This document shows positions 1 through 64,000 of a stretch of 64,000 bases of DNA, one piece after another. Position 1 is the stretch's first letter; each line of letters starts with the position of its first letter. The position numbers were made by a program, and so were the translations under genes. Under the pieces are notes generated by a model. That model was not told the DNA's origin. It worked only from the letters and a program-made list of their open reading frames with translations, and ran no database searches. The stretch comes from a virus, in IMG/VR virus record IMGVR_UViG_3300009703_004110, positions 186,001-250,000 of that record; one strand, written 5' to 3'.

Positions 1-125
1 ACACTAATCCCTCGTTCCTTAACTAAATAAGTTGCGATTTCTTTTGAATTTTTTAAATTAGCGTGACAAATATTCACAAGTTTTCCTAGTTCTATAGATT
101 TTTCTTCAGCTGTAACATTTGACAT
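1..125 (-). CDS. Probable DnaG-type primase, N-terminal fragment (runs off left edge)
   Basis: Only the first 41 residues are in the window, reading from an ATG at 125. The segment ending in ATYLVKERGIS resembles the start of the catalytic part of DnaG-like primases, where a helix is followed by a 'YL..RGis' motif. A separate protein at 25488-26024 carries the CHC2 zinc finger that normally precedes this part, so the primase may be split into two genes. It follows the zinc-ribbon gene by five bases. The rest of the gene is needed to confirm a TOPRIM domain; a helicase or another protein is possible. Confidence 0.35.
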   Translation of the reverse strand, partial: MSNVTAEEKSIELGKLVNICHANLKNSKEIATYLVKERGIS

Positions 126-130
126 TTTAT

Positions 131-463
131 TTAATCCTGTGTAATTTTGATAGATTCGATCATAAACTTAGATATATTGAACTCGCAACCACCTTGGTCG
201 CAATTTTGCCCAACCACTTCACCAGAATCATTCACCACGGCTTCGACTTTTTTATTACATGTTTGACAATCAAACTGAAAAGCCTTTCGCTTATCTTTTC
301 TTACAATATCTCCACGTTGTTTCATCGACTTTTTAGAGTATGAAGAGATGTGCGATAACACCTCTTCGCAGTCTTCACAAACTACCTCATCGAGATCTAA
401 ATCAACGGAGCCAATTGTTGTACCATCTCGCTTAGTACACCCAACATTACATCTGACTAACAT
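131..463 (-). CDS. Small zinc-ribbon protein, function unknown
   Basis: A 110-residue protein with cysteines at 5 and 9, 29 and 32 (CEDC), 66 and 69 (CQTC), and 88 and 93. This pattern could hold two zinc ions. No enzyme motif is visible. It lies between recA and the probable primase, so a nucleic-acid-related role is likely but inferred only from position. The start is an ATG at 463, 26 bases after recA ends. Confidence 0.6.
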   Translation of the reverse strand: MLVRCNVGCTKRDGTTIGSVDLDLDEVVCEDCEEVLSHISSYSKKSMKQRGDIVRKDKRKAFQFDCQTCNKKVEAVVNDSGEVVGQNCDQGGCEFNISKFMIESIKITQD

Positions 464-488
464 CTAATATACTCCTATGATTAATAGA

Positions 489-1661
489 TCATTCAAACGG
501 ATCAGCCGGGATTTCAATCTCTGGATCTTCTTCCGTATATTCCGCTTGGATATTTTCACCAAGATAATAAGACCTGATCTCCTGGTCGAACCTATCCAAA
601 TTATCTCGGATGGCCTCCAGCACCGTGGCCCTACTTGAATATTTTACGCCGTCGATCAAATAAGTTCTTGCACTTGGTCTTTCCCAGTACCCAATAGCGT
701 TACCAACATCAAGAAGTTCTTCTTCTTTACGGACAATACCTTCGAGATATTTAATGGTATATTCGCATTGTGCATACGAAGTAGAGACCTTATTCTTCAG
801 GACTTTAGCTCTAACTCTATGTCCAATCCTGACGTCATTAGAGTCTTTAATGATATTATCTGCGCCGCCCATAGGTGCGAAATTTATCATAAGGCTGCAA
901 GCGTGCTTAAGAGCACGGCCGCCAGGAGAATCCTCAGGGTTTCCAAACATTTGACCGGGGTTGACACGTAACTGGTTAATCAGAATAACCGCTGTATTTG
1001 ATTGCGCCGCCCCAGGGGTGATTTTTCGTAGCTCTACGGAAAGGAATCTCGCCATTAAAGCCATGTTCTGCTTACCAACATCAGAAGTTCTTTCCATTGG
1101 TGGTTGCATTGCCGCTATAGAATCCAAGATAACAAGTCCGCATCGTCCAAGATTTAGACGATTCATCTTAGTCCCATCTGGATGTGGGTAATCCATAACA
1201 ATACCATCTTTAATCATATCAAAGATGCCCTTGATTTTAGTTTCTTTCTTAGTCTGCTTATTTACCTTCGTCTTTCCAACTAATCCGCCGAATAGCTTTT
1301 CGGCTTGATTGCTTTTTACTAAGAAGATTCTATCATTATCAATTCCAAATTTCTCAGCCCATGATGCAGAGTAAGTATATTCTGCATCTAGGAAAACAAA
1401 ACAATTTTCCGGATGTAAAGACTGCCAATAAGCCGCACTCTGTAAAGCTGTAAAGGTCTTTCCGGATGCTTCCTTTCCAGCATATTGTGTTACTCGTCCC
1501 CTTACCGGTCCGCCGCCAGTCGCGAAATCTAAGCCGGGGCTACCTGTACTGATAGTTTCAATATTATTGCTGATTGCCTTTGGGTGCACAATTGCGTCGT
1601 TACCGAATAGACTTTCGGCCTGCTTAAAAGCCTCACTTGGTGATAGTAGTTCTTTTGCCAT
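489..1661 (-). CDS. recA: RecA/UvsX-type recombinase
   Basis: RecA-family ATPase that forms filaments on single-stranded DNA and drives strand exchange in recombination-dependent replication and repair. The 390 residues contain Walker A (GKEASGKT, about residues 62-69), Walker B (LVILDS) and the loop-2 region VNPGQMFGNPEDSPGGRALKH typical of bacterial RecA. The start chosen is ATG 1661, preceded by AAGGAG nine bases upstream. An upstream in-frame start at 1739 would overlap the chaperonin gene and is unlikely. The sequence is closer to bacterial RecA than to T4 UvsX. The C-terminus is acidic, as in RecA. Confidence 0.93.
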   Translation of the reverse strand: MAKELLSPSEAFKQAESLFGNDAIVHPKAISNNIETISTGSPGLDFATGGGPVRGRVTQYAGKEASGKTFTALQSAAYWQSLHPENCFVFLDAEYTYSASWAEKFGIDNDRIFLVKSNQAEKLFGGLVGKTKVNKQTKKETKIKGIFDMIKDGIVMDYPHPDGTKMNRLNLGRCGLVILDSIAAMQPPMERTSDVGKQNMALMARFLSVELRKITPGAAQSNTAVILINQLRVNPGQMFGNPEDSPGGRALKHACSLMINFAPMGGADNIIKDSNDVRIGHRVRAKVLKNKVSTSYAQCEYTIKYLEGIVRKEEELLDVGNAIGYWERPSARTYLIDGVKYSSRATVLEAIRDNLDRFDQEIRSYYLGENIQAEYTEEDPEIEIPADPFE

Positions 1662-1674
1662 CTTGATATACTCC

Positions 1675-3345
1675 TTAATATTTGTGATTGTAGCCTGTAT
1701 CAGAAGGCAGACGATATCCGGCTGGTGGGCTCCATCCAACAGGATCTTCTGGTCTTTCTGCTACTGCGGCTTCTGTTCTAATTAACAAATTGGCTATACT
1801 TGTTGCATTAATAAGGGCTGTTTTAGTAACTTTCTTAGGGTCTATTACACCCATTTCAACTAAGTCACCGTACAGGCCCTCTGCTACATTATACCCGAAA
1901 TTTGGGTTAGCATCAGGGAGTATTTTGTTCAAAACTTCTTCTACATCTTCATCCGCATTCTTCAATATTTGAGCAATAGGTCTAACGCATGCGCCTAATA
2001 AAACTTCCGCAGCAGGTCTAAGATCCTCATCAAGTTCTGGTAGCTTCTTAATACGAACCCAATGAGCTGCACGAAGTAATGCACTACCTCCGCCAGCAAC
2101 ATATCCAGACTCAATGGCGCACTCTACGGCAAACATTGCATCATCGATTCTATCACCAGTTTGCCTAAGCTCTGCCTCAGTGGAGTATCCTACATATAAA
2201 ATTGTTCCGCATCCTTTGAGGTTGGCGATCCTACTGTCTATATCAATCTTGTCTCTATCGTTAATTAACTTTCTTTTGTCCTCTTGATATTCTTCCAGTC
2301 GTTCATTAATTTGCTCTTGGCTTCCCTGCGGTTCCAAAATCTTTGTTAGATTTCTATCAACGATTACCTGCTTTGCTGCGCCAAGATCATCAAGTTTGAT
2401 TTTGCTTAACGGAAGCCCACGTTCTTCGCTAACAACGACTGTTCCCACCTGCATGGCGATGTCCTCTATCCATCTGTCTTGATTGATATTCAATTTTCCA
2501 AAGCCATCATTAGGCAGTTTAATCGCGCACACACGTATGCGTCCCTGTATATGATTTTGAAGAAACACTTGAAGGGCCTCTTTCTTTAAGTCTTTACAGA
2601 TAATAAGCAAAGGAACATTTGCCTGGCTTAGCTCATCGAACAAAGCTTTGTTATCCTCAATGTGAGTAATTTCTCTGTCGCAAATTAAAATGCGGCAGTT
2701 ATTAAGCTCGGCCTTAGCCCTCCCTTTCTCCAAAAATCCGCGACTAATATATCCACTCTTTATCTCAAGACCGTTAACTTGTACTACATGACTTTCTATA
2801 CCGGGACGTGCCTGGGCTAAAACCATTCCATCTTCGCCTGCAATAGTATATGCCTGGGCAATTAACTCACCTAATTTCTCATCATTATTTGCAGATATGG
2901 TGGCAACGTGTTTTAAGGCATCAAAGTCCTCAACCGGAGAAGCTGCCGCATCTAAATATCCTAAGATATATGCCTCGGCCCAATCTATGCCTTTTTTGAA
3001 TTTCAATGGTGAATATCCTTTGTCCATCAGGGCGATGCCGTTTCTCAGTATTTCATGAGCTAATACAGTAGCAGTCGTCGTTCCATCACCAGCAATAGCG
3101 GCAGTTCTTCCGGCCACTTCCTTTACTAATTGGCATCCTAATTCCTCTATTGGGTCCTCTAATACAACCTCACGAGCCACACTTACACCGTCCTTAGTAA
3201 TGGTTGGTGCGCCAATATGCTTTTGCAAAATAACGTTCTTACCGTTTGGGCCCATGGTTACGCCAACGACCTTAGACAGTTTGGATACGCCACTTAACAA
3301 TCTCTCTCTTACTTCATTTCCGTGAACAAGTAGTTTGCCACCCAT
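1675..3345 (-). CDS. groEL: GroEL-type chaperonin, divergent copy 1
   Basis: Hsp60/GroEL family, 556 residues. ATP-site signatures are present: MGPNGKN near residue 31, [17 protein letters not shown] and AGGGSALL. The usual GGM-rich C-terminal tail is absent and replaced by a polar tail ending TGYNHKY. A second GroEL lies at 51196-52797 and the two differ strongly, so this is not a recent duplication. No GroES-like gene is recognisable nearby. Phage GroELs are known from some jumbo phages, where they fold virion proteins; whether this one works alone or with host GroES cannot be seen. The start has GAGG eight bases upstream. Confidence 0.9.
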   Translation of the reverse strand: MGGKLLVHGNEVRERLLSGVSKLSKVVGVTMGPNGKNVILQKHIGAPTITKDGVSVAREVVLEDPIEELGCQLVKEVAGRTAAIAGDGTTTATVLAHEILRNGIALMDKGYSPLKFKKGIDWAEAYILGYLDAAASPVEDFDALKHVATISANNDEKLGELIAQAYTIAGEDGMVLAQARPGIESHVVQVNGLEIKSGYISRGFLEKGRAKAELNNCRILICDREITHIEDNKALFDELSQANVPLLIICKDLKKEALQVFLQNHIQGRIRVCAIKLPNDGFGKLNINQDRWIEDIAMQVGTVVVSEERGLPLSKIKLDDLGAAKQVIVDRNLTKILEPQGSQEQINERLEEYQEDKRKLINDRDKIDIDSRIANLKGCGTILYVGYSTEAELRQTGDRIDDAMFAVECAIESGYVAGGGSALLRAAHWVRIKKLPELDEDLRPAAEVLLGACVRPIAQILKNADEDVEEVLNKILPDANPNFGYNVAEGLYGDLVEMGVIDPKKVTKTALINATSIANLLIRTEAAVAERPEDPVGWSPPAGYRLPSDTGYNHKY

Positions 3346-3352
3346 CAGTACC

Positions 3353-3661
3353 TCACAATTCTATAATCTGTTCTAAATTAAAAATCAATTCTTCTTTCTC
3401 ATCTTCAGAAAGGTAATTGAATAAATCCTCTGTTTTTACAAAGATAGACTTTCCTTTTAGGCTATTAAATCTGTCTTTATTATGATCATAATCTACCCAA
3501 TCTCCTGGAAATATAACCCAGAAGTCACTACCACCTGTTTTTGATATCCTTGTGCCTTCACAAAAAATTACTTCTATAGTTTTAGGGCCAGATGGAACAG
3601 GGGATCTGTGACCTCTAGATGTAGTGTGCCAGTTGACATCTTGCTCGATATTAACTTCCAT
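3353..3661 (-). CDS. Hypothetical protein between ruvC-like gene and groEL
   Basis: About 102 residues from an ATG at 3661 that overlaps the stop of the upstream gene (TGATG), suggesting translational coupling. An in-frame ATG four codons earlier exists. The sequence is acidic towards the C-terminus (DEKEELIFNLEQIIEL) with a central WVIFPGDWVDYDH segment. It is not GroES: the length is similar but the mobile-loop and roof motifs are missing. Function unknown. Confidence 0.55.
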   Translation of the reverse strand: MEVNIEQDVNWHTTSRGHRSPVPSGPKTIEVIFCEGTRISKTGGSDFWVIFPGDWVDYDHNKDRFNSLKGKSIFVKTEDLFNYLSEDEKEELIFNLEQIIEL

Positions 3662-4221
3662 CAAATATCCCATTTGGATATGGCCTTGCTTTCTTTCAAT
3701 ATGTGAGTAAGACCTACGGAAATGGCGTCCGCAACATCTCCGCTCTCCTCTCTAATCTTTTTATTTCTATTAAGCTCTGGCCTAAAATTTTTGCAGTATT
3801 TATTAATTACAGGAAAGATATCATCTTTAGACATTATTTTAAATCCAAAATGCTTACTGAGTGCTGCTCGAATAGATATTACCGGATAACTAAAGGTATC
3901 TTTTCCTAGCTTTTGATAAGCCGCAAGGGAGCATACCTCATTAAATGTGCTTAGTACAATAATTGTATTGGCACTGGAACGTCCCTTGGTAAATCTCTTG
4001 GCATAAGCCTCTACTACGACATCTGTAACTTCATACATTTCAATCAAATTTTGAATTTCATCATAAGCATAACTCAATCTAAGTGACATACTTCCTTTTG
4101 CTTTTTTAGGCGGCTTTAGATATCCCATATAAGGTAATGTTAATACTTGATTGTCATCAATATTTAAGATGGCCCAACCAATAGTTGATGATGAAATATC
4201 TAAAGCAAGTAATCTTTCCAT
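3661..4221 (-). CDS. ruvC: RuvC-like Holliday-junction resolvase / RNase H-fold nuclease
   Basis: About 186 residues with an RNase H-fold arrangement of acidic residues: LALDISSSTIGWAI at the N-terminus (first Asp), VVVEAYAKRF in the middle (Glu) and GDVADAISVGL near the end (Asp pair). This fits RuvC-type resolvases that cut branched DNA. The start at ATG 4221 puts the first strand right at the N-terminus; a longer reading from 4257 would run into the strong hairpin at 4238-4279. The neighbours SSB and RecA support a role in recombination. Confidence 0.75.
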   Translation of the reverse strand: MERLLALDISSSTIGWAILNIDDNQVLTLPYMGYLKPPKKAKGSMSLRLSYAYDEIQNLIEMYEVTDVVVEAYAKRFTKGRSSANTIIVLSTFNEVCSLAAYQKLGKDTFSYPVISIRAALSKHFGFKIMSKDDIFPVINKYCKNFRPELNRNKKIREESGDVADAISVGLTHILKESKAISKWDI

Positions 4222-4237
4222 AGTGGTAAGATAATAC

Positions 4238-4279
4238 GAAATCAGCCCAGTGAACACTAAGGTTCACTGGGCTGATTTC
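4238..4279. repeat. Perfect 18-bp inverted repeat (hairpin) after the SSB gene
   Basis: Arms 4238-4255 and 4262-4279 are exact reverse complements around a 6-base spacer. The core arm is CCCAGTGAAC. It begins 27 bases after the SSB stop in the direction of transcription. No T-run follows on either strand, so it is not a standard intrinsic terminator. A 3'-stabilising or processing hairpin, or a protein-binding dyad, fits better. Confidence 0.75.
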
Positions 4280-4305
4280 ATGTGGCCACTATGACCTTAT
4301 TTGGC

Positions 4306-4929
4306 TTACTCGAATTTAAACGGGAACTCTTCCTCTTCGGAAGAACCAGAGTCAGTATCGGCAGTAACAGTGCTACCACTGCTCCAGCCCATAAGGTCTA
4401 GAACATACTGAGGGTCGGAAGGCTGGATCAATCTGTCAAGGTTAAGTCCGTCATTGAACGCCAAGAAGGCTTCCTTCATAGACTCATCGATTCCGCTCTT
4501 AGGACGAGGGTTGACAGAGTATAGCGGCTGAGAACCTGGCTTGCCACGAGTGATTACCAGGTCATAAGAAGTAACCTTACCCCAATCAGGGTCGTTTACC
4601 AACTCACGAATACCGTTATAAATCTGCGGGCCAATCTCAAGAAGCTTGAACTGGCTGTCGCTACGGTCGAGAACCTTTACGATCCAACGAGCCTTACGCT
4701 TGAAACCAGCGTCATCTAGTCTCTGTAGTAGTTCGGGAGCGGCGATAGGACTGTTAATCTTCCTTTTGCCTTCGGTTCCTTCTACCCAATTGATGTAGAA
4801 TTGCAACGGGTTACCCATTACGCGAACGACGTTACGTCCGCCTTCGAGGCGCATGAACTGAGTTCTGCCACCACTAGAGTCACCTGCTTTTGAATTCCAA
4901 TCTACTTCTCCAAATACGATTTTAGACAT
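4306..4929 (-). CDS. Single-stranded DNA-binding protein, gp32-like
   Basis: 207 residues. The N-terminal and central part is rich in basic and aromatic residues (FMRLEGGRNVVRVMGNPLQF, SYDLVITRGKPGSQPLYSV) as in OB-fold phage SSBs. The C-terminus is a serine/acidic tail ending EEEEFPFKFE, the kind used to dock replication partners. This matches T4 gp32-type proteins in organisation, without the zinc-binding cysteines. It lies in the recombination cluster and is followed by a strong hairpin, which would suit a highly expressed gene. Confidence 0.72.
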   Translation of the reverse strand: MSKIVFGEVDWNSKAGDSSGGRTQFMRLEGGRNVVRVMGNPLQFYINWVEGTEGKRKINSPIAAPELLQRLDDAGFKRKARWIVKVLDRSDSQFKLLEIGPQIYNGIRELVNDPDWGKVTSYDLVITRGKPGSQPLYSVNPRPKSGIDESMKEAFLAFNDGLNLDRLIQPSDPQYVLDLMGWSSGSTVTADTDSGSSEEEEFPFKFE

Positions 4930-5007
4930 ATTTACTTTTCTCCTGTTATCCTATAAGTGTCTTAGTCGACGTTAGGATTTTGTTGTTGTTTGTGTTGTCT
5001 TAGTTTA

Positions 5008-5604
5008 TCAAAGATCCTGAGCCATTTTGGCATCAGAAAGCTCGGACTCCCATTCATATTCTCCACCAAAATCAACATCGCTTGGAACGGTGCTAGGTCG
5101 GTTTCGAGATACTGGGCGAGAAGAACCCATGTTAACATTGTACCCAATGTTACTAAGTTTTTCAATCTCATAATCCCTTCTCAGGAAGGTTTTAAATGAG
5201 TAATGCCAAGATGAAAAATAGCTAGCTTTATTTTCAAACCAGCGCTTGCAAGCTTTCGCTATAGTTAGCTGATTGCATGCGTCAATATAATCATCATCGG
5301 CCTGGGCATACCACTCTTTTGTTTTAATTGTTTTATGTCCAGCATCTTTTGCTTTATCCAAAGCCGCGTTTGACCACGCCTTATTTTTAGCAGACTCCAA
5401 AGAGCCAATCCAGATGTCAATCAGGACAATTTTGTCTTGACAAAAGTTCTGTGCGTTCAAAGCATGTACCAAGCCTTGTTCGGCAAGATTCAGGTCAATG
5501 GCCCCATTAATTGGCAGCCATGCTATAACTTTATCAATTTCAGATGTATCGATATTATCAATTGCAAAATCTGAAACATCTATTTTATCATGAAAAGTTG
5601 ACAT
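5008..5604 (-). CDS. Hypothetical protein upstream of SSB gene
   Basis: 198 residues with an acidic start, a central helical, Trp/Tyr-rich region (SYFSSWHYSFKTFLRRDYEIEK, quoted only in part here as SSWHYSFKTFLRR) and a low-complexity C-terminus. I do not recognise the family. It is directly upstream of the SSB gene, the position of a recombination mediator or helicase loader in some phages, but no motif supports such a role. Confidence 0.5.
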   Translation of the reverse strand: MSTFHDKIDVSDFAIDNIDTSEIDKVIAWLPINGAIDLNLAEQGLVHALNAQNFCQDKIVLIDIWIGSLESAKNKAWSNAALDKAKDAGHKTIKTKEWYAQADDDYIDACNQLTIAKACKRWFENKASYFSSWHYSFKTFLRRDYEIEKLSNIGYNVNMGSSRPVSRNRPSTVPSDVDFGGEYEWESELSDAKMAQDL

Positions 5605-5903
5605 TATAATTCCTTCAGCTTCTTTTCTATACTGGCAACTCTTGCCTCTAGAAGTTTCATGCTTATTATACCGTCCGTTAAACGTCTGAGCTTCTGATTA
5701 AGCTGCACATTTAGCAGAAAGAATATCAAGATCATAGAGGTTGGCTTTGAAACAGGAGGGCGAACAAGTAGGATGTGTCCTTCCTTATTTGTTTCAAACA
5801 TACCCATTAATGAATTCTTGCCGAAGTTCTCTTCTATTTGAAGATAGTATTCCCATTCAGAATTACTTAGTTCTACTTTTCTATTGGCAATAATCTTAAT
5901 CAT
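5604..5903 (-). CDS. Hypothetical protein with a possible membrane segment
   Basis: 99 residues. A hydrophobic stretch near the middle (SMILIFFLLNVQL) is followed by a basic, heptad-like C-terminus (MKLLEARVASIEKKLKEL) that could form a coiled coil. Its stop overlaps the next gene's ATG by one base, and its own start overlaps the upstream stop, so it is translated within a coupled string. Function unknown. Confidence 0.55.
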   Translation of the reverse strand: MIKIIANRKVELSNSEWEYYLQIEENFGKNSLMGMFETNKEGHILLVRPPVSKPTSMILIFFLLNVQLNQKLRRLTDGIISMKLLEARVASIEKKLKEL

Positions 5904-6409
5904 TAACCTGCTCGGACAACCCGAGTTCCTGTTTTTCTTTTATTCAGACGTTTGGCTTGAGCTTTCAACCTCTCAACCCTGTCTTCCTCATCATCATCTT
6001 CTTCTTCGCTATAAGTTACGCTGTCATCGGGCAGCTGCTCCTTATACTCGGCAGCCACCTCGCGCCTCACTTGATCTGCAAGGTCAGAAGGCTCCTCGTC
6101 CTGTATAGATAATACGTCCGTCCCCAAAGCAGGACTTGCAGAATTACTAAGTTTCTTTAGTTCTTCATCCAAAACGGTTCGCCCATATCCAGAAAGAATT
6201 TCGTTATAGATAAATAATGCCAAATCAAAAGTTTCTGTCTGTTCAAAAGATTCCGCAAAAGATTGCGACATAATTCGATTTTGAAGCATAGACAAATGAT
6301 TCATGTCATGATTAGAAAATAGAGGTGACCCGCATGATGGGCACATATTCTTCATCAAGCAGAATCGCATGTTAGATGGAACAACAAAGCTACAATTTTT
6401 ACATTTCAT
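5903..6409 (-). CDS. Zinc-ribbon protein with acidic and basic tail regions
   Basis: 168 residues. The N-terminus is a zinc ribbon: CKNC at 3-6, a further Cys at 17, and CPSCGSPLF at 23-26. An acidic block (EEEDDDEED) precedes a strongly basic end (KAQAKRLNKRKTGTRVVRAG). It overlaps the upstream gene by four bases. A role in DNA or RNA binding is plausible; a T4 late-transcription-type zinc protein cannot be claimed. Confidence 0.6.
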   Translation of the reverse strand: MKCKNCSFVVPSNMRFCLMKNMCPSCGSPLFSNHDMNHLSMLQNRIMSQSFAESFEQTETFDLALFIYNEILSGYGRTVLDEELKKLSNSASPALGTDVLSIQDEEPSDLADQVRREVAAEYKEQLPDDSVTYSEEEDDDEEDRVERLKAQAKRLNKRKTGTRVVRAG

Positions 6410-6969
6410 GATTTATTCTCCTTTGCTATGTATATTTGATACCATAACGCTAACGTGAAGATTGCGTCTTTGTCAGTATCTATGCTCTGCTCTTGTCTCC
6501 AAGCAACGCATCTATCCAGCCCCTTTGTTGGCTTTACAAATACGCCAGCCTTTAATGCAGCAATAGCATATTCTTTCAAAATATGGTCTGGTATCTCACT
6601 TGGTAGTGGGCCGCCGGGCGGAGAAAAGACCAAAATCTCCCTCTTAGATTCAACAGGCGGAAGGCTTAACAGTTTTTCTCTTAAAAAGTCAACCTGCTTA
6701 ATACCCATCCTAAGATAAGTTCTAATCATTGCTTCAGATCCTTCTCTCATAGGCACGATAACAAAAATACCATAACCATCTGGCGATGATTTGTATATAT
6801 CATCACGTCCACCAGAACGTTCTTTTTTAAACCGACCAGTTAATACCCTGACTAGATCATGTTCAACTTCAGTACCCTTTTCGCACGCATACGTCAACTC
6901 TGTATACGTAGCAGAAGGATGGTGTTGCCTGTATCTGTCCAATGCATGTCTAGAACAGCGGAAGATCAT
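6406..6969 (-). CDS. Hypothetical protein with HALDRYRQHH motif
   Basis: 187 residues. The start (FRCSRHALDRYRQHHP) resembles the N-terminal motif of small phage and toxin-like proteins that begin S.HA..R, and a second segment GIFVIVPM looks like a beta-strand. It begins immediately after the polymerase gene. Function unknown; family membership was not verified. Confidence 0.5.
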   Translation of the reverse strand: MIFRCSRHALDRYRQHHPSATYTELTYACEKGTEVEHDLVRVLTGRFKKERSGGRDDIYKSSPDGYGIFVIVPMREGSEAMIRTYLRMGIKQVDFLREKLLSLPPVESKREILVFSPPGGPLPSEIPDHILKEYAIAALKAGVFVKPTKGLDRCVAWRQEQSIDTDKDAIFTLALWYQIYIAKENKS

Positions 6970-6973
6970 TTTA

Positions 6974-9900
6974 TTACACTCCTTTACCGAAAGCTCTTTC
7001 TAAGACAGAAAGTGATAAGGCATTTTCACCAGTATATCTATCTTCATTAACAGCGCAAATAGCCTTTATAGGCGTGCCGTCTGTCAAAACCTGCTTTAAC
7101 TTGGAATAATCACCTGCCCATACAATCATAGTGGTTGTAGAGCCACCAGCATCTTCAAGAAGATATTTAGCAAATTTTTGTCCAGCATTTCTACCGTTCT
7201 TAATCTTAAACTCTTTTATCTTAGACTTTACAATAGCCTCAATTCTAATTTTAGACTTCGGCCTTATCGTCGGTATTTTACCAAAAGCAGTTACCATTGA
7301 TCCGCCTCTAAAGAATCCTGCAAATACCTCGTGAAGAGAGCCACTAATTGTTCTTCCAAGAACCTCTTGTTCTGCTACTAATATATCTTTCCTGCTCCAT
7401 TCTTCAGTCTCCTCTGCTGGAGTGTAAAGAATTGGGCAATCAGACATATAGAGCTTTAGATTCTTTTGGATTTCCGCTACTCCCATAGCATCAAGATGCT
7501 CCTTGTCTGGAATTAACAAATTCTTATTAACTAGTTCGCTTGTATAATTTTTTATCCAAGCTTTCTTCTTTTTGTTTAAATGAGTATTTACCTTGGTCCT
7601 AAATTTAGAAAACTGATCGAACATTGTCTTCCTGGGAATGTTGTATGGATCAAACGCCCCTGCTTTGGCCAAAGCTTGTACTACTCTCTTGTTTACAAGA
7701 CGACCTGAGGTTTTTGCGAAAAACCATTCCAAAGATTCGTAAGGACCATTCCCAAGTATATCGTGGATAGCTGTCACTCCAACGCCTTTAACGGCAGATA
7801 ACCCTGTTAAGATTTTACCGCCATCGACAATAGTATAGTCTCCATCTGAACTGATATATGGCGGAAGAATTTCAATATCCATATTGGCACATTCACTCAG
7901 ATACTCTTGAGCCTTCTCTGCATTTGGATCTTCTGAGTTAATTAATGCGCACATGAACTGTATCGGATAATGACATCTTAACCATGCCGTATAAAATGAT
8001 ATATGAGAGTAGGAAATTGAATGCGACTTATTAAAGGCATACTTGCCGAGCGGTTCAATAAACGTTCTCCATATATCCATAGCTGTTTCATAACTCATTT
8101 TGGAGTGACTCATACAGTCTTTTAGGAACGACGCCTCTGTTCTCAACACAAGCTCAGGATCTTTACCCTTAAGCTTACTGATCTTTCTTAGGGCATCTGC
8201 CTGATTAAGATCCCAACCGGCACAATCTTGCGCCAAGAACATAGCTTGCTCCTCATAAACCAAAACTCCAAAGGTTCTTTCAAGCGCGCGTCTTGTACTA
8301 TCGTGAAGATATTCTGGTGATTTAATACGAAGCCTTCGTTCGATATACTTCTTCCTTTCTTGCGGATGGCATGACGGCCTTCCGATTGCATTAATAATTG
8401 ATATATCTTCGATATTTCTTGGCTTTAGCTTAATACATAAAGGAGTCAGAGAGGATTCTAGTTGGAATACACCAGCCGTTCCGCCCTTTCCGATCATATC
8501 GTATACTGCCTTATCCTTAAGATCCATATCTTTAATTGTTAACTTCTCACCAGTAGTTTTTTCAATTAGCTTGAAGGTATTATCTATAACAGTTAATGTC
8601 TTAAGACCCAATAAGTCCATTTTAATTAAGCCATTATCTTCACACCTAGTCTTCTCCCATTGAGTAACTACCAGAGCCTCTCCAGTATCCTTCTTTTGTT
8701 CAATTCTAAGAGGAACAATTTTGCTAAGAGGCTCTTCTCCGATAACTACGCCTGCAGCGTGTACAGACCAATTTCTAGTTAGGTTCTGTAACTTTTCTGC
8801 ATATAAATTAAGCTCTGGATTGTCTTGCATATAAGCATCAAAATACTTATTCTTCTCTCGCTCTTTTTGGATAGTCTTTTCATCACCCATAGTATCGGTA
8901 ATAGCATTTGCAATCTTAAATGCAGTTGTCTTATCTCCACCTAGTCTTAAGCTTCTGGCGACATCTTTAATAATTACCTTTGGAGATAACGTACTCCAGT
9001 TTGAAATTGAGGCGACTCTATCTTCGCCATATCGTTCTTTGATATATTCCTTAACTAAGCCTGGGTTACTAAAATCTGTATCAATATCTGGAAAGCTCTT
9101 CTTTTGGTTATTATGGAATCTTTCAAAAATTAGATCATAAGTAATGGGATCAATATCTGTGATACCAGTCAAATATGCAACCAAACATCCTGCTGCCGAG
9201 CCTCTGGCCGGACCTACAGGCATTCTTTCTTTCGCCCAATTTGTATAGTCTGCCACAATTAGCATGTAAGATGAGAAGTCTTTATCCTCTAGAACACCAA
9301 GCTCTACCGTTACTCTATCCCAGTATTCATCTCTGATTTCATTATCCAAATGTGAAAGCTTTTCTTTAAAGCCCTGAATACACTTGAATCTAAGATAGGC
9401 CTTGTCTTCTTCAACAGAAGCACAATTCTTTTGATGCCATGTCTTAAAGGAAGAGTAATCATCTTGGTCACCAGCATAGTACCTTGGCAGCATAGCTCCC
9501 TTTGGCTTCAAATAACTTGGCTCATCACAGGCATTCATAATGTCTATAGAGTTTTTCATTCCGACAGTGGCAATACGAGATCCGAAAAAGTCTGCAATTT
9601 CATCAGTAGTCTTAAGGTACATGTCCTGCACGCCGTACTTAAATCTATCAGGATCGTCAAACGCCTTCTTATCTTTGATTGCCAGCATTAGATCGTGATA
9701 CTTTGCAGCCTCTTTGTCTCTGTAATGTGCATCACAAGTTATTACATATGGGATACCCATATCTCTAGAGAGCCTAATCATTTCTTGATTTAACCTCATC
9801 TGGTCAACAGGCTTTCCTGTTTTTGAGTTTACTGCATATAATGCGTGAGGCTGTATCTCTAATCTAAATCTATCACCAAATATAGAATGAAATCTTTGTA

Positions 9901-10381
9901 TCTGACAAATAGCTGCAGCCTCATCGCCCTCTGTGATTAGAGTTTTAGCAACCAAACCATTAGAGCAGGCAGTTAGACAGAATAGACCTTGATTATATTT
10001 CTCAATATGTTCCCATCCAATTCGAGGGGTCTTCTTTCCCATATAACCAGAAACTTGATTTTGATAAGCCAGGAAGTTTAGATGTAATAAGTTACGATAT
10101 CCAACTTCATTTTGTGCCAACAGAACAAGGTGATGTGACTTCTTCGCAGAAAAGTCTTCTGTGAAGTATGCTTCCATGCCTGGAATTAATTTAACGCCAG
10201 TTTCTTGGCTGGCCTTCCAAGCGTCATAATGAGCCGTCATAGTTCCGTGATCAGTAACTGCTACGGCAGGGTGATCTACCTCTTTAGCTCTTTCAAATAG
10301 GTCGTGCACATTATTCATGCCGTCGAGAGGAGAGCCAACTTCGGTATGATTATGGAGACTTACAAATTTACCTTTGTTCAT
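6974..10381 (-). CDS. dnaE: DNA polymerase III alpha subunit, DnaE type
   Basis: 1135 residues, the usual length of a bacterial DnaE. The N-terminal PHP domain starts FVSLHNHTEVGSPLDGM and continues with AVTDHGTM. The C-family palm carries the catalytic motif PDIDTDFS near residues 430-436. Helix-hairpin-helix and OB-like regions follow, the OB part around TIRPKSKIRIEAIV to YLLEDAGGSTTT. No inserted proofreading exonuclease of the PolC kind is visible. It should be the phage's replicative polymerase. The start has GGAG seven bases upstream, placed inside a short upstream reading frame (10368-10451) that ends just past the polymerase start codon. Confidence 0.95.
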   Translation of the reverse strand: MNKGKFVSLHNHTEVGSPLDGMNNVHDLFERAKEVDHPAVAVTDHGTMTAHYDAWKASQETGVKLIPGMEAYFTEDFSAKKSHHLVLLAQNEVGYRNLLHLNFLAYQNQVSGYMGKKTPRIGWEHIEKYNQGLFCLTACSNGLVAKTLITEGDEAAAICQIQRFHSIFGDRFRLEIQPHALYAVNSKTGKPVDQMRLNQEMIRLSRDMGIPYVITCDAHYRDKEAAKYHDLMLAIKDKKAFDDPDRFKYGVQDMYLKTTDEIADFFGSRIATVGMKNSIDIMNACDEPSYLKPKGAMLPRYYAGDQDDYSSFKTWHQKNCASVEEDKAYLRFKCIQGFKEKLSHLDNEIRDEYWDRVTVELGVLEDKDFSSYMLIVADYTNWAKERMPVGPARGSAAGCLVAYLTGITDIDPITYDLIFERFHNNQKKSFPDIDTDFSNPGLVKEYIKERYGEDRVASISNWSTLSPKVIIKDVARSLRLGGDKTTAFKIANAITDTMGDEKTIQKEREKNKYFDAYMQDNPELNLYAEKLQNLTRNWSVHAAGVVIGEEPLSKIVPLRIEQKKDTGEALVVTQWEKTRCEDNGLIKMDLLGLKTLTVIDNTFKLIEKTTGEKLTIKDMDLKDKAVYDMIGKGGTAGVFQLESSLTPLCIKLKPRNIEDISIINAIGRPSCHPQERKKYIERRLRIKSPEYLHDSTRRALERTFGVLVYEEQAMFLAQDCAGWDLNQADALRKISKLKGKDPELVLRTEASFLKDCMSHSKMSYETAMDIWRTFIEPLGKYAFNKSHSISYSHISFYTAWLRCHYPIQFMCALINSEDPNAEKAQEYLSECANMDIEILPPYISSDGDYTIVDGGKILTGLSAVKGVGVTAIHDILGNGPYESLEWFFAKTSGRLVNKRVVQALAKAGAFDPYNIPRKTMFDQFSKFRTKVNTHLNKKKKAWIKNYTSELVNKNLLIPDKEHLDAMGVAEIQKNLKLYMSDCPILYTPAEETEEWSRKDILVAEQEVLGRTISGSLHEVFAGFFRGGSMVTAFGKIPTIRPKSKIRIEAIVKSKIKEFKIKNGRNAGQKFAKYLLEDAGGSTTTMIVWAGDYSKLKQVLTDGTPIKAICAVNEDRYTGENALSLSVLERAFGKGV

Positions 10382-10451
10382 CTTTTAACTCCACTATATC
10401 TTCTACAAATTTATCAAATTCTTTATAATAACCATATTTTTCAGGTTTCAT
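10368..10451 (-). CDS. 27-residue leader peptide overlapping the dnaE start
   Basis: ATG at 10451 with GGAG seven bases upstream opens a frame MKPEKYGYYKEF... that ends at TAA 10368-10370, 14 bases inside dnaE in another frame. The dnaE ribosome site lies within this frame. This layout fits a leader whose translation is coupled to the polymerase gene. It could also be a non-functional chance frame, but the ribosome site is good. Confidence 0.45.
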   Translation of the reverse strand: MKPEKYGYYKEFDKFVEDIVELKDEQR

Positions 10452-10516
10452 ATCTTTCTCCGTAGGGATACCATAACAAGTTTCTCTCCCTCTGTGGTTA
10501 AAGTGTGTTTATATAG

Positions 10517-10546
10517 AAACCCACGCATCATATGATACATGGGCTT
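10517..10546 (-). terminator. Hairpin after the VWA lipoprotein gene, probable terminator
   Basis: On the minus-strand RNA the arms AAGCCCATGTATCAT and ATGATGCGTGGGTTT pair along all 15 positions if three G-U pairs are allowed. On the plus strand these would be A-C mismatches, so the structure belongs to minus-strand RNA. It sits about 20 bases after the stop at 10565. The U-tract after it is short (GGGUUU), so termination may be partial. Confidence 0.6.
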
Positions 10547-10564
10547 TATTTTATGTAATCGGCC

Positions 10565-11533
10565 TTAGGTACCGGTATCTACCGCTTCTATCACATAAAT
10601 AATAGATATAAGCGTACCAACATCTGGAATATCTGTTAGATAAACCGTATTCGTAGGCTCATCGTAATACCAATCAAACCACTCATCTGCATTTGCAAAG
10701 ACCCTGATAGTGTCTGGATCATATGGAATCTCAGATAATGGCCATTCCTCATTAAGCTCTGGCACATGGTCTCTGGCTTCCGCTAATATATTTTCCCATC
10801 TTGAGGGATCGCAGAAGCTTGCAATTTGTTCTGCTACATCAATATATCCTGTACCAATCTGCTCAACATTACACTCTGGGTAAGTTGCTGCATCAGTATC
10901 AGAATATACAATGGCAGCCTCCGTGGTTTTAAATGGATGTGATTTAAACGTAGAAATCAAAGATTCATAAGAAGCGACACTATATGAGCTTTGATCGGGC
11001 TCATCAGAGACAAAGATAATTAATAAATCAGCCTCCTGTCTGTGAAAATCGTCATCAAATGCTGTAGATTGTACTGCAACATCAATTCCTTGTTCATAAT
11101 ATCCGCTTTGACCTAAGTATGAAAAAAGTGCATTTAATTTATACTCTGCATTCGCATCATCCCATCCTACCCATCCATATGATTCATCATCTGGATCAGC
11201 AGAACGTAACATAACTCGCCATTCTAAGTCAGAAAAATCATTTCCAACCAAAGACAAATACATGTCTGGAATATAAGTTGCGAGCATTTCTTGCTCATCA
11301 CTCATCGAACCAGATTCATCTACAATAAATAAAATATCTAAAGCTTGGTTGTAAATATAACCTTGCTCCAATACACTTTCACCGACAGTTTCCTCAATAA
11401 CTTCTTCAACAACCTCTTCAATAATTACATTTTCAACAACAACTTCTTCATTAGTAACAACACCATAGTCTGGGGAACAGCTTATCGACAAAAGCAAAAA
11501 CAATCCTAATAAGGCCCTAGGCCATAGTGTCAT
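10565..11533 (-). CDS. Putative lipoprotein with von Willebrand A (MIDAS) domain
   Basis: 322 residues. A signal peptide (basic start, hydrophobic LLGLFLLLSIS) leads to Cys19, a probable but non-ideal lipobox (SIS-C). A glutamate/valine-rich linker follows, then a VWA domain with the metal site DESGSMS at residues 72-78 and strands FIVDES and DLLIIFVSDEPD. It would sit in the cell envelope and bind a protein ligand through the metal site. Such proteins are common in bacterial genomes but unusual next to phage replication genes. Possible roles are superinfection exclusion or host-envelope change; both are inference. Confidence 0.7.
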   Translation of the reverse strand: MTLWPRALLGLFLLLSISCSPDYGVVTNEEVVVENVIIEEVVEEVIEETVGESVLEQGYIYNQALDILFIVDESGSMSDEQEMLATYIPDMYLSLVGNDFSDLEWRVMLRSADPDDESYGWVGWDDANAEYKLNALFSYLGQSGYYEQGIDVAVQSTAFDDDFHRQEADLLIIFVSDEPDQSSYSVASYESLISTFKSHPFKTTEAAIVYSDTDAATYPECNVEQIGTGYIDVAEQIASFCDPSRWENILAEARDHVPELNEEWPLSEIPYDPDTIRVFANADEWFDWYYDEPTNTVYLTDIPDVGTLISIIYVIEAVDTGT

Positions 11534-11543
11534 AGTCTCTCCT

Positions 11544-11831
11544 TTAGCTTACCAAGTCTGCTATATTGGCGTATATCTCTGACACCACGTCAGGGTCTAT
11601 ATCGCCCTTTAACATACGAATAGCGACTTTAACTTCTTTCTTTGGAAGGCCGTATTCGTCTACAAAATCATTTGTAGTCTCTTTAATCTTCTCTCTAATT
11701 TCCTTTACTTCATCTTCATATGCTTTTAATGTCTTTACGAAGGCACGAATCTGCTCAATGCTACAAGTAGTAGCATTAGTTTTTTCGTTATCTCCGACAT
11801 ATACTTTTAATCTAATGTTTTCACCAACCAT
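11544..11831 (-). CDS. GapR-like (DUF2312-type) DNA-binding protein, tentative
   Basis: 95 residues. The segment EQIRAFVKTLKAYEDEVKEI, followed by a charged helix and KKEVKVAIRMLKGD, follows the pattern of the GapR/DUF2312 family (EQLRsFVerIerLEeE...), small coiled-coil proteins that clamp overtwisted DNA. The N-terminal extension (VGENIRLKVYVGDNEKTN) is different. The family call rests on pattern only. It lies between the VWA lipoprotein gene and the giant gene. Confidence 0.45.
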   Translation of the reverse strand: MVGENIRLKVYVGDNEKTNATTCSIEQIRAFVKTLKAYEDEVKEIREKIKETTNDFVDEYGLPKKEVKVAIRMLKGDIDPDVVSEIYANIADLVS

Positions 11832-11844
11832 AACAACTCCTAAT

Positions 11845-14800
11845 TTAGATTCTATATCGAATCATATGATCATACTCTGCCTCTAGAATAGCCTCCCTGA
11901 CTAATACTTCAGGGTCTAGCTCCTCTAATCTCCTATTTAACATGATACCGGCGAGAATTTTCAGCCTCTTAGCCATTTTATCAATAACTTCACTCTCTTT
12001 AATTCTCGGCTCTACACTCGTAGCACCAGAAGCTGAATCTTCAACGAACTTCAGAATAGAGCGTCTGGCCCTATTGGCCATAAGTTTCGCTACCGCTTCT
12101 GGGCTCGCTTTTCTTCCGCTGCCACCAGGCTTTACTGCTGACATTCCATATCCCGTGGTACCTGACCTAACGCTAGCTAAGTCGCCCATAGTGGCGACAC
12201 CATCTGGACCTATTTCTGATGGAGTCGCCTTGTCAGTATGAACGCCATACACATATTGTATATAACTACCAATATCTTGATCGGCGTCAGGGTCTTTTGG
12301 ATCTGGACCTTCACGAACATCATAATATTTACCAGGATGATTCATCCATCCGGTTGTATCTCCAGGACCAGATACACGTAATAAATCATTTAACTGATTT
12401 ATTTCCTGCTGACTCCATTCAATACCACGAGGATCGATCATAGTCAAAGCCTCATCTATACCAACTTCTCTACCCATAACTTCTTCAGATAGTTCCATAA
12501 CTCTTCGTACACCATAAACATTTATAATGAAGTCGATTAATTTTGCTTTAACTGAATCACTAAGCTCAGTGGATCCAGTTATATAAGAGTTATTAATCAA
12601 CCTATAAGCATTATGAGGGTCTGTCAGCAATAGAGAAATTTCATTGGTTCCAGTTTCAATGGAGTAAGTATGTAACTTAAACGTTAGCTCTTGGATTTGG
12701 GCCTTTGTTTGTGGATCCGGATCTCTAGCGTATCTCTTGTATAGAGACATAACCTTTGGAATCATAGTTTTTGCGTCAGCCTGCCTATGAGACGGGTAGC
12801 CGGCGTAACCAAGCTTGCCCTTTCTCTGCGCATATAACTGCTCAAATATATCTGCAGAGTAAAATTCTAGAGAACCTTTCTCGGGCCTCTTCGAAGGTGT
12901 GCGATATGAACCAGTGGTTGTTTTAAATCTCAATGGAAGCTCATTCCTTCTGGATCTAAGCTCTTCCATTCTTAAGTCGTGAGCCTCTTTAAGTCTCGCA
13001 GACATATCATCGTATGCCTCTCCCTTTAAGTCTCCAATCTTTTCAATGGCTCGGCTATACTGCTGAACAGCTTCTTCCATCAGACCCTCAACTCTATAAA
13101 GAGTTAAGTAATCAGGTTCAGATAAGCCTCTTTGGAACAAGAATGATATATCTACCGGCTCTCCAGCAAGATCCACTACAACAGAGAAGTCAAGAACCTT
13201 AAGCTCTGTTTGTGCCGCAGTTGATTTAGCCTGCCTAGTTCCTCTATGGAATGGCAAACTAATACCTACGAAACCTGCTCCACCATATCCCTGCTCTACG
13301 GCAGGCCACTGCTGCATGATAGCTTTATTCTGCTTCATTGAGCGTGCGTCAACCATTCCAATCTGCATCTTTGAAGAATCAAAGTTAAGCTCTGGGTTAA
13401 CAATATGTGACTGATTAGGATATCTAGTATCAGGCATATCTGTAATCTGATATCCAGAAGTTCCAATCTTTGGTACTCGTTGATTATTCCATATATACCC
13501 AACATTGCTATTTCTAAGCGGCATGTTGGCTACAGGGAAAAATTTGTTTAGTTCTGATACAATCCACTCAGACGTCTGATCCGTAGACTCACTAAGCTTG
13601 GTTCCAACAAACTCCTTGGCCCTACTGATATTCTGAGGTGTCGTAGCAAAACGATTTGCCCAACTTATAATTAACACAAGCCTCTGATAGGCTCTATCGA
13701 TCTTATCGGTAGTAAGCTCGTCATCTTCATTTAAGAATAAGCTCTCATAATCTTGGCCATGAAGAGGCTCTTCATCAATGTTGTCCAAGAAGTCTTGAGT
13801 CATATTCATAATTGTATTAGGGTCAGTTAAATCAACACCAATATCATAGCCAATGTATCTATCACTTCCTTCAACAAGGTACTCTTGTGCAAATTCTGAA
13901 ATTGCAGACGCCATGTAAGACGAGAACGCCAGTAAGAACATCTTCTGTATGTACAATGATACACCGACGGCTCTCTTCTTCTTTTCAGGTGAGGCGGACT
14001 CTGGAGTTGATGCTAAGTAATACAGTAGCTTTTGAGAACCGCCGACTGCTCCTTCGGCAAATTTAATAGCAGCTCTTTCGACTCTGTTAATAAATCTTCT
14101 TTGGGCAGTAGCAGGAAGTATTGCCCTACCAGTCTCATCAGACTCAACAAAATCCTTGATAGCTTTAGATAATACATTTACAGCAATATCCTTAGAAGTA
14201 TCCCATGGTTTAATAACCGAAAAAGTCTCTACGTATGACTCAATTTTGGCAACCAAGCCAGCGACGTTTGAAGCCACATAATCATCAACTTCTACGGCGC
14301 CATCTATCTCTGCAATTTCAGCTAAAGCCTTAGAGGCAAGCGGCTCAAGGGGTACTGGAGTTTTCTTTGTAATCAAAAAGACTTCTGCCATTCCAGTATC
14401 AACAATTCCATTGTTCCAAACAGCTATAACGTTCAATGCCGATCTTAGAGCCCTAGCAAGAGCGCCTGTTTTGGCGTTGCAGTAATCTTCTAGATTTGTA
14501 ATCGTACCTCTATGTGACTCGATCGAAATAGAGCCAGGTATTGGACTCACCTTCTTTCTGCTATCTATATCAAATGCGGCCTTTCTATAGTCATCAGCCC
14601 ACTGTCTTTCAGAAGTAGTAATGCCAACGCCATCCCTACCGAGAGTTGTGTCTAACACTTCTTGTCGTATACCTTCATAGTATCCCCTTCCAAGCAGTGC
14701 TGCACTTGCGCTTCCTTCTCCGGACCAGGCCTGTAGCGCCAATCTCAATGAGTCTTTGAAGACGTAATCTCCATCAGGACCTTTAATCTTTAGATACACG

Positions 14801-17800
14801 ATTCTATTTAGTGCTCTTTTGTATTCTTCTGGATCTGATTGAGCTAGCGCTGCCAACCCTGAACGCTGCCTGAACGCATTAACCTCTCGGTCCTTTGGTT
14901 CTGCTTCCATCCATTCGTCATAGTAAACGTATCTTCTGGTAGAAAGAGGGTCTAGCTTCATAATGTCCCCTCTTATACGTAGATGCTCCCATGCTTGAGA
15001 TTTACCGCTTACAATGTCGCGATAATTAGACATCTTGTCGCCTCTTAGGCTCATGGACATATGAGATTCACCAAATTTGATACTGTCTTCTATCTTAAAC
15101 CTATGACCGAATGGACATACCAATAGGAATCCTTTTAGACTGTTAAACAATGGGTCTTTCGCTTTAGCCATGCCTTCGGATATAAGCTTTGATAGCTTAG
15201 TTATCCTACTTCGAATTCTAGCTGCCTCAACAGTAGTCGGGGCTTGTGGTTGTGGTTCATTAACAAGCTCTGGAAGAACTGACATAATATCACTAACATC
15301 AACACCCTCTTTCAAGAAATATTCTAGCAGGTCTACAAACAATCCTGGATTTTGTGGATTCTTATGTATCTCTCGCATCATTGAAATAAAGCCATCTGAG
15401 CTTTGCGGATTTCGATCAAAAGAAGATAATGAAGTCTGTGCTCCACAAACCAAATATCCCAATGAGCCATCAGGTATGTCTGCGTCAGGCTCTCCTAAAG
15501 GATTTGTTGGAAGGGGCTGTGTACTCTCCATATCTCTGTGATGTATCCCAGTATATGGTATTGCATAAGTGGTGTGAGTCTTATTTACATGCTGCCCACT
15601 TACTTCGTCCTTAATCATATCTGGAGATATACGACATGGGCACCTGAAGAAGTTTTTAGAGAACTTATATCCACCAGCACCACGTGACTTCATATGGTCA
15701 CGTAAGTCTGCATCAGAATCTTTTATTCTTGACTCATGGGAGCCATTATTCCTGCTTAGAGAACCTGGAGTCCATCCCGGCTGAATAATACCAGTGTAAT
15801 CAGCAGACTCTCTTACCTTTCTGCTTAGCAATCTTAAGCCACGTTTTACATTATAGACCTCAGTCTGATCAGTATATGACTCTATATCTAAATCTTTAAT
15901 AATTTCTTGAGCCTCTAAAACAGTGGCCCTATCCAAAGTTGCAGGATTGGCTGAAATCAGCTCTAAGGCGTATTCGATCTTTTCTCTATCAGATGCCATC
16001 TCTCCCGGCTTAGGTCTCACTAAGGATTCCTGCCTGGTTAGCTTCTGTAATGAGATACCACAAGACGAATTCTGAGTAGGATATGGGCAACGGAACATAT
16101 TTTGATTTACATTATGCGTTCCAAGTACTCGTCCGCCAAGCTGTGAAATAGCGGCGGCCCTTCTCTGCCATCCTTCTTCGTGTTTTGGTATGCTATTTGA
16201 CGCAATTAAAGCTCTGATCTCATCCCAGGTTTTAGCGCCCTGATAATTTCCTACTGCTGGAGCGTTAAATGGTCCGGCCCCTTGTAACTTCTTAGTAGTT
16301 ATTGGAGTGTCAGTTTCGACATTGTATGGAACTACCATAGGAACATCAAAACCTCTGTACTCAATATCTGCCTTTTTAGCCTTTGGAGTGGTCCAATTTA
16401 TCTCTTTGTAGCATACCGGGCAATTTGATCTTGAAGAATAAACAGTCGATACTCCTGACTGCTTACCATGCAAACTTCTAAATGCTCTCTGAATTGTAAA
16501 TCCGGTCTTAATGTCAAGAGCCTGGATAGTATCTTTTCTATCTGAATAGAATGAAGGTGAGTTTACATCAAATACTTCAAAATACTTAGACCTAATAGAA
16601 GATCTCGCTCTGGCAAGATAGTTATTCCTAAGCTCTCCGTTATCAATTTCTTCGTTATTTATGTTAGTACCATCTGAAGTCTTAAATGTAACAGCCTTAG
16701 AGCCTGTAATATGTCCAAATAGAGAGTAATTTATGCAGAAAGCTAAGGAGTAATACAGTGTATCAAATAAATCTGTATCATTACGAAGCCTAGTTGAGAG
16801 AAGATCGCTGGTTAGTTCCAAATTAAAGTTACTAAACGCCTTCTGCCCACCAAGTGCCTGCATAATTGCGCTTCTATTGTCAAGGACGAAAAGCCTTGTT
16901 TCCCAATCCTTTGCCTTTACAGCGTGGAATAGTTTATTAAATTTTTGCCTAGAAGAACCTGCCCTAGCTTTATCGCGCTCATAAACACTTTCAGTTTCGC
17001 GGTTGATGGCAAGCAACGCTTCTCTAATCTTATTGTAAGTGGTACTAAGACCTTCGGCATTAACATAAGGAACGCCATCTGGCCCTAGCTCTACAAATGC
17101 CGGCATACCAGACAGAAATGCCGCCTGCAATATAGCAGTTGGATCATCTACATCAGATGCATCTCTTCCTCTCTCCTCTAGATTGGCTTCATCATCTTCA
17201 TCTAAAGACGTTTGATTCGGCTTTAAAATCCTTACCTTCTGATCTTTCTTTTTACGTTTAGGTTTTTCTACTGGCAGCTCTGCTGTCGGCGGAACAGTTT
17301 CTGCTGACATATCTTCAAGCTGCTTAACCCAGGCATCAATAAAATCTAAGCTCTCAGTCGGGTCTCCACTAAATGGGAGAATCAAGTTCTTGATATTTCT
17401 AATGGTTTTAGAGATATTTCCAAGTAGTATTCGTGAGCTTTCTACTCGCCACTTTGGGTACGCAGTCTGTGGAGGTGATAACCTAACAAGGTCCGCCTCT
17501 GCTTTCGTCATTCTCTGTGTATCCAAATCCTCTTCGGCTTCTTCGATTTCTTCTTCTTGATCATCTGGGAGTGCCACGTCTTCATCTTCTAATCCACCCG
17601 GAAGATCTGCATCTTCGTCATCTGGCAAATCTTGATGGATATACGCGCCTGATGGTGCCTCTGGAGTAACCTCTACAATTCTTCGGTCTTCTCGTTTGTC
17701 ATCATCTGCGGCATTCTCTGCTCTTCCAGCGGCAGCACGAACCTTGTCTAAGCCGGCAAGCATTTCACTTGAAGTTGCCGACATAAAATTGTCAAGACCA

Positions 17801-18003
17801 ACGGATTGGATGATCTGCCTGATATTGAATTGCACAAGAAAGGTACCAACAAGCTTTAGGGATTCACGCAGGTCTGCCTTCTTCCCTCTAGAAAGAAGAT
17901 CTGCATGTATCTGTGACAAAAGTGCTTTATATTTTCTGGTATACTCAAAGCTATTAAGTCCAACTAAAATATTTTCGAGCGTTTCTTGATCTGCAATTTG
18001 CAT
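11845..18003 (-). CDS. Giant 2052-residue protein with several Cys pairs, function unknown
   Basis: The largest gene in the window, one tenth of its length. After a helical start comes a very acidic linker (about residues 120-165, repeated DLPDD/DEED runs), then a basic PKRKKKDQK stretch. Cysteine pairs are spread through the middle: CPVC near 526, CPYP...C near 639, CPC near 788, a single Cys near 851 and CPFGH near 963, which could form zinc knuckles. There is no polymerase NADFDGD motif, no Walker motif and no clear repeat. It could be a virion-packaged or large structural protein; this is inference from size and phage context. The start at 18003 follows AGGG. Confidence 0.6.
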   Translation of the reverse strand: MQIADQETLENILVGLNSFEYTRKYKALLSQIHADLLSRGKKADLRESLKLVGTFLVQFNIRQIIQSVGLDNFMSATSSEMLAGLDKVRAAAGRAENAADDDKREDRRIVEVTPEAPSGAYIHQDLPDDEDADLPGGLEDEDVALPDDQEEEIEEAEEDLDTQRMTKAEADLVRLSPPQTAYPKWRVESSRILLGNISKTIRNIKNLILPFSGDPTESLDFIDAWVKQLEDMSAETVPPTAELPVEKPKRKKKDQKVRILKPNQTSLDEDDEANLEERGRDASDVDDPTAILQAAFLSGMPAFVELGPDGVPYVNAEGLSTTYNKIREALLAINRETESVYERDKARAGSSRQKFNKLFHAVKAKDWETRLFVLDNRSAIMQALGGQKAFSNFNLELTSDLLSTRLRNDTDLFDTLYYSLAFCINYSLFGHITGSKAVTFKTSDGTNINNEEIDNGELRNNYLARARSSIRSKYFEVFDVNSPSFYSDRKDTIQALDIKTGFTIQRAFRSLHGKQSGVSTVYSSRSNCPVCYKEINWTTPKAKKADIEYRGFDVPMVVPYNVETDTPITTKKLQGAGPFNAPAVGNYQGAKTWDEIRALIASNSIPKHEEGWQRRAAAISQLGGRVLGTHNVNQNMFRCPYPTQNSSCGISLQKLTRQESLVRPKPGEMASDREKIEYALELISANPATLDRATVLEAQEIIKDLDIESYTDQTEVYNVKRGLRLLSRKVRESADYTGIIQPGWTPGSLSRNNGSHESRIKDSDADLRDHMKSRGAGGYKFSKNFFRCPCRISPDMIKDEVSGQHVNKTHTTYAIPYTGIHHRDMESTQPLPTNPLGEPDADIPDGSLGYLVCGAQTSLSSFDRNPQSSDGFISMMREIHKNPQNPGLFVDLLEYFLKEGVDVSDIMSVLPELVNEPQPQAPTTVEAARIRSRITKLSKLISEGMAKAKDPLFNSLKGFLLVCPFGHRFKIEDSIKFGESHMSMSLRGDKMSNYRDIVSGKSQAWEHLRIRGDIMKLDPLSTRRYVYYDEWMEAEPKDREVNAFRQRSGLAALAQSDPEEYKRALNRIVYLKIKGPDGDYVFKDSLRLALQAWSGEGSASAALLGRGYYEGIRQEVLDTTLGRDGVGITTSERQWADDYRKAAFDIDSRKKVSPIPGSISIESHRGTITNLEDYCNAKTGALARALRSALNVIAVWNNGIVDTGMAEVFLITKKTPVPLEPLASKALAEIAEIDGAVEVDDYVASNVAGLVAKIESYVETFSVIKPWDTSKDIAVNVLSKAIKDFVESDETGRAILPATAQRRFINRVERAAIKFAEGAVGGSQKLLYYLASTPESASPEKKKRAVGVSLYIQKMFLLAFSSYMASAISEFAQEYLVEGSDRYIGYDIGVDLTDPNTIMNMTQDFLDNIDEEPLHGQDYESLFLNEDDELTTDKIDRAYQRLVLIISWANRFATTPQNISRAKEFVGTKLSESTDQTSEWIVSELNKFFPVANMPLRNSNVGYIWNNQRVPKIGTSGYQITDMPDTRYPNQSHIVNPELNFDSSKMQIGMVDARSMKQNKAIMQQWPAVEQGYGGAGFVGISLPFHRGTRQAKSTAAQTELKVLDFSVVVDLAGEPVDISFLFQRGLSEPDYLTLYRVEGLMEEAVQQYSRAIEKIGDLKGEAYDDMSARLKEAHDLRMEELRSRRNELPLRFKTTTGSYRTPSKRPEKGSLEFYSADIFEQLYAQRKGKLGYAGYPSHRQADAKTMIPKVMSLYKRYARDPDPQTKAQIQELTFKLHTYSIETGTNEISLLLTDPHNAYRLINNSYITGSTELSDSVKAKLIDFIINVYGVRRVMELSEEVMGREVGIDEALTMIDPRGIEWSQQEINQLNDLLRVSGPGDTTGWMNHPGKYYDVREGPDPKDPDADQDIGSYIQYVYGVHTDKATPSEIGPDGVATMGDLASVRSGTTGYGMSAVKPGGSGRKASPEAVAKLMANRARRSILKFVEDSASGATSVEPRIKESEVIDKMAKRLKILAGIMLNRRLEELDPEVLVREAILEAEYDHMIRYRI

Positions 18004-18034
18004 TATATTACCCTATCAGATGTTCAAACTATAC

Positions 18035-19381
18035 CTAATCATTAGTAGCTGAATCTGTATAGAGATCACCGATTCTCTCTACAGCTACTTCGAAGGCCCG
18101 CTGGAGCTTTGCCTCCTCAGACCTGGTCTTTGCTACGAGTATAATACTGTCGTTTCTAGATAGATTTAGAAAATTAGTACAAGTTTTGTTTATTTTCGTA
18201 GTTAATGCCTGATTATCAGCATTTTTATTAAGTTCTAAAATAGAGCTTCCAATAATATCTGATAAAACGTCAGGAGGGGTCTTCCCGTATAAATCTAGTG
18301 TCACTATATCCCATAGAGGCCTCATCATTAGGGATTTAAAGTACGTAATTTCCCCATCTTTATTCATAGCCTTTATATTTGATAAAGAGTCGGCAAAGTA
18401 TGGAGTTAGATCAGAGTCATTACAGACTATCTTTTTATATAACAAGGAAAGCTTTTCATTTCCGGTCCTTTCCATCGGCAATAAAATTCCGTAAACCCTA
18501 TTCTTTGTCTGCTTGTCCTTATCTTTTGCTATCGTTTGGTAAATTGCAGGCTTAATACCAAATAAAATATATCCTATTTGGGGTGTTGTACCGTCGAACC
18601 CCGATTCTTTGTAAATTGGATTTCCATCTATTGGATAATCTGAAATCAAATTATGCAACTTATGAATACGGCCAAAATAGGGGTTCTCTCCCATGGTTCC
18701 ATCTACAATGCTTGGAAGCACCTCAAGAGCTTTGTTATAGCTTTTAAAAAGTCCGCTCTTTAGATTGGATATGATACTTTCCAAGCTCTTAATTGCATCA
18801 TATACCTCAATCGCAGAATCTGTTTCTGGCAAAGACACTGATCGAATGGATTCTTCTAAATATAATCCCGCAGAATATAGAATCGCCTGTACGCGCGCGC
18901 GCTCCTTGCCAATTCTAGCAGGCTCTAACTTAATAAGCTCTGTGATACTGGCCTTAGAGATGCGCTCTTTCTCAGCAGCTATTGTACTGCCATTTTTATT
19001 GACCTCTAAAGATATTAGTTGATCGTAAAAGTAAGGATTCTGAATTACGTTAATTTCTTGGACTCTAATACCAAGAAACTCATCTCTTTTATCCAATAAA
19101 TACTCAAGTCTTTTCTCAAATTTTGAAGCAAGCATATCCAGACTGAAACAACCATAAGATTCATAGAACTTATGTCTTGAAGTTCTATATAGTTGTATAG
19201 CATAAGAAATTTCATCTGTAGTAGTAAATCCCATAGAGTGGAAGGGAATGTTTAAAAATTCCACTTCCATATCTAAGAGTCTTTTTTGTGCAGGTGATAA
19301 CTTCTCAAGGCTTTTCAACATTCGAACGCGGTATTCAGCTATATCTAGTTCGTTCTGAATATACTTAGCAACTTGTGTCAT
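18035..19381 (-). CDS. Hypothetical protein, 448 residues
   Basis: Mostly alpha-helical and charged, with a potential helical N-terminal half (LEKLSPAQKRLLDMEVEFL) and no metal or nucleotide motif. Its ATG overlaps the stop of the sigma-factor gene (ATGA), and it lies 32 bases before the giant gene, so the three are probably co-transcribed. I do not recognise the family. Confidence 0.5.
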   Translation of the reverse strand: MTQVAKYIQNELDIAEYRVRMLKSLEKLSPAQKRLLDMEVEFLNIPFHSMGFTTTDEISYAIQLYRTSRHKFYESYGCFSLDMLASKFEKRLEYLLDKRDEFLGIRVQEINVIQNPYFYDQLISLEVNKNGSTIAAEKERISKASITELIKLEPARIGKERARVQAILYSAGLYLEESIRSVSLPETDSAIEVYDAIKSLESIISNLKSGLFKSYNKALEVLPSIVDGTMGENPYFGRIHKLHNLISDYPIDGNPIYKESGFDGTTPQIGYILFGIKPAIYQTIAKDKDKQTKNRVYGILLPMERTGNEKLSLLYKKIVCNDSDLTPYFADSLSNIKAMNKDGEITYFKSLMMRPLWDIVTLDLYGKTPPDVLSDIIGSSILELNKNADNQALTTKINKTCTNFLNLSRNDSIILVAKTRSEEAKLQRAFEVAVERIGDLYTDSATND

Positions 19382-20070
19382 TTTTCTAATTTATCGAATA
19401 TATCCTTAAACGATCTTTTGTTCGAGAGATTCTTAAGTCTCATACTTGCAGCCCAACCAGATAGTCCTACCTTTCTAGCAGCGTCTTTAATGGTGTAATC
19501 TTGAAAGTAAACCAACTCAATTATCTTAGCAGTCTTAGCGTCTACTTTCTTAAGCAATTTTTGCAAAGAGATTTGGAAATCAATAGACTCGTAACTCATT
19601 CTTCTACGTCCATAAATTCTATCATCCTCGGAGACTGAATTTTCGAACGGAATAAGCTCATTGTCATTGTTTACAGGTGTGCACTGGCTGAAGTTAAGCT
19701 CTTCACGAACTCTCTGAATTTTGCTAGTGCTCTCCCTTATACCAGAATCATCAAAAATGAAGGCGTCATTGGACATCTTATTTTCACTACGCAACTTAGA
19801 GATAAACTTGTTTCTTAAGTGCGTCTGGAGAAAGGTACTTAACTTGACACCACGATTAGGATCATATGCGTATATACCATCAATCGCGAGAATAGATAAT
19901 TCCTGCTTTATATCTTCGAAATTATATCCCGGTAGATATGTTCCTGAGGCCATACCACATAATAGTGGCTCAATTTTTGCAAGCACTTTGTCAATGCCTT
20001 CTCCAGTTATAGTATCAACGTAAATGACTTCATCATATACAGATACAGATTCTGCGTACTTATTTTTCAT
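19378..20070 (-). CDS. Sigma-70 family RNA polymerase sigma factor
   Basis: About 230 residues. Region 2 is seen as YNFEDIKQELSILAIDG then YDPNRGVKLSTFLQTHLRN, the DNA-melting and core-binding helices. Region 4 is near the end: DAKTAKIIELVYFQDYT then IKDAARKVGLSGWAASMRL, a helix-turn-helix. It should redirect host RNA polymerase to phage promoters. The start at ATG 20070 overlaps the upstream nuclease stop (ATGA); a longer frame from 20106 would lie inside that gene. A T4 gp55-like role in late transcription is possible. Confidence 0.8.
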   Translation of the reverse strand: MKNKYAESVSVYDEVIYVDTITGEGIDKVLAKIEPLLCGMASGTYLPGYNFEDIKQELSILAIDGIYAYDPNRGVKLSTFLQTHLRNKFISKLRSENKMSNDAFIFDDSGIRESTSKIQRVREELNFSQCTPVNNDNELIPFENSVSEDDRIYGRRRMSYESIDFQISLQKLLKKVDAKTAKIIELVYFQDYTIKDAARKVGLSGWAASMRLKNLSNKRSFKDIFDKLEK

Positions 20071-20813
20071 ATTAAATCTCCATCGCCTACCCAGGCATCT
20101 TGACATATTGACTTATAGTCACACCAATCACATAAGAACGTCGGCTTCTTCTTCCACTCTTCATCTAGAGTGATAGAAGTGCCTACATGTAGGATTCTTT
20201 CTTGAACTCTTACATAGTCGTCTTCACTGAAGGTCCAACCTTTTAAAACTGACTTGTGTTTTAACATACAATACGATCCACTAATCAGCCTGGCGTCCGG
20301 ATATATCTCCTGGATAGCTAGAGCATATAAAATTAGCTGAAAATCAGTAAGATACTTGCTAGATTTACTAGTTTTATAGTCAACTACATGATATTCGCCT
20401 GGGCCAACCTTGTCAATACGGTCAATAATGCCTCTAACCTTGTAATCTCCAATCATAAAATTAAATGGAAGCTCTGTTGCCACAACTTCTGGCAGGCCCT
20501 CTCTCTTGATTAAATCGAGATAGTCCTGCAATATTTCTCTTAGAAATGGCAGATCAGGTTTTAACAAAGCAACATTGAACTCTTTTAAAGATTTCTTGAA
20601 GCATTCTCTCATAATAGTGGGATATTCTTCTGGCTTGCGAACATTTGCACATAAGTCCATGTGAAATAATTCAAGTACACGGTGAGCACAACTTCCAAAT
20701 TCTAAGTGCGGCCACTCTTTCTTTTCTATTTCTGGTTTTTCAATATACCTATAATGGTAATTCTTTGGGCACTTTTCATAAGTGCCCATAGATGAGGCTG
20801 ATAATTTTAACAT
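20067..20813 (-). CDS. PD-(D/E)XK exonuclease, Cas4/RecB-like, with Fe-S cysteines
   Basis: 248 residues. The start LSASSMGTYEKCPKNYHYRY is the usual first motif of Cas4/AddB/RecB-type nucleases. The catalytic part reads GIIDRIDKV then VVDYKTSK, with QLILYALA behind it. Cysteines at 15 and 228, 231 and 237 (CDWCDYKSIC) match the four that hold a 4Fe-4S cluster. It probably processes DNA ends in recombination together with the Mre11/Rad50 pair nearby. No cas genes or repeats are present, so a CRISPR role is not suggested. Confidence 0.85.
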   Translation of the reverse strand: MLKLSASSMGTYEKCPKNYHYRYIEKPEIEKKEWPHLEFGSCAHRVLELFHMDLCANVRKPEEYPTIMRECFKKSLKEFNVALLKPDLPFLREILQDYLDLIKREGLPEVVATELPFNFMIGDYKVRGIIDRIDKVGPGEYHVVDYKTSKSSKYLTDFQLILYALAIQEIYPDARLISGSYCMLKHKSVLKGWTFSEDDYVRVQERILHVGTSITLDEEWKKKPTFLCDWCDYKSICQDAWVGDGDLI

Positions 20814-20824
20814 ATTTTTCTACC

Positions 20825-21709
20825 TTAAAATATTTTAGACATTGCCCTGTCTTCTATCCATTGGAATACGAAGCCTGGTTGCATTCGACCTGTTAAATCT
20901 ATATCTTTTGGATTGTCTACTTTTTGTATGGATTTAATCCATCTATTTTCTCTGCTCTCCATGTAATAGAATATAATCTTTTTGGTCGCTGGATTGTACA
21001 TGCTTCTTACGAAATTTCCTGTGGTAATGGGCTGCTCCTCTAAGTGTTCATTATAAAACTCACTTGTAACAGTCATAGTTCCATGTGGTCTATTTATTAT
21101 TTTAACGATTTGACTTTCATAGTCAGATTCCTCAAATCCATTAATGATGACAAGCTTAGCATCAGGATTAAAGTTCACATTGTTATCGTTCGGACTAGAT
21201 ACAAATTCTCCAACTATTGTTTCAATTTCGTCATCAACAAAATTGATAAAGTCCTTACTTGTTCCGTCTTGTAGCTCTTCTCCGATTCTATTGGACCTTG
21301 AAGAACGGATGTCAAGGTTTTGTACCCCAATAACGGTTGATTGTGTGTCATTGCCATCGGCATCGACCGACAAACTCTCGATAGGGTCCTCTCCTGTTGG
21401 TAGGAGCGATATACCCTCATCACCAGTCAAACGACTTTTGTCGATATTGGACTGGTCTACGGCGTATTCCTGCTCCAATATTACTGACGAATTTTTGTTT
21501 ATAAGTGCAATTGCCTTCAGCGTGAATGACGGCGTTAATGTCGGTAGATAAATCTTTCCTGATGCCATAAGTGAGCCGGACGACGGAACCGTCCCATCGA
21601 TAGTGTAATATACAGTAGATGGCTCACTTGTAGAAAACTCAACATACTCTGGAATACCAGATATAAGTTCTGTGTCGCTCTCTGTCATAGTCAAAATAAT
21701 TGTAGACAT
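20825..21709 (-). CDS. Protein with chitobiase C-terminal-like domain, probable virion protein
   Basis: 294 residues. Residues about 15-70 (VEFSTSEPSTVYYTIDGTVP, then SFTLKAIAL) match the CHB_HEX_C-type fold, a small beta-sandwich found in carbohydrate-binding and surface proteins. A linker rich in Asp/Ser follows, and the C-terminus reads FVFQWIEDRAM. It lies between the nuclease gene and the Rad50-like gene. A baseplate or tail-surface role is inference. Confidence 0.6.
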   Translation of the reverse strand: MSTIILTMTESDTELISGIPEYVEFSTSEPSTVYYTIDGTVPSSGSLMASGKIYLPTLTPSFTLKAIALINKNSSVILEQEYAVDQSNIDKSRLTGDEGISLLPTGEDPIESLSVDADGNDTQSTVIGVQNLDIRSSRSNRIGEELQDGTSKDFINFVDDEIETIVGEFVSSPNDNNVNFNPDAKLVIINGFEESDYESQIVKIINRPHGTMTVTSEFYNEHLEEQPITTGNFVRSMYNPATKKIIFYYMESRENRWIKSIQKVDNPKDIDLTGRMQPGFVFQWIEDRAMSKIF

Positions 21710-21752
21710 AGTTACCCCTATAATAGACTTAAAAATTACTAGATTATCAAGG

Positions 21753-23855
21753 CTACTTTGTGATAAACTTCACGGAACTATCTCCATTAATCTTTGTTAC
21801 ATCCAAGACGCTATCAAACCTTTCCTTAAGTAAGTCGTCGTGTGTAATTACCAGTATCTTATACTTGGTTTCTAATGATTTTATTACATTTAAAAACAGA
21901 TTTTCTGTACCATGTCTATCGAGAGGTGAATTGATTTCATCAAGAAGAAGAAACTCAAGAGATGAGCCTCCATGCTTACTTGATATTTCACTTAAAGCAA
22001 TTCTCAGTGCCAACGATATTCTAAACTGCTCTCCGCCACTTAGCGATTTAAAGTTTTGAGTAACACCGTCCTTTTTGACTTTTAAATCAAGCGTATCAAC
22101 CATAGAGATACCGTCAGAACCGAGCCTCTGCGTCTCCAAGATAATCTGGAAGGGCTCATTGCATATAAAGGTCAAAACTTCATTAGAAGCCACCTCCAGG
22201 CCCTCAATGACGGCATTCAATAAGATGGTCTGTATACCATTCTTACCAAGAAGCTTTGCAAACTTTTCAAATACGATAAGCTTCTCTCTCCTAGTGTTCA
22301 GTTTCTTTTTTGACTTCTTCATTCTTTCGATTTTTTCACCTAAATTGACAACCTTTTGGCTATATACACCAACGTCCCTATTTATAGTTTCCAAATCAGA
22401 CTGAACAGTAACCCTTTCTGATTTAGCCGCCTTAATTTGCAGTCTTAAATCATTGAAATTATCATCTCTAAGAGATGCAAGCACTTCTTCATTACCCTTC
22501 AGTTTGTTAGCTACCTCTTTACGCTCCTTAGTTGTATCACGCTCTTCTTCTATAATTCTATTTAGATGAGATTTTAACATTTCTATTTTTGATTTCATAG
22601 AGCCAATTGAAGCCTCTAAAGATGCGTATTTTTGTGTATTTTTAACTGCTTTTTCGAGATCCAATACCTCGCTATCTAATTGATTAATCCTGTTTTTACC
22701 AAAGATGATTCTTCTTTTGAATTCATCAACTTTTCTTTCATGATCGGCATGAAGCTCCGCACTTAATTCGTCAGTTATGGTTTGCTCACAAACATAGCAC
22801 GATCCTGCGGTGATTTCAATTTGACCAAGCTCAGCAAGTCTTTCTTTGCTGCTTGATATCTCGGCTTCGTACTTATTTTTCTCTGATTTTCTTTCAGCGA
22901 GCTGAGCAGCCGCTTCTGGCTCTGGAGATATATCAGAAATAGACTTTTTTGCGTCATCTAAGCTGCCGGATAGGCTGTCTACCTTTTTTTCGTAATTCTT
23001 AACTTCTTTGCCTAATGATAAATGCTTTTTTGTCAACGTAGAAAGAAGGCTGGTCAGCCTTGTATTCTCCTCCGTTATAGAATCCCATCTATCAGTATCA
23101 AGGCTCTGCTTCAATGAGGCATATTTCTCACTTAATGTCTCAATTCTAGTACCAAGAGCCTCTCTCTTCTTCCCCTTGTTATCAACAAGCTTCTTAAGCT
23201 CCTTAAGTTTAATTTCAGAATTAGCAAGATCTTCTACAGATTCATCTAGCTCATCAGATTCTGCCGCTAATAAGACACATTCTCGTTTTAGACTCTTAAC
23301 GTTAACCTTTGTTTGGCTTTCGTAATCATCCCACTTTGAGAGGTCAATGATACTCTTTAAAATATCCTTCTTTCTTCCTGCGTCAGACTCTGCGAACTCT
23401 GAAATATCATTCTGCCTAAAATAAGCTGAGTTTATAAAGGTTTTGTAATCAACACGTATAACAGAAACGATTTCTTCGTTTGTTAATCTTGCAGTAGACT
23501 TAGACTTATCTTGCCAAACTCCGTTATTGTCAATATGGAACTCTACAGTAGACGTTCCGGTCGTTCTTGAACGCTCCCTTATCACTCTATATAGATTCCC
23601 ATTATGCATGAATGTAAAATGAACAGAGCAGCTACTCTCATTCCACATAATAACGTCATCTATTGAGGCTGTTCTTGCCTTGTTAAAAAGGCACCATAGG
23701 ATTGCTTCAAATATAGCACTTTTTCCTGAACCATTAGATATGTTATAATCACCTTCAACATTGCCAATAAGCAAGGCTGATGTAAACTTAGAAAAATCAA
23801 CTTCGGTATCTCTATGAGAGAAGAAGTTTTTAATCTTTAATACTACCGGTATCAC
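21753..23855 (-). CDS. sbcC: SbcC/Rad50-like ATPase (T4 gp46-like)
   Basis: 700 residues. It has Walker A NGSGKS at 41-46, long coiled coils on either side of a zinc hook CYVCEQ near residue 353, the ABC signature SLSGGEQFRISLALRIAL and Walker B EFLLLDEINSPLD. With the Mre11-like protein at 24322-25491 it forms the nuclease/ATPase that resects DNA ends in recombination-dependent replication. Its start overlaps the 157-residue gene by four bases. Length is close to phage gp46-type proteins rather than the 1000-residue bacterial SbcC. Confidence 0.92.
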   Translation of the reverse strand: MIPVVLKIKNFFSHRDTEVDFSKFTSALLIGNVEGDYNISNGSGKSAIFEAILWCLFNKARTASIDDVIMWNESSCSVHFTFMHNGNLYRVIRERSRTTGTSTVEFHIDNNGVWQDKSKSTARLTNEEIVSVIRVDYKTFINSAYFRQNDISEFAESDAGRKKDILKSIIDLSKWDDYESQTKVNVKSLKRECVLLAAESDELDESVEDLANSEIKLKELKKLVDNKGKKREALGTRIETLSEKYASLKQSLDTDRWDSITEENTRLTSLLSTLTKKHLSLGKEVKNYEKKVDSLSGSLDDAKKSISDISPEPEAAAQLAERKSEKNKYEAEISSSKERLAELGQIEITAGSCYVCEQTITDELSAELHADHERKVDEFKRRIIFGKNRINQLDSEVLDLEKAVKNTQKYASLEASIGSMKSKIEMLKSHLNRIIEEERDTTKERKEVANKLKGNEEVLASLRDDNFNDLRLQIKAAKSERVTVQSDLETINRDVGVYSQKVVNLGEKIERMKKSKKKLNTRREKLIVFEKFAKLLGKNGIQTILLNAVIEGLEVASNEVLTFICNEPFQIILETQRLGSDGISMVDTLDLKVKKDGVTQNFKSLSGGEQFRISLALRIALSEISSKHGGSSLEFLLLDEINSPLDRHGTENLFLNVIKSLETKYKILVITHDDLLKERFDSVLDVTKINGDSSVKFITK

Positions 23856-24325
23856 AAAACCCCCTTTTTCTCAAGCTTCTTTTTTTCTTTTGATATCTTA
23901 GACGAAAGCTTATTTTTTGCTTTTAATAAATCTGGAATAGATTCTTTGATAACCTCATTTACCTGATGAAGCTCATTATTCAATGAAATCCAGCTATTTG
24001 CCCCTTGAATCTCTTCTTCAGACATCCTTTTTAGGTGATACCAGTTATTTAAGCTTGAATATTCCCAATCTATAATGGTTCCAACCCGCATAGAAGACAC
24101 TCTCTTTCTCTTTGAGGCCGAAAGAGGAAGAGATAAAATTTGCTCCTCTGTGTGCCAACGTGAACGGCCGATTAATTCTTGATCGTTACTGCCACGCGGC
24201 CCATAGGTTGGAAACAGCCTTTTATTACTTTTGGTCCCGCCAGCAAAAGCATCTTGGCGACCATAAGAGCGGTTTTGTAACCACATAAAGCACTTTTTAT
24301 CAGGGTCTAATAATTCTTGCTTCAT
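23852..24325 (-). CDS. Hypothetical protein between the Mre11- and Rad50-like genes
   Basis: 157 residues with a basic, Gly/Arg-rich N-terminal half (RSYGRQDAFAGGTKSNKRLF) and a helical, Lys-rich C-terminus. It overlaps both neighbours by four bases, so the three genes are translated together. The location suggests an accessory to the nuclease complex, but no motif supports a defined role. Confidence 0.55.
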   Translation of the reverse strand: MKQELLDPDKKCFMWLQNRSYGRQDAFAGGTKSNKRLFPTYGPRGSNDQELIGRSRWHTEEQILSLPLSASKRKRVSSMRVGTIIDWEYSSLNNWYHLKRMSEEEIQGANSWISLNNELHQVNEVIKESIPDLLKAKNKLSSKISKEKKKLEKKGVL

Positions 24326-25491
24326 TTTTTCCCCATAATCTTAACAGCCTCTTTTAGTATACTCTCTTGAAGTGTATCATCTATTTCCTGTTTCTTAATA
24401 AACGCCTCAAACATGCTATAGTCCGTTTTTTGCTTTAAAATTTCAAGATCTCTATTTAGCTTTTGATGAATCGGATCTAATAAGATTTTAGATACATAAA
24501 AAGCGCCGTTATCATATAAAATCTTTTGTACATCCGGCTTTTTAACTGATGCGGCCAGAGTATCCTTAACTGCTATCTTAACTCTCACGATAGCATCTTT
24601 TGCTTTTATCTTTCCTATGGCTTCGGTCACCCTATTGTGTAGCGTGCTAAAATCAGCATCTTCTAGCCCGATATGACTATCAATTAATCGCCTGCTTGGC
24701 ACGTTATTGACCTTTACCTTCTTTGACTTTGTATCATAGTCGATAAAATACTTGTCAATATCTGCATCACCGAAGTTGAGTTTCTCCATGGAGCCTGTAT
24801 AAAAGGCAATTGGGTCTCTTTTTCTTAATACTTTAAATTGATGATAGTGTCCCATTGCAATCATATCGCATCTGTCAAAAGCGTCAATATCAATTAGAAC
24901 TTCTGCGCCACCATAGTGACCGTAACTATTCTCATAGAAGAAATTATGACCTATCGCTATAATTGGATAAGATTCGTCACAATCGTCTATTAACCTGTTG
25001 GCCTCTTCCTCATATAACCTTGAGTCTTCAGCAGTAGACTTGCCATTATACATTCTACGATCACGAAATGGCAACAGTACTAAGCTAGCCTTTTCTCCTT
25101 TGTCTGCAACAACCTCTACAACGCTTGGTTCTAAAACAACCCGAGTGTTTGGATAATCTTTTGCCGCCAAGCTGGTTATTGCGCTCGTAAAGGAATCACC
25201 AGATCTCTTGTAATCATGATTACCCATCAACCATATTGATGTTATGCCGGCCTGAGACAACTTTCGTATACAGCGATTAACTACCGCTATATGTTCTGGC
25301 TCCGGATTTCTTACGTCAAAAACATCACCTGTTTGTACAAAAATATCAGCTTTAGTTTCTATTGTGTAATCAACTATATAGTTTAATGAGCTTTCATAGT
25401 CATCAACTCTAGTATTTCCACCTTTACCATTTGGTCCACCAAGACCAAGAATGGCGCCAATATGGGTATCCCCACAAATAACTACCTTCAT
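24322..25491 (-). CDS. sbcD: SbcD/Mre11-like nuclease (T4 gp47-like)
   Basis: 389 residues. All phosphodiesterase motifs of the Mre11 family are present: GDTHIGA at 8-14, QTGDVFDVRNPE, LMGNHDYKRS, IAIGHNFF and AMGHYHQF. The family cuts DNA ends and hairpins with manganese ions. It partners the Rad50-like protein encoded two genes downstream. Its start overlaps the primase zinc-finger gene by four bases. Confidence 0.93.
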   Translation of the reverse strand: MKVVICGDTHIGAILGLGGPNGKGGNTRVDDYESSLNYIVDYTIETKADIFVQTGDVFDVRNPEPEHIAVVNRCIRKLSQAGITSIWLMGNHDYKRSGDSFTSAITSLAAKDYPNTRVVLEPSVVEVVADKGEKASLVLLPFRDRRMYNGKSTAEDSRLYEEEANRLIDDCDESYPIIAIGHNFFYENSYGHYGGAEVLIDIDAFDRCDMIAMGHYHQFKVLRKRDPIAFYTGSMEKLNFGDADIDKYFIDYDTKSKKVKVNNVPSRRLIDSHIGLEDADFSTLHNRVTEAIGKIKAKDAIVRVKIAVKDTLAASVKKPDVQKILYDNGAFYVSKILLDPIHQKLNRDLEILKQKTDYSMFEAFIKKQEIDDTLQESILKEAVKIMGKK

Positions 25492-26024
25492 TTATATCTC
25501 TCCGTTATTTCCTTTCGGACCTTCTTATGCAGCGCTTTTGCTTGCAAGACATTGTCATGAGGGATATCGAAAATATAGCAATCAATTTTTTGCATAAACC
25601 CGCTAATCCACTTTAGATCATCCGGGTGATTTAGCATAGTTTTTCTAAGCAAGTGAGATATTTCTAATAGTTCCCCTAAGTTAGATTGTACCGGAAGGCG
25701 AGCAGTTCCTGTGGCTTTACTTGGATCAATTCTCTTTCTTAATTCTCTCAAAGCATGAGTAAAATCAAGCCCTGTACAAAGCATATAAAAATCTATTGAA
25801 TTAGATCCGGCATTACAACCAAAACAATAAAAGTTATTTTCCATTGTATCAATGAACAGAGATCCCGTTCTCTCTCCGCCATTTTTATGTTCTTTCGATG
25901 GGCAGGTACATCGTCTGTCGAAATTGCCAGATGCGGCAGGCTCTAATTCAATATTGAATTCTTTAGCAAGATTTACAATACTGATGCACCTTATAACATC
26001 TTCACGGGATATGTACTTTTTCAT
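25488..26024 (-). CDS. CHC2 zinc-finger protein, primase zinc-binding domain
   Basis: 178 residues. Residues about 33-75 give the CHC2 pattern: CTCPSKEH, then TGSLFIDTMENNFYCFGCNA, as in the DNA-template-reading finger of DnaG primases. No TOPRIM catalytic motif follows; the rest is helical. It would therefore work with a separate catalytic subunit, perhaps the gene at the left edge of the window. It sits between the FtsK-like gene and the Mre11-like gene. Confidence 0.82.
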   Translation of the reverse strand: MKKYISREDVIRCISIVNLAKEFNIELEPAASGNFDRRCTCPSKEHKNGGERTGSLFIDTMENNFYCFGCNAGSNSIDFYMLCTGLDFTHALRELRKRIDPSKATGTARLPVQSNLGELLEISHLLRKTMLNHPDDLKWISGFMQKIDCYIFDIPHDNVLQAKALHKKVRKEITERYK

Positions 26025-26036
26025 ATCTTCCCCACC

Positions 26037-27119
26037 TTAATTAAATATAGACCAAAAACTGTTTCTTTTCTTTTTTGGATTAATACTTAGAAGCTCTTGC
26101 TCGATATTCTTGATCCAAGTTGCTCTAAACATCTTAGCCTCACCTAATGACTGGTCTAAATACAGCCCTACACCTACGTCCTCGATCTTTTCTGCGCCAC
26201 TTTGGTCTAAAATAACCCGGCTGTCTATATTCGACACAACCTTAAGCGCGATTCTTCCCGAGAAGTTAGCTTTAATTAGGCCGCTGATTACTCTAGAAGA
26301 CGGTCTTTGAGTGGCTAAGATAATACTGATACCAGCGGCACGTCCTTTCTGTGCAATACGGCACAAAGGCTCTTGTATTTTCCTATTTTGCAAAATAATA
26401 TCTGCCCACTCATCAATTATCACGACTATAGGCTCCATCCTTTTCTTAGGCTTTGCAATGTTATAGTCATGTATATTTCTAGAGCCATTAGACTTTAGCC
26501 TCAGGAATCTACTGTCCATTATTTTGGTAACTTCCTCAATAACTTCTTTTACTCCGGGTATATCATTAACAATCATCGGAACATTATCTATATTTTCGTA
26601 AATATTAAATTCAACCATTTTCGGATCTACTAAATAAACCTTAGCGTCGATTTTTAAGATTGATAAGGTAATAGAATGTAATAAAACACTCTTACCGGAG
26701 CCTGGAATTCCACCAACCAAGAGATTTGGCAGCTTTTGTAAATCTATACAAAACTCGTTTCCATCGGCATTGACGCCGAGCGCCGCCGGCATATACATAT
26801 TCTGCGCAGGGCGGTAAGCTTGTTCAAAAGAAAGTGATTTCAGCTCACGCTTCTGTACTTCAATTCTATATACTCCGTCGCTTAAAACTGGATATCCTCG
26901 TGGGCATGCATGTGCCTTTAGGGCCATACCAATATCTATTAGGGCCCGGTCAAGCTTAGATGATCTTGTTCCAGGAACCAGTTCTATATCGTATGTATCA
27001 AAGTACTCATCTTCTCTCAGAGAGATCGCACGGGCCTCTATCTTGAAAGCTTTCAGTACTTTTTTAAGTGTGCTTGGTTTATCAGTTGGTAATAAGACAG
27101 GAATTTTCAGCGAATTCAA
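26037..27119 (-). CDS. FtsK/SpoIIIE-type DNA translocase ATPase
   Basis: 360 residues, the motor part only. Walker A is GGIPGSGKSVLL, Walker B is PIVVIIDEWADII, followed by the FtsK sensor region GRAAGISIILATQRPS. There is no N-terminal membrane domain and no gamma DNA-reading domain. It could move DNA during replication, segregation or packaging. The start is a TTG at 27119 with GGAG eight bases upstream; no ATG is available near the N-terminus. Confidence 0.85.
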   Translation of the reverse strand: MNSLKIPVLLPTDKPSTLKKVLKAFKIEARAISLREDEYFDTYDIELVPGTRSSKLDRALIDIGMALKAHACPRGYPVLSDGVYRIEVQKRELKSLSFEQAYRPAQNMYMPAALGVNADGNEFCIDLQKLPNLLVGGIPGSGKSVLLHSITLSILKIDAKVYLVDPKMVEFNIYENIDNVPMIVNDIPGVKEVIEEVTKIMDSRFLRLKSNGSRNIHDYNIAKPKKRMEPIVVIIDEWADIILQNRKIQEPLCRIAQKGRAAGISIILATQRPSSRVISGLIKANFSGRIALKVVSNIDSRVILDQSGAEKIEDVGVGLYLDQSLGEAKMFRATWIKNIEQELLSINPKKKRNSFWSIFN

Positions 27120-27308
27120 TTAGGATCTCCTGCTATATATGCCCTCCGCAGCTTTAAGGCCGTTCATATAGGCTTTTAAAGCTATGTAGAGCTTATCATT
27201 TGTTATATCAATTTCTAATCTAGATGCCTCATCAGACATCTTACGTAGAAGCTTTTGGGCCCTATCTATTTCCGCCCACAATTTTGTTTGCTGACGTTTA
27301 GATAACAT
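27120..27308 (-). CDS. Small helical protein, unknown
   Basis: About 62 residues from ATG 27308, two bases after the upstream stop and with GAGGA six bases before it. The frame is open to 27386, but that start would overlap the upstream gene by 77 bases and lacks a clear ribosome site. The sequence is helical and charged (RAQKLLRKMSDEASRLEI). Function unknown. Confidence 0.5.
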   Translation of the reverse strand: MLSKRQQTKLWAEIDRAQKLLRKMSDEASRLEIDITNDKLYIALKAYMNGLKAAEGIYSRRS

Positions 27309-27309
27309 T

Positions 27310-27663
27310 TCATCCTCGTTGCTTTTTGAGTCTCTTAACTTCTTTCTCAAGTTCTTTAATTTTGACTTCCAGTCTGACATTGTCATCCTTGACTCTTAAT
27401 GTGGATCGCAAAGATAACACTATTAATCCAAAGATTCCTTCACCTGGGGTGACCGAATCCATATCATCGGCCGCAGACAGCAATCTTTGCAAAGTTTTTT
27501 GGACCATTCTGTCATAAACTTTACCCTGATTATCGGGGTGTGTTTTGTCTCTTAGTAATTTCTTATATTCGTCAAATACAGTTGTTAAATGTCCTCTGGC
27601 CTCTTGCTTTTTAGCTTCAAGATACCTTGGTGACGGCATTGACATTCTATCATCCTCTGGCAT
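27310..27663 (-). CDS. Hypothetical protein with C-terminal coiled coil
   Basis: 117 residues. The C-terminus (VRLEVKIKELEKEVKRLKKQ) is a strong coiled-coil candidate. The middle is mixed helical. Overlaps of a few bases with neighbours indicate one transcript running into the FtsK-like gene. Family not recognised. Confidence 0.55.
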   Translation of the reverse strand: MPEDDRMSMPSPRYLEAKKQEARGHLTTVFDEYKKLLRDKTHPDNQGKVYDRMVQKTLQRLLSAADDMDSVTPGEGIFGLIVLSLRSTLRVKDDNVRLEVKIKELEKEVKRLKKQRG

Positions 27664-27997
27664 GATAGTCCTCCTTCATTAATAATATCAAAAATATTCC
27701 ACAATCCTTATGAAGCTTAATAAATCGTTGAATATTGACTAATTCATCATGACTCATAATTTCATATGTCTTATAAAGCATAGTTATGACATTAATGGTT
27801 TTGTTATAATCATAAATAGGACGCTCAAAGAGTTTGCACGATTTATCCATAAACTCTACGGCTCTGAGGTATTTATCTTGCGGAATTTTGCTCAAATCTA
27901 GCATCGGATTAGTAACTGAATTACAAATAATAAACCCATTTTCAGTTTCAAACCCTCCGCAACCTAAAACTAAGTAGGCTTCTAAAGAATGCTTCAC
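27650..27997 (-). CDS. Hypothetical protein, 115 residues
   Basis: Contains several cysteines (GCGG, ICNS, SCKLF, DCGIF), without a regular zinc pattern, and a hydrophobic segment GIFLILLM near the end. It follows the fibre-like gene and overlaps the next gene. I see no known domain. Confidence 0.5.
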   Translation of the reverse strand: MKHSLEAYLVLGCGGFETENGFIICNSVTNPMLDLSKIPQDKYLRAVEFMDKSCKLFERPIYDYNKTINVITMLYKTYEIMSHDELVNIQRFIKLHKDCGIFLILLMKEDYHARG

Positions 27998-28010
27998 GCC
28001 TACCTCTCAT

Positions 28011-29501
28011 TTAGTAAAACCAGGTATAATCTGCTCCAACGAATCTAAGTTGTGCTCTAGACCCATTATTATCAAATGGCTGCCCAGCCCCAAACCCAAC
28101 CTGACCGATTAACTTTAAAAACATTAGGCCAACTGGATTTTCACCAGTTTGTATTGTTTGATTAGCAAAACTTATGACATATAGATGAGATGTATCAGAA
28201 ACGGGTGTTGATACTACATCTTGATTATTAGCCCATAATTGATTAATTCCAGCTATAACACTTGTATCATCGGCTATTGTTCCTATAAAATTAATCTCAC
28301 CAACATCATTTTGATTTTCATTAGAGCCGTATCTTGCTCTAATAGTAAAAGTCTGAGTACCGTTCAAAAAGTTCACATCATTTTCCTCTGCAATAAAATA
28401 AGCGTTAAATCCAATAGTGAGAGGACGGCTCGAATATATATTTTGAGGGATTGGAACGGCAAAATCAACTCCCTCTGTATCATCCGTAACTAATAGATAC
28501 TTAAGACCGACTCTATCATCATCTACGCCACCATATGTAGCATTTAAAACAAGGCCCCATCTATCGGCAGATACCGAGTATGCCTCACTGGGATGAAGGT
28601 ACCCGTGCATCATACTATACACATTTCGAACCTTTAAAGTATCGCTTGAAGCCGTACCGTCCATTTCAATACCGTGTCCAGCCTCAATCGTAAGGGTATC
28701 TTCCATTACATCTGCAACCAATGGAACTGTTCCTGTGACTACACCACTTTCAGTCTGCGCTACCGCTACAGTTCCAAAATTTTGTGCTATATTCTTGACT
28801 GTAATTTGGTCAGAGCCAGCGACGGCTGTTAAATCTATTCCATCATCGGCCCTCCAGGCCAGAGTATCCGTAGGGGAGTCTGCGACTACTGGTCCGCCAC
28901 TCGCCGTGCCAGCCCCTGTTGCCGCAACCGATTGAGTTTCAAATGAGTTGGCCTGAGAGCCTGAAGTTGTTGATATCGTTAAAGTTTCTGTTCCGGCACT
29001 TGTATTAATATCTATTCCGGTTCCGGCCTTAATAGTCAGTGTATCTGCTGCAATGTCTGCCTCAAGTGTTGCGGCACCATCACCAGATAGTGTTCCGCCA
29101 TTTGCAGAAACTACAACAAAACCAAAACTATTTCCTATAGCTGCATAAACAGCAGAAAGATCTAGGTAATAATAGGTTGTACCATCAATCGTTTCAAATT
29201 CCGGTATAGCCTGACCCTGATCTGTAAAAGACGAAATTGTTCTTTTGGTTACTGCATCATCAGCTAAGTTAATGTTTCTTAACTGATTAACAACGTGGTC
29301 CACTAGGTGAATCTTTTGAGCATGACCATCTTGATGCGCACCATCATGAACGTGCCCCGCAACCAGTGGATCAGTTTCGCTTTTGTTATTACCTTCTGAC
29401 GTACCAAATAGTCCACCAAACCATGAATTGGCCACTTCAGCTGTAACAATCGTTACCGCGCTTTCATATTGAGTTAATTTAGTCGAGCTGCTAGAAGCCA
29501 T
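28011..29501 (-). CDS. Fibre-like virion protein with beta-rich repeats
   Basis: 496 residues. After a His-rich region (HVHDGAHQDGHAQKIH, about 49-64) come three related blocks built on the pattern 'ADTLTIKAGTGIDIN...', 'TDTLAWRADDGIDLT...' and 'EDTLTIEAGHGIEMD...', each some 50 residues apart. Such Gly/Thr/Asp-rich repeats are typical of tail fibres and virion decoration proteins. The C-terminal part (about 320-496) is a separate beta-rich domain ending GADYTWFY, a likely receptor-binding or trimerisation head. The role is inferred from composition. Confidence 0.65.
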   Translation of the reverse strand: MASSSSTKLTQYESAVTIVTAEVANSWFGGLFGTSEGNNKSETDPLVAGHVHDGAHQDGHAQKIHLVDHVVNQLRNINLADDAVTKRTISSFTDQGQAIPEFETIDGTTYYYLDLSAVYAAIGNSFGFVVVSANGGTLSGDGAATLEADIAADTLTIKAGTGIDINTSAGTETLTISTTSGSQANSFETQSVAATGAGTASGGPVVADSPTDTLAWRADDGIDLTAVAGSDQITVKNIAQNFGTVAVAQTESGVVTGTVPLVADVMEDTLTIEAGHGIEMDGTASSDTLKVRNVYSMMHGYLHPSEAYSVSADRWGLVLNATYGGVDDDRVGLKYLLVTDDTEGVDFAVPIPQNIYSSRPLTIGFNAYFIAEENDVNFLNGTQTFTIRARYGSNENQNDVGEINFIGTIADDTSVIAGINQLWANNQDVVSTPVSDTSHLYVISFANQTIQTGENPVGLMFLKLIGQVGFGAGQPFDNNGSRAQLRFVGADYTWFY

Positions 29502-29521
29502 TAGTATCTCCTACAATGATT

Positions 29522-29818
29522 TTAAGTGTTCTCATTATAAGACTGACTTTTTAGTAGTTTTTTAACAACATTACTTGTTTTGAATCTCAATGACCTATAT
29601 GGAGATAGCATCATTTGTTCTTGCGTTTTAGGATTCCTCACCGGCCTAGGTGTATGCTCATATGCATAGAATTTTCCGAACCCAACTATGGACACCTCCT
29701 CACCATTTGTAACTTCTTCCATGATAATGCCAAATAACTCATTTACAACCTGGGTAGATTCTCTTTGAGTCATTAACGTCCTCTTAGATAGCTCTTTGGC
29801 TAATGCTTTTTTATTCAT
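29522..29818 (-). CDS. HU/IHF-type DNA-bending protein
   Basis: 98 residues, the usual length. The family core is visible: LAKELSKRTLMTQRE at the start, then EVSIVGFGKFYAYEHTPRPV and RNPKTQEQM, the arm that wraps the minor groove, then LRFKTSNVVKKLL. It would compact or bend phage DNA. It overlaps the HNH gene upstream by eight bases. Confidence 0.9.
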   Translation of the reverse strand: MNKKALAKELSKRTLMTQRESTQVVNELFGIIMEEVTNGEEVSIVGFGKFYAYEHTPRPVRNPKTQEQMMLSPYRSLRFKTSNVVKKLLKSQSYNENT

Positions 29819-30242
29819 ATTCTAAACCTGCTTTGCTTTTTTGATATTCATATATGGTGACAATGTGGTTTAGAAACTTAATTTCGTCAAAAACATGCTT
29901 CAAGGAGTTGCAACTAAAACAGCAGGAATCAACATTGTCTATGGTATATCCAATATCATTATCTATTCTATCAAGACTTATAGGATGCACCTTTTGGCCA
30001 CAGTATCTGCATGGCTCATCTTCAAATTTCTTGAACTGTGATAATGTTAAATCAAACGAAATATTTCTGCGCTTTGCCGATCTCCTATATGTTTTAAATC
30101 TAAGTTCTGGCTTAGATTCCAATAATCTTTTACGCTTCTTATAGCAAATAACACATAAGGCCCTTCTTTTGCCTGATCCTCGCTTGTAAAAACTTTCTAT
30201 ATCCTTTTGCTGGCCACAGCTTTTACATTTTTTATCAGCCAT
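29811..30242 (-). CDS. Free-standing HNH homing endonuclease
   Basis: About 143 residues. An N-terminal zinc finger (CKSCGQQK, then CVICYKKRK) is followed by an HNH-type nuclease segment: CRYCGQKVHPISLDRIDND, then CCFSCNSLKH. Neighbouring genes are complete and overlap it, so it is free-standing rather than intron-borne. ATG 30242 is preferred (GAGGG upstream); a GTG two codons earlier is possible. Such genes spread by cutting relatives that lack them. Confidence 0.8.
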   Translation of the reverse strand: MADKKCKSCGQQKDIESFYKRGSGKRRALCVICYKKRKRLLESKPELRFKTYRRSAKRRNISFDLTLSQFKKFEDEPCRYCGQKVHPISLDRIDNDIGYTIDNVDSCCFSCNSLKHVFDEIKFLNHIVTIYEYQKSKAGLEYE

Positions 30243-30253
30243 ACTCACCCTCT

Positions 30254-30472
30254 TCAGATGATCTCCTCAGAAAATGTCAGTATATACTTTCTGGATTCTT
30301 TCAGGTCTGAGTCCAACGAGCCTTCCGGCCTTCTAGTATATTTGTCTTTGATTCTAAGAAATTCCTCATCTGACATATCAGATATATCTATGCCATAATT
30401 CATATACATTTCTTTTATCTTTTCGACAACATCATCTTTCGGTTCATTTTTTTTATATCTATACCCATACAT
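30254..30472 (-). CDS. Small hypothetical protein, 72 residues
   Basis: Short acidic protein with a Tyr-rich start (MYGYRYKKNEPK) and the segment DISDMSDEEFLRIKDKY. No recognised domain. It lies between the KH-domain gene and the HNH gene. Confidence 0.5.
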   Translation of the reverse strand: MYGYRYKKNEPKDDVVEKIKEMYMNYGIDISDMSDEEFLRIKDKYTRRPEGSLDSDLKESRKYILTFSEEII

Positions 30473-30482
30473 GAAATAATCC

Positions 30483-30728
30483 TTATAACGGTGTATTCAT
30501 CACGTTTATAGATACTCTTTTTCCACGTTTGGCGCCAGCAGCCTTAAGTACGGTTCTAATTGCTGAAGCAATTCGTCCACCCTTACCTATAAGCTTACCG
30601 ACATCATCTTTGGAAACAGTAACTTTGAAAAGAACTCCCTCAACGGTTTCCTCTTCTTCAATTAAAATATGCTCTGTGTCATCAACAATTGAGCAGACTA
30701 ATTCTCGTACAAAATCTTTAAGTTCCAT
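30483..30728 (-). CDS. KH-domain RNA-binding protein, KhpA-like
   Basis: About 81 residues. The KH core GKLIGKGGRIASAIRTVLKA is clear, preceded by a strand/turn pattern matching YlqC/KhpA (family form: vtPeDmGKvIGKqGriakaiRtvlkA). In bacteria KhpA binds RNA and affects mRNA fate. A phage copy could act on phage or host transcripts. ATG 30728 is preferred because GAGGG lies just upstream; a start at 30740 would overlap the Hsp20 gene. Confidence 0.8.
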   Translation of the reverse strand: MELKDFVRELVCSIVDDTEHILIEEEETVEGVLFKVTVSKDDVGKLIGKGGRIASAIRTVLKAAGAKRGKRVSINVMNTPL

Positions 30729-30729
30729 T

Positions 30730-31215
30730 TTAACCCTCATTAGATATGTAGTTAATTTCTACAGATGTGCGTTTGGCGTTACTCTCAGGTATTGTGATGC
30801 GTAACTCTCCATCTTTCATTTGAGCCTGGGCTCCTATCATATCGAATTGGTTACTAATCTGAAACTTAACTAAGAATTTCCTTCTGGCGATACCTCTTAC
30901 AATATAACCTCTTGATACACTAGATTTGGCATTCTCGGGTGAGTCCGTAAAAGATACAGATTCTTCATCCTGTACTCCAGGGCTACTTATAATAAGTTCA
31001 TCACCGAAGAATTCAACATTTACGTCGCTAGGTGAATATCCAGCAAGAGCGAACACCATGTGGAATCCGTCCTCACCTCTCCAGGTGTTATATTTTGGGA
31101 AAACAGCTTCTTTCGCCTTCTTGTTCTTTATAACATCTCTGTAAAATTCATCATCACAGTATAGCAAATCAACTATTCGGCCTGGTAACGAAAATCTAAT
31201 CTGATTTTTCTTCAT
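30730..31215 (-). CDS. Small heat-shock protein, Hsp20/alpha-crystallin family
   Basis: 161 residues. The alpha-crystallin fold is seen as FHMVFALAGYSPSDVNVEFF, then DELIISSP and the C-terminal strand GELRITIPE. Hsp20 proteins hold unfolding proteins; similar genes occur in T4-like cyanophages. The stop overlaps the region of the KH gene start. With the two GroELs it adds to the folding capacity. Confidence 0.8.
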   Translation of the reverse strand: MKKNQIRFSLPGRIVDLLYCDDEFYRDVIKNKKAKEAVFPKYNTWRGEDGFHMVFALAGYSPSDVNVEFFGDELIISSPGVQDEESVSFTDSPENAKSSVSRGYIVRGIARRKFLVKFQISNQFDMIGAQAQMKDGELRITIPESNAKRTSVEINYISNEG

Positions 31216-31217
31216 TA

Positions 31218-31565
31218 TTATTCCTCAGCATCTTCTACAATAACAGAATTTGATAATTCGGCCAATCCTTCTAGCCCTTCTAATCCATCTATAACCGATC
31301 CATATAAGTGACTAGTTAGACTGATCACAATTCCGGCGGCTAAACAGTTTAGTGGAAAGAAAATGGATATTAAAAACCCTAACCAAAATCCTGCGCACAT
31401 CATACAACTTAGTAGTTTTTCAACCAATTCTCCGAGCCAAGGATCAAGTTCGTGAAAACTTGAAATTACAATTTCTCTTAGAGAATCAAGGATAGTTGAA
31501 TTAACCACTAGATTTGTTATACCTGTGCCAATCAATATAAACAACAATAATGTAACGATTTCCAT
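31218..31565 (-). CDS. Integral membrane protein, DUF1360-like
   Basis: About 115 residues with membrane segments near the start (VTLLLFILIGTGITNLVV) and the end (GFWLGFLISIFF, LAAGIVISLTS). The motif CMMCAGFWLGFL resembles the 'C..C.GFW.G' signature of DUF1360 proteins. ATG 31565 has GGAGGT five bases upstream and is preferred over 31586. Role unknown. Confidence 0.6.
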   Translation of the reverse strand: MEIVTLLLFILIGTGITNLVVNSTILDSLREIVISSFHELDPWLGELVEKLLSCMMCAGFWLGFLISIFFPLNCLAAGIVISLTSHLYGSVIDGLEGLEGLAELSNSVIVEDAEE

Positions 31566-31566
31566 G

Positions 31567-32088
31567 CTAACCTCCGAAATACTCAATACTACCCATCTTT
31601 TCAGTATCTAAATATTCAAGAGTTTCACCACCATAAAAGAATATTCTATATCTTGATGACCAAACTGGTACGTCACCTGCGTCACGTTCTGCAAAAGAAC
31701 CATGCCTACTGGGCTCTATTCTTAAATAACCTGCCGGCTTTCCGCCTATGTCATTTAAGTGCCATTCTATAGCGTCATTTACCAGTTTGCAATCTGAAAT
31801 TATTTTACACTGAAATTCTTCTATTTCTTCTATTTCTAAAGTGGTGTCATCGGCATAACCTTTCATACCTAAAACCATCATGCCGATATAATCATCCATG
31901 AAACCATGCAGTGGTTCCAAATCAAGCTCTGGCTTTTCTTCTTCTATTAGCTCTTCTATGCTAGTAGCCCCGCCGAAAGTCTCCTCTAGAGTTATTCCAA
32001 AATTGAGATATCTATTTAGCAGCCGGTCTACAGCATCATCTTTTTTATCTTTTATTTTATCTTTTATCTTACTTAGAAATCCTCTCAT
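31567..32088 (-). CDS. Hypothetical protein, 173 residues
   Basis: Lys-rich start (LSKIKDKIKDKKDDAVDRLL), then a mixed domain with SRYRIFFYGGETLEYL near the end. No catalytic motif. It ends two bases before the membrane-protein start and the pair may be co-translated. Confidence 0.5.
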   Translation of the reverse strand: MRGFLSKIKDKIKDKKDDAVDRLLNRYLNFGITLEETFGGATSIEELIEEEKPELDLEPLHGFMDDYIGMMVLGMKGYADDTTLEIEEIEEFQCKIISDCKLVNDAIEWHLNDIGGKPAGYLRIEPSRHGSFAERDAGDVPVWSSRYRIFFYGGETLEYLDTEKMGSIEYFGG

Positions 32089-32121
32089 TTATATGTCCTA
32101 TAGATGAGAGAGTAAACTTAA

Positions 32122-33795
32122 TTACTTTAGTTTACTAAAAAACTCTACCCTCTCGCGTTTTGATTTGAGATCGTGGATCTCTAACAATTTTACGCGCTCT
32201 TCAGGGTTTAAATCAAAAATGTTGATCTTATCAGCTAGTATCTGGCGTAATGCATTTACCTCTTGCCTACTGAATCTAACAGAACTGAGCTGATAATCTA
32301 TAAATGCCTCCATAGAGACAGGGAACAACTCACTTAGTATCTCATAAATAGCATTTGCGTACACTTGAATTTCTTTTTGTGCGTGTGAATCCATCCTTGC
32401 TTTCAAGAATAGCATCCAATCTCCAAGATTTGCCGTAACAAACGCTTCAGTATATTGTCCCATTGGAAGCACGGAACGGGCCTGCTCTCTGCAGACCCCT
32501 GCTTTTAATAGTCTCTGATAAGAAGCTTCTGAGTCCCTATGTGCATATTCTTGTATTTTATCTGCATATTCATGTAGGGGCGTATCATGATGCATAAAAG
32601 CAGGATATGTCTTAAGTCCTATATCTTTTAAGGTCCCATCTAACTGCTTATCACCAGCTTGTTTGTTGGTCGAACTTGGTTGGCGCCACTCATTCGCACC
32701 AATCCATTTTTCTTTTGGCATTACACTATAACGTGCGCTCATAACATTCCATGCGAATCGATCGTGCAATTTGTTACCCATAAAGCATTTAACCTTATGT
32801 TCTGTACTTTAAATTAGGTTATATGTACAGTTCAGACTATATCATCAGTTTTTTTAACTGCTGCGCGCTCGTGGTCCTTCATAATGTTAATAACATCGTT
32901 TGAACTAGTCGTTGAACCTTCCGAAAGATCACTCTTAAGGCTTGGCTGCTGATTGTCCACCTCAGGATGTCCCAGCAATTCACGCAGTTTTTGGTGCGCC
33001 ACGTAATAAGTATGTGTTTTTCTATCATACTTTACGAATCCAGCTTTGAATAATTCTAAACCTATAATTTCTAAAGAGTGATGCGCCTTTTGGTGCACAC
33101 TTTTGTTTTTACATAGATCTAAATTTTCTAGCTGATTATTTAATTTATCCTCATCAATATGGTGTACAATTTCTGTAGACTTAAGATTCCTGCCTAAGTG
33201 TTGCTCTATAACAAGACGATGTTCTCGTTTGTACTTGCCTTTCGCAACCCTTATATTTTTATAGCCATCTTCGGTCCATTGAATTCCGCCCTTCCAGTTT
33301 ACAAGACTTGTTGCACAAGGCTGACAATATGTTTTGCCACTATCACCATTTCTTCTTTGTCCCTTGTTATAGCTTTGAAATGTTGTTTCGCCATGCTTTG
33401 TACACTTATCGCACTTATATTTAATTCTTTTTCCGGAATTCGGTTTTAAGCTAGAAATTAATACCCCGCAAATTGTTTTATTGTCTAATAGCATGTTTTT
33501 TCTCTCCACGCTATTATATTACATAATTAGTAAAAATTGATTAACGCACCCACTGATTATGTATAAAAATAGGAAGTCTGACATGCACCTTGATCTGACA
33601 CATAGCAAAGGGACTATAATGTGCATGTCTCATTAGATATCTGACTAGGTTAGCATCATCTTGCACTGTCTTTGTGCCTTTGGCATAAGACACTCTAGCT
33701 GCTTGCGCAATATCACTATCTTTTCCAAAGTAATCTATAAGACGCACAAACCCATCGTCTAATACTTTAAATTCTTTTCCAATTAATTCATTCAT
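32122..33795 (-). CDS. thyX: Flavin-dependent thymidylate synthase ThyX, split by a group I intron
   Basis: ThyX makes dTMP from dUMP with FAD and methylene-tetrahydrofolate. Exon 1 is 33544-33795 (84 residues, ending ...FIHNQWVR). Exon 2 is 32122-32766 (214 residues, beginning HDRFAWNVMSARYS). Joined, the exons give 298 residues and restore the ThyX core QWVR-H...MSARYSVMP, then EWRQPSSTNKQ. The splice point follows a U and the intron ends in G, as group I introns require. After joining, the ThyX motif reads RHD-x7-S rather than RHR-x7-S. Without splicing, exon 1 stops at a TAA directly after the splice site. Confidence 0.85.
32767..33543 (-). mobile_element. Group I intron within thyX
   Basis: 777 bases between the thyX exons. 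Core elements are readable on the minus strand in the right order: P (AATTGCTGGGA, 32980-32970), Q (AATCAGCAGCCAAGC, 32954-32940), R (GGTTCAACGACTAG, 32918-32905) and S (GATATAGTC, 32843-32835). P4 (UUGCUG with CAGCAG) and P7 (GACUA with UAGUC) pair. A P9 stem CUGUAC/GUACAG follows. A candidate internal guide GCGTG near 33506-33510 can pair with the exon end TGCGT, with a G-U pair at the splice site. The intron carries an HNH endonuclease gene. Confidence 0.88.
32832..33494 (-). CDS. Intron-encoded HNH homing endonuclease
   Basis: About 220 residues. Zinc-finger cysteines lie near the start (CDKCTKHG, then CQPCATS). The HNH block is HRLVIEQHLGRNLKSTEIVH, then HIDEDKLNNQLENLDLC, and NKSVHQKAHH. 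The last 45 or so codons read through the ribozyme core, and the TAG stop lies inside the S element, so coding and folding share sequence. ATG 33494 is chosen; its ribosome site (GGAG) overlaps the candidate intron guide sequence, which could hide it while P1 is formed. An in-frame GTG at 33509 is the alternative. Confidence 0.82.
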   Translation of the reverse strand: MLLDNKTICGVLISSLKPNSGKRIKYKCDKCTKHGETTFQSYNKGQRRNGDSGKTYCQPCATSLVNWKGGIQWTEDGYKNIRVAKGKYKREHRLVIEQHLGRNLKSTEIVHHIDEDKLNNQLENLDLCKNKSVHQKAHHSLEIIGLELFKAGFVKYDRKTHTYYVAHQKLRELLGHPEVDNQQPSLKSDLSEGSTTSSNDVINIMKDHERAAVKKTDDIV

Positions 33796-33803
33796 ATTTG
33801 CTC

Positions 33804-34109
33804 CTAAATTGTTGTGGCCAACTCTATCAGCGCCTGCTTAATATCTTTTTCACTTAAACCACCATATCCAAACCTAAATACTGATTGACTATATGGAGGA
33901 GAAGAGACGGGATACATTCTTAAGTCATAAACAGAAAAGAAGTTCTCTTTTGGAGTAGCCCCAAGCTCCTCTTTGCTTCTTGATCCAATCACACCATCGC
34001 TCCACAAGGTTTCAGAATTAGTAATGGCAACCTCACTTAATTCCATAAATTGTTCACCAAACTTAACTCTAGTTGACTTCAATATATATTCATCTACAAA
34101 ATACTTCAT
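33804..34109 (-). CDS. Hypothetical protein, 101 residues
   Basis: Directly upstream of thyX by nine bases. Contains SSPPYSQSVFRFGYGGL and a helical C-terminus. No recognised family; a link to thymidylate synthesis is suggested by position only. Confidence 0.5.
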   Translation of the reverse strand: MKYFVDEYILKSTRVKFGEQFMELSEVAITNSETLWSDGVIGSRSKEELGATPKENFFSVYDLRMYPVSSPPYSQSVFRFGYGGLSEKDIKQALIELATTI

Positions 34110-34155
34110 TATCCTCCCCTGTTCTTTTCCGATTCATTCATTTTTACCCCTATCA

Positions 34156-34350
34156 TTATTTTATATTTGCGACCCTTTCTTTGTAATTCTCAATAATAGA
34201 GTCTGCAATCGAAATTTCTTTTTCCGTAAACTCTACAATATTTTTTTGAATCCATGCCCAATCCTCTTCCGTGAATGTATCGAGATCTTTTGGCGAATCT
34301 TTCATTCTTTTGATATAGCCCCTCATTCTTTTACTATCTTTATCACTCAT
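34156..34350 (-). CDS. Small hypothetical protein, 64 residues
   Basis: Charged helical protein (MSDKDSKRMRGYIKRMKDSP, then EEDWAWIQKNIVEF). Its ATG overlaps the end of the upstream gene by four bases, which supports it being translated. Function unknown. Confidence 0.5.
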   Translation of the reverse strand: MSDKDSKRMRGYIKRMKDSPKDLDTFTEEDWAWIQKNIVEFTEKEISIADSIIENYKERVANIK

Positions 34351-34775
34351 ACTTCTCCTCCTAATTGTTTAATTACCTTCTCAATTGCATAGTCATTATA
34401 ATAAGTATCTCCATTGCCAAAACTTCCATAATTACTTGCTCTAGAAGTTACGCACTTTAATACCGAAATTAATGAGTGGAGCTGCTCCTCTGATAATTCT
34501 AATGTTTTCTTTATATACGGGGTAACTTTCTTAATCTCATAAGTCTCGCCTTTTGACCATATATCATTTTCAAGTAAAGACTTTATACTGACGGCTTCAG
34601 CCTTGGTTTTGAAAAGTAAAGCTGGGCATTCTTCATAATCTGGATCTGGACTTTCAGACCATGCGTCCGGGCCTGACCAATAACCATTTCCAAGGTCTGT
34701 TGAAGGATATTTATTGTGATCAAATTCTGCCAGGCACCCTCCGTCGCTGTGATTTATTATATAAAACTTATTCAT
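34347..34775 (-). CDS. Hypothetical protein, 142 residues
   Basis: Begins NKFYIINHSDGGCLAEF and holds an aromatic acidic block (GYWSGPDAWSESPDPDY). The last third is helical. It follows the 56-residue gene at 34778 by two bases. Family not recognised. Confidence 0.5.
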   Translation of the reverse strand: MNKFYIINHSDGGCLAEFDHNKYPSTDLGNGYWSGPDAWSESPDPDYEECPALLFKTKAEAVSIKSLLENDIWSKGETYEIKKVTPYIKKTLELSEEQLHSLISVLKCVTSRASNYGSFGNGDTYYNDYAIEKVIKQLGGEV

Positions 34776-34777
34776 TC

Positions 34778-34948
34778 TTATCCCACCAAATGTCTGTCGT
34801 CTTTCCAGTTAGTTATTGCTTGCCAAATAGTCTTAATTAAAGAACCATCTGCATACATCCAGCACTCATAAAATATAACCCATGTTCCTTCTCTGGATAT
34901 TTCATCTGGAGGAGACCAGTGAATTCCAAATTTCCATATTCTAGCCAT
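34778..34948 (-). CDS. Small Trp-rich protein, 56 residues
   Basis: Open frame from ATG 34948 (GGAG upstream within the preceding gene) to TAA 34778. It begins MARIWKFGIHWSPP and is unusually rich in tryptophan (IHW, GTW, CW, TIW, NW). It overlaps the upstream gene's stop by eight bases and fills an otherwise empty gap, both of which support it as a gene. Function unknown. Confidence 0.6.
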   Translation of the reverse strand: MARIWKFGIHWSPPDEISREGTWVIFYECWMYADGSLIKTIWQAITNWKDDRHLVG

Positions 34949-35186
34949 CTTCTGCTCCTACATATATTCCAAAAAGTCTGTTTTTCCACCATGCATAAAT
35001 ATTTATATGACTCGCCATTGCCTCACTCCGTTCACCTTGGCGGTAAAAAAGTAAGAAATCTTGCATACCTGTAGTTGCGTGAGGCTCTGTTTCTATGTGA
35101 CATTTTATATATACGCCTTTATGATCCGAACTCTCCATCCAAAAAGTAGTTCCTGCCGGCACATAATTAACATACTTTTTATTCAT
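34941..35186 (-). CDS. Small hypothetical protein, 81 residues
   Basis: Beta-rich start (YVNYVPAGTTFWMESSDHKG) and a Trp pair near the end. It overlaps glmS by four bases and the next small gene by eight. Function unknown. Confidence 0.5.
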   Translation of the reverse strand: MNKKYVNYVPAGTTFWMESSDHKGVYIKCHIETEPHATTGMQDFLLFYRQGERSEAMASHINIYAWWKNRLFGIYVGAEDG

Positions 35187-37012
35187 TCTACAGTCACACT
35201 CTTGGCCAGGTTTCTTGGCTTGTCAACATCGCACCCTCTGAGCGTTGCAATATGATAAGCTAGCAGTTGTAGAGGAATAATCGTCAACATAGGTGTAAAT
35301 AATTCGCAAGTCTTTGGCACTTCTATGATATTTTCAACAATCTTCTTAATAAATATATCACCCTCTGTAACTATTGATAGGATCTTTCCGCCACGAGCTT
35401 TTGTTTCCTCTATATTCGATACAATCTTATCATAGGATGAATCCATTGTAGATATAAATACAACCGGCATTGTATCATCGACTAAGGCGATCGGGCCATG
35501 CTTCATTTCGGCAGCAGGATACCCTTCTGCATGAATATAGCTTATTTCTTTTAGCTTTAAGGCACCTTCCAGTGCAACTGGAAAATTAACCCCGCGACCG
35601 AGGTACAAGAAGTTGTCTGCCTGATAATATTCTTTGGCCAGCCTCTCAATATGCTGACTATTTTCGAGAGCCTTCTTTATCTTTTTCGGAATTCGTTCAA
35701 GCTCTAGTAGATAGTCTATTAGCTGCTCATCTGTTAAGTGCCCTCTGTAGTGCGCCAGCTTCAGTGCGACCATATTGAGCAACATTAAAGTTCCGGTAAA
35801 AGCCTTGGTAGATGCAACACCTATCTCGATACCACATCTGGTGTAAGCTCCAGAATCAACTAGTCTTGCAATTGAGCTTCCAACAACATTGACAACGCCG
35901 AATACTTTGGCGCCGCGCTCCTTGGCAAGCTTAATAGCAGCTAAGGTATCTGCAGTTTCTCCAGACTGAGAAATGGCAATAACAATATCATTTGGCCCAA
36001 TTATAGGATTTCGATATCTAAACTCAGAGGCATATTCGACCTCTACAGGAATTCTTGCTAACTCTTCAATTACATACTCAGCAATAAGGCCTGCATGCCG
36101 GCTTGTGCCACATGATAGAATGATAATTCGGTTAGTATCGAGGATTTCTTTACTCAGCTCTTCTACACCGGACATATTTATGATACCGTCTTTAGCCCGA
36201 ACTCTTCCTCTGAAGCAATTTTTAACAGCCCTTGGCTGCTCATAAATTTCTTTCAGCATGAATGTTTCAAATCCGCCCTTCTCAATTTCATCAATCTCTA
36301 ATTCAACTTGAACAACTTTCGCCTCTTGTATATTAGCATTTAAATCTGTAACTTTCAAAGAGTCTTTAGTCAACGTTACTATCGTATCATCTTCAAGATA
36401 AACGATGTCTTTGGTATATTCTATAATTGGTGTGGCATCAGATGCTATGATATACTCATTATCACCAATACCAATTGCCAGTGGACTAGACCTCTTGGCC
36501 AAAATAAGCCTGTCTGGCTCTCGACTATCCATCAATGCTACTGCATAAGCCCCAACAACCTGGTGAAGCGCCAATCTAACGGCCTCTTCTATCCCGCATC
36601 CATGCTTATCACTTATGTACTGTATGAAGTTGACTAAAATCTCAGTATCTGTTTTGGACCAAAACTTAAAGCCTTCCTCTGTCAATAAACTTTTGAGTGT
36701 TTCGTAATTTTCTATGATGCCATTATGCACAACGGCTATATGGCCATTGTTTGACTCATGCGGATGGGCATTTTCTCTGGATGGAGCACCATGTGTAGCC
36801 CACCTAGTGTGTCCAATGCCAATATTTGAATCCCAATCATGAACTTTGTCTCTTAGCGTAGCAACTTTCCCTACGGTTTTGACAATGAGGCATCCATCAT
36901 CTAATAATGATAAGCCGGCCGAATCATAACCTCTATATTCTAGACGTTCCAGTCCTTTAATTAAAAGTTCTGCACAGTCTCGCTTACCAATATATCCAAT
37001 TATTCCGCACAT
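35183..37012 (-). CDS. glmS: Glutamine-fructose-6-phosphate aminotransferase (GlmS)
   Basis: 609 residues, full length. The N-terminal glutaminase domain starts MCGIIGYIGKRD with Cys2 as nucleophile and contains YRGYDSAGL and GHTRWATHG. The C-terminal part holds two sugar-isomerase domains (SCGTSRHAG, ISQSGETADTL, RGVNFPVALEGALKLKEISY) and the conserved end RNLAKSVTVE. It makes glucosamine-6-phosphate, the first step towards UDP-GlcNAc. Full motif conservation implies activity. In a phage it could feed sugar modification of DNA or virions or support the host wall; no dedicated glycosyltransferase is visible here. Confidence 0.96.
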   Translation of the reverse strand: MCGIIGYIGKRDCAELLIKGLERLEYRGYDSAGLSLLDDGCLIVKTVGKVATLRDKVHDWDSNIGIGHTRWATHGAPSRENAHPHESNNGHIAVVHNGIIENYETLKSLLTEEGFKFWSKTDTEILVNFIQYISDKHGCGIEEAVRLALHQVVGAYAVALMDSREPDRLILAKRSSPLAIGIGDNEYIIASDATPIIEYTKDIVYLEDDTIVTLTKDSLKVTDLNANIQEAKVVQVELEIDEIEKGGFETFMLKEIYEQPRAVKNCFRGRVRAKDGIINMSGVEELSKEILDTNRIIILSCGTSRHAGLIAEYVIEELARIPVEVEYASEFRYRNPIIGPNDIVIAISQSGETADTLAAIKLAKERGAKVFGVVNVVGSSIARLVDSGAYTRCGIEIGVASTKAFTGTLMLLNMVALKLAHYRGHLTDEQLIDYLLELERIPKKIKKALENSQHIERLAKEYYQADNFLYLGRGVNFPVALEGALKLKEISYIHAEGYPAAEMKHGPIALVDDTMPVVFISTMDSSYDKIVSNIEETKARGGKILSIVTEGDIFIKKIVENIIEVPKTCELFTPMLTIIPLQLLAYHIATLRGCDVDKPRNLAKSVTVE

Positions 37013-37020
37013 ATAAAGCC

Positions 37021-38214
37021 TTATTCTTGCTTATCTTTACAAACAACAATTAGCCTCTTTTCATCAGAAAATAATCTATTCGTTAAGCTCATTACATCAT
37101 CAGTTGTTATCTTCGAGAAGGCTTCCATATCTTGCTCTAATGAGTCCATATTAAACATGACCCTTCGAAGACTATCCTGTGTGACGCCCATCGTACTATC
37201 CTGTGTTGAATATATTTGAGAACGTATTTTGTTTTTAGTCCTTTGAAGTTCTTCCTCTGTCACCTTTTCTGTTGCAATCTTTTTCATCTCAGAGCCAATA
37301 ACGTCAATAACCTCTTCTAAGTTATCTTCCTCGGTCTGAAAGCTTACAACAAAGTGTCCAAGCTCTCTATGAGAACTATTATATGCTCCAATAGAATAAG
37401 CCAATCCGCGCTTCTCTCTAACCTCTGTAAATAACCGACTATCCATGCCGCCGCCCATGATTTGGGATGCAATCTCCATGGTATTCTGTTCCTTATCATA
37501 AAGATCTAATCCAGGCATACACACACATGCGTACGTGTGTTCAGTATTTTGTCTTTCAACAACGACAAGCTCATTCGGTAATTTGACTGGATCGTAAAGT
37601 GGTGCACTTAATGAGAATTTGGACGCACGACCGAAGTGTTTTGTAAGAAGTCTCTTGCCCTCTCGTTTTGAGCAATTAGCAGCCAAAGATACCACGGCAT
37701 TAGAGCGTCGATACAGTCGCTTGTAAAACTTTTTAAGCTCTTTATGGGTGAAGCTCTCAATACTCTCCTTGGTGCCAATAACAGGCTTCCCAAGGCGTCC
37801 AGGCATTAGTCTTCGACCCATTTCTAAATATAGATCATAAGAAGGATCATCGGCACCACTTATTTCTTCCTGCCTGACGACCTCTCTTTCCTTCAAAAAC
37901 TCTTCTTCTGGTATTGTAGATTGGAAGACCTGATCTGACAATATTTCCATTGCGATATCGATATTTTCAAATGGGACATAGATGTAATAACATACCATTT
38001 CTTGTGAAGTAAATGCGTTGGTATGACCGCCCAAGAATGCAACTTGCCTACCTATCTCTTGCCAGTCACGATTCTCAGTTCCTTTGAAGCACATATGTTC
38101 CATCATATGTGCGAGTCCCATTGTAAAACTATTTCCTTCTGATCTTGCTCCAGCATCTAAAGCGACAGATATAGTCGCCATCCTGCTGGAAACTTTATTA
38201 AACACATGTAACAT
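37021..38214 (-). CDS. M16-family zinc peptidase
   Basis: 397 residues, about the size of bacterial YmxG/PqqL-type M16 peptidases. The inverted zinc motif is HMMEH (HxxEH) near residue 32, with the downstream glutamate in EREVVRQEEI. Substrate and role are unknown; a virion or host-protein processing function is inference. Three tandem GGGTACAAAA-type motifs lie upstream. The start has AAGGA upstream. Confidence 0.9.
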   Translation of the reverse strand: MLHVFNKVSSRMATISVALDAGARSEGNSFTMGLAHMMEHMCFKGTENRDWQEIGRQVAFLGGHTNAFTSQEMVCYYIYVPFENIDIAMEILSDQVFQSTIPEEEFLKEREVVRQEEISGADDPSYDLYLEMGRRLMPGRLGKPVIGTKESIESFTHKELKKFYKRLYRRSNAVVSLAANCSKREGKRLLTKHFGRASKFSLSAPLYDPVKLPNELVVVERQNTEHTYACVCMPGLDLYDKEQNTMEIASQIMGGGMDSRLFTEVREKRGLAYSIGAYNSSHRELGHFVVSFQTEEDNLEEVIDVIGSEMKKIATEKVTEEELQRTKNKIRSQIYSTQDSTMGVTQDSLRRVMFNMDSLEQDMEAFSKITTDDVMSLTNRLFSDEKRLIVVCKDKQE

Positions 38215-38236
38215 TAAGTATCCTTATTTTATTCAA

Positions 38237-38303
38237 CCGTATTAAATTTTTATACCCTTCCGAGTTAAGATTTTGTACCCCAGCTGTAAACTTTTTGTAC
38301 CCT
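38237..38303 (-). promoter_or_regulatory. Three tandem GGGTA(C/T)AAAA motifs upstream of the M16 gene
   Basis: Read on the minus strand, copies start near 38302 (GGGTACAAAAAGTTTAC), 38280 (GGGTACAAAATCTTAAC) and 38255 (GGGTATAAAAATTTAAT), about 22-25 bases apart. A fourth close copy (GGGTACAAAAAATTTAC) lies at 43615-43599, just before another gene start. Spacing of about two helical turns suggests repeated protein-binding sites or promoters. Confidence 0.45.
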
Positions 38304-38313
38304 AAACAATAAA

Positions 38314-38345
38314 GGGGCAAACATATCTTTCGATATGCCTACCCC
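38314..38345 (-). terminator. Intrinsic terminator after the VWA/HExxH gene
   Basis: On minus-strand RNA a 13-pair stem (GGGGUAGGCAUAU with AUAUGUUUGCCCC, three of the pairs G-U) is closed by CGAAAG, a GAAA tetraloop. It is followed by UUUAUUGUUU. It begins 13 bases after the stop at 38358 and separates this unit from the M16 gene. Confidence 0.78.
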
Positions 38346-38357
38346 AACGAGGATTCT

Positions 38358-39512
38358 TTATCGACGTTTCTTAAGGTCGATGACTACTCTTTTACCCCAA
38401 GGGGGTACAACGCTTTCTCCGGCGGGGCATAGACACCATAATACTCTTGCTCTTGGCTTCCCAGGGAACGGCGCGAAACCATCAGTCATAATGATTAGAC
38501 CGTCATACTTTAGGTCTTCTGATAACTCTACGATAGGACCAAAAGCTGTTCCACCTCGTCCGACGACATTTAGCTTTTGAGCCTTCTTGTCGAATGGTAC
38601 AGGCTTGCCATATATCTTGGTATCGAAGAAGATGAGATCACATTGAACATGATCAATCATTCCGTTTAGTTCATCTAAGAATAGCGACAAATCGCTGTCT
38701 GATACGGAACCAGAGGTATCAATCGATACCAGCAACTTACTAGTGTAGTCTCGCTTTGTACCGGGGTTAGAATAGCCCCATCGTCTGTTAGGACGCATAC
38801 GAGTATTTCGTCTGCCGGCCAGGACCAGCTTGTTGATGAAGTACCTTACTTCCTTCTTCCAGTTTACAATCGGTTTATTTGCTGCGATGACCTGTTGCGC
38901 AATCTTACCAGGAATATCTCCCCAGCCACGCTTTTCCTGATCCTTAATTGCTCTTGAGGCAATACCTCGGACCTTTTCTTTGATAACGTCCTCTTCGCAC
39001 TCACCCCATTTGGAGTGATCATCTACCAATTCACCTTTTCCATCGGCCATACCTTCTACAGTCGTACCTTGCTTATCAGCCTCTTTCTTTAACTTTTCGT
39101 AGTACCACTCAGCAGATTCAAAATCTGGCAAGTTAAAAGCCTTTGGATACAATGCTCCATCAGGCAGGTTCACGATATTACAGTTGATCGCAAGATCCGC
39201 AGTAATATTGAAGTTTCTCATATTGTAATCAAAATGAGCTGCTCTTGTGATGTGATGCAGTAGAACATGCAGAGACTCGTGAATAAGTACGGCCTTAAGT
39301 TCGTTCTGAGTCAAACCAGAAATAAAGTCAGGGTTGTAGTATAAAGCTAAGTCAACACGTCTCGTAACACCAACTGCCATAGTTGGAATATCGTATGCCT
39401 CAATCTTGTTGAGGAACAAAAAGACTGTTCCAAAAATAGGCTTGAAGATGACTAACTTCGAGATAGCCCCATCAAGCCTTTCGCGGGCCTCACGATTTTT
39501 AATCCTTGCCAT
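38358..39512 (-). CDS. VWA-like protein with HExxH metal site (DUF2201-type)
   Basis: 384 residues. An N-terminal metallopeptidase-like region holds HESLHVLLHH (zinc motif HExxH at 78-82, with His86/87). A C-terminal VWA domain has the metal site SIDTSGSVSDSD around residue 265. This two-part architecture is the usual partner of MoxR-type AAA ATPases, and such an ATPase is encoded next door at 39576-40634. Together they are thought to act as a chaperone or metal-insertion machine in bacteria. What they act on here is unknown. Confidence 0.82.
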   Translation of the reverse strand: MARIKNREARERLDGAISKLVIFKPIFGTVFLFLNKIEAYDIPTMAVGVTRRVDLALYYNPDFISGLTQNELKAVLIHESLHVLLHHITRAAHFDYNMRNFNITADLAINCNIVNLPDGALYPKAFNLPDFESAEWYYEKLKKEADKQGTTVEGMADGKGELVDDHSKWGECEEDVIKEKVRGIASRAIKDQEKRGWGDIPGKIAQQVIAANKPIVNWKKEVRYFINKLVLAGRRNTRMRPNRRWGYSNPGTKRDYTSKLLVSIDTSGSVSDSDLSLFLDELNGMIDHVQCDLIFFDTKIYGKPVPFDKKAQKLNVVGRGGTAFGPIVELSEDLKYDGLIIMTDGFAPFPGKPRARVLWCLCPAGESVVPPWGKRVVIDLKKRR

Positions 39513-39575
39513 TTATATCTCCTCGTTTGGTAATGAAGAACAAGACGCGAATTAACATGCCCTGCTCAAAGTTGC

Positions 39576-40634
39576 TTAGCCCTTTAGGAAGGTGCCTCGC
39601 AGCTTCTTTTCCATTTCAGGATCGTGACGCCATGCAGCAACAATCTTCTTCGTCTTAGGCTCGTTTAGAAGCTCGATCCAAGTGCTTGAAGTTACATCGG
39701 CAGGAAGAACCTTAAAGAACTCACGAAGAGCGGCCTTCTGAACGTCCCCAATTTTCTTGGACGGACGCCTCTTCAATTCGGCGACTACTGCATTGGCGTG
39801 TGCCGCAATAACCTCGATATCAGAGCAAGCTCCTTCGACTCGGTCTTTCACTTCGTCCCACTTGTCAAGAATGTCGGCCGCACGTAGACGTGAGAACTCA
39901 TTCTGAACATACTTCTGGAACATAGCTGCGATTTCAGAACCGAGCCATCCCTTTACGACCTGAGTGAGCAAACCTTCTCGTCCACCGGAATAAAGACCGA
40001 GAGACTTAAGTGACTTGTCACAAGCAACCCAACTACGACGAGAAGGATATACTCGTCCAGCCTCAAGGTTACCAACCGGAGGATCTAGTACTTGCTGATT
40101 TGATCTAACAAATTCTATTACCTCTTCTGATACGCCATTGGCATCTGCCCACTTCAACCATTCCTTGTGAGAAGGATCAAAGTCGATGATAAACCAGCGA
40201 TCAAGTAGTGCCGGGTCAAGCTCGACAACATCGTAATCGTCGTCAGCATTTACCGCCGTTACAACTCTCCATCCACTCGGAAGGTTTTCACCATCCAGGC
40301 GACGGTCAAGACAGATTTCGAATACTGCCTGCAAAACGTCCTTAGACGCTCTGTTAAGCTCATCGAAGAACAAGATTCCACCAGACTCGGGATCACGTGG
40401 CCACCAATAGGGCTTAGCAAAATCCGTTCTCTTTTCGGCTTCATCGATAAAGGGCAAACCCTTAATATCTCCAACTTCACACTGACTCAGACGAACATCG
40501 AAAAATTCGATACCCATTTCTTCTGCCGCTTGCTTAACAACAGATGACTTTCCAACACCGTGCTTAGCACGAAGCATAACTGAAAAGGCCGTTGGCAATG
40601 TTTTCAACAGATCTTTAGTTTGATTTGCATTCAT
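39576..40634 (-). CDS. MoxR-type AAA+ ATPase
   Basis: 352 residues. Walker A AKHGVGKS at 23-30, Walker B GGILFFDELNRAS, sensor 1 VVTAVNADDDYDV and the arginine-finger region LDPALLDRWFIIDFD are all present. It pairs with the VWA/HExxH gene 63 bases downstream. Helicase-loader or cobalt-chelatase-like ATPases look similar, but the VWA partner makes a MoxR system the best reading. Confidence 0.85.
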   Translation of the reverse strand: MNANQTKDLLKTLPTAFSVMLRAKHGVGKSSVVKQAAEEMGIEFFDVRLSQCEVGDIKGLPFIDEAEKRTDFAKPYWWPRDPESGGILFFDELNRASKDVLQAVFEICLDRRLDGENLPSGWRVVTAVNADDDYDVVELDPALLDRWFIIDFDPSHKEWLKWADANGVSEEVIEFVRSNQQVLDPPVGNLEAGRVYPSRRSWVACDKSLKSLGLYSGGREGLLTQVVKGWLGSEIAAMFQKYVQNEFSRLRAADILDKWDEVKDRVEGACSDIEVIAAHANAVVAELKRRPSKKIGDVQKAALREFFKVLPADVTSSTWIELLNEPKTKKIVAAWRHDPEMEKKLRGTFLKG

Positions 40635-40732
40635 TTAGTTTTTCCTCGTTTAAATTAACCTAATATACCAACGACACAACTATCGGTATACAACACACTA
40701 TTACCCTTAGGTTTTTGTTTTTAGGCTAATCT

Positions 40733-41056
40733 TTACTTGGAGTCACCAAAGTCTACTTCTAGTAATCTACCATGCTGTCTAACTGCGGCCATTAAAACCA
40801 AATCAATCATCCTCCTTAATTCCGGTGAAGTTGTCTGATCTGCTCTTACATCCCTCATATCATGAATAATTAAAGATGTAATGCTGGCAACTTCGCCTGG
40901 CATCAAGGGTTGTGGCTGCATTTGCTGACCACGTAATTTCTGTATTTGACCTTGGGCGTCTTGAACCCTATTCATTAGGTCTGCCAAGTCGCCATTTTTA
41001 AGCGCGCTTAAAACGTCTTCTGCTTCCTGAGTTGACTCAGATGTATTTTCACTCAT
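40733..41056 (-). CDS. Hypothetical protein, 107 residues
   Basis: Acidic, helical N-terminus (SENTSESTQEAEDVL), Gln-rich middle (GQQMQPQPLMPGEV) and helical end. It follows guaB by nine bases. No recognised domain. The 98 bases after it hold no gene; I see only an AT-rich stretch with a GGGTAATA motif near 40700. Confidence 0.5.
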   Translation of the reverse strand: MSENTSESTQEAEDVLSALKNGDLADLMNRVQDAQGQIQKLRGQQMQPQPLMPGEVASITSLIIHDMRDVRADQTTSPELRRMIDLVLMAAVRQHGRLLEVDFGDSK

Positions 41057-41065
41057 TTTATTCTC

Positions 41066-42130
41066 CTATCTTTGTATTGTGCCATAAGCATGTGATTCAG
41101 AGAGTCCTGAACCGGTTATTTTAATAAATGTGGCATTTTGCCTTAGTTCTTCTAAATTATCAGCATTTGCATAAGTAAAGCCAACTTTTAAGCCTCCTAT
41201 GAACTCTCCAACAACCCTTTCCAAGCTTCCCTTGTATGGGGTTAGTGTAGAGACACCCTCAGCCACTGTTCCTTTTTTCATTCCGCCTTTCTTTTCCATT
41301 TGAACTTCTGCGCTCGCCATTCCTCTATATTTCTTCCAAGCTTTACCGTCGTTTGTATAGATTTTTTCACCAGGAGCTTCTTTGGTTCCGGCCAATATTC
41401 CTCCGCACATTATAGCAGAAGCACCGGCCCCAATGCTCTTGGATAAGTCCATCGGATATTTAATACCGCCATCTGCAATTAAAGCAACGCCTGTCTTTGC
41501 AGAAATATCTGCACAGTCAAGAATGGAAGCAAAAGTTGGCATTCCAAAGCCGGTTTGAATTCTAGTTTTACAAATAGAACCGCCGCCTATACCAACTCTA
41601 ATGGCACTTGCACTAAGCTCGGTTAGAAACTCAAAGCCCTCAGCAGTAGCTACATTTCCAACCATTAATGGGATATCACCATGAGTCATATCCTGTATAT
41701 ATTGTACCGCATCACGCATCAAAACGTGGTATCCGTTTGCTATATCAATAGAAAACATATCTATACTATTACCGTACTCTCGATACAAATATCTGGCTCG
41801 TTCTAGCTCACTTTTAGTGACCCCTATCGCCGGCACTACAAAGGTACCCTCGTTTGGCGGCAAAAGCATGACACGCATAATCTCAGCCTGTCTCTGTGGA
41901 GTCATAAATCTGTGCAACACTCCCAGTCCACCCAGCTTAGATATAGCGACTGCCATTTCAAGCTCTGTAACTGTATCCATTGGAGATGAAATAATTGGTA
42001 TTTCCAGTTTAAGTGGACCAATCATAGTTGAAGTATCTCCACCTAATCTTGATAGCTTTTCAGAATATACATTTGGAAGAAGCAAAACATCATCGAATGC
42101 TAAGCACTCTTTAATCTCTTTAATTCTCAT
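41066..42130 (-). CDS. guaB: IMP dehydrogenase without CBS domains
   Basis: 354 residues of TIM-barrel. The catalytic loop reads GIGGGSICKTRIQTGFGMPT with the active Cys. The purine-binding part is VALIADGGIKYPMD and the flap region is GVSTLTPYKGSLERVVGEF. The end ITGSGLSESHAYG matches IMPDH (ITGAGLRESH) better than GMP reductase, whose size is similar. It converts IMP to XMP towards GTP. The regulatory CBS pair found in bacterial GuaB is missing, so it may escape feedback control. It overlaps the upstream metalloprotease gene. Confidence 0.82.
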   Translation of the reverse strand: MRIKEIKECLAFDDVLLLPNVYSEKLSRLGGDTSTMIGPLKLEIPIISSPMDTVTELEMAVAISKLGGLGVLHRFMTPQRQAEIMRVMLLPPNEGTFVVPAIGVTKSELERARYLYREYGNSIDMFSIDIANGYHVLMRDAVQYIQDMTHGDIPLMVGNVATAEGFEFLTELSASAIRVGIGGGSICKTRIQTGFGMPTFASILDCADISAKTGVALIADGGIKYPMDLSKSIGAGASAIMCGGILAGTKEAPGEKIYTNDGKAWKKYRGMASAEVQMEKKGGMKKGTVAEGVSTLTPYKGSLERVVGEFIGGLKVGFTYANADNLEELRQNATFIKITGSGLSESHAYGTIQR

Positions 42131-42705
42131 TTAACCCTCCTGCCAAATCTTTCCATAGAATAAAAACCTTGGAAATCTATAGCCAAACTCTCAGTGCCGC
42201 CAATCCAGTATTGATCCCAGCACATCGTATCATAAAAGTAATGTGACATTTCATGACCAAGCAAAACCCTATCTATAATCAAAGAGTCTCTATCAGTCAG
42301 CAATATCGATGACGTGTCCGGGTCTTCCGTATAAGGATCATACATAGCCCATCTATCATCTACATTATTTTCGGTTACCGGATATCTATTTTTATCATTT
42401 ATGACACTTGGGCTTACAATATAGATATCCAAATTAACTTCTTTACATATGTCAGTTGGAAAGCCTTTATTCTGAGCATATCGTTTTATCGAATCATTTA
42501 TAATCTTAACTTCTCGCTGTACAAACTCTGGACTAAACGTTGTGTTTCTTGGGGTATACAACATTATATCAATATCTGCTTGTACTACATCAACGTTAGT
42601 GAATTTAATATCACCAAGCGGACTATAGTGTGAAGGCGATACCGCGCCAAGTAAAAGCAAAGCAGCTAAAAGTAAGATTACAAGGTTACCTGTCCCTTTT
42701 CTCAT
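42127..42705 (-). CDS. Membrane-anchored HExxH metallopeptidase
   Basis: 192 residues. A hydrophobic N-terminal segment (LVILLLAALLLLGAV, 8-22) is a signal anchor or signal peptide. The zinc motif HEMSH lies at 151-155, followed by the aromatic YFYD. It would act outside the cytoplasm, so cell-wall, envelope or exclusion roles are possible; none is proven by the sequence. Its start is covered by the 59-residue gene upstream. Confidence 0.68.
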   Translation of the reverse strand: MRKGTGNLVILLLAALLLLGAVSPSHYSPLGDIKFTNVDVVQADIDIMLYTPRNTTFSPEFVQREVKIINDSIKRYAQNKGFPTDICKEVNLDIYIVSPSVINDKNRYPVTENNVDDRWAMYDPYTEDPDTSSILLTDRDSLIIDRVLLGHEMSHYFYDTMCWDQYWIGGTESLAIDFQGFYSMERFGRRVK

Positions 42706-42865
42706 ATGTTATATCTTTACTCTCAACCTCTAAGATATCTACCTTTAAAGTCGGCATAGCGCGGAGCCACTCTAGATCCCATCGAGATAGCCCATAATGA
42801 ATATCAACACGCCCGCTATCTCTATTTGTAACCTTTACTTTGTAGTACCTCTTCTTTCTAGTCAT
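42686..42865 (-). CDS. Small basic protein, 59 residues
   Basis: Frame from ATG 42865 (AGGAG six bases upstream) to TAA 42686, beginning MTRKKRYYKVKV. It overlaps the upstream gene's stop by eight bases (ATGACTAG) and the next gene's start by 20. It explains an otherwise empty 150-base gap. Function unknown; the basic start may bind nucleic acid. Confidence 0.6.
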   Translation of the reverse strand: MTRKKRYYKVKVTNRDSGRVDIHYGLSRWDLEWLRAMPTLKVDILEVESKDITYEKRDR

Positions 42866-43589
42866 TATTCTCTCCTAAATTATTTAGGCGTTGCTCAATT
42901 ATTGACCGTATATTTTCACTCTTTTGGAAGTTTCGATTGCCAAGGATATACGGTAGCTCCTCTACATCGATTTTTTTAACAAGATGTCTAACCACCTTAA
43001 ATGATAGGTCATCTTTCATTTCCTTAAGTTTTGGGTATCCTATGGGGGCCATCATGACGCCTACTTCTCGTATTTCGCATCGTGGATCTGAAAGCATTTT
43101 GTCCAATGCTTTTCGCCCTAATTTAATCATTGCAGCCTTACGAACTTTGGCCGTCTTATCATCTGATAGTTTTAATAAAGTTTCAGTATTGCAACCTTTC
43201 ATAGCTAAAAGCTTATGAGTCATAATCGGACTTTCGGCTAGTCTGTCAAATAAGTCAAAACTGTAATACTCCGCCACATAAGCTCTAGACGCTAAGAAGC
43301 TAAAATTTAGAGTTGCCTCTTCCCAGTGCTTTACTTTACCTACATTGCATTTGGCTATTTGACTATAAAACAAATTAACAGTCCAGTCATCATAATTGGA
43401 AATAGCTGCCGCGATTTCTTCAATATTCTCAATAGCTTCAGTGTCAAGCTCAACCAAAATACGCATCTCTTCTCTTGATAAAAAGTCTGTTACAGTCTTA
43501 GTCGGAGTTTTCCAACGTGAAGAAATTGAGTTAATACACTTTTGATAAAATGTATTATTATCATTAAATGTTGATATATCATCCATCAT
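42858..43589 (-). CDS. HEAT-like helical repeat protein
   Basis: About 243 residues from ATG 43589 (AAGGA upstream). An alternative TTG start at 43625 would place a GGGTACAAAA motif inside the gene and is less likely. The second half has short helical repeats (TLLKLSDDKTAKVRKAAMIK, then DKMLSDPRCEIREVGVMMA) like leucine-rich-variant or HEAT repeats. A scaffold or binding role is likely. A second HEAT-like protein is encoded at 50059-50907. Confidence 0.55.
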   Translation of the reverse strand: MMDDISTFNDNNTFYQKCINSISSRWKTPTKTVTDFLSREEMRILVELDTEAIENIEEIAAAISNYDDWTVNLFYSQIAKCNVGKVKHWEEATLNFSFLASRAYVAEYYSFDLFDRLAESPIMTHKLLAMKGCNTETLLKLSDDKTAKVRKAAMIKLGRKALDKMLSDPRCEIREVGVMMAPIGYPKLKEMKDDLSFKVVRHLVKKIDVEELPYILGNRNFQKSENIRSIIEQRLNNLGENND

Positions 43590-43598
43590 AAGATCCTT

Positions 43599-43615
43599 GT
43601 AAATTTTTTGTACCC
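43599..43615 (-). promoter_or_regulatory. GGGTACAAAA motif, isolated copy
   Basis: Minus-strand GGGTACAAAAAATTTAC, ending ten bases before the ATG at 43589 and matching the tandem copies at 38237-38303. Its location in the leader would suit an mRNA-binding repressor as well as a promoter. Confidence 0.35.
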
Positions 43616-43646
43616 AAACTTTCAAGAGCGAAAGCTCAACCGGAGT

Positions 43647-44480
43647 TTAGCTTAGCTCTTCTAGTGATTTAACTCCAAAGCCGGAAGCATTTCGATGACC
43701 GCCGCCACCAGGGAATTTTTCAGCAATATCCGCAACATCGACACCATCATCTGTTGACCTTAATGAAAAAGCATAAAATTCGCCATCAAAGTGGTAGCCT
43801 GCTGCGAATGGGACGCCCTCTTTGCCGGCCAAGATACCTACACCTTCGCTTCTAAAGAATGGCGTATTAATTGCCGGAACTTCATAGCCCTTAATGTTAA
43901 GAGTATGAGAATGTTCAAGCATATTTTTAACAACGCTATCTCTATACTGCTTAATTGCCGCACCCTTTCCAAGCACTCTTTCAAAGCTTTCTTCTTTTTC
44001 AAATTCATGCTCAAGAACATGCCACTTATCAAAGTCATATCCTACAGAATCAGAATATAATAACACTTCGTCTGCGTTATCTAATTCCCAATTCCATAAG
44101 TCTCTGTCCTGAATAAATCTTAATAGTCTTGGTGGCGGACGACTAAATAAATAGTCCCACGAAATTACCGCACCAGATCTCTTCATATCAAAGTGACAGA
44201 AATCTAAATCGCCAATGCTTTCCATAGCTGTTTTGTGATGGTCTAAAACGGTTAATTCTGCGGCAACATCATTTAGTGCCAATAACTGTTCTCGCGGAAG
44301 AGATATATCTGCCATAAAGACTCTCTTTCCCGCATATTCATTTACGTCCAACTCTTCTCTCAAATGATGTAGAAGAGGATGGTAATCTATACTATCACCA
44401 TACTTACGCCAGAAAGCATAAGCAGAGCCGAATCCATCAGGACAGCGCCCATGATAGAATAGAATTGTATCTTTATTCAT
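43647..44480 (-). CDS. DHH-family phosphoesterase
   Basis: 277 residues. The DHH domain has HGRCPDGFGSAYA at the start, FMADISLP and LTVLDHHKTA. The C-terminal DHHA1 domain carries PGGGGHRNASGF. The architecture fits oligoribonuclease/NrnA-type or related enzymes that cut short nucleotides or cyclic dinucleotides. Degrading nano-RNAs or immune signals is possible; the sequence does not decide. It precedes the HEAT-like gene. Confidence 0.85.
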   Translation of the reverse strand: MNKDTILFYHGRCPDGFGSAYAFWRKYGDSIDYHPLLHHLREELDVNEYAGKRVFMADISLPREQLLALNDVAAELTVLDHHKTAMESIGDLDFCHFDMKRSGAVISWDYLFSRPPPRLLRFIQDRDLWNWELDNADEVLLYSDSVGYDFDKWHVLEHEFEKEESFERVLGKGAAIKQYRDSVVKNMLEHSHTLNIKGYEVPAINTPFFRSEGVGILAGKEGVPFAAGYHFDGEFYAFSLRSTDDGVDVADIAEKFPGGGGHRNASGFGVKSLEELS

Positions 44481-44487
44481 TTCTTAC

Positions 44488-45515
44488 CTATATTGTTTCA
44501 GGAGAATATGAGAATTTAACTTCTTCAATAAGCGGGCACCTACTTCTAACGATTCTATTGATCTCGAATTTCATGGTATATAGATTACTGAACCCTCTGA
44601 GTTTTCCATCTAAATATGCCGCATATTCTCCAACCGACTCTAACACGTCGCACTTACTTATAACAAGGTGCGTGGTTCCGGTAATGTTAATTGATTTGAT
44701 TAATCTGTCAAGATCCAAATATCGGACCTTTCTTCTGCGCCCTGTTGTTACTCCGAACTCTTGTCCTTCGTCTGCTATCCTAAGCAGTACAGGATCGTCT
44801 AATAGCGAGGGAGGAAATAGCGGGTCTTCACCACTTCTGGTATCATAAATTTTAGCAGCACCCCAAATCTCTCGTATTTTCTGTGGTGGAATACCAAGAC
44901 TGCAAGCTCCATATGGGAGTGTAATGCTTGATGTTACAAAGGGATAATTTCCATGATCTATATCAAGCCAGACACCCTGGGCCCCCTCACATAAAATTCT
45001 ACCCTGGAGAGTATCCCTGTACAAAAGATTCTCTGATAAAACTTGCTCAGCCAAAAGCCCTGTTCTTGCGTGCTTATCAGCATACACAGGAGCTATGCCT
45101 TTACTGGTAGTACCAAGTTTACCGGCGAGATTGTTCTTGTCAAACTCTATGTGTTTTTCTTGTACAATATGACAGTTTGGAGATACCTTTACTAATGAGG
45201 TGTCAAATCCATTCTCTTCTAAATAATCAAGCTCTGCTTGAAAAGACGGAGGATGCAAAACACACCCAGGACCAACTAAAGATAATTTTCCGTGGAAAAC
45301 TCCAGAAGGAACTAAATGTGTTTTGTATTTCTTACCGTCTACAAAAACAGTATGACCAGCGTTATTTCCACCGGCCCATCTTGCCACTATGTCATATTCT
45401 CTATGATCAGCCAAGTGACTGGTGATCTTACCTTTTGCTTCGTCGCTTTGTTGTTGTTAACCCCGAAGGGTCAACCCCAACATAAACCAATTACTACATC
45501 TGCGTAATCAATCAT
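44488..45515 (-). CDS. purA: Adenylosuccinate synthetase homologue, interrupted by a 29-base insert
   Basis: PurA joins IMP and aspartate using GTP. The frame opens at ATG 45515 (GGAGG upstream), giving MIDYADVVIGLCWG to 45474. It then hits TGA at 45471-45473. The PurA loop resumes at 45444 as DEAKGKITSHLADH and stays open to 44488 with all later family motifs (GTTSKGIAPVYADK, CEGAQGVWLDIDHGNYPFVT, TTGRRRKVRYLDLDRL). Leaving out 29 bases joins WG to DEAKGK and gives 332 residues, the length of short archaeal or phage PurA. The catalytic Asp is retained. No usable start precedes DEAKGK in the second frame. The gene is therefore bypassed, processed or recently broken. Confidence 0.8.
45445..45473 (-). 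other. 29-base insert with stop codon and UUCG hairpin inside purA (bypass-like)
   Basis: The insert shifts the frame and holds TGA in frame 0 and TAA in the resumed frame. Minus-strand RNA folds as GUUGACCC-UUCG-GGGUUAAC (45475-45456, eight pairs, one G-U). The last coding triplet GGT overlaps the stem base. T4 gene 60 has a comparable layout: glycine take-off codon, adjacent stop and hairpin in the skipped gap. No exactly matching landing codon exists; the triplet before the resume point is AGC. Confidence 0.6.
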
Positions 45516-45562
45516 GCCGGATAATCCTCCTATTTATTATGGTCAACAAGAAATATAACAAG

Positions 45563-45820
45563 TTATTCATCATCGAAGAGATTAATATTAGCCTGCGCTG
45601 TACCATCCTTAGCCAGAAGTACAAGCACTTCTCCTTCAAGGATTTCGCCATCTTTATATTCTGGTGGATTCGAATTTACTCTAGAACCTTCTGGAAGACT
45701 AACAATATATGCATCAGGGTCTCGCAAATCAGCAGAGCCCCACGGAGTAATGGCCTCTACAATTAAAACAGGCATATCATCGCCGCTAAGTAGTTTGCTG
45801 GCTAATTCGTGACTCGTCAT
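45563..45820 (-). CDS. Small acidic hypothetical protein, 85 residues
   Basis: Acidic protein with a beta-rich centre (LIVEAITPWGSADLRDPDAY) and acidic end. It lies just upstream of purA, separated by 47 bases that hold the purA ribosome site. No family recognised. Confidence 0.5.
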   Translation of the reverse strand: MTSHELASKLLSGDDMPVLIVEAITPWGSADLRDPDAYIVSLPEGSRVNSNPPEYKDGEILEGEVLVLLAKDGTAQANINLFDDE

Positions 45821-45827
45821 AATTTCT

Positions 45828-46280
45828 CTACTTTGAAAGAGCTACGGAACTTGGACGAGTCAAGAAGATCATACCATCTCTTATATCTCGAACCGTCCCT
45901 GTTATGTCAACCTTATCTCCGACTGCAAAGTCGAAAGCCTTAGGCCAAACCATCCAGTATTTCCAGCCATTGTCATCTTTAGTAATTAAAGCAGGAAAGC
46001 CACGCCACTTATTGGAGCGCCTCTTTACCACAGTAACACTGTTGACAACAATGCTATCACCCGGACTAATGTCTTCTTGTTCGCCCAATTCCATTCCGCT
46101 CAGTATTTGTTCGCACCAGTTATTTATATCCTCAACCCATTTATCAGTTAGGGCCTCAGGTCTATGCTCAACCATATTAGCTGCCGAGTGAATAAAGTTG
46201 GAAATAGGCTGCTCTTGCCTCTTGACTGCAAGCAATCCTATGGCCATAGGGTGCAAGTTATCTAGCTTACTCTTTCCCAT
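45828..46280 (-). CDS. Hypothetical protein with possible OB-like C-terminus
   Basis: About 150 residues from ATG 46280 (AAGGAG eight bases upstream); a start at 46307 has no such site. The C-terminal segment GDKVDITGTVRDIRDGMIFL resembles an OB-fold strand pair. A Trp-rich stretch precedes it. Role unknown. The 113 bases before it carry a GGGTAATA motif near 46325 but no gene. Confidence 0.5.
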   Translation of the reverse strand: MGKSKLDNLHPMAIGLLAVKRQEQPISNFIHSAANMVEHRPEALTDKWVEDINNWCEQILSGMELGEQEDISPGDSIVVNSVTVVKRRSNKWRGFPALITKDDNGWKYWMVWPKAFDFAVGDKVDITGTVRDIRDGMIFLTRPSSVALSK

Positions 46281-46393
46281 TATGTCACTCCTTTGAACTG
46301 TAAACAAACCTCTCTTCTAGATATTACCCGGCAAATTTTATTTTTGAGATAGGCTTTTTATATGCGATACTAAATATAACTATTTAGATTACT

Positions 46394-48256
46394 TTAATTT
46401 CTATCTAACCTTCTGCGACCTCTAGATCTCTCGCGTCTTTCTCGTCTTTCGGACCTGCGACCTTTACCACCAGATAGCTCGCCCCATTCTCTCTGCAGGA
46501 TAATATACACAATAAACTGTAAGTGCTCAGTTCTATGCTTTGCAGTATATGGAACGTCCGGAGCTTTCTCTTCGTGGAAAGATCTTGCTGATCCAAGTTG
46601 ATTTCGAATACTATCAGCTACATCAGCACGAGACATTAAATCTCTGGCCACTTTATCTAAATCGCTGCCTTCGCCTTCAATAGTCTTGGCAAGATGACGT
46701 ATATATCTATTTACTCGTCTTCTGGCTATGCCGCCTCCGAGAGCTTTTTCTTGCTTGAGAGCTTCGCCAACGGGATCTTCTCCCTCTGCAAAGTGCGGAA
46801 TCTTCTCTTCTGATAACTGTAGTAAGATCCTTCTAAGATCATCTTCAGTAAGCTCTACCTCTACAGCCTCTTCTTCGACATCTTCTTCGCCAGGAAGATC
46901 TGTATCGACTTCATCTAATTCGGCTTCACCAGCTTCTGCGCCCTGCCTTATTGCCAAAACAAAAGCGGCCATTCCTTGGTAATCAGCCGTAGCATCAAGT
47001 GAGTCTGCAACAGACGCCCAATCAGTCTTAATAGCCTCAGGGTCTACCTCGGAACCTTGCTCCGTTAGATACGGGGCAGCCTCTGTGTCTACAAAGTCAT
47101 TCCAAGCACCTTGAGTTTCATCGCCCCAAATACCATCAACGTCTATACCACCTAAAGCTTCTTGTACTGCTCTAACGCCCGAACTACCAGATTCTCCAGT
47201 ATCTTCACGAGGACCTGAAGCAACAGGTTGAGTCTGAGTTCTCCTAGTCGGCTCTCCACCTTCTGTAAACTCACCACTAGCCATATTGTACATGCCGGCC
47301 AGCCATTCAATCATAACAGGCAAAGTAGCCTTCGTGTTATTCATATCCTGAGTCTTCTTGGCAATTTTTTCTGCCATCTGAGCCATTGAGTTGGCTCCAC
47401 CTCCAGATTTTCCATCAGCTTCCGCCGCGGCCTTTATGGAACTCTCATATTCTGCTTTATCAAATGTAGCGGGATTAAATAGATTAACCTCACTCCATTC
47501 GTCTATATAATCTGGCCAACTCTCTTTAGCCGCCCACTGACTGGCAGTAACTTTAAAGCTTTCGTAAATAACTTTAAGCTCGTCAAAGAGGCGATCATAT
47601 TCATGATCAAATTTCATTGTTATTGATGTTGCCATCTTCTTTAAAGCAACTTCGTCATAAAGTGCTTCCATCTGACCTTTGTCATCAAGCTCAAGTGGTA
47701 TATCTAATTCTTTAATAATTGCAAACCATCTCTCATTAGTCATCTCGCCCTTGCGAGTGTACCAATGGCCCTCTGTCTCTAGAGCTTGTCCGTAATCATC
47801 CGGATCTGTTCCAACAATATTTGTATATTGAGTCTGTGCCACCCTAAGAAGCCTAACTTTCTGAGCTTCACTTGCTAATCCAACAAGCTTTAATGACTTC
47901 TCAAGCTTAGCCAGCGACTCAGACATATCTTCATCGTCATCGGAATCATTAGCTGGAGGTAGAGATACCGGACCTTCTCCGGAGAAAAACTGCTTTTCCA
48001 TATCATCGCTAGGTATGCCCATTCTATTTGCATATGGAGCATCACCAATCGGAATGCCCATAGCGCCCTTGCTTAGATCAGCACCGACAGTCGGGACTGT
48101 CCACTGAGCATCACCAGCAGGCATATGCTGTCCAGACGCAACATCAACTTCCGTAGTAATGGCGCTGATGTCGTCCACCTGATCTGCTATTTCGATATGT
48201 CCTAGCTCATCTAAATCAGATGCTAGTTTCGATAATTCTTCAAAAATGCTTGACAT
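46394..48256 (-). CDS. Probable virion protein with peptidoglycan-binding-like segment
   Basis: 620 residues. The N-terminus (ELSKLASDLDELGHIEIADQ, 7-26) and residues 114-137 carry a helical motif also found in the next protein and in the plus-strand gene. A segment GVRAVQEALGGIDVDGIWGD (360-379) looks like a peptidoglycan-binding repeat. Acidic linkers lie between, and the C-terminus is Arg-rich (RRSERRERRERSRGRRR). A virion or lysis-related role is inference from this mix. Confidence 0.5.
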   Translation of the reverse strand: MSSIFEELSKLASDLDELGHIEIADQVDDISAITTEVDVASGQHMPAGDAQWTVPTVGADLSKGAMGIPIGDAPYANRMGIPSDDMEKQFFSGEGPVSLPPANDSDDDEDMSESLAKLEKSLKLVGLASEAQKVRLLRVAQTQYTNIVGTDPDDYGQALETEGHWYTRKGEMTNERWFAIIKELDIPLELDDKGQMEALYDEVALKKMATSITMKFDHEYDRLFDELKVIYESFKVTASQWAAKESWPDYIDEWSEVNLFNPATFDKAEYESSIKAAAEADGKSGGGANSMAQMAEKIAKKTQDMNNTKATLPVMIEWLAGMYNMASGEFTEGGEPTRRTQTQPVASGPREDTGESGSSGVRAVQEALGGIDVDGIWGDETQGAWNDFVDTEAAPYLTEQGSEVDPEAIKTDWASVADSLDATADYQGMAAFVLAIRQGAEAGEAELDEVDTDLPGEEDVEEEAVEVELTEDDLRRILLQLSEEKIPHFAEGEDPVGEALKQEKALGGGIARRRVNRYIRHLAKTIEGEGSDLDKVARDLMSRADVADSIRNQLGSARSFHEEKAPDVPYTAKHRTEHLQFIVYIILQREWGELSGGKGRRSERRERRERSRGRRRLDRN

Positions 48257-48259
48257 TTC

Positions 48260-49039
48260 TTACCTTCCAAAAGGGGTCTGCGTAGGAAAACTAAACGCCG
48301 CCTCCATAGTTGATATTAAATCTAACGACGCTTCTTTTTGAGACACAAGGTACTCTTCGCGAACCTTTCCGGCAGGTTCATCTGGCTCTGGATACCCACT
48401 GGTATCGGCTTCTTGCTTCGGCGGGAAATCTTCTCTTCCTAGCCAGCCCCTTTCCTGAGCAGTCTTATTGACTTCTGCCATAATCTCTTCGACCTGATCG
48501 GCAAATTTGTATTGCTGCTTTTCGTCCAATGTTGATGCGAGCTTATTAAGCTCTGATAAAAATTCTAACATATTAGCACTCCGATAACTAATGTGAGTTT
48601 CAAGTTTATTCCTAATATTAGTAGCTTGAGCAGAAACACCGGAAAGGGCTTGTCTCGCTGCTTGCTCTGCAACACCTTCTCCACCAGGAAATGGATTCTC
48701 TAAGTCACCAGGGTCATAATCTTTTATATGTCCAAGCTCATGCTCTATAACTTCTTTTAAGGCAAGATAAAGGTTTCTACGATTCGTCTCATCTTCTAGG
48801 TCACCAGTAATACCCTTGGCACCAAGTTCTTGTTCAAATCTTGGTACAACGACATGTATCTTGTCTATTCCACCATCATTATCAGTATCTTCTGTCGATA
48901 CATATCCAATGGCTTGAGCATCAGGTGCCATTCCTTGTTGAAAATCTACCTGAGGATATTGTGATAAATCTGGATAAAACGATTGCATCCTAGAATATGT
49001 TTGAGGCCATGAGCCAAAACTTTGAGCTTTCTTTTTCAT
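48260..49039 (-). CDS. Putative HExxH metallopeptidase sharing the LASxLD motif
   Basis: 259 residues. Zinc motif HELGH at 100-104, preceded by a helix (LALKEVIE). Residues 158-187 carry the LASTLDEKQQYKFADQVEE motif shared with the neighbouring 620-residue protein. The segment DTDNDGGIDKIHV looks like a calcium-binding loop. Stop and start of the pair are three bases apart. It could be a virion protease, but the substrate is unknown. Confidence 0.6.
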   Translation of the reverse strand: MKKKAQSFGSWPQTYSRMQSFYPDLSQYPQVDFQQGMAPDAQAIGYVSTEDTDNDGGIDKIHVVVPRFEQELGAKGITGDLEDETNRRNLYLALKEVIEHELGHIKDYDPGDLENPFPGGEGVAEQAARQALSGVSAQATNIRNKLETHISYRSANMLEFLSELNKLASTLDEKQQYKFADQVEEIMAEVNKTAQERGWLGREDFPPKQEADTSGYPEPDEPAGKVREEYLVSQKEASLDLISTMEAAFSFPTQTPFGR

Positions 49040-49398
49040 TCTTTACCTTTTCTAACGCCATATCTAGCTGTATATTTAGGGCTCTTCCAGGCGCTTTGTA
49101 AAGTTAGTATATCTACATATTGTCCTCTGACTGTAGAGATAAAAAACATTACAGAACCTGCTCTATTTCTAATCTCCGCCAATGACCGTTCTGCCTCACC
49201 AGATTTTCCAAGTTTAAAAGAGTGAACAACCTTATCTGAGCTTTTGGAAAAGTCATTTGCGATTAGTTGGTTTAATGGCTCGTTGCGCATCATTCCTATT
49301 TTACTATTTCTAAAGATGTGCCTATACATCTTCCTAGTTGTAACAGATACTCTGATTTTCATTCCAGAAGCTGGATCTGTAACTAATGTCTCTTCCAT
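49036..49398 (-). CDS. Hypothetical basic protein, 120 residues
   Basis: Basic protein with VSVTTRKMYRHIF and a C-terminus SPKYTARYGVRKGKE. ATG 49398 with GAGG upstream is preferred; ATG 49413 is the alternative. It overlaps the metallopeptidase gene by four bases and starts 36 bases after the terminator at 49434-49463. Function unknown. Confidence 0.5.
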   Translation of the reverse strand: MEETLVTDPASGMKIRVSVTTRKMYRHIFRNSKIGMMRNEPLNQLIANDFSKSSDKVVHSFKLGKSGEAERSLAEIRNRAGSVMFFISTVRGQYVDILTLQSAWKSPKYTARYGVRKGKE

Positions 49399-49433
49399 TG
49401 AAATATACCTCATATTAGACTGAAATATAAATA

Positions 49434-49463
49434 GAAAAAGGCCACCACCTTTCAGTGATGACC
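49434..49463 (-). terminator. Intrinsic terminator closing the 49.5-kb RNA
   Basis: Minus-strand arms GGTCATCAC and GTGGTGGCC pair completely (two G-U) around TGAAAG, followed by TTTTTC. A textbook rho-independent terminator. Confidence 0.85.
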
Positions 49464-49681
49464 CAATTCTATATCTATCTAATGTTCACCACGCGTAGGT
49501 GATTAGTTTCAACAAGATAATGCCGTGATGTATTGGAGCTACCCGCCCACGGTTGATACTACTTTAACCCATCTGACTTCGTACATTCTTTTGCAAAAGA
49601 AGTACCCAGCTTCTACCAGATCGTGCTAGTGAGTATAACATAGCAGAAATTAAAGTTTCTCGGAACCTACATCATGTGGAC
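49464..49681 (-). ncRNA. Candidate structured RNA or long structured 3' UTR
   Basis: 218 bases with no open frame between a gene stop and the terminator. Minus-strand RNA shows successive helices: UGCUA/UAGCA (49645-49624); AUCUG/CAGAU (49621-49571) enclosing GUAC-UUCUUUUGCAAAAGAA-UGUAC; CCGUG/CACGG (49552-49523); and CUAAU-CACC/GGUG-AUUAG (49506-49479). It does not fold as a tRNA cloverleaf and I do not recognise a tmRNA, RNase P or ribozyme core. Confidence 0.4.
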
Positions 49682-50044
49682 TTAGTAATTGACAGTTTCC
49701 TCTAACGGGACTACTGCTGCCAATAATTTGTATAAATCATCCGCATTCTCTATAAGAAGCTTCTCCGGCATAGACTTGCGTCCCCACCGAACAGCATTCA
49801 CATCTTCATCCTTTAAAAATGGATCAACAGCAGATTGTCTGACCGCAATGATTGTTCCATCAGGCATGATATAAAGATTACTCTCTATGTCCTTTTGCTT
49901 GCCTTCTGCTGCACTCACTCTTGCTTCATAATCTGCGTCATCTTCATCTTCACCTTGCGGCTCTACTCTGGCACCAAATAGGGCTTTAAATTTATGCAGA
50001 TGGAAATTGGTTCCAAGAATGTAGCAATCATCCATATCAATCAT
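49682..50044 (-). CDS. Hypothetical protein, 120 residues
   Basis: Acidic middle (EDEDDADYEARVSAAEG) with a basic/hydrophobic C-terminus. GGAG lies seven bases before ATG 50044. It is the last gene before the structured RNA region, whose 5' end could be its 3' UTR. No known domain. Confidence 0.5.
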   Translation of the reverse strand: MIDMDDCYILGTNFHLHKFKALFGARVEPQGEDEDDADYEARVSAAEGKQKDIESNLYIMPDGTIIAVRQSAVDPFLKDEDVNAVRWGRKSMPEKLLIENADDLYKLLAAVVPLEETVNY

Positions 50045-50058
50045 ATCTTACTCCAGGT

Positions 50059-50907
50059 TTAAGGATTCTTCTTAGCAGCGGCTGCTGCATCCATTCTCTT
50101 TTCTAAAAGCTTCTTTGCGTGAGAAGATTTAACGCCAACAAGAAACGGTAAGTACTTATCTGGCGACTTCTGGATTAGCTTAATTCCAACAGCGTCATAT
50201 CTTGTATCTAAGAATTGAGCGATTAGCTCATCAGGCTGCTCATAATTTTCTAACTCTTCAAACAATACTGCAATGCAAGCTGAAGAGACATATTCGCTGG
50301 TATCACTTCTAATACGGCGAGCTAATTTTTCATCTAAATAGCCTCCTCTAATAAGGCCAATATATGTTCCACGTCTAACTGCTCTATGTCTCTTTTTAAA
50401 GTCAACTTTTCTAACGTGCTCAAGAAGCCTATCTGTATCATTTTTAATAGTTAATTTTACAAGCTTCTCAAAAGCATCTGATGAATTTGAACATGCGGCA
50501 ATAGCTGGTTCAAATTTTTTGTACAACTCAAACCAGTCAATTGTACCAGTAAGCTCATGCAAGAAATCAGCGGCCTCTACAGCTATTGTTCCATGCCCAT
50601 GATGAACAATATCATATGGACGAAGACTATTTGAAGATACTGCCTTAATCTTTCCTTCTAGAAACTTAATCCAATATTCCGAATCTAGAATATAAAAAGA
50701 GTGTTCTGCTATGGCTCTTACAATTTTAAGCTGCGCGACCAAAGCCATTTTTTCTATTCTGCCTTCAAAAATAGAGGGATGATTATCCAATAACTCATTA
50801 GCAATATTCTTCATTGCTTCTTTATCAGAGTTGCTCGCCCTATAATGAGGCGGAGAAAAAACAGCCTCTAAGCCTAGTGACACTAATTCATTACGCTTAT
50901 TTACCAC
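50059..50907 (-). CDS. HEAT-like helical repeat protein
   Basis: 282 residues, almost all helical, with repeat-like units such as HVRKVDFKKRHRAVRRGTYI, RRIRSDTSEYVSSACIAVLF and FLDTRYDAVGIKLIQ. It resembles the HEAT-like product at 42858-43589 in style rather than in direct sequence. A binding or scaffold role is likely. It ends 14 bases before the next gene. Confidence 0.5.
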   Translation of the reverse strand: MVNKRNELVSLGLEAVFSPPHYRASNSDKEAMKNIANELLDNHPSIFEGRIEKMALVAQLKIVRAIAEHSFYILDSEYWIKFLEGKIKAVSSNSLRPYDIVHHGHGTIAVEAADFLHELTGTIDWFELYKKFEPAIAACSNSSDAFEKLVKLTIKNDTDRLLEHVRKVDFKKRHRAVRRGTYIGLIRGGYLDEKLARRIRSDTSEYVSSACIAVLFEELENYEQPDELIAQFLDTRYDAVGIKLIQKSPDKYLPFLVGVKSSHAKKLLEKRMDAAAAAKKNP

Positions 50908-51154
50908 TGTACTTCTCCTTTACTAACGCGATTAATGTATTCATATGTTTTTCAACAATCATACGCTTAGTACTGTTTTCAAGGGCGTCCCAATATGGAA
51001 CTATTTCATTTAATGGGGAAGAAGCAAAGTCGGTAATTAACTTTCTATTATCGTAACTTTCACCAGCTTTTTTGAGCCCAAGTAGCATTAGCTTATTTTC
51101 AAGCTCCTCCACTCCCTCTTTCTGATCTTCTTTTTCAAAAATCTTAATTTTCAT
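50897..51154 (-). CDS. Small charged protein, 85 residues
   Basis: Lys/Glu-rich start (KIKIFEKEDQKEGVEELENK) and helical end. Its stop overlaps the HEAT-like gene's start by 11 bases, and it follows GroEL copy 2 by 41 bases. Not a GroES. Function unknown. Confidence 0.5.
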   Translation of the reverse strand: MKIKIFEKEDQKEGVEELENKLMLLGLKKAGESYDNRKLITDFASSPLNEIVPYWDALENSTKRMIVEKHMNTLIALVKEKYSGK

Positions 51155-51195
51155 TCGTCATCCTTTACAGCTTATTACTATCAAGATTTTGTTTT

Positions 51196-52797
<1,602 letters not shown>

Positions 52798-52807
52798 TTA
52801 CAACTCC

Positions 52808-53470
52808 TTAAGTCTTTAGCGAATTAGTATGCGCTAACTTAATCTTATTCAGTAAAGCTTTATTAGTTAGCAAGGCCGCCCTCATTGGGTTTGAACCAGC
52901 AAACGGATCTGCAATAATATCATCGTCTATCACACCGTGAGTAATGATATCATCCCAGATCTCCATCGGCTTGCATGAGGCTCCACTAGGATTATACTGT
53001 ATCGCAGGAATTGTACTACTTTTTGTTGGACGCTTGTAGTTAAAAATATTACCCACGCCCTGTACATATAGTTTTGGTTTGCCTTTTGTTGCGTAAACTA
53101 TATATTCTAACTGATTACGCCAATGGTATCCGCCACCAAAATGTTGTTTGTTCCAAACTAAAACATTTCTAAGCTTCCAGCCCGCAGACTCTAAGCCTGT
53201 TTGAGTTCTGTATAGGCCATCACGATTGGCAAAGATATACGCTCTACCACCATCAGCAGTTCGATTAAACATTTCCGTATAGATAGCATCAAGATCAGCC
53301 CATGTTAATCTAGTGTACATATTATCTACACCGCCCGTGAAAGCAAACCTACCTGTACCGTTCTGATTATTAAAGGGATAAGGTGGGTCAGTTATCCATA
53401 CGTCAATTTGGTCTTGTAGCTGCTTAAGCCAATAATATATATCTAAATCAGTTTCAACTATCTTCGCCAT
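52808..53470 (-). CDS. DNA adenine/cytosine-N4 methyltransferase
   Basis: 220 residues, short for the class. The catalytic motif DPPYPF lies near residue 29 and the SAM-binding motif DPFAGSNPMRAALL near residue 190, the order of beta-class enzymes. No restriction gene is next to it, so it may protect phage DNA from host enzymes or modify it for timing. It overlaps the phosphoesterase gene by 17 bases. Confidence 0.82.
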   Translation of the reverse strand: MAKIVETDLDIYYWLKQLQDQIDVWITDPPYPFNNQNGTGRFAFTGGVDNMYTRLTWADLDAIYTEMFNRTADGGRAYIFANRDGLYRTQTGLESAGWKLRNVLVWNKQHFGGGYHWRNQLEYIVYATKGKPKLYVQGVGNIFNYKRPTKSSTIPAIQYNPSGASCKPMEIWDDIITHGVIDDDIIADPFAGSNPMRAALLTNKALLNKIKLAHTNSLKT

Positions 53471-54116
53471 ACTTCCTTAGCCTTACAATACCATCTGTGA
53501 TACACACATAAGTACTGTGAGACACCCAATCTCCAGAATTGACATAGGTGACGATTCTATCTCCGTCACCCCAGATTACAAATTCAGGGCAATGTAAGTG
53601 TCCCATGATAAACACATCGACGTCTTCGTTCCACTTTAATATGTCCCAAATACGTCGCAACTTTCTTCTTCGAGTAACCATGTTTGTCCACCACGCCGTT
53701 AGATTAATATCAAACACTTCTTCTAACGCATCGTGAAAGATAGATATTATCTTCATTAAAAATTCGGCCTTCCAAATCTTATGATCGAATCTATCTCCAT
53801 GCTCTATTCTAAATTTTCTACCGTCTTCTTCAAATTTATAAACGCTCATAAACTCCATACCAAAAACAGTTTTTCCAACGAACCCTTTTAAAGATGCATC
53901 GTGATTACCTGGTATGTATATGACACGCTTTGTAAAGTCAATTGCATCAAATATTTCAAGTGACTTATCTGTAAATTCTGGAATCTTTTGAAAGTCGATA
54001 ATATCTCCATTCAAAATTAGCTCATCGTACTCCGCTTCACGTAAGAATTTTGCAAGCATATCTGCTTTATAATATTTGCTTCCAATATGTACATCAGAAA
54101 GTACGACTCTTTTCAT
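53454..54116 (-). CDS. Metallophosphoesterase, LpxH-like
   Basis: About 220 residues. Calcineurin-type motifs: LSDVHIGSKYY, LNGDIIDFQ, YIPGNHDASL, IEHGDRFDH and IMGHLHCPEF. The order and the histidine-rich end fit the LpxH/UDP-diacylglucosamine hydrolase branch, but the substrate is not certain. ATG 54116 overlaps the upstream stop (TAATG) and is preferred over 54125. Confidence 0.82.
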   Translation of the reverse strand: MKRVVLSDVHIGSKYYKADMLAKFLREAEYDELILNGDIIDFQKIPEFTDKSLEIFDAIDFTKRVIYIPGNHDASLKGFVGKTVFGMEFMSVYKFEEDGRKFRIEHGDRFDHKIWKAEFLMKIISIFHDALEEVFDINLTAWWTNMVTRRRKLRRIWDILKWNEDVDVFIMGHLHCPEFVIWGDGDRIVTYVNSGDWVSHSTYVCITDGIVRLRKYGEDS

Positions 54117-54475
54117 TAAGGCCATCCCTTAGCTTTTTTCCAAAATTTTATATGTGCTACCTTATAGGCTGCCATAATTTCTTCATTAATCTGTGACCAT
54201 AATGGCGTAAGAAATCTGACTTCCCTTTCGTCTATAATTTCAAGAAGAAAATCCAAAAAGGACTCTAAATCTTTCTTCCTGTTAAATGACGCAACTAGTG
54301 ATTCAGATGGTCTGTGTATTAAATACCAAATTTTTATATGCCCATCAACTTTACACGCTGCAAAGATACCGTCTTCGTTATACAGATATGCCTTCTTAAC
54401 TAGAAAGTCATCGTTTGTTTTTTCGGTATTAGTTAAAACTCTTATGGGTATATTTTTTGTAATGCCACACTTCAT
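54116..54475 (-). CDS. Hypothetical protein, 119 residues
   Basis: Mixed alpha/beta protein with AYLYNEDGIFAACKVDGHIK and a C-terminus rich in aromatics (FWKKAKGWP). It is coupled to the phosphoesterase gene. No known domain. Confidence 0.5.
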   Translation of the reverse strand: MKCGITKNIPIRVLTNTEKTNDDFLVKKAYLYNEDGIFAACKVDGHIKIWYLIHRPSESLVASFNRKKDLESFLDFLLEIIDEREVRFLTPLWSQINEEIMAAYKVAHIKFWKKAKGWP

Positions 54476-54497
54476 ATCGAGATTGTACTCGATATAT

Positions 54498-55820
54498 TTA
54501 TGCCGGCACTATAGTTTTTCCTTCTTCTAATTCAGTATCGGAAAGTGGCGACGTTATATCTTCCGCTTCCGTATAGAAAGGCTCAGCAGACTGTAATGCT
54601 CCAATAATCTTGCGAAGCATAATTCCTTTTAGAACATCCTCAACAGCGTCTCGTTTTCCACTAGGTCTTAAGAACCTAGAGGACGCATTAACGGCGTGCT
54701 GCTCCTTAAGGAGAAGTCCCATCTTTGCATCAAGCTGGCCAATGAAGTCTTGGACCATACTGTTTAATTTCGCATACTCAGCAATATCTTTAGAAAGACC
54801 GCGATTTACTACAGTAACCCTTTTCTTCATTTCCTGTGACAACTCTTTACTTGGCGGAGTCTCCCTCCATCCTCTACTGTGAGAGGTTGTAAAGTGGAAG
54901 TTGTCAGTTCCTGGCTGATACTTAATCTGCCTCAAAAGCGATGGTTTTTGGTGAGCTTCCTGTAGGACTCCAAAGGAATCTCTAATTGCCGCTTCTTCAA
55001 TGTGCGCAGGAAGAGTGATTAAGAATTCCGATACTTGTCCGCTTATCGGATAGTCTTCTGGAATTTTAAGCTTTAATAGCTGCAACATATCGCCTCTTGG
55101 GGCACCACCTTGGGTCGCCAAACGAAACAATATAGCAGAAGCTATAGTCGGTACATAACCATACTCGGTTTTAACACCGAAATATTTTTCATGATCAGTA
55201 GGGCTTCCATTTAATACATATAGATGCGGAATGCTTTTTCTTCTGGATACTTCCGGTACAGAAATCCATTCCTTATTATTAGACCTGTAAATTAAGGCAT
55301 TGATATCCTTTGGCTCAAAAGAGAATGTTGGATCCGTTACTAGGATTCTTGGTTCATTAAACCTTGGCTCTACTAGTTCCATTGAACTAACATCACCCAT
55401 AACATCTTCTCTCGCACCTAACTCTTGTTCTGACAAGGTTGGACTAGTTCTTTCATACTCTTCTACATTCGGACCAAGCTCGGCAGGCTCCGAAGAGTAT
55501 CCGCCAAAATCTGGTAAAGAATAGCTTGTAGAACCGGCCAAGGCTTCTTCTATTGGCACAGCAATATCAACAGACTCTTTTGTCTGAAAATCTTGCAGCC
55601 TTACTCTTAGTGGACCTTCTACTACAGATGGATTTAATCTGCCCTCTCTTACCCACTCTTGAATAAGCTGATTAACTGCCTCATGAGGTGAATCAGATCT
55701 TGTTGATCCACGAAGACTATAGCCAGGAATCTCTACAACATATCGCTGAGAAGCTACCGTTATAATCTTCTGCGCTCCAACTATAGCCTTTAATCGCCTT
55801 AGCCTTTTTTCTTTGTTCAT
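54498..55820 (-). CDS. Hypothetical protein, 440 residues
   Basis: Basic N-terminus (NKEKRLRRLKAIVGAQKI), Ser/Pro/Glu-rich linker (about 95-150), and a mixed domain with HLYVLNGSPTDHEKYFGVK. Helical C-terminal part. No enzymatic motif. A virion or assembly role is possible because of the linker-rich layout. Its ribosome site (GGAGAG) lies in one arm of the inverted repeat at 55827-55888. Confidence 0.5.
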   Translation of the reverse strand: MNKEKRLRRLKAIVGAQKIITVASQRYVVEIPGYSLRGSTRSDSPHEAVNQLIQEWVREGRLNPSVVEGPLRVRLQDFQTKESVDIAVPIEEALAGSTSYSLPDFGGYSSEPAELGPNVEEYERTSPTLSEQELGAREDVMGDVSSMELVEPRFNEPRILVTDPTFSFEPKDINALIYRSNNKEWISVPEVSRRKSIPHLYVLNGSPTDHEKYFGVKTEYGYVPTIASAILFRLATQGGAPRGDMLQLLKLKIPEDYPISGQVSEFLITLPAHIEEAAIRDSFGVLQEAHQKPSLLRQIKYQPGTDNFHFTTSHSRGWRETPPSKELSQEMKKRVTVVNRGLSKDIAEYAKLNSMVQDFIGQLDAKMGLLLKEQHAVNASSRFLRPSGKRDAVEDVLKGIMLRKIIGALQSAEPFYTEAEDITSPLSDTELEEGKTIVPA

Positions 55821-55826
55821 AAGTTA

Positions 55827-55888
55827 ACTCTCCATACAGGATAAAAATGAATATATTCAATCTATTACCCGATATTAGTATGGAGAGT
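55827..55888 (-). promoter_or_regulatory. 11-bp inverted repeat around the leader of the 440-residue gene
   Basis: Arms 55827-55837 and 55878-55888 are exact reverse complements (GTATGGAGAGT on the mRNA side) and the ATG-proximal arm contains the ribosome site. The 40-base loop holds the palindrome TGAATATATTCA (55848-55859) and a GGGTAATAG motif. It could hide the start site or act as a DNA operator. Confidence 0.5.
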
Positions 55889-55903
55889 CAAGTTTAAAAA
55901 ATT

Positions 55904-56218
55904 TTACTCTTCCTCTGATTCCTCTTCGGCATCCCCGGCTTCTCTTTTCGCCTTTTCTGCCAAAGTTCTAACACGGCCCTTTACTGTTTGTGCAGCTAAA
56001 GTTACCTGATCATCATCAAGTTCCATAGCAAAAAAGTAAAACGCTGCTTTATTACCCTTATGTAGATCCTTTTCAAGAAGCTCTATCTTCTGTTTCATAT
56101 TGCTAATTGCAGCCAAATCATTCATAAGGCTTTCTGCCGCTTCAAGCATTTCTGAGTCAGTTTGCTTATTTACTAACTCGGTAAAATCACCCAAGTAATT
56201 TCGTGGTAGCTCTGCCAT
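55904..56218 (-). CDS. Small helical protein with acidic tail, 104 residues
   Basis: Helical throughout (EAAESLMNDLAAISNMKQKI) with an acidic end GDAEEESEEE. The acidic tail and size resemble scaffold- or chaperone-like small phage proteins, which is only a suggestion. Function unknown. Confidence 0.5.
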   Translation of the reverse strand: MAELPRNYLGDFTELVNKQTDSEMLEAAESLMNDLAAISNMKQKIELLEKDLHKGNKAAFYFFAMELDDDQVTLAAQTVKGRVRTLAEKAKREAGDAEEESEEE

Positions 56219-56233
56219 TTCTCTCTCCTGTGG

Positions 56234-57343
56234 TTAAAAATCAAGTGAACTCAGTAGAAGGTTATCTTTAGATTCTTCTTTCTTATCAATTCTATTACCG
56301 GACATATATTCCATTGCCGCAGCAACTTGCTTATCAATATTTTCATATCCGGTTCCTATAAAGAACGGAAGCATCTTTTCTAAAAATCCAGGCTGGACCA
56401 AAAGATGTTCAAATGAGTCTAATAATCTTGTATGAAGATCTATTATACTATTCGTTGGCGCGGGACTATGTAGTCTATTATACCCACTTGTTTGAACGAT
56501 GGGGTTAAATACTGTTTGTATAGTATTTATAACAACTGATGCAATGCTTGTACTTTTTTCAGTTATATGTGCTTTCGTTATATTGTGGTCCAATACATCT
56601 TGATATAGTCGAAATACCTTGTCTAAAGAATCTTCAGATAAATAATATCCCGTTCTTTTGTGATATTTAAACGCCCTCAGGACTGTGTGAACCTTTTGAA
56701 CGTGATGGGCCTTACTCCATTGCCCACTTGATATCACAATCTCTTTCTTTTTAAAAGTATCTAAAAACTCTTGTGTAGCATAAAAATGTCCGTTATGCCA
56801 GGCTATCTTACATGCATCTAAATCAAATACGTCCAAGATATCATCTATATTTTCATATTCGCGAGTTATTATCTGTAATACATCTCTTCCTGTGTCCGCT
56901 CGTATATCACGAGCAAAAGTATGCGCCCATTCAGACTTATAAGTTAAGGACGGAAATCCAAGATTCATTCCGGCTTCTTGGATTTTTATCTTATCAGTTG
57001 TGTCAGAAACTAATGGATGCCATTTAGATTGAGGATTCCATACATCATTAGATTTTAAAAACCAGCAATCTATATCCAGATAATGAGTCTTGTATGTAAT
57101 TGGATAATTAATTTTATTATGACGACGTGGTAATACAGAAGACAGATTTCGTATATCGTCTATCTTTCTTAAATTCCTCTGTGCATTTAACGCCTGCCCA
57201 ACTTTTGATGGCCGGTTATAAGAAATTTCGAACAACCAGGCTACAAACCCGCCCGCTAAAACCGGGCTAAGGTTTAAAAATTCTGCGGAGGTCAATTCTA
57301 GAATTAATTGATTCGTTATATCTCCACTTTTAATTATCTTCAC
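56234..57343 (-). CDS. Putative nucleotidyltransferase-fold protein
   Basis: 369 residues. The N-terminal pattern LAGGFVAWLF, then YLDIDCWFL, matches the Gly-Gly and D-x-D motifs of the polymerase-beta-type nucleotidyltransferase fold. The second half is helical with no recognised motif. The target could be a nucleotide or tRNA, but none is indicated. It is divergent from the plus-strand gene at 57390; only 46 bases separate them. Confidence 0.5.
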   Translation of the reverse strand: MKIIKSGDITNQLILELTSAEFLNLSPVLAGGFVAWLFEISYNRPSKVGQALNAQRNLRKIDDIRNLSSVLPRRHNKINYPITYKTHYLDIDCWFLKSNDVWNPQSKWHPLVSDTTDKIKIQEAGMNLGFPSLTYKSEWAHTFARDIRADTGRDVLQIITREYENIDDILDVFDLDACKIAWHNGHFYATQEFLDTFKKKEIVISSGQWSKAHHVQKVHTVLRAFKYHKRTGYYLSEDSLDKVFRLYQDVLDHNITKAHITEKSTSIASVVINTIQTVFNPIVQTSGYNRLHSPAPTNSIIDLHTRLLDSFEHLLVQPGFLEKMLPFFIGTGYENIDKQVAAAMEYMSGNRIDKKEESKDNLLLSSLDF

Positions 57344-57389
57344 TATTTATTACCTCTACTAATTTTTTGGCAGAAACTGAGGACATATC

Positions 57390-58304
57390 ATGAGTCGTAA
57401 AATTATACAACTAGCATTACTACTAGAAACTCAAGGCTTTACCAAAGAAGCCGATGATGTGTTTGATTTGATTGATCCGTATGTTAATTTGGATGCAGAA
57501 TTAACTGAGTGGAAAACTGCATATGAAAAAATTTCAGCGCCTGCTCCAAAGCAAATACATGGACGCCTATGGGACTCTCTAAGAGAAAGTGTGGGGTCGC
57601 TGGAAGACAAAAGAAGTGAAATAGACGATTTAGATCCAGAGACTCTAAAGAAGGGTGTGGAACTAACCAAAGGAGTCATTGCTCAATACGGTTACTCAGA
57701 TGAGGTCTTGCTAAAGTATTCAAAGGTTGGTATCGATGAAAAAATAACCAAGCAGGCAATCGATGTTACCGGGGCCTCTTGGGGAGCTTCCGCTTTAAGG
57801 TCCATCCCTGTCGTTGGATTTATCTTTAGCTTTCTGTTTGTAATAAAGAATATGTATTATTTTGGAACTACGCTTCCAGATTTATTAAGCGAGGCCGGCC
57901 ATTTCGGCATATCACCGTGGAATTCATTAGACGCGGAAAATCTAGAAAAGCTCAGACAGGACCACGATGATGATTCTGCCAAAATACCATTGGTTGATAA
58001 GCTGACCAAGACTGTTAGATTAATCAAAGATGAATTCATAAGTCTTTTAGCAAATACTATAGATCTTATAAAGGATATAATTTTTGCCTTTTTATCTATT
58101 TCAGGTATAGCTATATGGTTTGATGTAGGTTTATCTGTCATGATTATGGCTGCCGAATGGGCAATAGAGTCTAAAGCTCTAGCTCCATTCAACGAGATAA
58201 TCAATAAGATAAGATTCTCTGTTAGAGGCAAGTATATCGACAGACTAAAGAGTGCTTATGATAGAGACTTTGATCCTGATGAGGACGTCCTACTTCCTAT
58301 TTAG
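57390..58304 (+). CDS. Membrane protein with LASxLD-like N-terminal motif; only plus-strand gene
   Basis: 304 residues. The first 28 residues (IIQLALLLETQGFTKEADDV) match the helical motif of the two proteins near 46-49 kb. Two hydrophobic regions follow: SIPVVGFIFSFLFVIKN near 150 and IIFAFLSISGIAIWF near 235. The C-terminus is polar. GAGG lies eight bases before the ATG. It is convergent with the next gene, overlapping its end by eight bases. It is the only gene read against the flow of the window, which suggests separate control. Confidence 0.6.
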   Translation: MSRKIIQLALLLETQGFTKEADDVFDLIDPYVNLDAELTEWKTAYEKISAPAPKQIHGRLWDSLRESVGSLEDKRSEIDDLDPETLKKGVELTKGVIAQYGYSDEVLLKYSKVGIDEKITKQAIDVTGASWGASALRSIPVVGFIFSFLFVIKNMYYFGTTLPDLLSEAGHFGISPWNSLDAENLEKLRQDHDDDSAKIPLVDKLTKTVRLIKDEFISLLANTIDLIKDIIFAFLSISGIAIWFDVGLSVMIMAAEWAIESKALAPFNEIINKIRFSVRGKYIDRLKSAYDRDFDPDEDVLLPI

Positions 58305-58638
58305 TCCAAGAAGGCATATCGAATTTATTTTCGATTTTCCATTGGCCTTCAATCTTTCGTATATTTAATTCTGTTGCCTTCCCTGAGTCGTAGGCCAGGA
58401 AGTCATACCCTATGACCGTCTCTCCGTCCTCGTCCATAAGAGTGCGCTTTATATTTGAGCGACCAAATGGTCGGCAATTATCAAGCCCCTCTATATCTGT
58501 GATTATCCATCCCTTCATATATGATGGAATTATGATCTTGCCATCGCTTAAATATAAGGCTACTCCGTGCGGGTAGCGGAATTTCTCACTTGAATTAACG
58601 TTAACTAATTCTCCATCTTCTGGCATACGTGACTTCAT
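58297..58638 (-). CDS. Hypothetical protein, 113 residues
   Basis: Mixed alpha/beta protein (VALYLSDGKIIIPSYMKGWI) with a C-terminus ...KIENKFDMPSWTK. It overlaps the upstream gene by four bases. No known domain. Confidence 0.5.
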   Translation of the reverse strand: MKSRMPEDGELVNVNSSEKFRYPHGVALYLSDGKIIIPSYMKGWIITDIEGLDNCRPFGRSNIKRTLMDEDGETVIGYDFLAYDSGKATELNIRKIEGQWKIENKFDMPSWTK

Positions 58639-58982
58639 TTATTCTCCAAAAGTATATCCATTAAATACAATAATTTATTCTTAATATAATCGTCTAACTT
58701 TTCAAACACATATTCAAACGGAACTGTTGCTAACCCATAATCCATCATACTAAAGACACAGGTGTCTTCTCTTATGTCATATGATAGCTCCTGCCATACA
58801 AATGTATATTTACAAAGCTTATCAAACACAAGAACAAATCTGGTATCTCGCAATGACAAATGAACGCCTAATGCCCGGACTAAATCTTCAGGTGCATTAG
58901 GCTCAATAATATCAAAAATACCAGTTGCGTATATACGAGCAGCGTCCTCGCTACTCTCTATTTCCCGCATAGTATAAGTCAT
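58635..58982 (-). CDS. Hypothetical protein, 115 residues
   Basis: Acidic protein with a strand-rich middle (FVLVFDKLCKYTFVWQEL) and helical end. No metal or nucleotide motif. Function unknown. Confidence 0.5.
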   Translation of the reverse strand: MTYTMREIESSEDAARIYATGIFDIIEPNAPEDLVRALGVHLSLRDTRFVLVFDKLCKYTFVWQELSYDIREDTCVFSMMDYGLATVPFEYVFEKLDDYIKNKLLYLMDILLENK

Positions 58983-58997
58983 CTTATTAGACTATTA

Positions 58998-59264
58998 CTA
59001 TTCTGTTTTTCTTTCTAAGTCAGAATTCATTTGCATAACCTGTTCTACCAGAGTAATAATTTCTGCCCGACTCTGTTCGTACTGAAGATCGATCCTCTCT
59101 GTGAGGGTAAACGGCCTGCCTTGCTCGCCGTTAATAAAATCCTTTGGTACTCCATAGGTATCTAATAACAGATGTGCTTGAGTTACTTCTGACTCAAGAT
59201 CCATACGATGATTGTTTAATGCCCTAACCGCTTCTTGTGCTCTATTCCCAATCCATTCGCCCAT
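58998..59264 (-). CDS. Small helical protein, 88 residues
   Basis: Helical and charged throughout (RAQEAVRALNNHRMDLESEV), with a heptad-like end. Its start overlaps pyrB by 23 bases. Function unknown. Confidence 0.5.
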   Translation of the reverse strand: MGEWIGNRAQEAVRALNNHRMDLESEVTQAHLLLDTYGVPKDFINGEQGRPFTLTERIDLQYEQSRAEIITLVEQVMQMNSDLERKTE

Positions 59265-60207
59265 CTAGTTCTCCTAATATAAGATGCAATAATGCCATTC
59301 TAACATACATGCCATTTTGAGCCTGCCTAAAGTATGCGGCATTTGGTAACTCATCTACATCTATTGTAATTTCGTTAACTCTTGGAAGTGGGTGCATAAT
59401 CACAGAGTCTGACGGCATGTATTCGGCCAACTCTCTGGTCAAAATACATCCACTTGATAAGCCCTCTGCCTTTGACGGATCAATAAATCTTTCACGCTGG
59501 ATTCTAGTCATATATAGCACGTCTATATCTTGCAGGATTCCTTCGTTTAGATTGTCTTCCCACCTTAGTTCGCTCCTCCCGGGAACGTCCATAAGGCTCA
59601 AATCAGCAGGAGACACTGTAACATAGCTTACATTATCCTGTCTATCTAATAGCTTCATCAAAGAGTGAACAGTTCTACCGTGCTTTAAGTCGCCAACAAA
59701 GGCTACTCTAAGATCATCAACCCGTCCTATCTCTTCTTGAATCGTAAACAAATCCAAGAGTGCTTGAGTTGGATGCTCTCCAATTCCATCACCTGCGTTT
59801 ATAATTGGTATTGAAGCTACCGCAGCAGCCCCTGCTGCCGCTCCAACTTCTGGATGCCTTAATACAATTGCATCACTATATTGCTCCAAGGTCTTAATGG
59901 TATCCGCAAAGGACTCCCCCTTCGAAACGGATGAAAACTTTACATTATTAATCTGTATAACAGAACCACCAAGCCTCTGCATAGACGCAGCAAAGGAAGA
60001 TGATGTTCTTGTAGATGGCTCATAAAAGAGGTTTGTTATAACAATGCCCTTTAAGGTATCATCATAGAATGGTTTAACTTTTCGATTATTAACTGAGGCA
60101 ATATGCGCCCGTTTGGTAATCTCAGCCTCTTTAAGAATCGTTTTAATATCACGTTTAGATAGTTCGTCTATTCCAATAATATCTTTACGCCACAAACTAT
60201 TCTTCAT
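59242..60207 (-). CDS. pyrB: Aspartate carbamoyltransferase catalytic chain
   Basis: 321 residues, full length. The carbamoyl-phosphate motif is FYEPSTRTSSSF, the aspartate-side motifs are NAGDGIGEHPTQALLD and MHPLPRVNEI. It makes carbamoyl-aspartate at the start of pyrimidine synthesis. No regulatory chain (PyrI) is present, so it may be free of feedback control. It lies downstream of the endonuclease-aldolase fusion. ATCase in a phage is unusual. Confidence 0.95.
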   Translation of the reverse strand: MKNSLWRKDIIGIDELSKRDIKTILKEAEITKRAHIASVNNRKVKPFYDDTLKGIVITNLFYEPSTRTSSSFAASMQRLGGSVIQINNVKFSSVSKGESFADTIKTLEQYSDAIVLRHPEVGAAAGAAAVASIPIINAGDGIGEHPTQALLDLFTIQEEIGRVDDLRVAFVGDLKHGRTVHSLMKLLDRQDNVSYVTVSPADLSLMDVPGRSELRWEDNLNEGILQDIDVLYMTRIQRERFIDPSKAEGLSSGCILTRELAEYMPSDSVIMHPLPRVNEITIDVDELPNAAYFRQAQNGMYVRMALLHLILGELDGRMDWE

Positions 60208-60224
60208 TATTTACACTCCAGATT

Positions 60225-61250
60225 CTACGGTCTCTTTCCACTTGCCAATACTATTTGAGAAATATGCTCTAACCTCTCAATATGTTCAAATGCCTCCCAT
60301 GGATTTGCACCTATGGAAGTAACTCCATGACCCTTTAGAATCACTATGTCCGAATTTCCTTTGGATATATTTTCAAAAGTAATTTCTGCCAAACTTCTTT
60401 CTCCGGGAAAAATTTTTGGAACAGAATCTCCTACTTTGGTATACCTACTAAGCTCTGGAAAGTTTTTACATATATCTACTATATTTTCATCAGCTTCTAA
60501 CGCTCCTACAGAATTGGGCGGATGCAAATGAACAACAGATACATTTCCATATTTTTTTAAAATCAGCCAATGCATATGAAACTCTATACTTGGTTTTTTA
60601 TTTTCTAAAACAGGTATGTTATTAACGATGTTAATAATATCTATATCTTCAAATGTTAATTTTGATTTATTCACACCACTCCTTGTAATATAAACCTTAT
60701 TATCACGACGTATAGAAATATTACCGTCTCGTGAGGTTATCCATCCCCTTTTGTAAGCTTCCTTCATACAATCTACTATATCGCGCCTGGGTTTTTCTCC
60801 AGATAGATAATCTATTGCTTTTTTTAAATAAATCGGACTATCTTTAAAATGCCCTAAACCAACATTACAAGACCTACATAAAATGCCGCGAACCTTACCA
60901 GTATCATGACAATGATCTATTTGTTTATTAAGAACTTCTATTCCACAAATATCACAATTTATTTTAAGCTGAAGAAATTTATATTCTTCTATAGATAACT
61001 TATATTTTAGCGCCATCTGTGCTTTATCATAACATTTTCTATTGCAATAAGCTTTATTATGTGTTTTAGTATAAAAAGAATCTTTGCAAAAAGGACATAT
61101 GCGATCAAACTTAAGTAACTTGTTCTTCCTTCTGTTTCTATTTCCCGCTTTATTTCGGCATTTTGCTGAGCAATACTTTTGCTGGTGCCTATTCGATGAA
61201 AATGTATTTTGACATTCGTTGCATAATTTATTACAAATAGAAGTTATCAT
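60225..61250 (-). CDS. Fusion of endonuclease VII-type HNH nuclease and class II aldolase
   Basis: 341 residues in one frame. Residues about 1-75 hold zinc-finger cysteines (CNECQNTF, CSAKC, CPFCKDSF, CNRKC). Residues about 98-145 match endonuclease VII/HNH: CDICGIEVLNKQIDHCHDTG, then CRSCNVGLGHF. From about 160 on is a class II aldolase domain: RGWITSRDGNISIR, HLHPPNSVGALEAD (metal His pair) and GHGVTSIG. Both domains look complete. The aldolase has its own internal Met (MKEAYKRGW), so it could also be made alone. This is either a real fusion or an endonuclease insertion at the aldolase 5' end. Confidence 0.78.
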   Translation of the reverse strand: MITSICNKLCNECQNTFSSNRHQQKYCSAKCRNKAGNRNRRKNKLLKFDRICPFCKDSFYTKTHNKAYCNRKCYDKAQMALKYKLSIEEYKFLQLKINCDICGIEVLNKQIDHCHDTGKVRGILCRSCNVGLGHFKDSPIYLKKAIDYLSGEKPRRDIVDCMKEAYKRGWITSRDGNISIRRDNKVYITRSGVNKSKLTFEDIDIINIVNNIPVLENKKPSIEFHMHWLILKKYGNVSVVHLHPPNSVGALEADENIVDICKNFPELSRYTKVGDSVPKIFPGERSLAEITFENISKGNSDIVILKGHGVTSIGANPWEAFEHIERLEHISQIVLASGKRP

Positions 61251-61262
61251 TTCTTCTCCGAG

Positions 61263-61493
61263 TTATATATTGAATAACTCTACTAATGCTCTGTGGAGCT
61301 GATCTATAAAGCCAGGAATGACAACGTCTTCTGAGTTTTTATCAGAACGTTTTCTAAGCCTTACTAACTCGTGGTCTGTAATTAATAGAGTCTCAAATTC
61401 TCCTTCTTCATTTAATATAAGAAGCCTATTGTATGTTGCCGCCTGGACTCCGGTTCCGCTAACATTTTCTTCTGAATGTAACTGTCCTAACAT
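61263..61493 (-). CDS. Small hypothetical protein, 76 residues
   Basis: Short protein with beta-like RLLILNEEGEFETLLITDHE and helical end. It lies 12 bases before the fusion gene. Function unknown. Confidence 0.5.
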   Translation of the reverse strand: MLGQLHSEENVSGTGVQAATYNRLLILNEEGEFETLLITDHELVRLRKRSDKNSEDVVIPGFIDQLHRALVELFNI

Positions 61494-61500
61494 TTTAACC

Positions 61501-62172
61501 TCATTTTATGGACGCAACCTTACCCTTCGCTTTTTTAAGTGTAGCGTTACTACCATGTACTTCAAACATAACTGTTTTACTTCTGGTTTTATCGTCAACT
61601 CTGCATAAAGTACAGGTATTGCAGGTAATGTCCTTCTTACCCGGTACGCCATGACGAGCAGGACAATTATACGCCGCTTCACCGTTCGGAAGCTTAACCT
61701 TTTTGGGTATTCCCTTGGGTACAATTAAGGTGGTTGCCCAGCCCATTTCTCTGGCTTCTAAAACTTCTTCAACAGTTTGGCAGGAGGCTCTGAAATATTG
61801 TTTCATAGGCTGGGCCTCTGGATTTCTCCAATGGTGTGTATAGCCGATATTAATAAGTCCAGACTTTTCGACCTCGTAGCACTCTTCTAAGGTGCCTGGG
61901 ACGTCTCCGACGATATCTCCAGCAACTCTATGTCTAGCAATCTTTGCAGTAGACTTTACCTTCTTCAGGGCCTCTCTTAGGGTGCGCGGAGTCAAACGTC
62001 CGTCTGATATCTTTGCTCCAAGAGATTTTAAATAGAAAAGCCCCCAGGCATAGCACCCTCCATTTTTGAGAGAGCATGAGTCTGGACATGTTTCGATTGG
62101 TGAGTAAGAAGCGATTATCTCGCCTGTCTTCTTATCTTTGGATGCAGACACCCAATGTACTTTTCTAGTCAT
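61501..62172 (-). CDS. Conserved phage protein with Cys clusters (DUF7227-like, tentative)
   Basis: About 223 residues. An N-terminal Cys pair with CPDSC then GGCYAWG, a central HRVAGDIVGDVPG and a C-terminal cluster (CPARHG, CNTCTLCRV) recall a conserved phage family whose members share 'CP.SC...GGCYA' and 'R.AGDI'. The Cys clusters could bind iron-sulphur or zinc. ATG 62172 overlaps the upstream stop (ATGACTAG). The family name is from memory and unverified. Confidence 0.6.
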   Translation of the reverse strand: MTRKVHWVSASKDKKTGEIIASYSPIETCPDSCSLKNGGCYAWGLFYLKSLGAKISDGRLTPRTLREALKKVKSTAKIARHRVAGDIVGDVPGTLEECYEVEKSGLINIGYTHHWRNPEAQPMKQYFRASCQTVEEVLEAREMGWATTLIVPKGIPKKVKLPNGEAAYNCPARHGVPGKKDITCNTCTLCRVDDKTRSKTVMFEVHGSNATLKKAKGKVASIK

Positions 62173-62435
62173 TATTTCCTTCGGCCTCATAAAGCTCCCT
62201 TGCTATCTCATCAGCTTCTGCAACATTTTTGGCATATGATAAATCACCATATCCACTTACTGAATATCCAATAAGTTGTGCAAGCTGAGAACGCTCTTCA
62301 TCTGTAAATGGCATTAATGCCAGCATGTTCATATCGAATGGCCCCCGCATCTAATAGAAGACTAATTATTTTATTTTCTTTAAATCGAATAACATCATCT
62401 TTGGCTATGTGTATCGGCTGTAATGGAAAATCCAT
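62165..62435 (-). pseudogene. Conserved small phage gene split by a +1 frameshift at a G5 run
   Basis: Part 1 starts at ATG 62435 (AAGGAG just upstream) and reads MDFPLQPIHIAKDDVIRFKE then NKIISLLLDAG before drifting to a stop at 62298. Part 2, one frame over, reads PFDMNMLALMPFTDEER then QLIGYSVSGYGDLSYA, to TAG 62165. Skipping one base in GGGGG at 62342-62346 joins them into an 89-residue protein with the sense LLLDAG-PFDMN. I recall a common phage family of this size with 'VIRFKEN..V..LLD' and 'QLIGYS.SG.G.LSY'. The shift may be programmed, a mutation or a sequencing error. Confidence 0.6.
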
Positions 62436-62436
62436 T

Positions 62437-62787
62437 TTACTCCTTCATAATATAGCAACGCCCATCGTCTCTGAGAAAGACAAGGGACGCATCGTAAACA
62501 TTAGAACCATCGGACTTAGAGAACTGCGACATGAGATAAGGATTGTATTTAACTATCTTACTTACGCTGTAAGAGTCAGCGTCCCCATACCGATAAATGG
62601 TACCGCGGACAAAAGCGTGTACATTCTTTTTCTTCTCCTGCAAAACTCTTGCTCGGCCAGCTGGCTGAACAATAAATGCAACCCCCTCAACCATTAAACT
62701 TTTGGCGTGCTTTGCAATTCTGCCAGTCTTTCTATTTCGTACAGACCAGCACTTTTTATGAAGATTCCAATATACGTCAACATTCAT
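62437..62787 (-). CDS. Conserved hypothetical phage protein, 116 residues
   Basis: From ATG 62787, which overlaps the upstream stop. Reads MNVDVYWNLHKKCWSVRNRK, then VEGVAFIVQPAGRARVLQEK and NVHAFVRG, a sequence I associate with a widespread phage protein of unknown function. It is coupled to the split gene downstream through TAAAATG. Confidence 0.6.
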   Translation of the reverse strand: MNVDVYWNLHKKCWSVRNRKTGRIAKHAKSLMVEGVAFIVQPAGRARVLQEKKKNVHAFVRGTIYRYGDADSYSVSKIVKYNPYLMSQFSKSDGSNVYDASLVFLRDDGRCYIMKE

Positions 62788-63110
62788 TCGTCGAGACCGT
62801 CTTCTTCCTGTGAAATTTCCCAAAGAAGATCTTCTGCATTATTAAGCGGATTAATGCCGCTTACGTGCGATCCCATGATCTCAGCAAACTTCTTTATAAA
62901 ATCCTGGTCATCACTCATGACTGTAATGTTTTTATCTGTTAAGGCTGTTCTTGGTTGCGAGTGCTTACCAAGAGCTTCGTAAAAAAGAATCTCTTTCTTG
63001 CTTTTTATTAAGATTTGAATATTATTCCAATCTTCTTCATCTGTAACAAACAATCCTTCTAGCGTTCCTTGTCGTCCATAATATTCATCAAACTTAACCA
63101 ATCTTAACAT
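62784..63110 (-). CDS. Hypothetical protein, 108 residues
   Basis: Starts with a beta-rich stretch (RLVKFDEYYGRQGTLEGLFV) and ends acidic (EEDGLDE). No recognised motif. It precedes the conserved 116-residue gene. Confidence 0.5.
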   Translation of the reverse strand: MLRLVKFDEYYGRQGTLEGLFVTDEEDWNNIQILIKSKKEILFYEALGKHSQPRTALTDKNITVMSDDQDFIKKFAEIMGSHVSGINPLNNAEDLLWEISQEEDGLDE

Positions 63111-63160
63111 TTATATCTCCAACTAATTCAACTGCATGTAAGGGTTTTGCCGCCAAAGGT

Positions 63161-63436
63161 TCAGGTCATTTCGTTTAAGTGGTATACCAATTTAAGCCTA
63201 AGTGAATTGGGCAAGTAAGGCTCTACGTTTTCATAAGGTCCAACGTAGCGCCGCCCCTTCGCGTCTAAATTATCACCAATATATTCTTGAACACTCCAAA
63301 TTGGTCTATACCGAAGATCAGTATGCAGAGGGCAAAATACTTGTATGTGTATCCCATAGTAACGAAAACTATAAACCCCGCTGGCCATATGATCTTCCTT
63401 AAAGCCATACTTTAATAATGTATCTTCAAGCGTCAT
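63161..63436 (-). CDS. Small protein paralogous to the tail of the ferritin-like protein
   Basis: 91 residues from ATG 63436, which overlaps the upstream stop (ATGA). Its end (PYENVEPYLPNSLRLKLVYH) resembles the end of the upstream protein (YYDIEPHLPANITEEMVYF), so the two carry the same small domain. Function unknown. A longer frame from 63523 lies inside the upstream gene. Confidence 0.55.
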   Translation of the reverse strand: MTLEDTLLKYGFKEDHMASGVYSFRYYGIHIQVFCPLHTDLRYRPIWSVQEYIGDNLDAKGRRYVGPYENVEPYLPNSLRLKLVYHLNEMT

Positions 63437-64000
63437 AACAAGTCCAGAAAGTATACCATTTCCTCTGTAATATTTGCCGGCAGGTGCGGCTCTATATCGT
63501 AATAGGTTTGGCCGAAATAACATACCGATCTAGGAGTGCTAAGCATCCAGCTCGTCTTTATAGATTCTCGTAATATATCTATTCGAACAAGGCTCCCGTC
63601 AGATAGTGGCGCTATCCAACTAGAACCAGAGCCGTTATATGATTGAAAGCCTATCTTTTTTAAAACCCTTAAGAAAATAACTATAGCTACCGGCTCTACC
63701 ATAAGCTGCACACCTAATAGCTTCTTAGGCAGCGAACCTGCTTGAATAATCTTGCTAAAACCAACCTCTGCAGTTTTTGAAATACCGGCGTCTCTCGGAT
63801 GAACGCCCAAAACTCTTTCCATGTAATCACACATCACATAAAAATGTCTTGCTTCATCATGGACCTGAGAAGTTGCCGCCATTTTGGCATCAAAGTCATC
63901 TAACTCAAAAGCTAAACTTCCAGAGGTCTGCCACGCAGCAAACTCTCCCCATAAAATGAGAGATAAAACTTTTGCTAAAGCTATTTTAACTTCCGGCTCT
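63433..64000 (-). CDS. Ferritin-like di-iron domain protein, chimeric, 5' end outside window
   Basis: 188 residues are in the window and the frame is open at the right edge. Residues before the internal Met include WGEFAAW and AATSQVHDEARHFYVMCDYM, whose Glu and DEARH (ExxH) suit one half of a di-iron ferritin-like site. The second ExxH helix expected later is missing. Instead the sequence changes into a segment (KKIGFQSYNGSGSSWIAPL to the end) related to the next gene's product. It may be a truncated ferritin-like domain fused to an unrelated domain. Confidence 0.55.
   Translation of the reverse strand, partial: EPEVKIALAKVLSLILWGEFAAWQTSGSLAFELDDFDAKMAATSQVHDEARHFYVMCDYMERVLGVHPRDAGISKTAEVGFSKIIQAGSLPKKLLGVQLMVEPVAIVIFLRVLKKIGFQSYNGSGSSWIAPLSDGSLVRIDILRESIKTSWMLSTPRSVCYFGQTYYDIEPHLPANITEEMVYFLDLL

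Follow-up and report, generated by a model that had tools for sequence, protein, structure and literature searches.

The record containing our window (the whole 64,000-nt stretch analysed) spans 332 kb and carries a PHROG-matched DNA polymerase, two GroEL genes and about 20 tRNA genes, and we therefore regard its source as a jumbo phage. The two GroEL genes differ from one another (1675-3345 and 51196-52797 (-)). One tRNA-Gly, with anticodon GCC, is encoded by the phage; a tRNA with the anticodon CUA (amber-reading) is also present in the phage (L107, G000:C1:303579-303651 (-)), and TAG is nonetheless a common end of long ORFs (34/198). The sole PurA match in the 332-kb record lies on the minus strand of the window, where a Shine-Dalgarno sequence (AGGAGG, 45526-45531) stands 10 nt upstream of the purA ATG. 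This start opens a first reading frame (ORF1, 45474-45515) of just 14 codons, ATG ... TGG GGT, which translates as MIDYADVVIGLCWG and supplies the N-terminal strand of PurA together with the Gly of the GDEGKGK nucleotide loop. The second frame (ORF2, 44488-45444, minus strand; 318 codons plus stop; PF00709, PHROG 1211) opens GAC GAA GCA AAA GGT AAG from 45444, and its match to adenylosuccinate synthetase starts at the Asp of the same loop. ORF2 by itself scores 256.5 bits against PF00709; with the 14 residues of ORF1 joined on, the score is 274.4 bits and the match reaches position 1 of the profile.

The two frames are separated by 29 nt (TGACCCTTCGGGGTTAACAACAACAAAGC, 45445-45473, minus strand) that comprise a stop codon, a hairpin and a putative landing triplet. 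The TGA (45471-45473) lies directly 3' of GGT, the last codon of ORF1 and the presumed take-off codon (45474-45476), and it forms part of the 5' arm of a UUCG stem; this inner stem-loop, GUUGACCC-UUCG-GGGUUAAC (45456-45475), has eight pairs, one of them G-U, and begins at the second base of GGT. The whole hairpin, outer helix included (45445-45487), is predicted to fold at -22.1 kcal/mol (mean of the shuffles, -9.6; z = -5.3; 0/200 shuffles as low), and the outer helix terminates on AGC (45445-45447), the triplet immediately 5' of the resume point and the likely landing site. The frame that is entered has a stop of its own within the insert (GGT TAA CAA CAA CAA AGC | GAC). The original prediction, that a 29-base gap with a length indivisible by three, stops in both frames and an 8-pair UUCG hairpin from the last codon splits MIDYADVVIGLCWG from a DEAKGK frame open for 318 residues, was thus correct in its coordinates, length and hairpin. 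Its caveat that an exactly matching landing codon is missing also holds for the window: AGC is unmatched to the take-off GGT and would pair, as a near-cognate, with two of the three anticodon bases of tRNA-Gly(GCC).

We retrieved 54 IMG/VR loci with ORF2, most of which continue uninterrupted through WG|DE, and found an insert at the junction in six of them (four distinct sequences); a pattern search added two further distinct sequences. With near-duplicates merged and possible same-sample contig pairs counted once, the purA carriers number seven, the window included, and ORF2 is intact in the six other lineages, whose inserts measure 12-32 nt. Besides the 29 nt of the window, these are of 30 nt in L010 (TGACCTTCGGGTCAATCTCAATATAAAAGC), 32 nt in L013/L014 (TGACCTTCGGGTCAATCTCAACATAAAAAGGT), 12 nt each in L011/L054 and L057/L062 (TAAAACCCCAGT and TAAACCCCAGGC) and 13 nt each in L021 and L063 (TAACTACCCCGGC in both). 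All seven place TGA or TAA immediately after GGT, the take-off codon in 7/7, at the identical codon junction, and all seven end in an RGY triplet right before the Asp codon (GGC in three, AGC in two including the window, GGT in one and AGT in one). GGY is accordingly the commonest ending among the relatives, and in 4/7 lineages GGT would be exchanged for GGT or GGC, codons of the same tRNA. Scans of purA that dropped the stop-codon requirement returned the known carriers and chance matches only, with no insert lacking a stop, and among bacterial and archaeal genomes six pattern matches were obtained, none of them a genuine purA insert.

This comparison bears directly on whether the interruption is real. 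The window is one metagenomic contig, and a sequencing or assembly error might have produced such a gap in it; however, different but structured inserts occupy the same junction in contigs from several metagenomes, which refutes an error to the point of near certainty. Assembly variation and a fresh insertion, both listed as alternatives in the original prediction, are excluded by the same relatives.

The inserts fall into two types. The long ones (type A) each form one hairpin with z of about -5, in which the stop codon, right after the take-off codon, opens the 5' arm of the UUCG stem; the 12-13 nt inserts (type B; z -2.0 to -4.0) are unable to form a stop-containing UUCG stem and have TAA in or near the loop. 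The putative landing triplet stands at the hairpin foot in the window and in the short type, and 0-2 nt past the hairpin in L010 and L013. In 1.43 Mb from six related phage genomes, the motif GGN-stop-CC-UUCG-GG has two sites, both of them purA junctions, so that its presence in purA exceeds chance.

Could the insert simply be decoded into protein, by stop-codon readthrough or by frameshifting? In favour, the inserts of 12 and 30 nt have lengths divisible by three, and the L010 insert has a GGT in frame with ORF2; but the 13-, 29- and 32-nt inserts are not multiples of three, the entry frame repeatedly holds stops, and the added residues would break a strictly conserved active-site loop. As the lengths (12, 13, 29, 30 and 32 nt) fall in every class modulo 3, neither readthrough nor any single fixed frameshift is able to join the halves, and we consider decoding of the insert highly improbable. 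Sequence inspection of the carriers further revealed no ATG, GTG or TTG from the nearest in-frame stop to the Asp codon, and hence ordinary reinitiation is unable to supply the catalytic Asp.

A different possibility is that the gene is split or decaying, its products being a short peptide, an ORF2 protein that begins at an internal start and lacks its N-terminus, or both. A TTG lies 10 codons into the window ORF2 and could serve as that start, and L003, the nearest relative of the window, has an intact, insert-free purA; on the other hand, truncation would delete Gly-Asp-Lys of the nucleotide loop, and two diverged insert types have been kept across 63-69% protein identity with ORF2 intact and dN low. 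Rough Nei-Gojobori estimates gave dN of 0.17-0.33 among carriers, with dS of 1.4-4.3 or saturated, and non-carriers were alike; judged from these substitution patterns, the purA protein is under purifying selection in carriers, ORF2 included. Also against decay, the codons upstream of the junction are more constrained in carriers (GGT TTA NNN TGG GGT in 7/7, vs. GGT TTA in 2/15 of the non-carriers listed), and in the phosphoesterase genes described below no part of the gene is better conserved than the insert. We therefore give a split or decaying purA only a very slim chance.

The insert might instead be missing from the RNA, excised as a tiny intron or skipped by the polymerase, such that ribosomes see a continuous purA; the hairpin would bring both ends together, and the outcome at the protein level would be the same. 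Yet at 12-32 nt the inserts are far smaller than group I or II introns, and Rfam gave no family match at E<=1 within 45200-45700; the predicted fold is without a bulge-helix-bulge and places the 5' junction inside a stem; and every insert opens with a stop codon in the A site, for which an intron has no need. What the two ends often share, moreover, is a tRNA that reads both (GGU with GGC) and not identical bases, which points to decoding rather than to DNA or RNA cutting, and T4 gene 60, with the same geometry, is a known case of bypass (PMC5009743). RNA removal, which the original prediction had kept among its alternatives, is thereby made very unlikely by size, ends and fold. As to where the inserts came from, homing endonucleases beside purA were considered and rejected as a source: HNH_3 and GIY-YIG genes are present in some genomes, none adjacent to purA.

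We are left with programmed translational bypassing, the reading that the original prediction had favoured and that is best supported: inserts of 12-32 nt occupy one junction in deeply diverged lineages, and their ends fit a landing codon. Bypassing has been known for decades from one well-studied phage gene, T4 gene 60, the firmly established phage case, and a review asks why counterparts are so elusive (PMC5009743). T4 gene 60 and type A purA have in common a GGN take-off codon, an immediate stop within a short, C-G-closed UUCG stem, a non-coding gap and resumption in a new frame (PMC5009743, PMC11194080). The likeness to T4 that had been proposed stood up when checked on the T4 GenBank sequence: GGA|UAGCC-UUCG-GGCUA in T4 and GGU|UGACC-UUCG-GGUCA in L010 and L013 have the same 5-bp geometry, and the stop-in-5'-strand take-off stem-loop is present in the window, L010 and L013 and absent from the 12-13 nt type. 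The differences are equally clear. The gap is 50 nt with separate 5' and 3' stem-loops in T4 gene 60, but 12-32 nt with a single hairpin in purA, where, unlike in T4, the hairpin takes up the entire gap and has the putative landing triplet at its 3' foot or close by; T4 gene 60 needs a KKYK-type nascent-peptide signal (ORF1 of 46 codons), for which the purA ORF1, with 14-17 codons and no such motif, is too short; and the genes themselves differ, as does the landing, AGC in the window vs. a matched landing in T4.

Other known systems resemble the element in part. In the Magnusiomyces capitatus mitochondrial byp elements, short non-coding inserts are likewise bypassed in otherwise intact genes with imperfect landing matches (PMC5009743), and to this extent the suggested byp likeness stands; the many inserts per genome do not carry over. 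M. capitatus has 81 inserts in one mitochondrial genome, reportedly independent of mRNA context (PMC5009743), whereas each phage element combines a stop codon with a conserved hairpin, and the element-bearing genomes searched have one UUCG-type element apiece: the UUCG motif occurred once per genome in two type A genomes and once in each of 13 matching records. Split-gene tblastn among six related genomes gave antisense-frame noise only and no more inserts, in a search blind to very short first ORFs, that of purA included, and an ORF-gap scan of the whole genome was too noisy for use. Short hops are also described for two candidates, Prevotella loescheii plaA (29 nt) and the Streptomyces phage Hau3 terminase, which we liken to purA by their descriptions; in Hau3, Trp-Gly codons stand just before take-off, as in purA (PMC5009743). 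According to the review, plaA is without follow-up and Hau3 has been linked to UUA decoding (PMC5009743).

A scan through every IMG/VR contig for GGN and then TGACC-UUCG-GGTCA or TAGCC-UUCG-GGCTA yielded 166 stretches, most of them chance matches or in the wrong frame. Fourteen connect the halves of a single conserved protein: three are purA contigs, two are gene 60 homologues, and the new candidates are seven metallophosphoesterases, one large terminase and one family-9 glycosyltransferase (GT9). The two gene 60 homologues, both with a T4-like take-off stem, serve as positive controls (L249, around 6721-6770 on the plus strand, GGT to GGC over 45 nt; L342, minus strand, GGG to GGA). In the metallophosphoesterases, on seven phage contigs (L371, L320, L357, L395, L352, L394 and L325), the break follows TSDTHFG (or TSDLHLG) and the stop-hairpin element stands between TSDTHFG and HNNIIKYCNRPF, over 22 nt from GGT to GGT in 6/7 and over 26 nt from GGT to GGA in the seventh. 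The terminase break, LIGEG|IDYLVIDEMALI, holds a 26-nt UGA-UUCG element from GGC to GGC (L312, around 3224-3252, plus strand), and that of the glycosyltransferase-like gene, N-terminal RSGAFG|DNIILTPVIRFL, a 21-nt UAG-UUCG element from GGT to GGC (L350, around 10231-10254, plus strand). Take-off and landing codons are matched or synonymous in 6/7 phosphoesterases, the terminase and GT9. Pfam matches span the junction in the joined PurA, terminase and phosphoesterase; that of GT9 stops short of it, and the GT9 case is therefore based on resemblance to the motif RSGAFG|DNIILTP. The joined terminase and phosphoesterase align unbroken in the phage records listed, of 1407 and 1251 matching records, respectively.

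Among six of the phosphoesterase genes (61-86% protein identity), 2/22 insert columns vary vs. 54% of the columns downstream, and nowhere is the gene more conserved than in the insert and the bases just upstream. A scan with the TAA variant of the UUCG pattern found no convincing additional gene, and no DNA similarity to cultured phages was found for either the purA locus or the phosphoesterase element. The genes listed are a minimum, as the scans were confined to UUCG stems with two closing C-G pairs.

In the protein tree, purA carriers are scattered across one clade, a pattern that takes two or three gains or losses at the least. The short-insert carriers (L011, L057, L021 and L063) resemble one another in leader and N-terminus (ATG TCC ARG...). 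In this type, leaders and inserts are more alike between carriers than are the gene bodies downstream, which hints, from sequence likeness, that a 5' module with the element was exchanged by recombination among these carriers.

Taken together, a compact programmed translational bypassing element is, in our judgement, the best explanation of the window insert, with a probability of roughly 0.86. Counting against it are the near-cognate AGC of the window, the very short ORF1, a type B unable to form the stop-containing UUCG stem, and the several gains or losses that the tree demands, together with an insert-free L003. We infer from sequence the ribosomal jump, its landing triplet and efficiency and the role of hairpin folding, and picture them as follows. 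A ribosome would start at the purA ATG, synthesise MIDYADVVIGLCWG and arrive with GGU and its Gly-tRNA in the P site, the A-site stop codon being the first part of the UUCG stem-loop; in place of termination, peptidyl-tRNA(Gly) would release GGU while the hairpin folds, shortens the message and puts the triplet of its 3' foot under the tRNA. The tRNA would then re-pair at this triplet (GGY in 4/7 purA lineages, AGY in 3/7, where AGC or AGT would require an A-C mismatch), and decoding would restart at the Asp codon to give an uninterrupted WG-DEAKGK active-site loop. In the short type, the GGGG of UGG-GGU may pair directly with CCCC.

We found no description of these phage cases in the open-access literature. 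Across the genes in which such elements occur, we think it probable that phages bear a recurrent class of compact bypass elements of 12-32 nt, each with a stop, a hairpin and a landing Gly codon at or near its 3' foot, which lie at Gly codons of unrelated genes (purA, metallophosphoesterase, terminase and glycosyltransferase), show two architectures or more and operate with no long nascent-peptide signal; given this last property, hairpin folding alone may drive the jump. Natural elements down to 12 nt in several unrelated phage genes, of varied lengths and two architectures, form a comparative set that bears on what a ribosome needs in order to jump, namely whether a nascent peptide is required, how closely the landing triplet must match, and how far a hairpin can substitute for sliding, and they give a search rule for phage genes currently read as broken.
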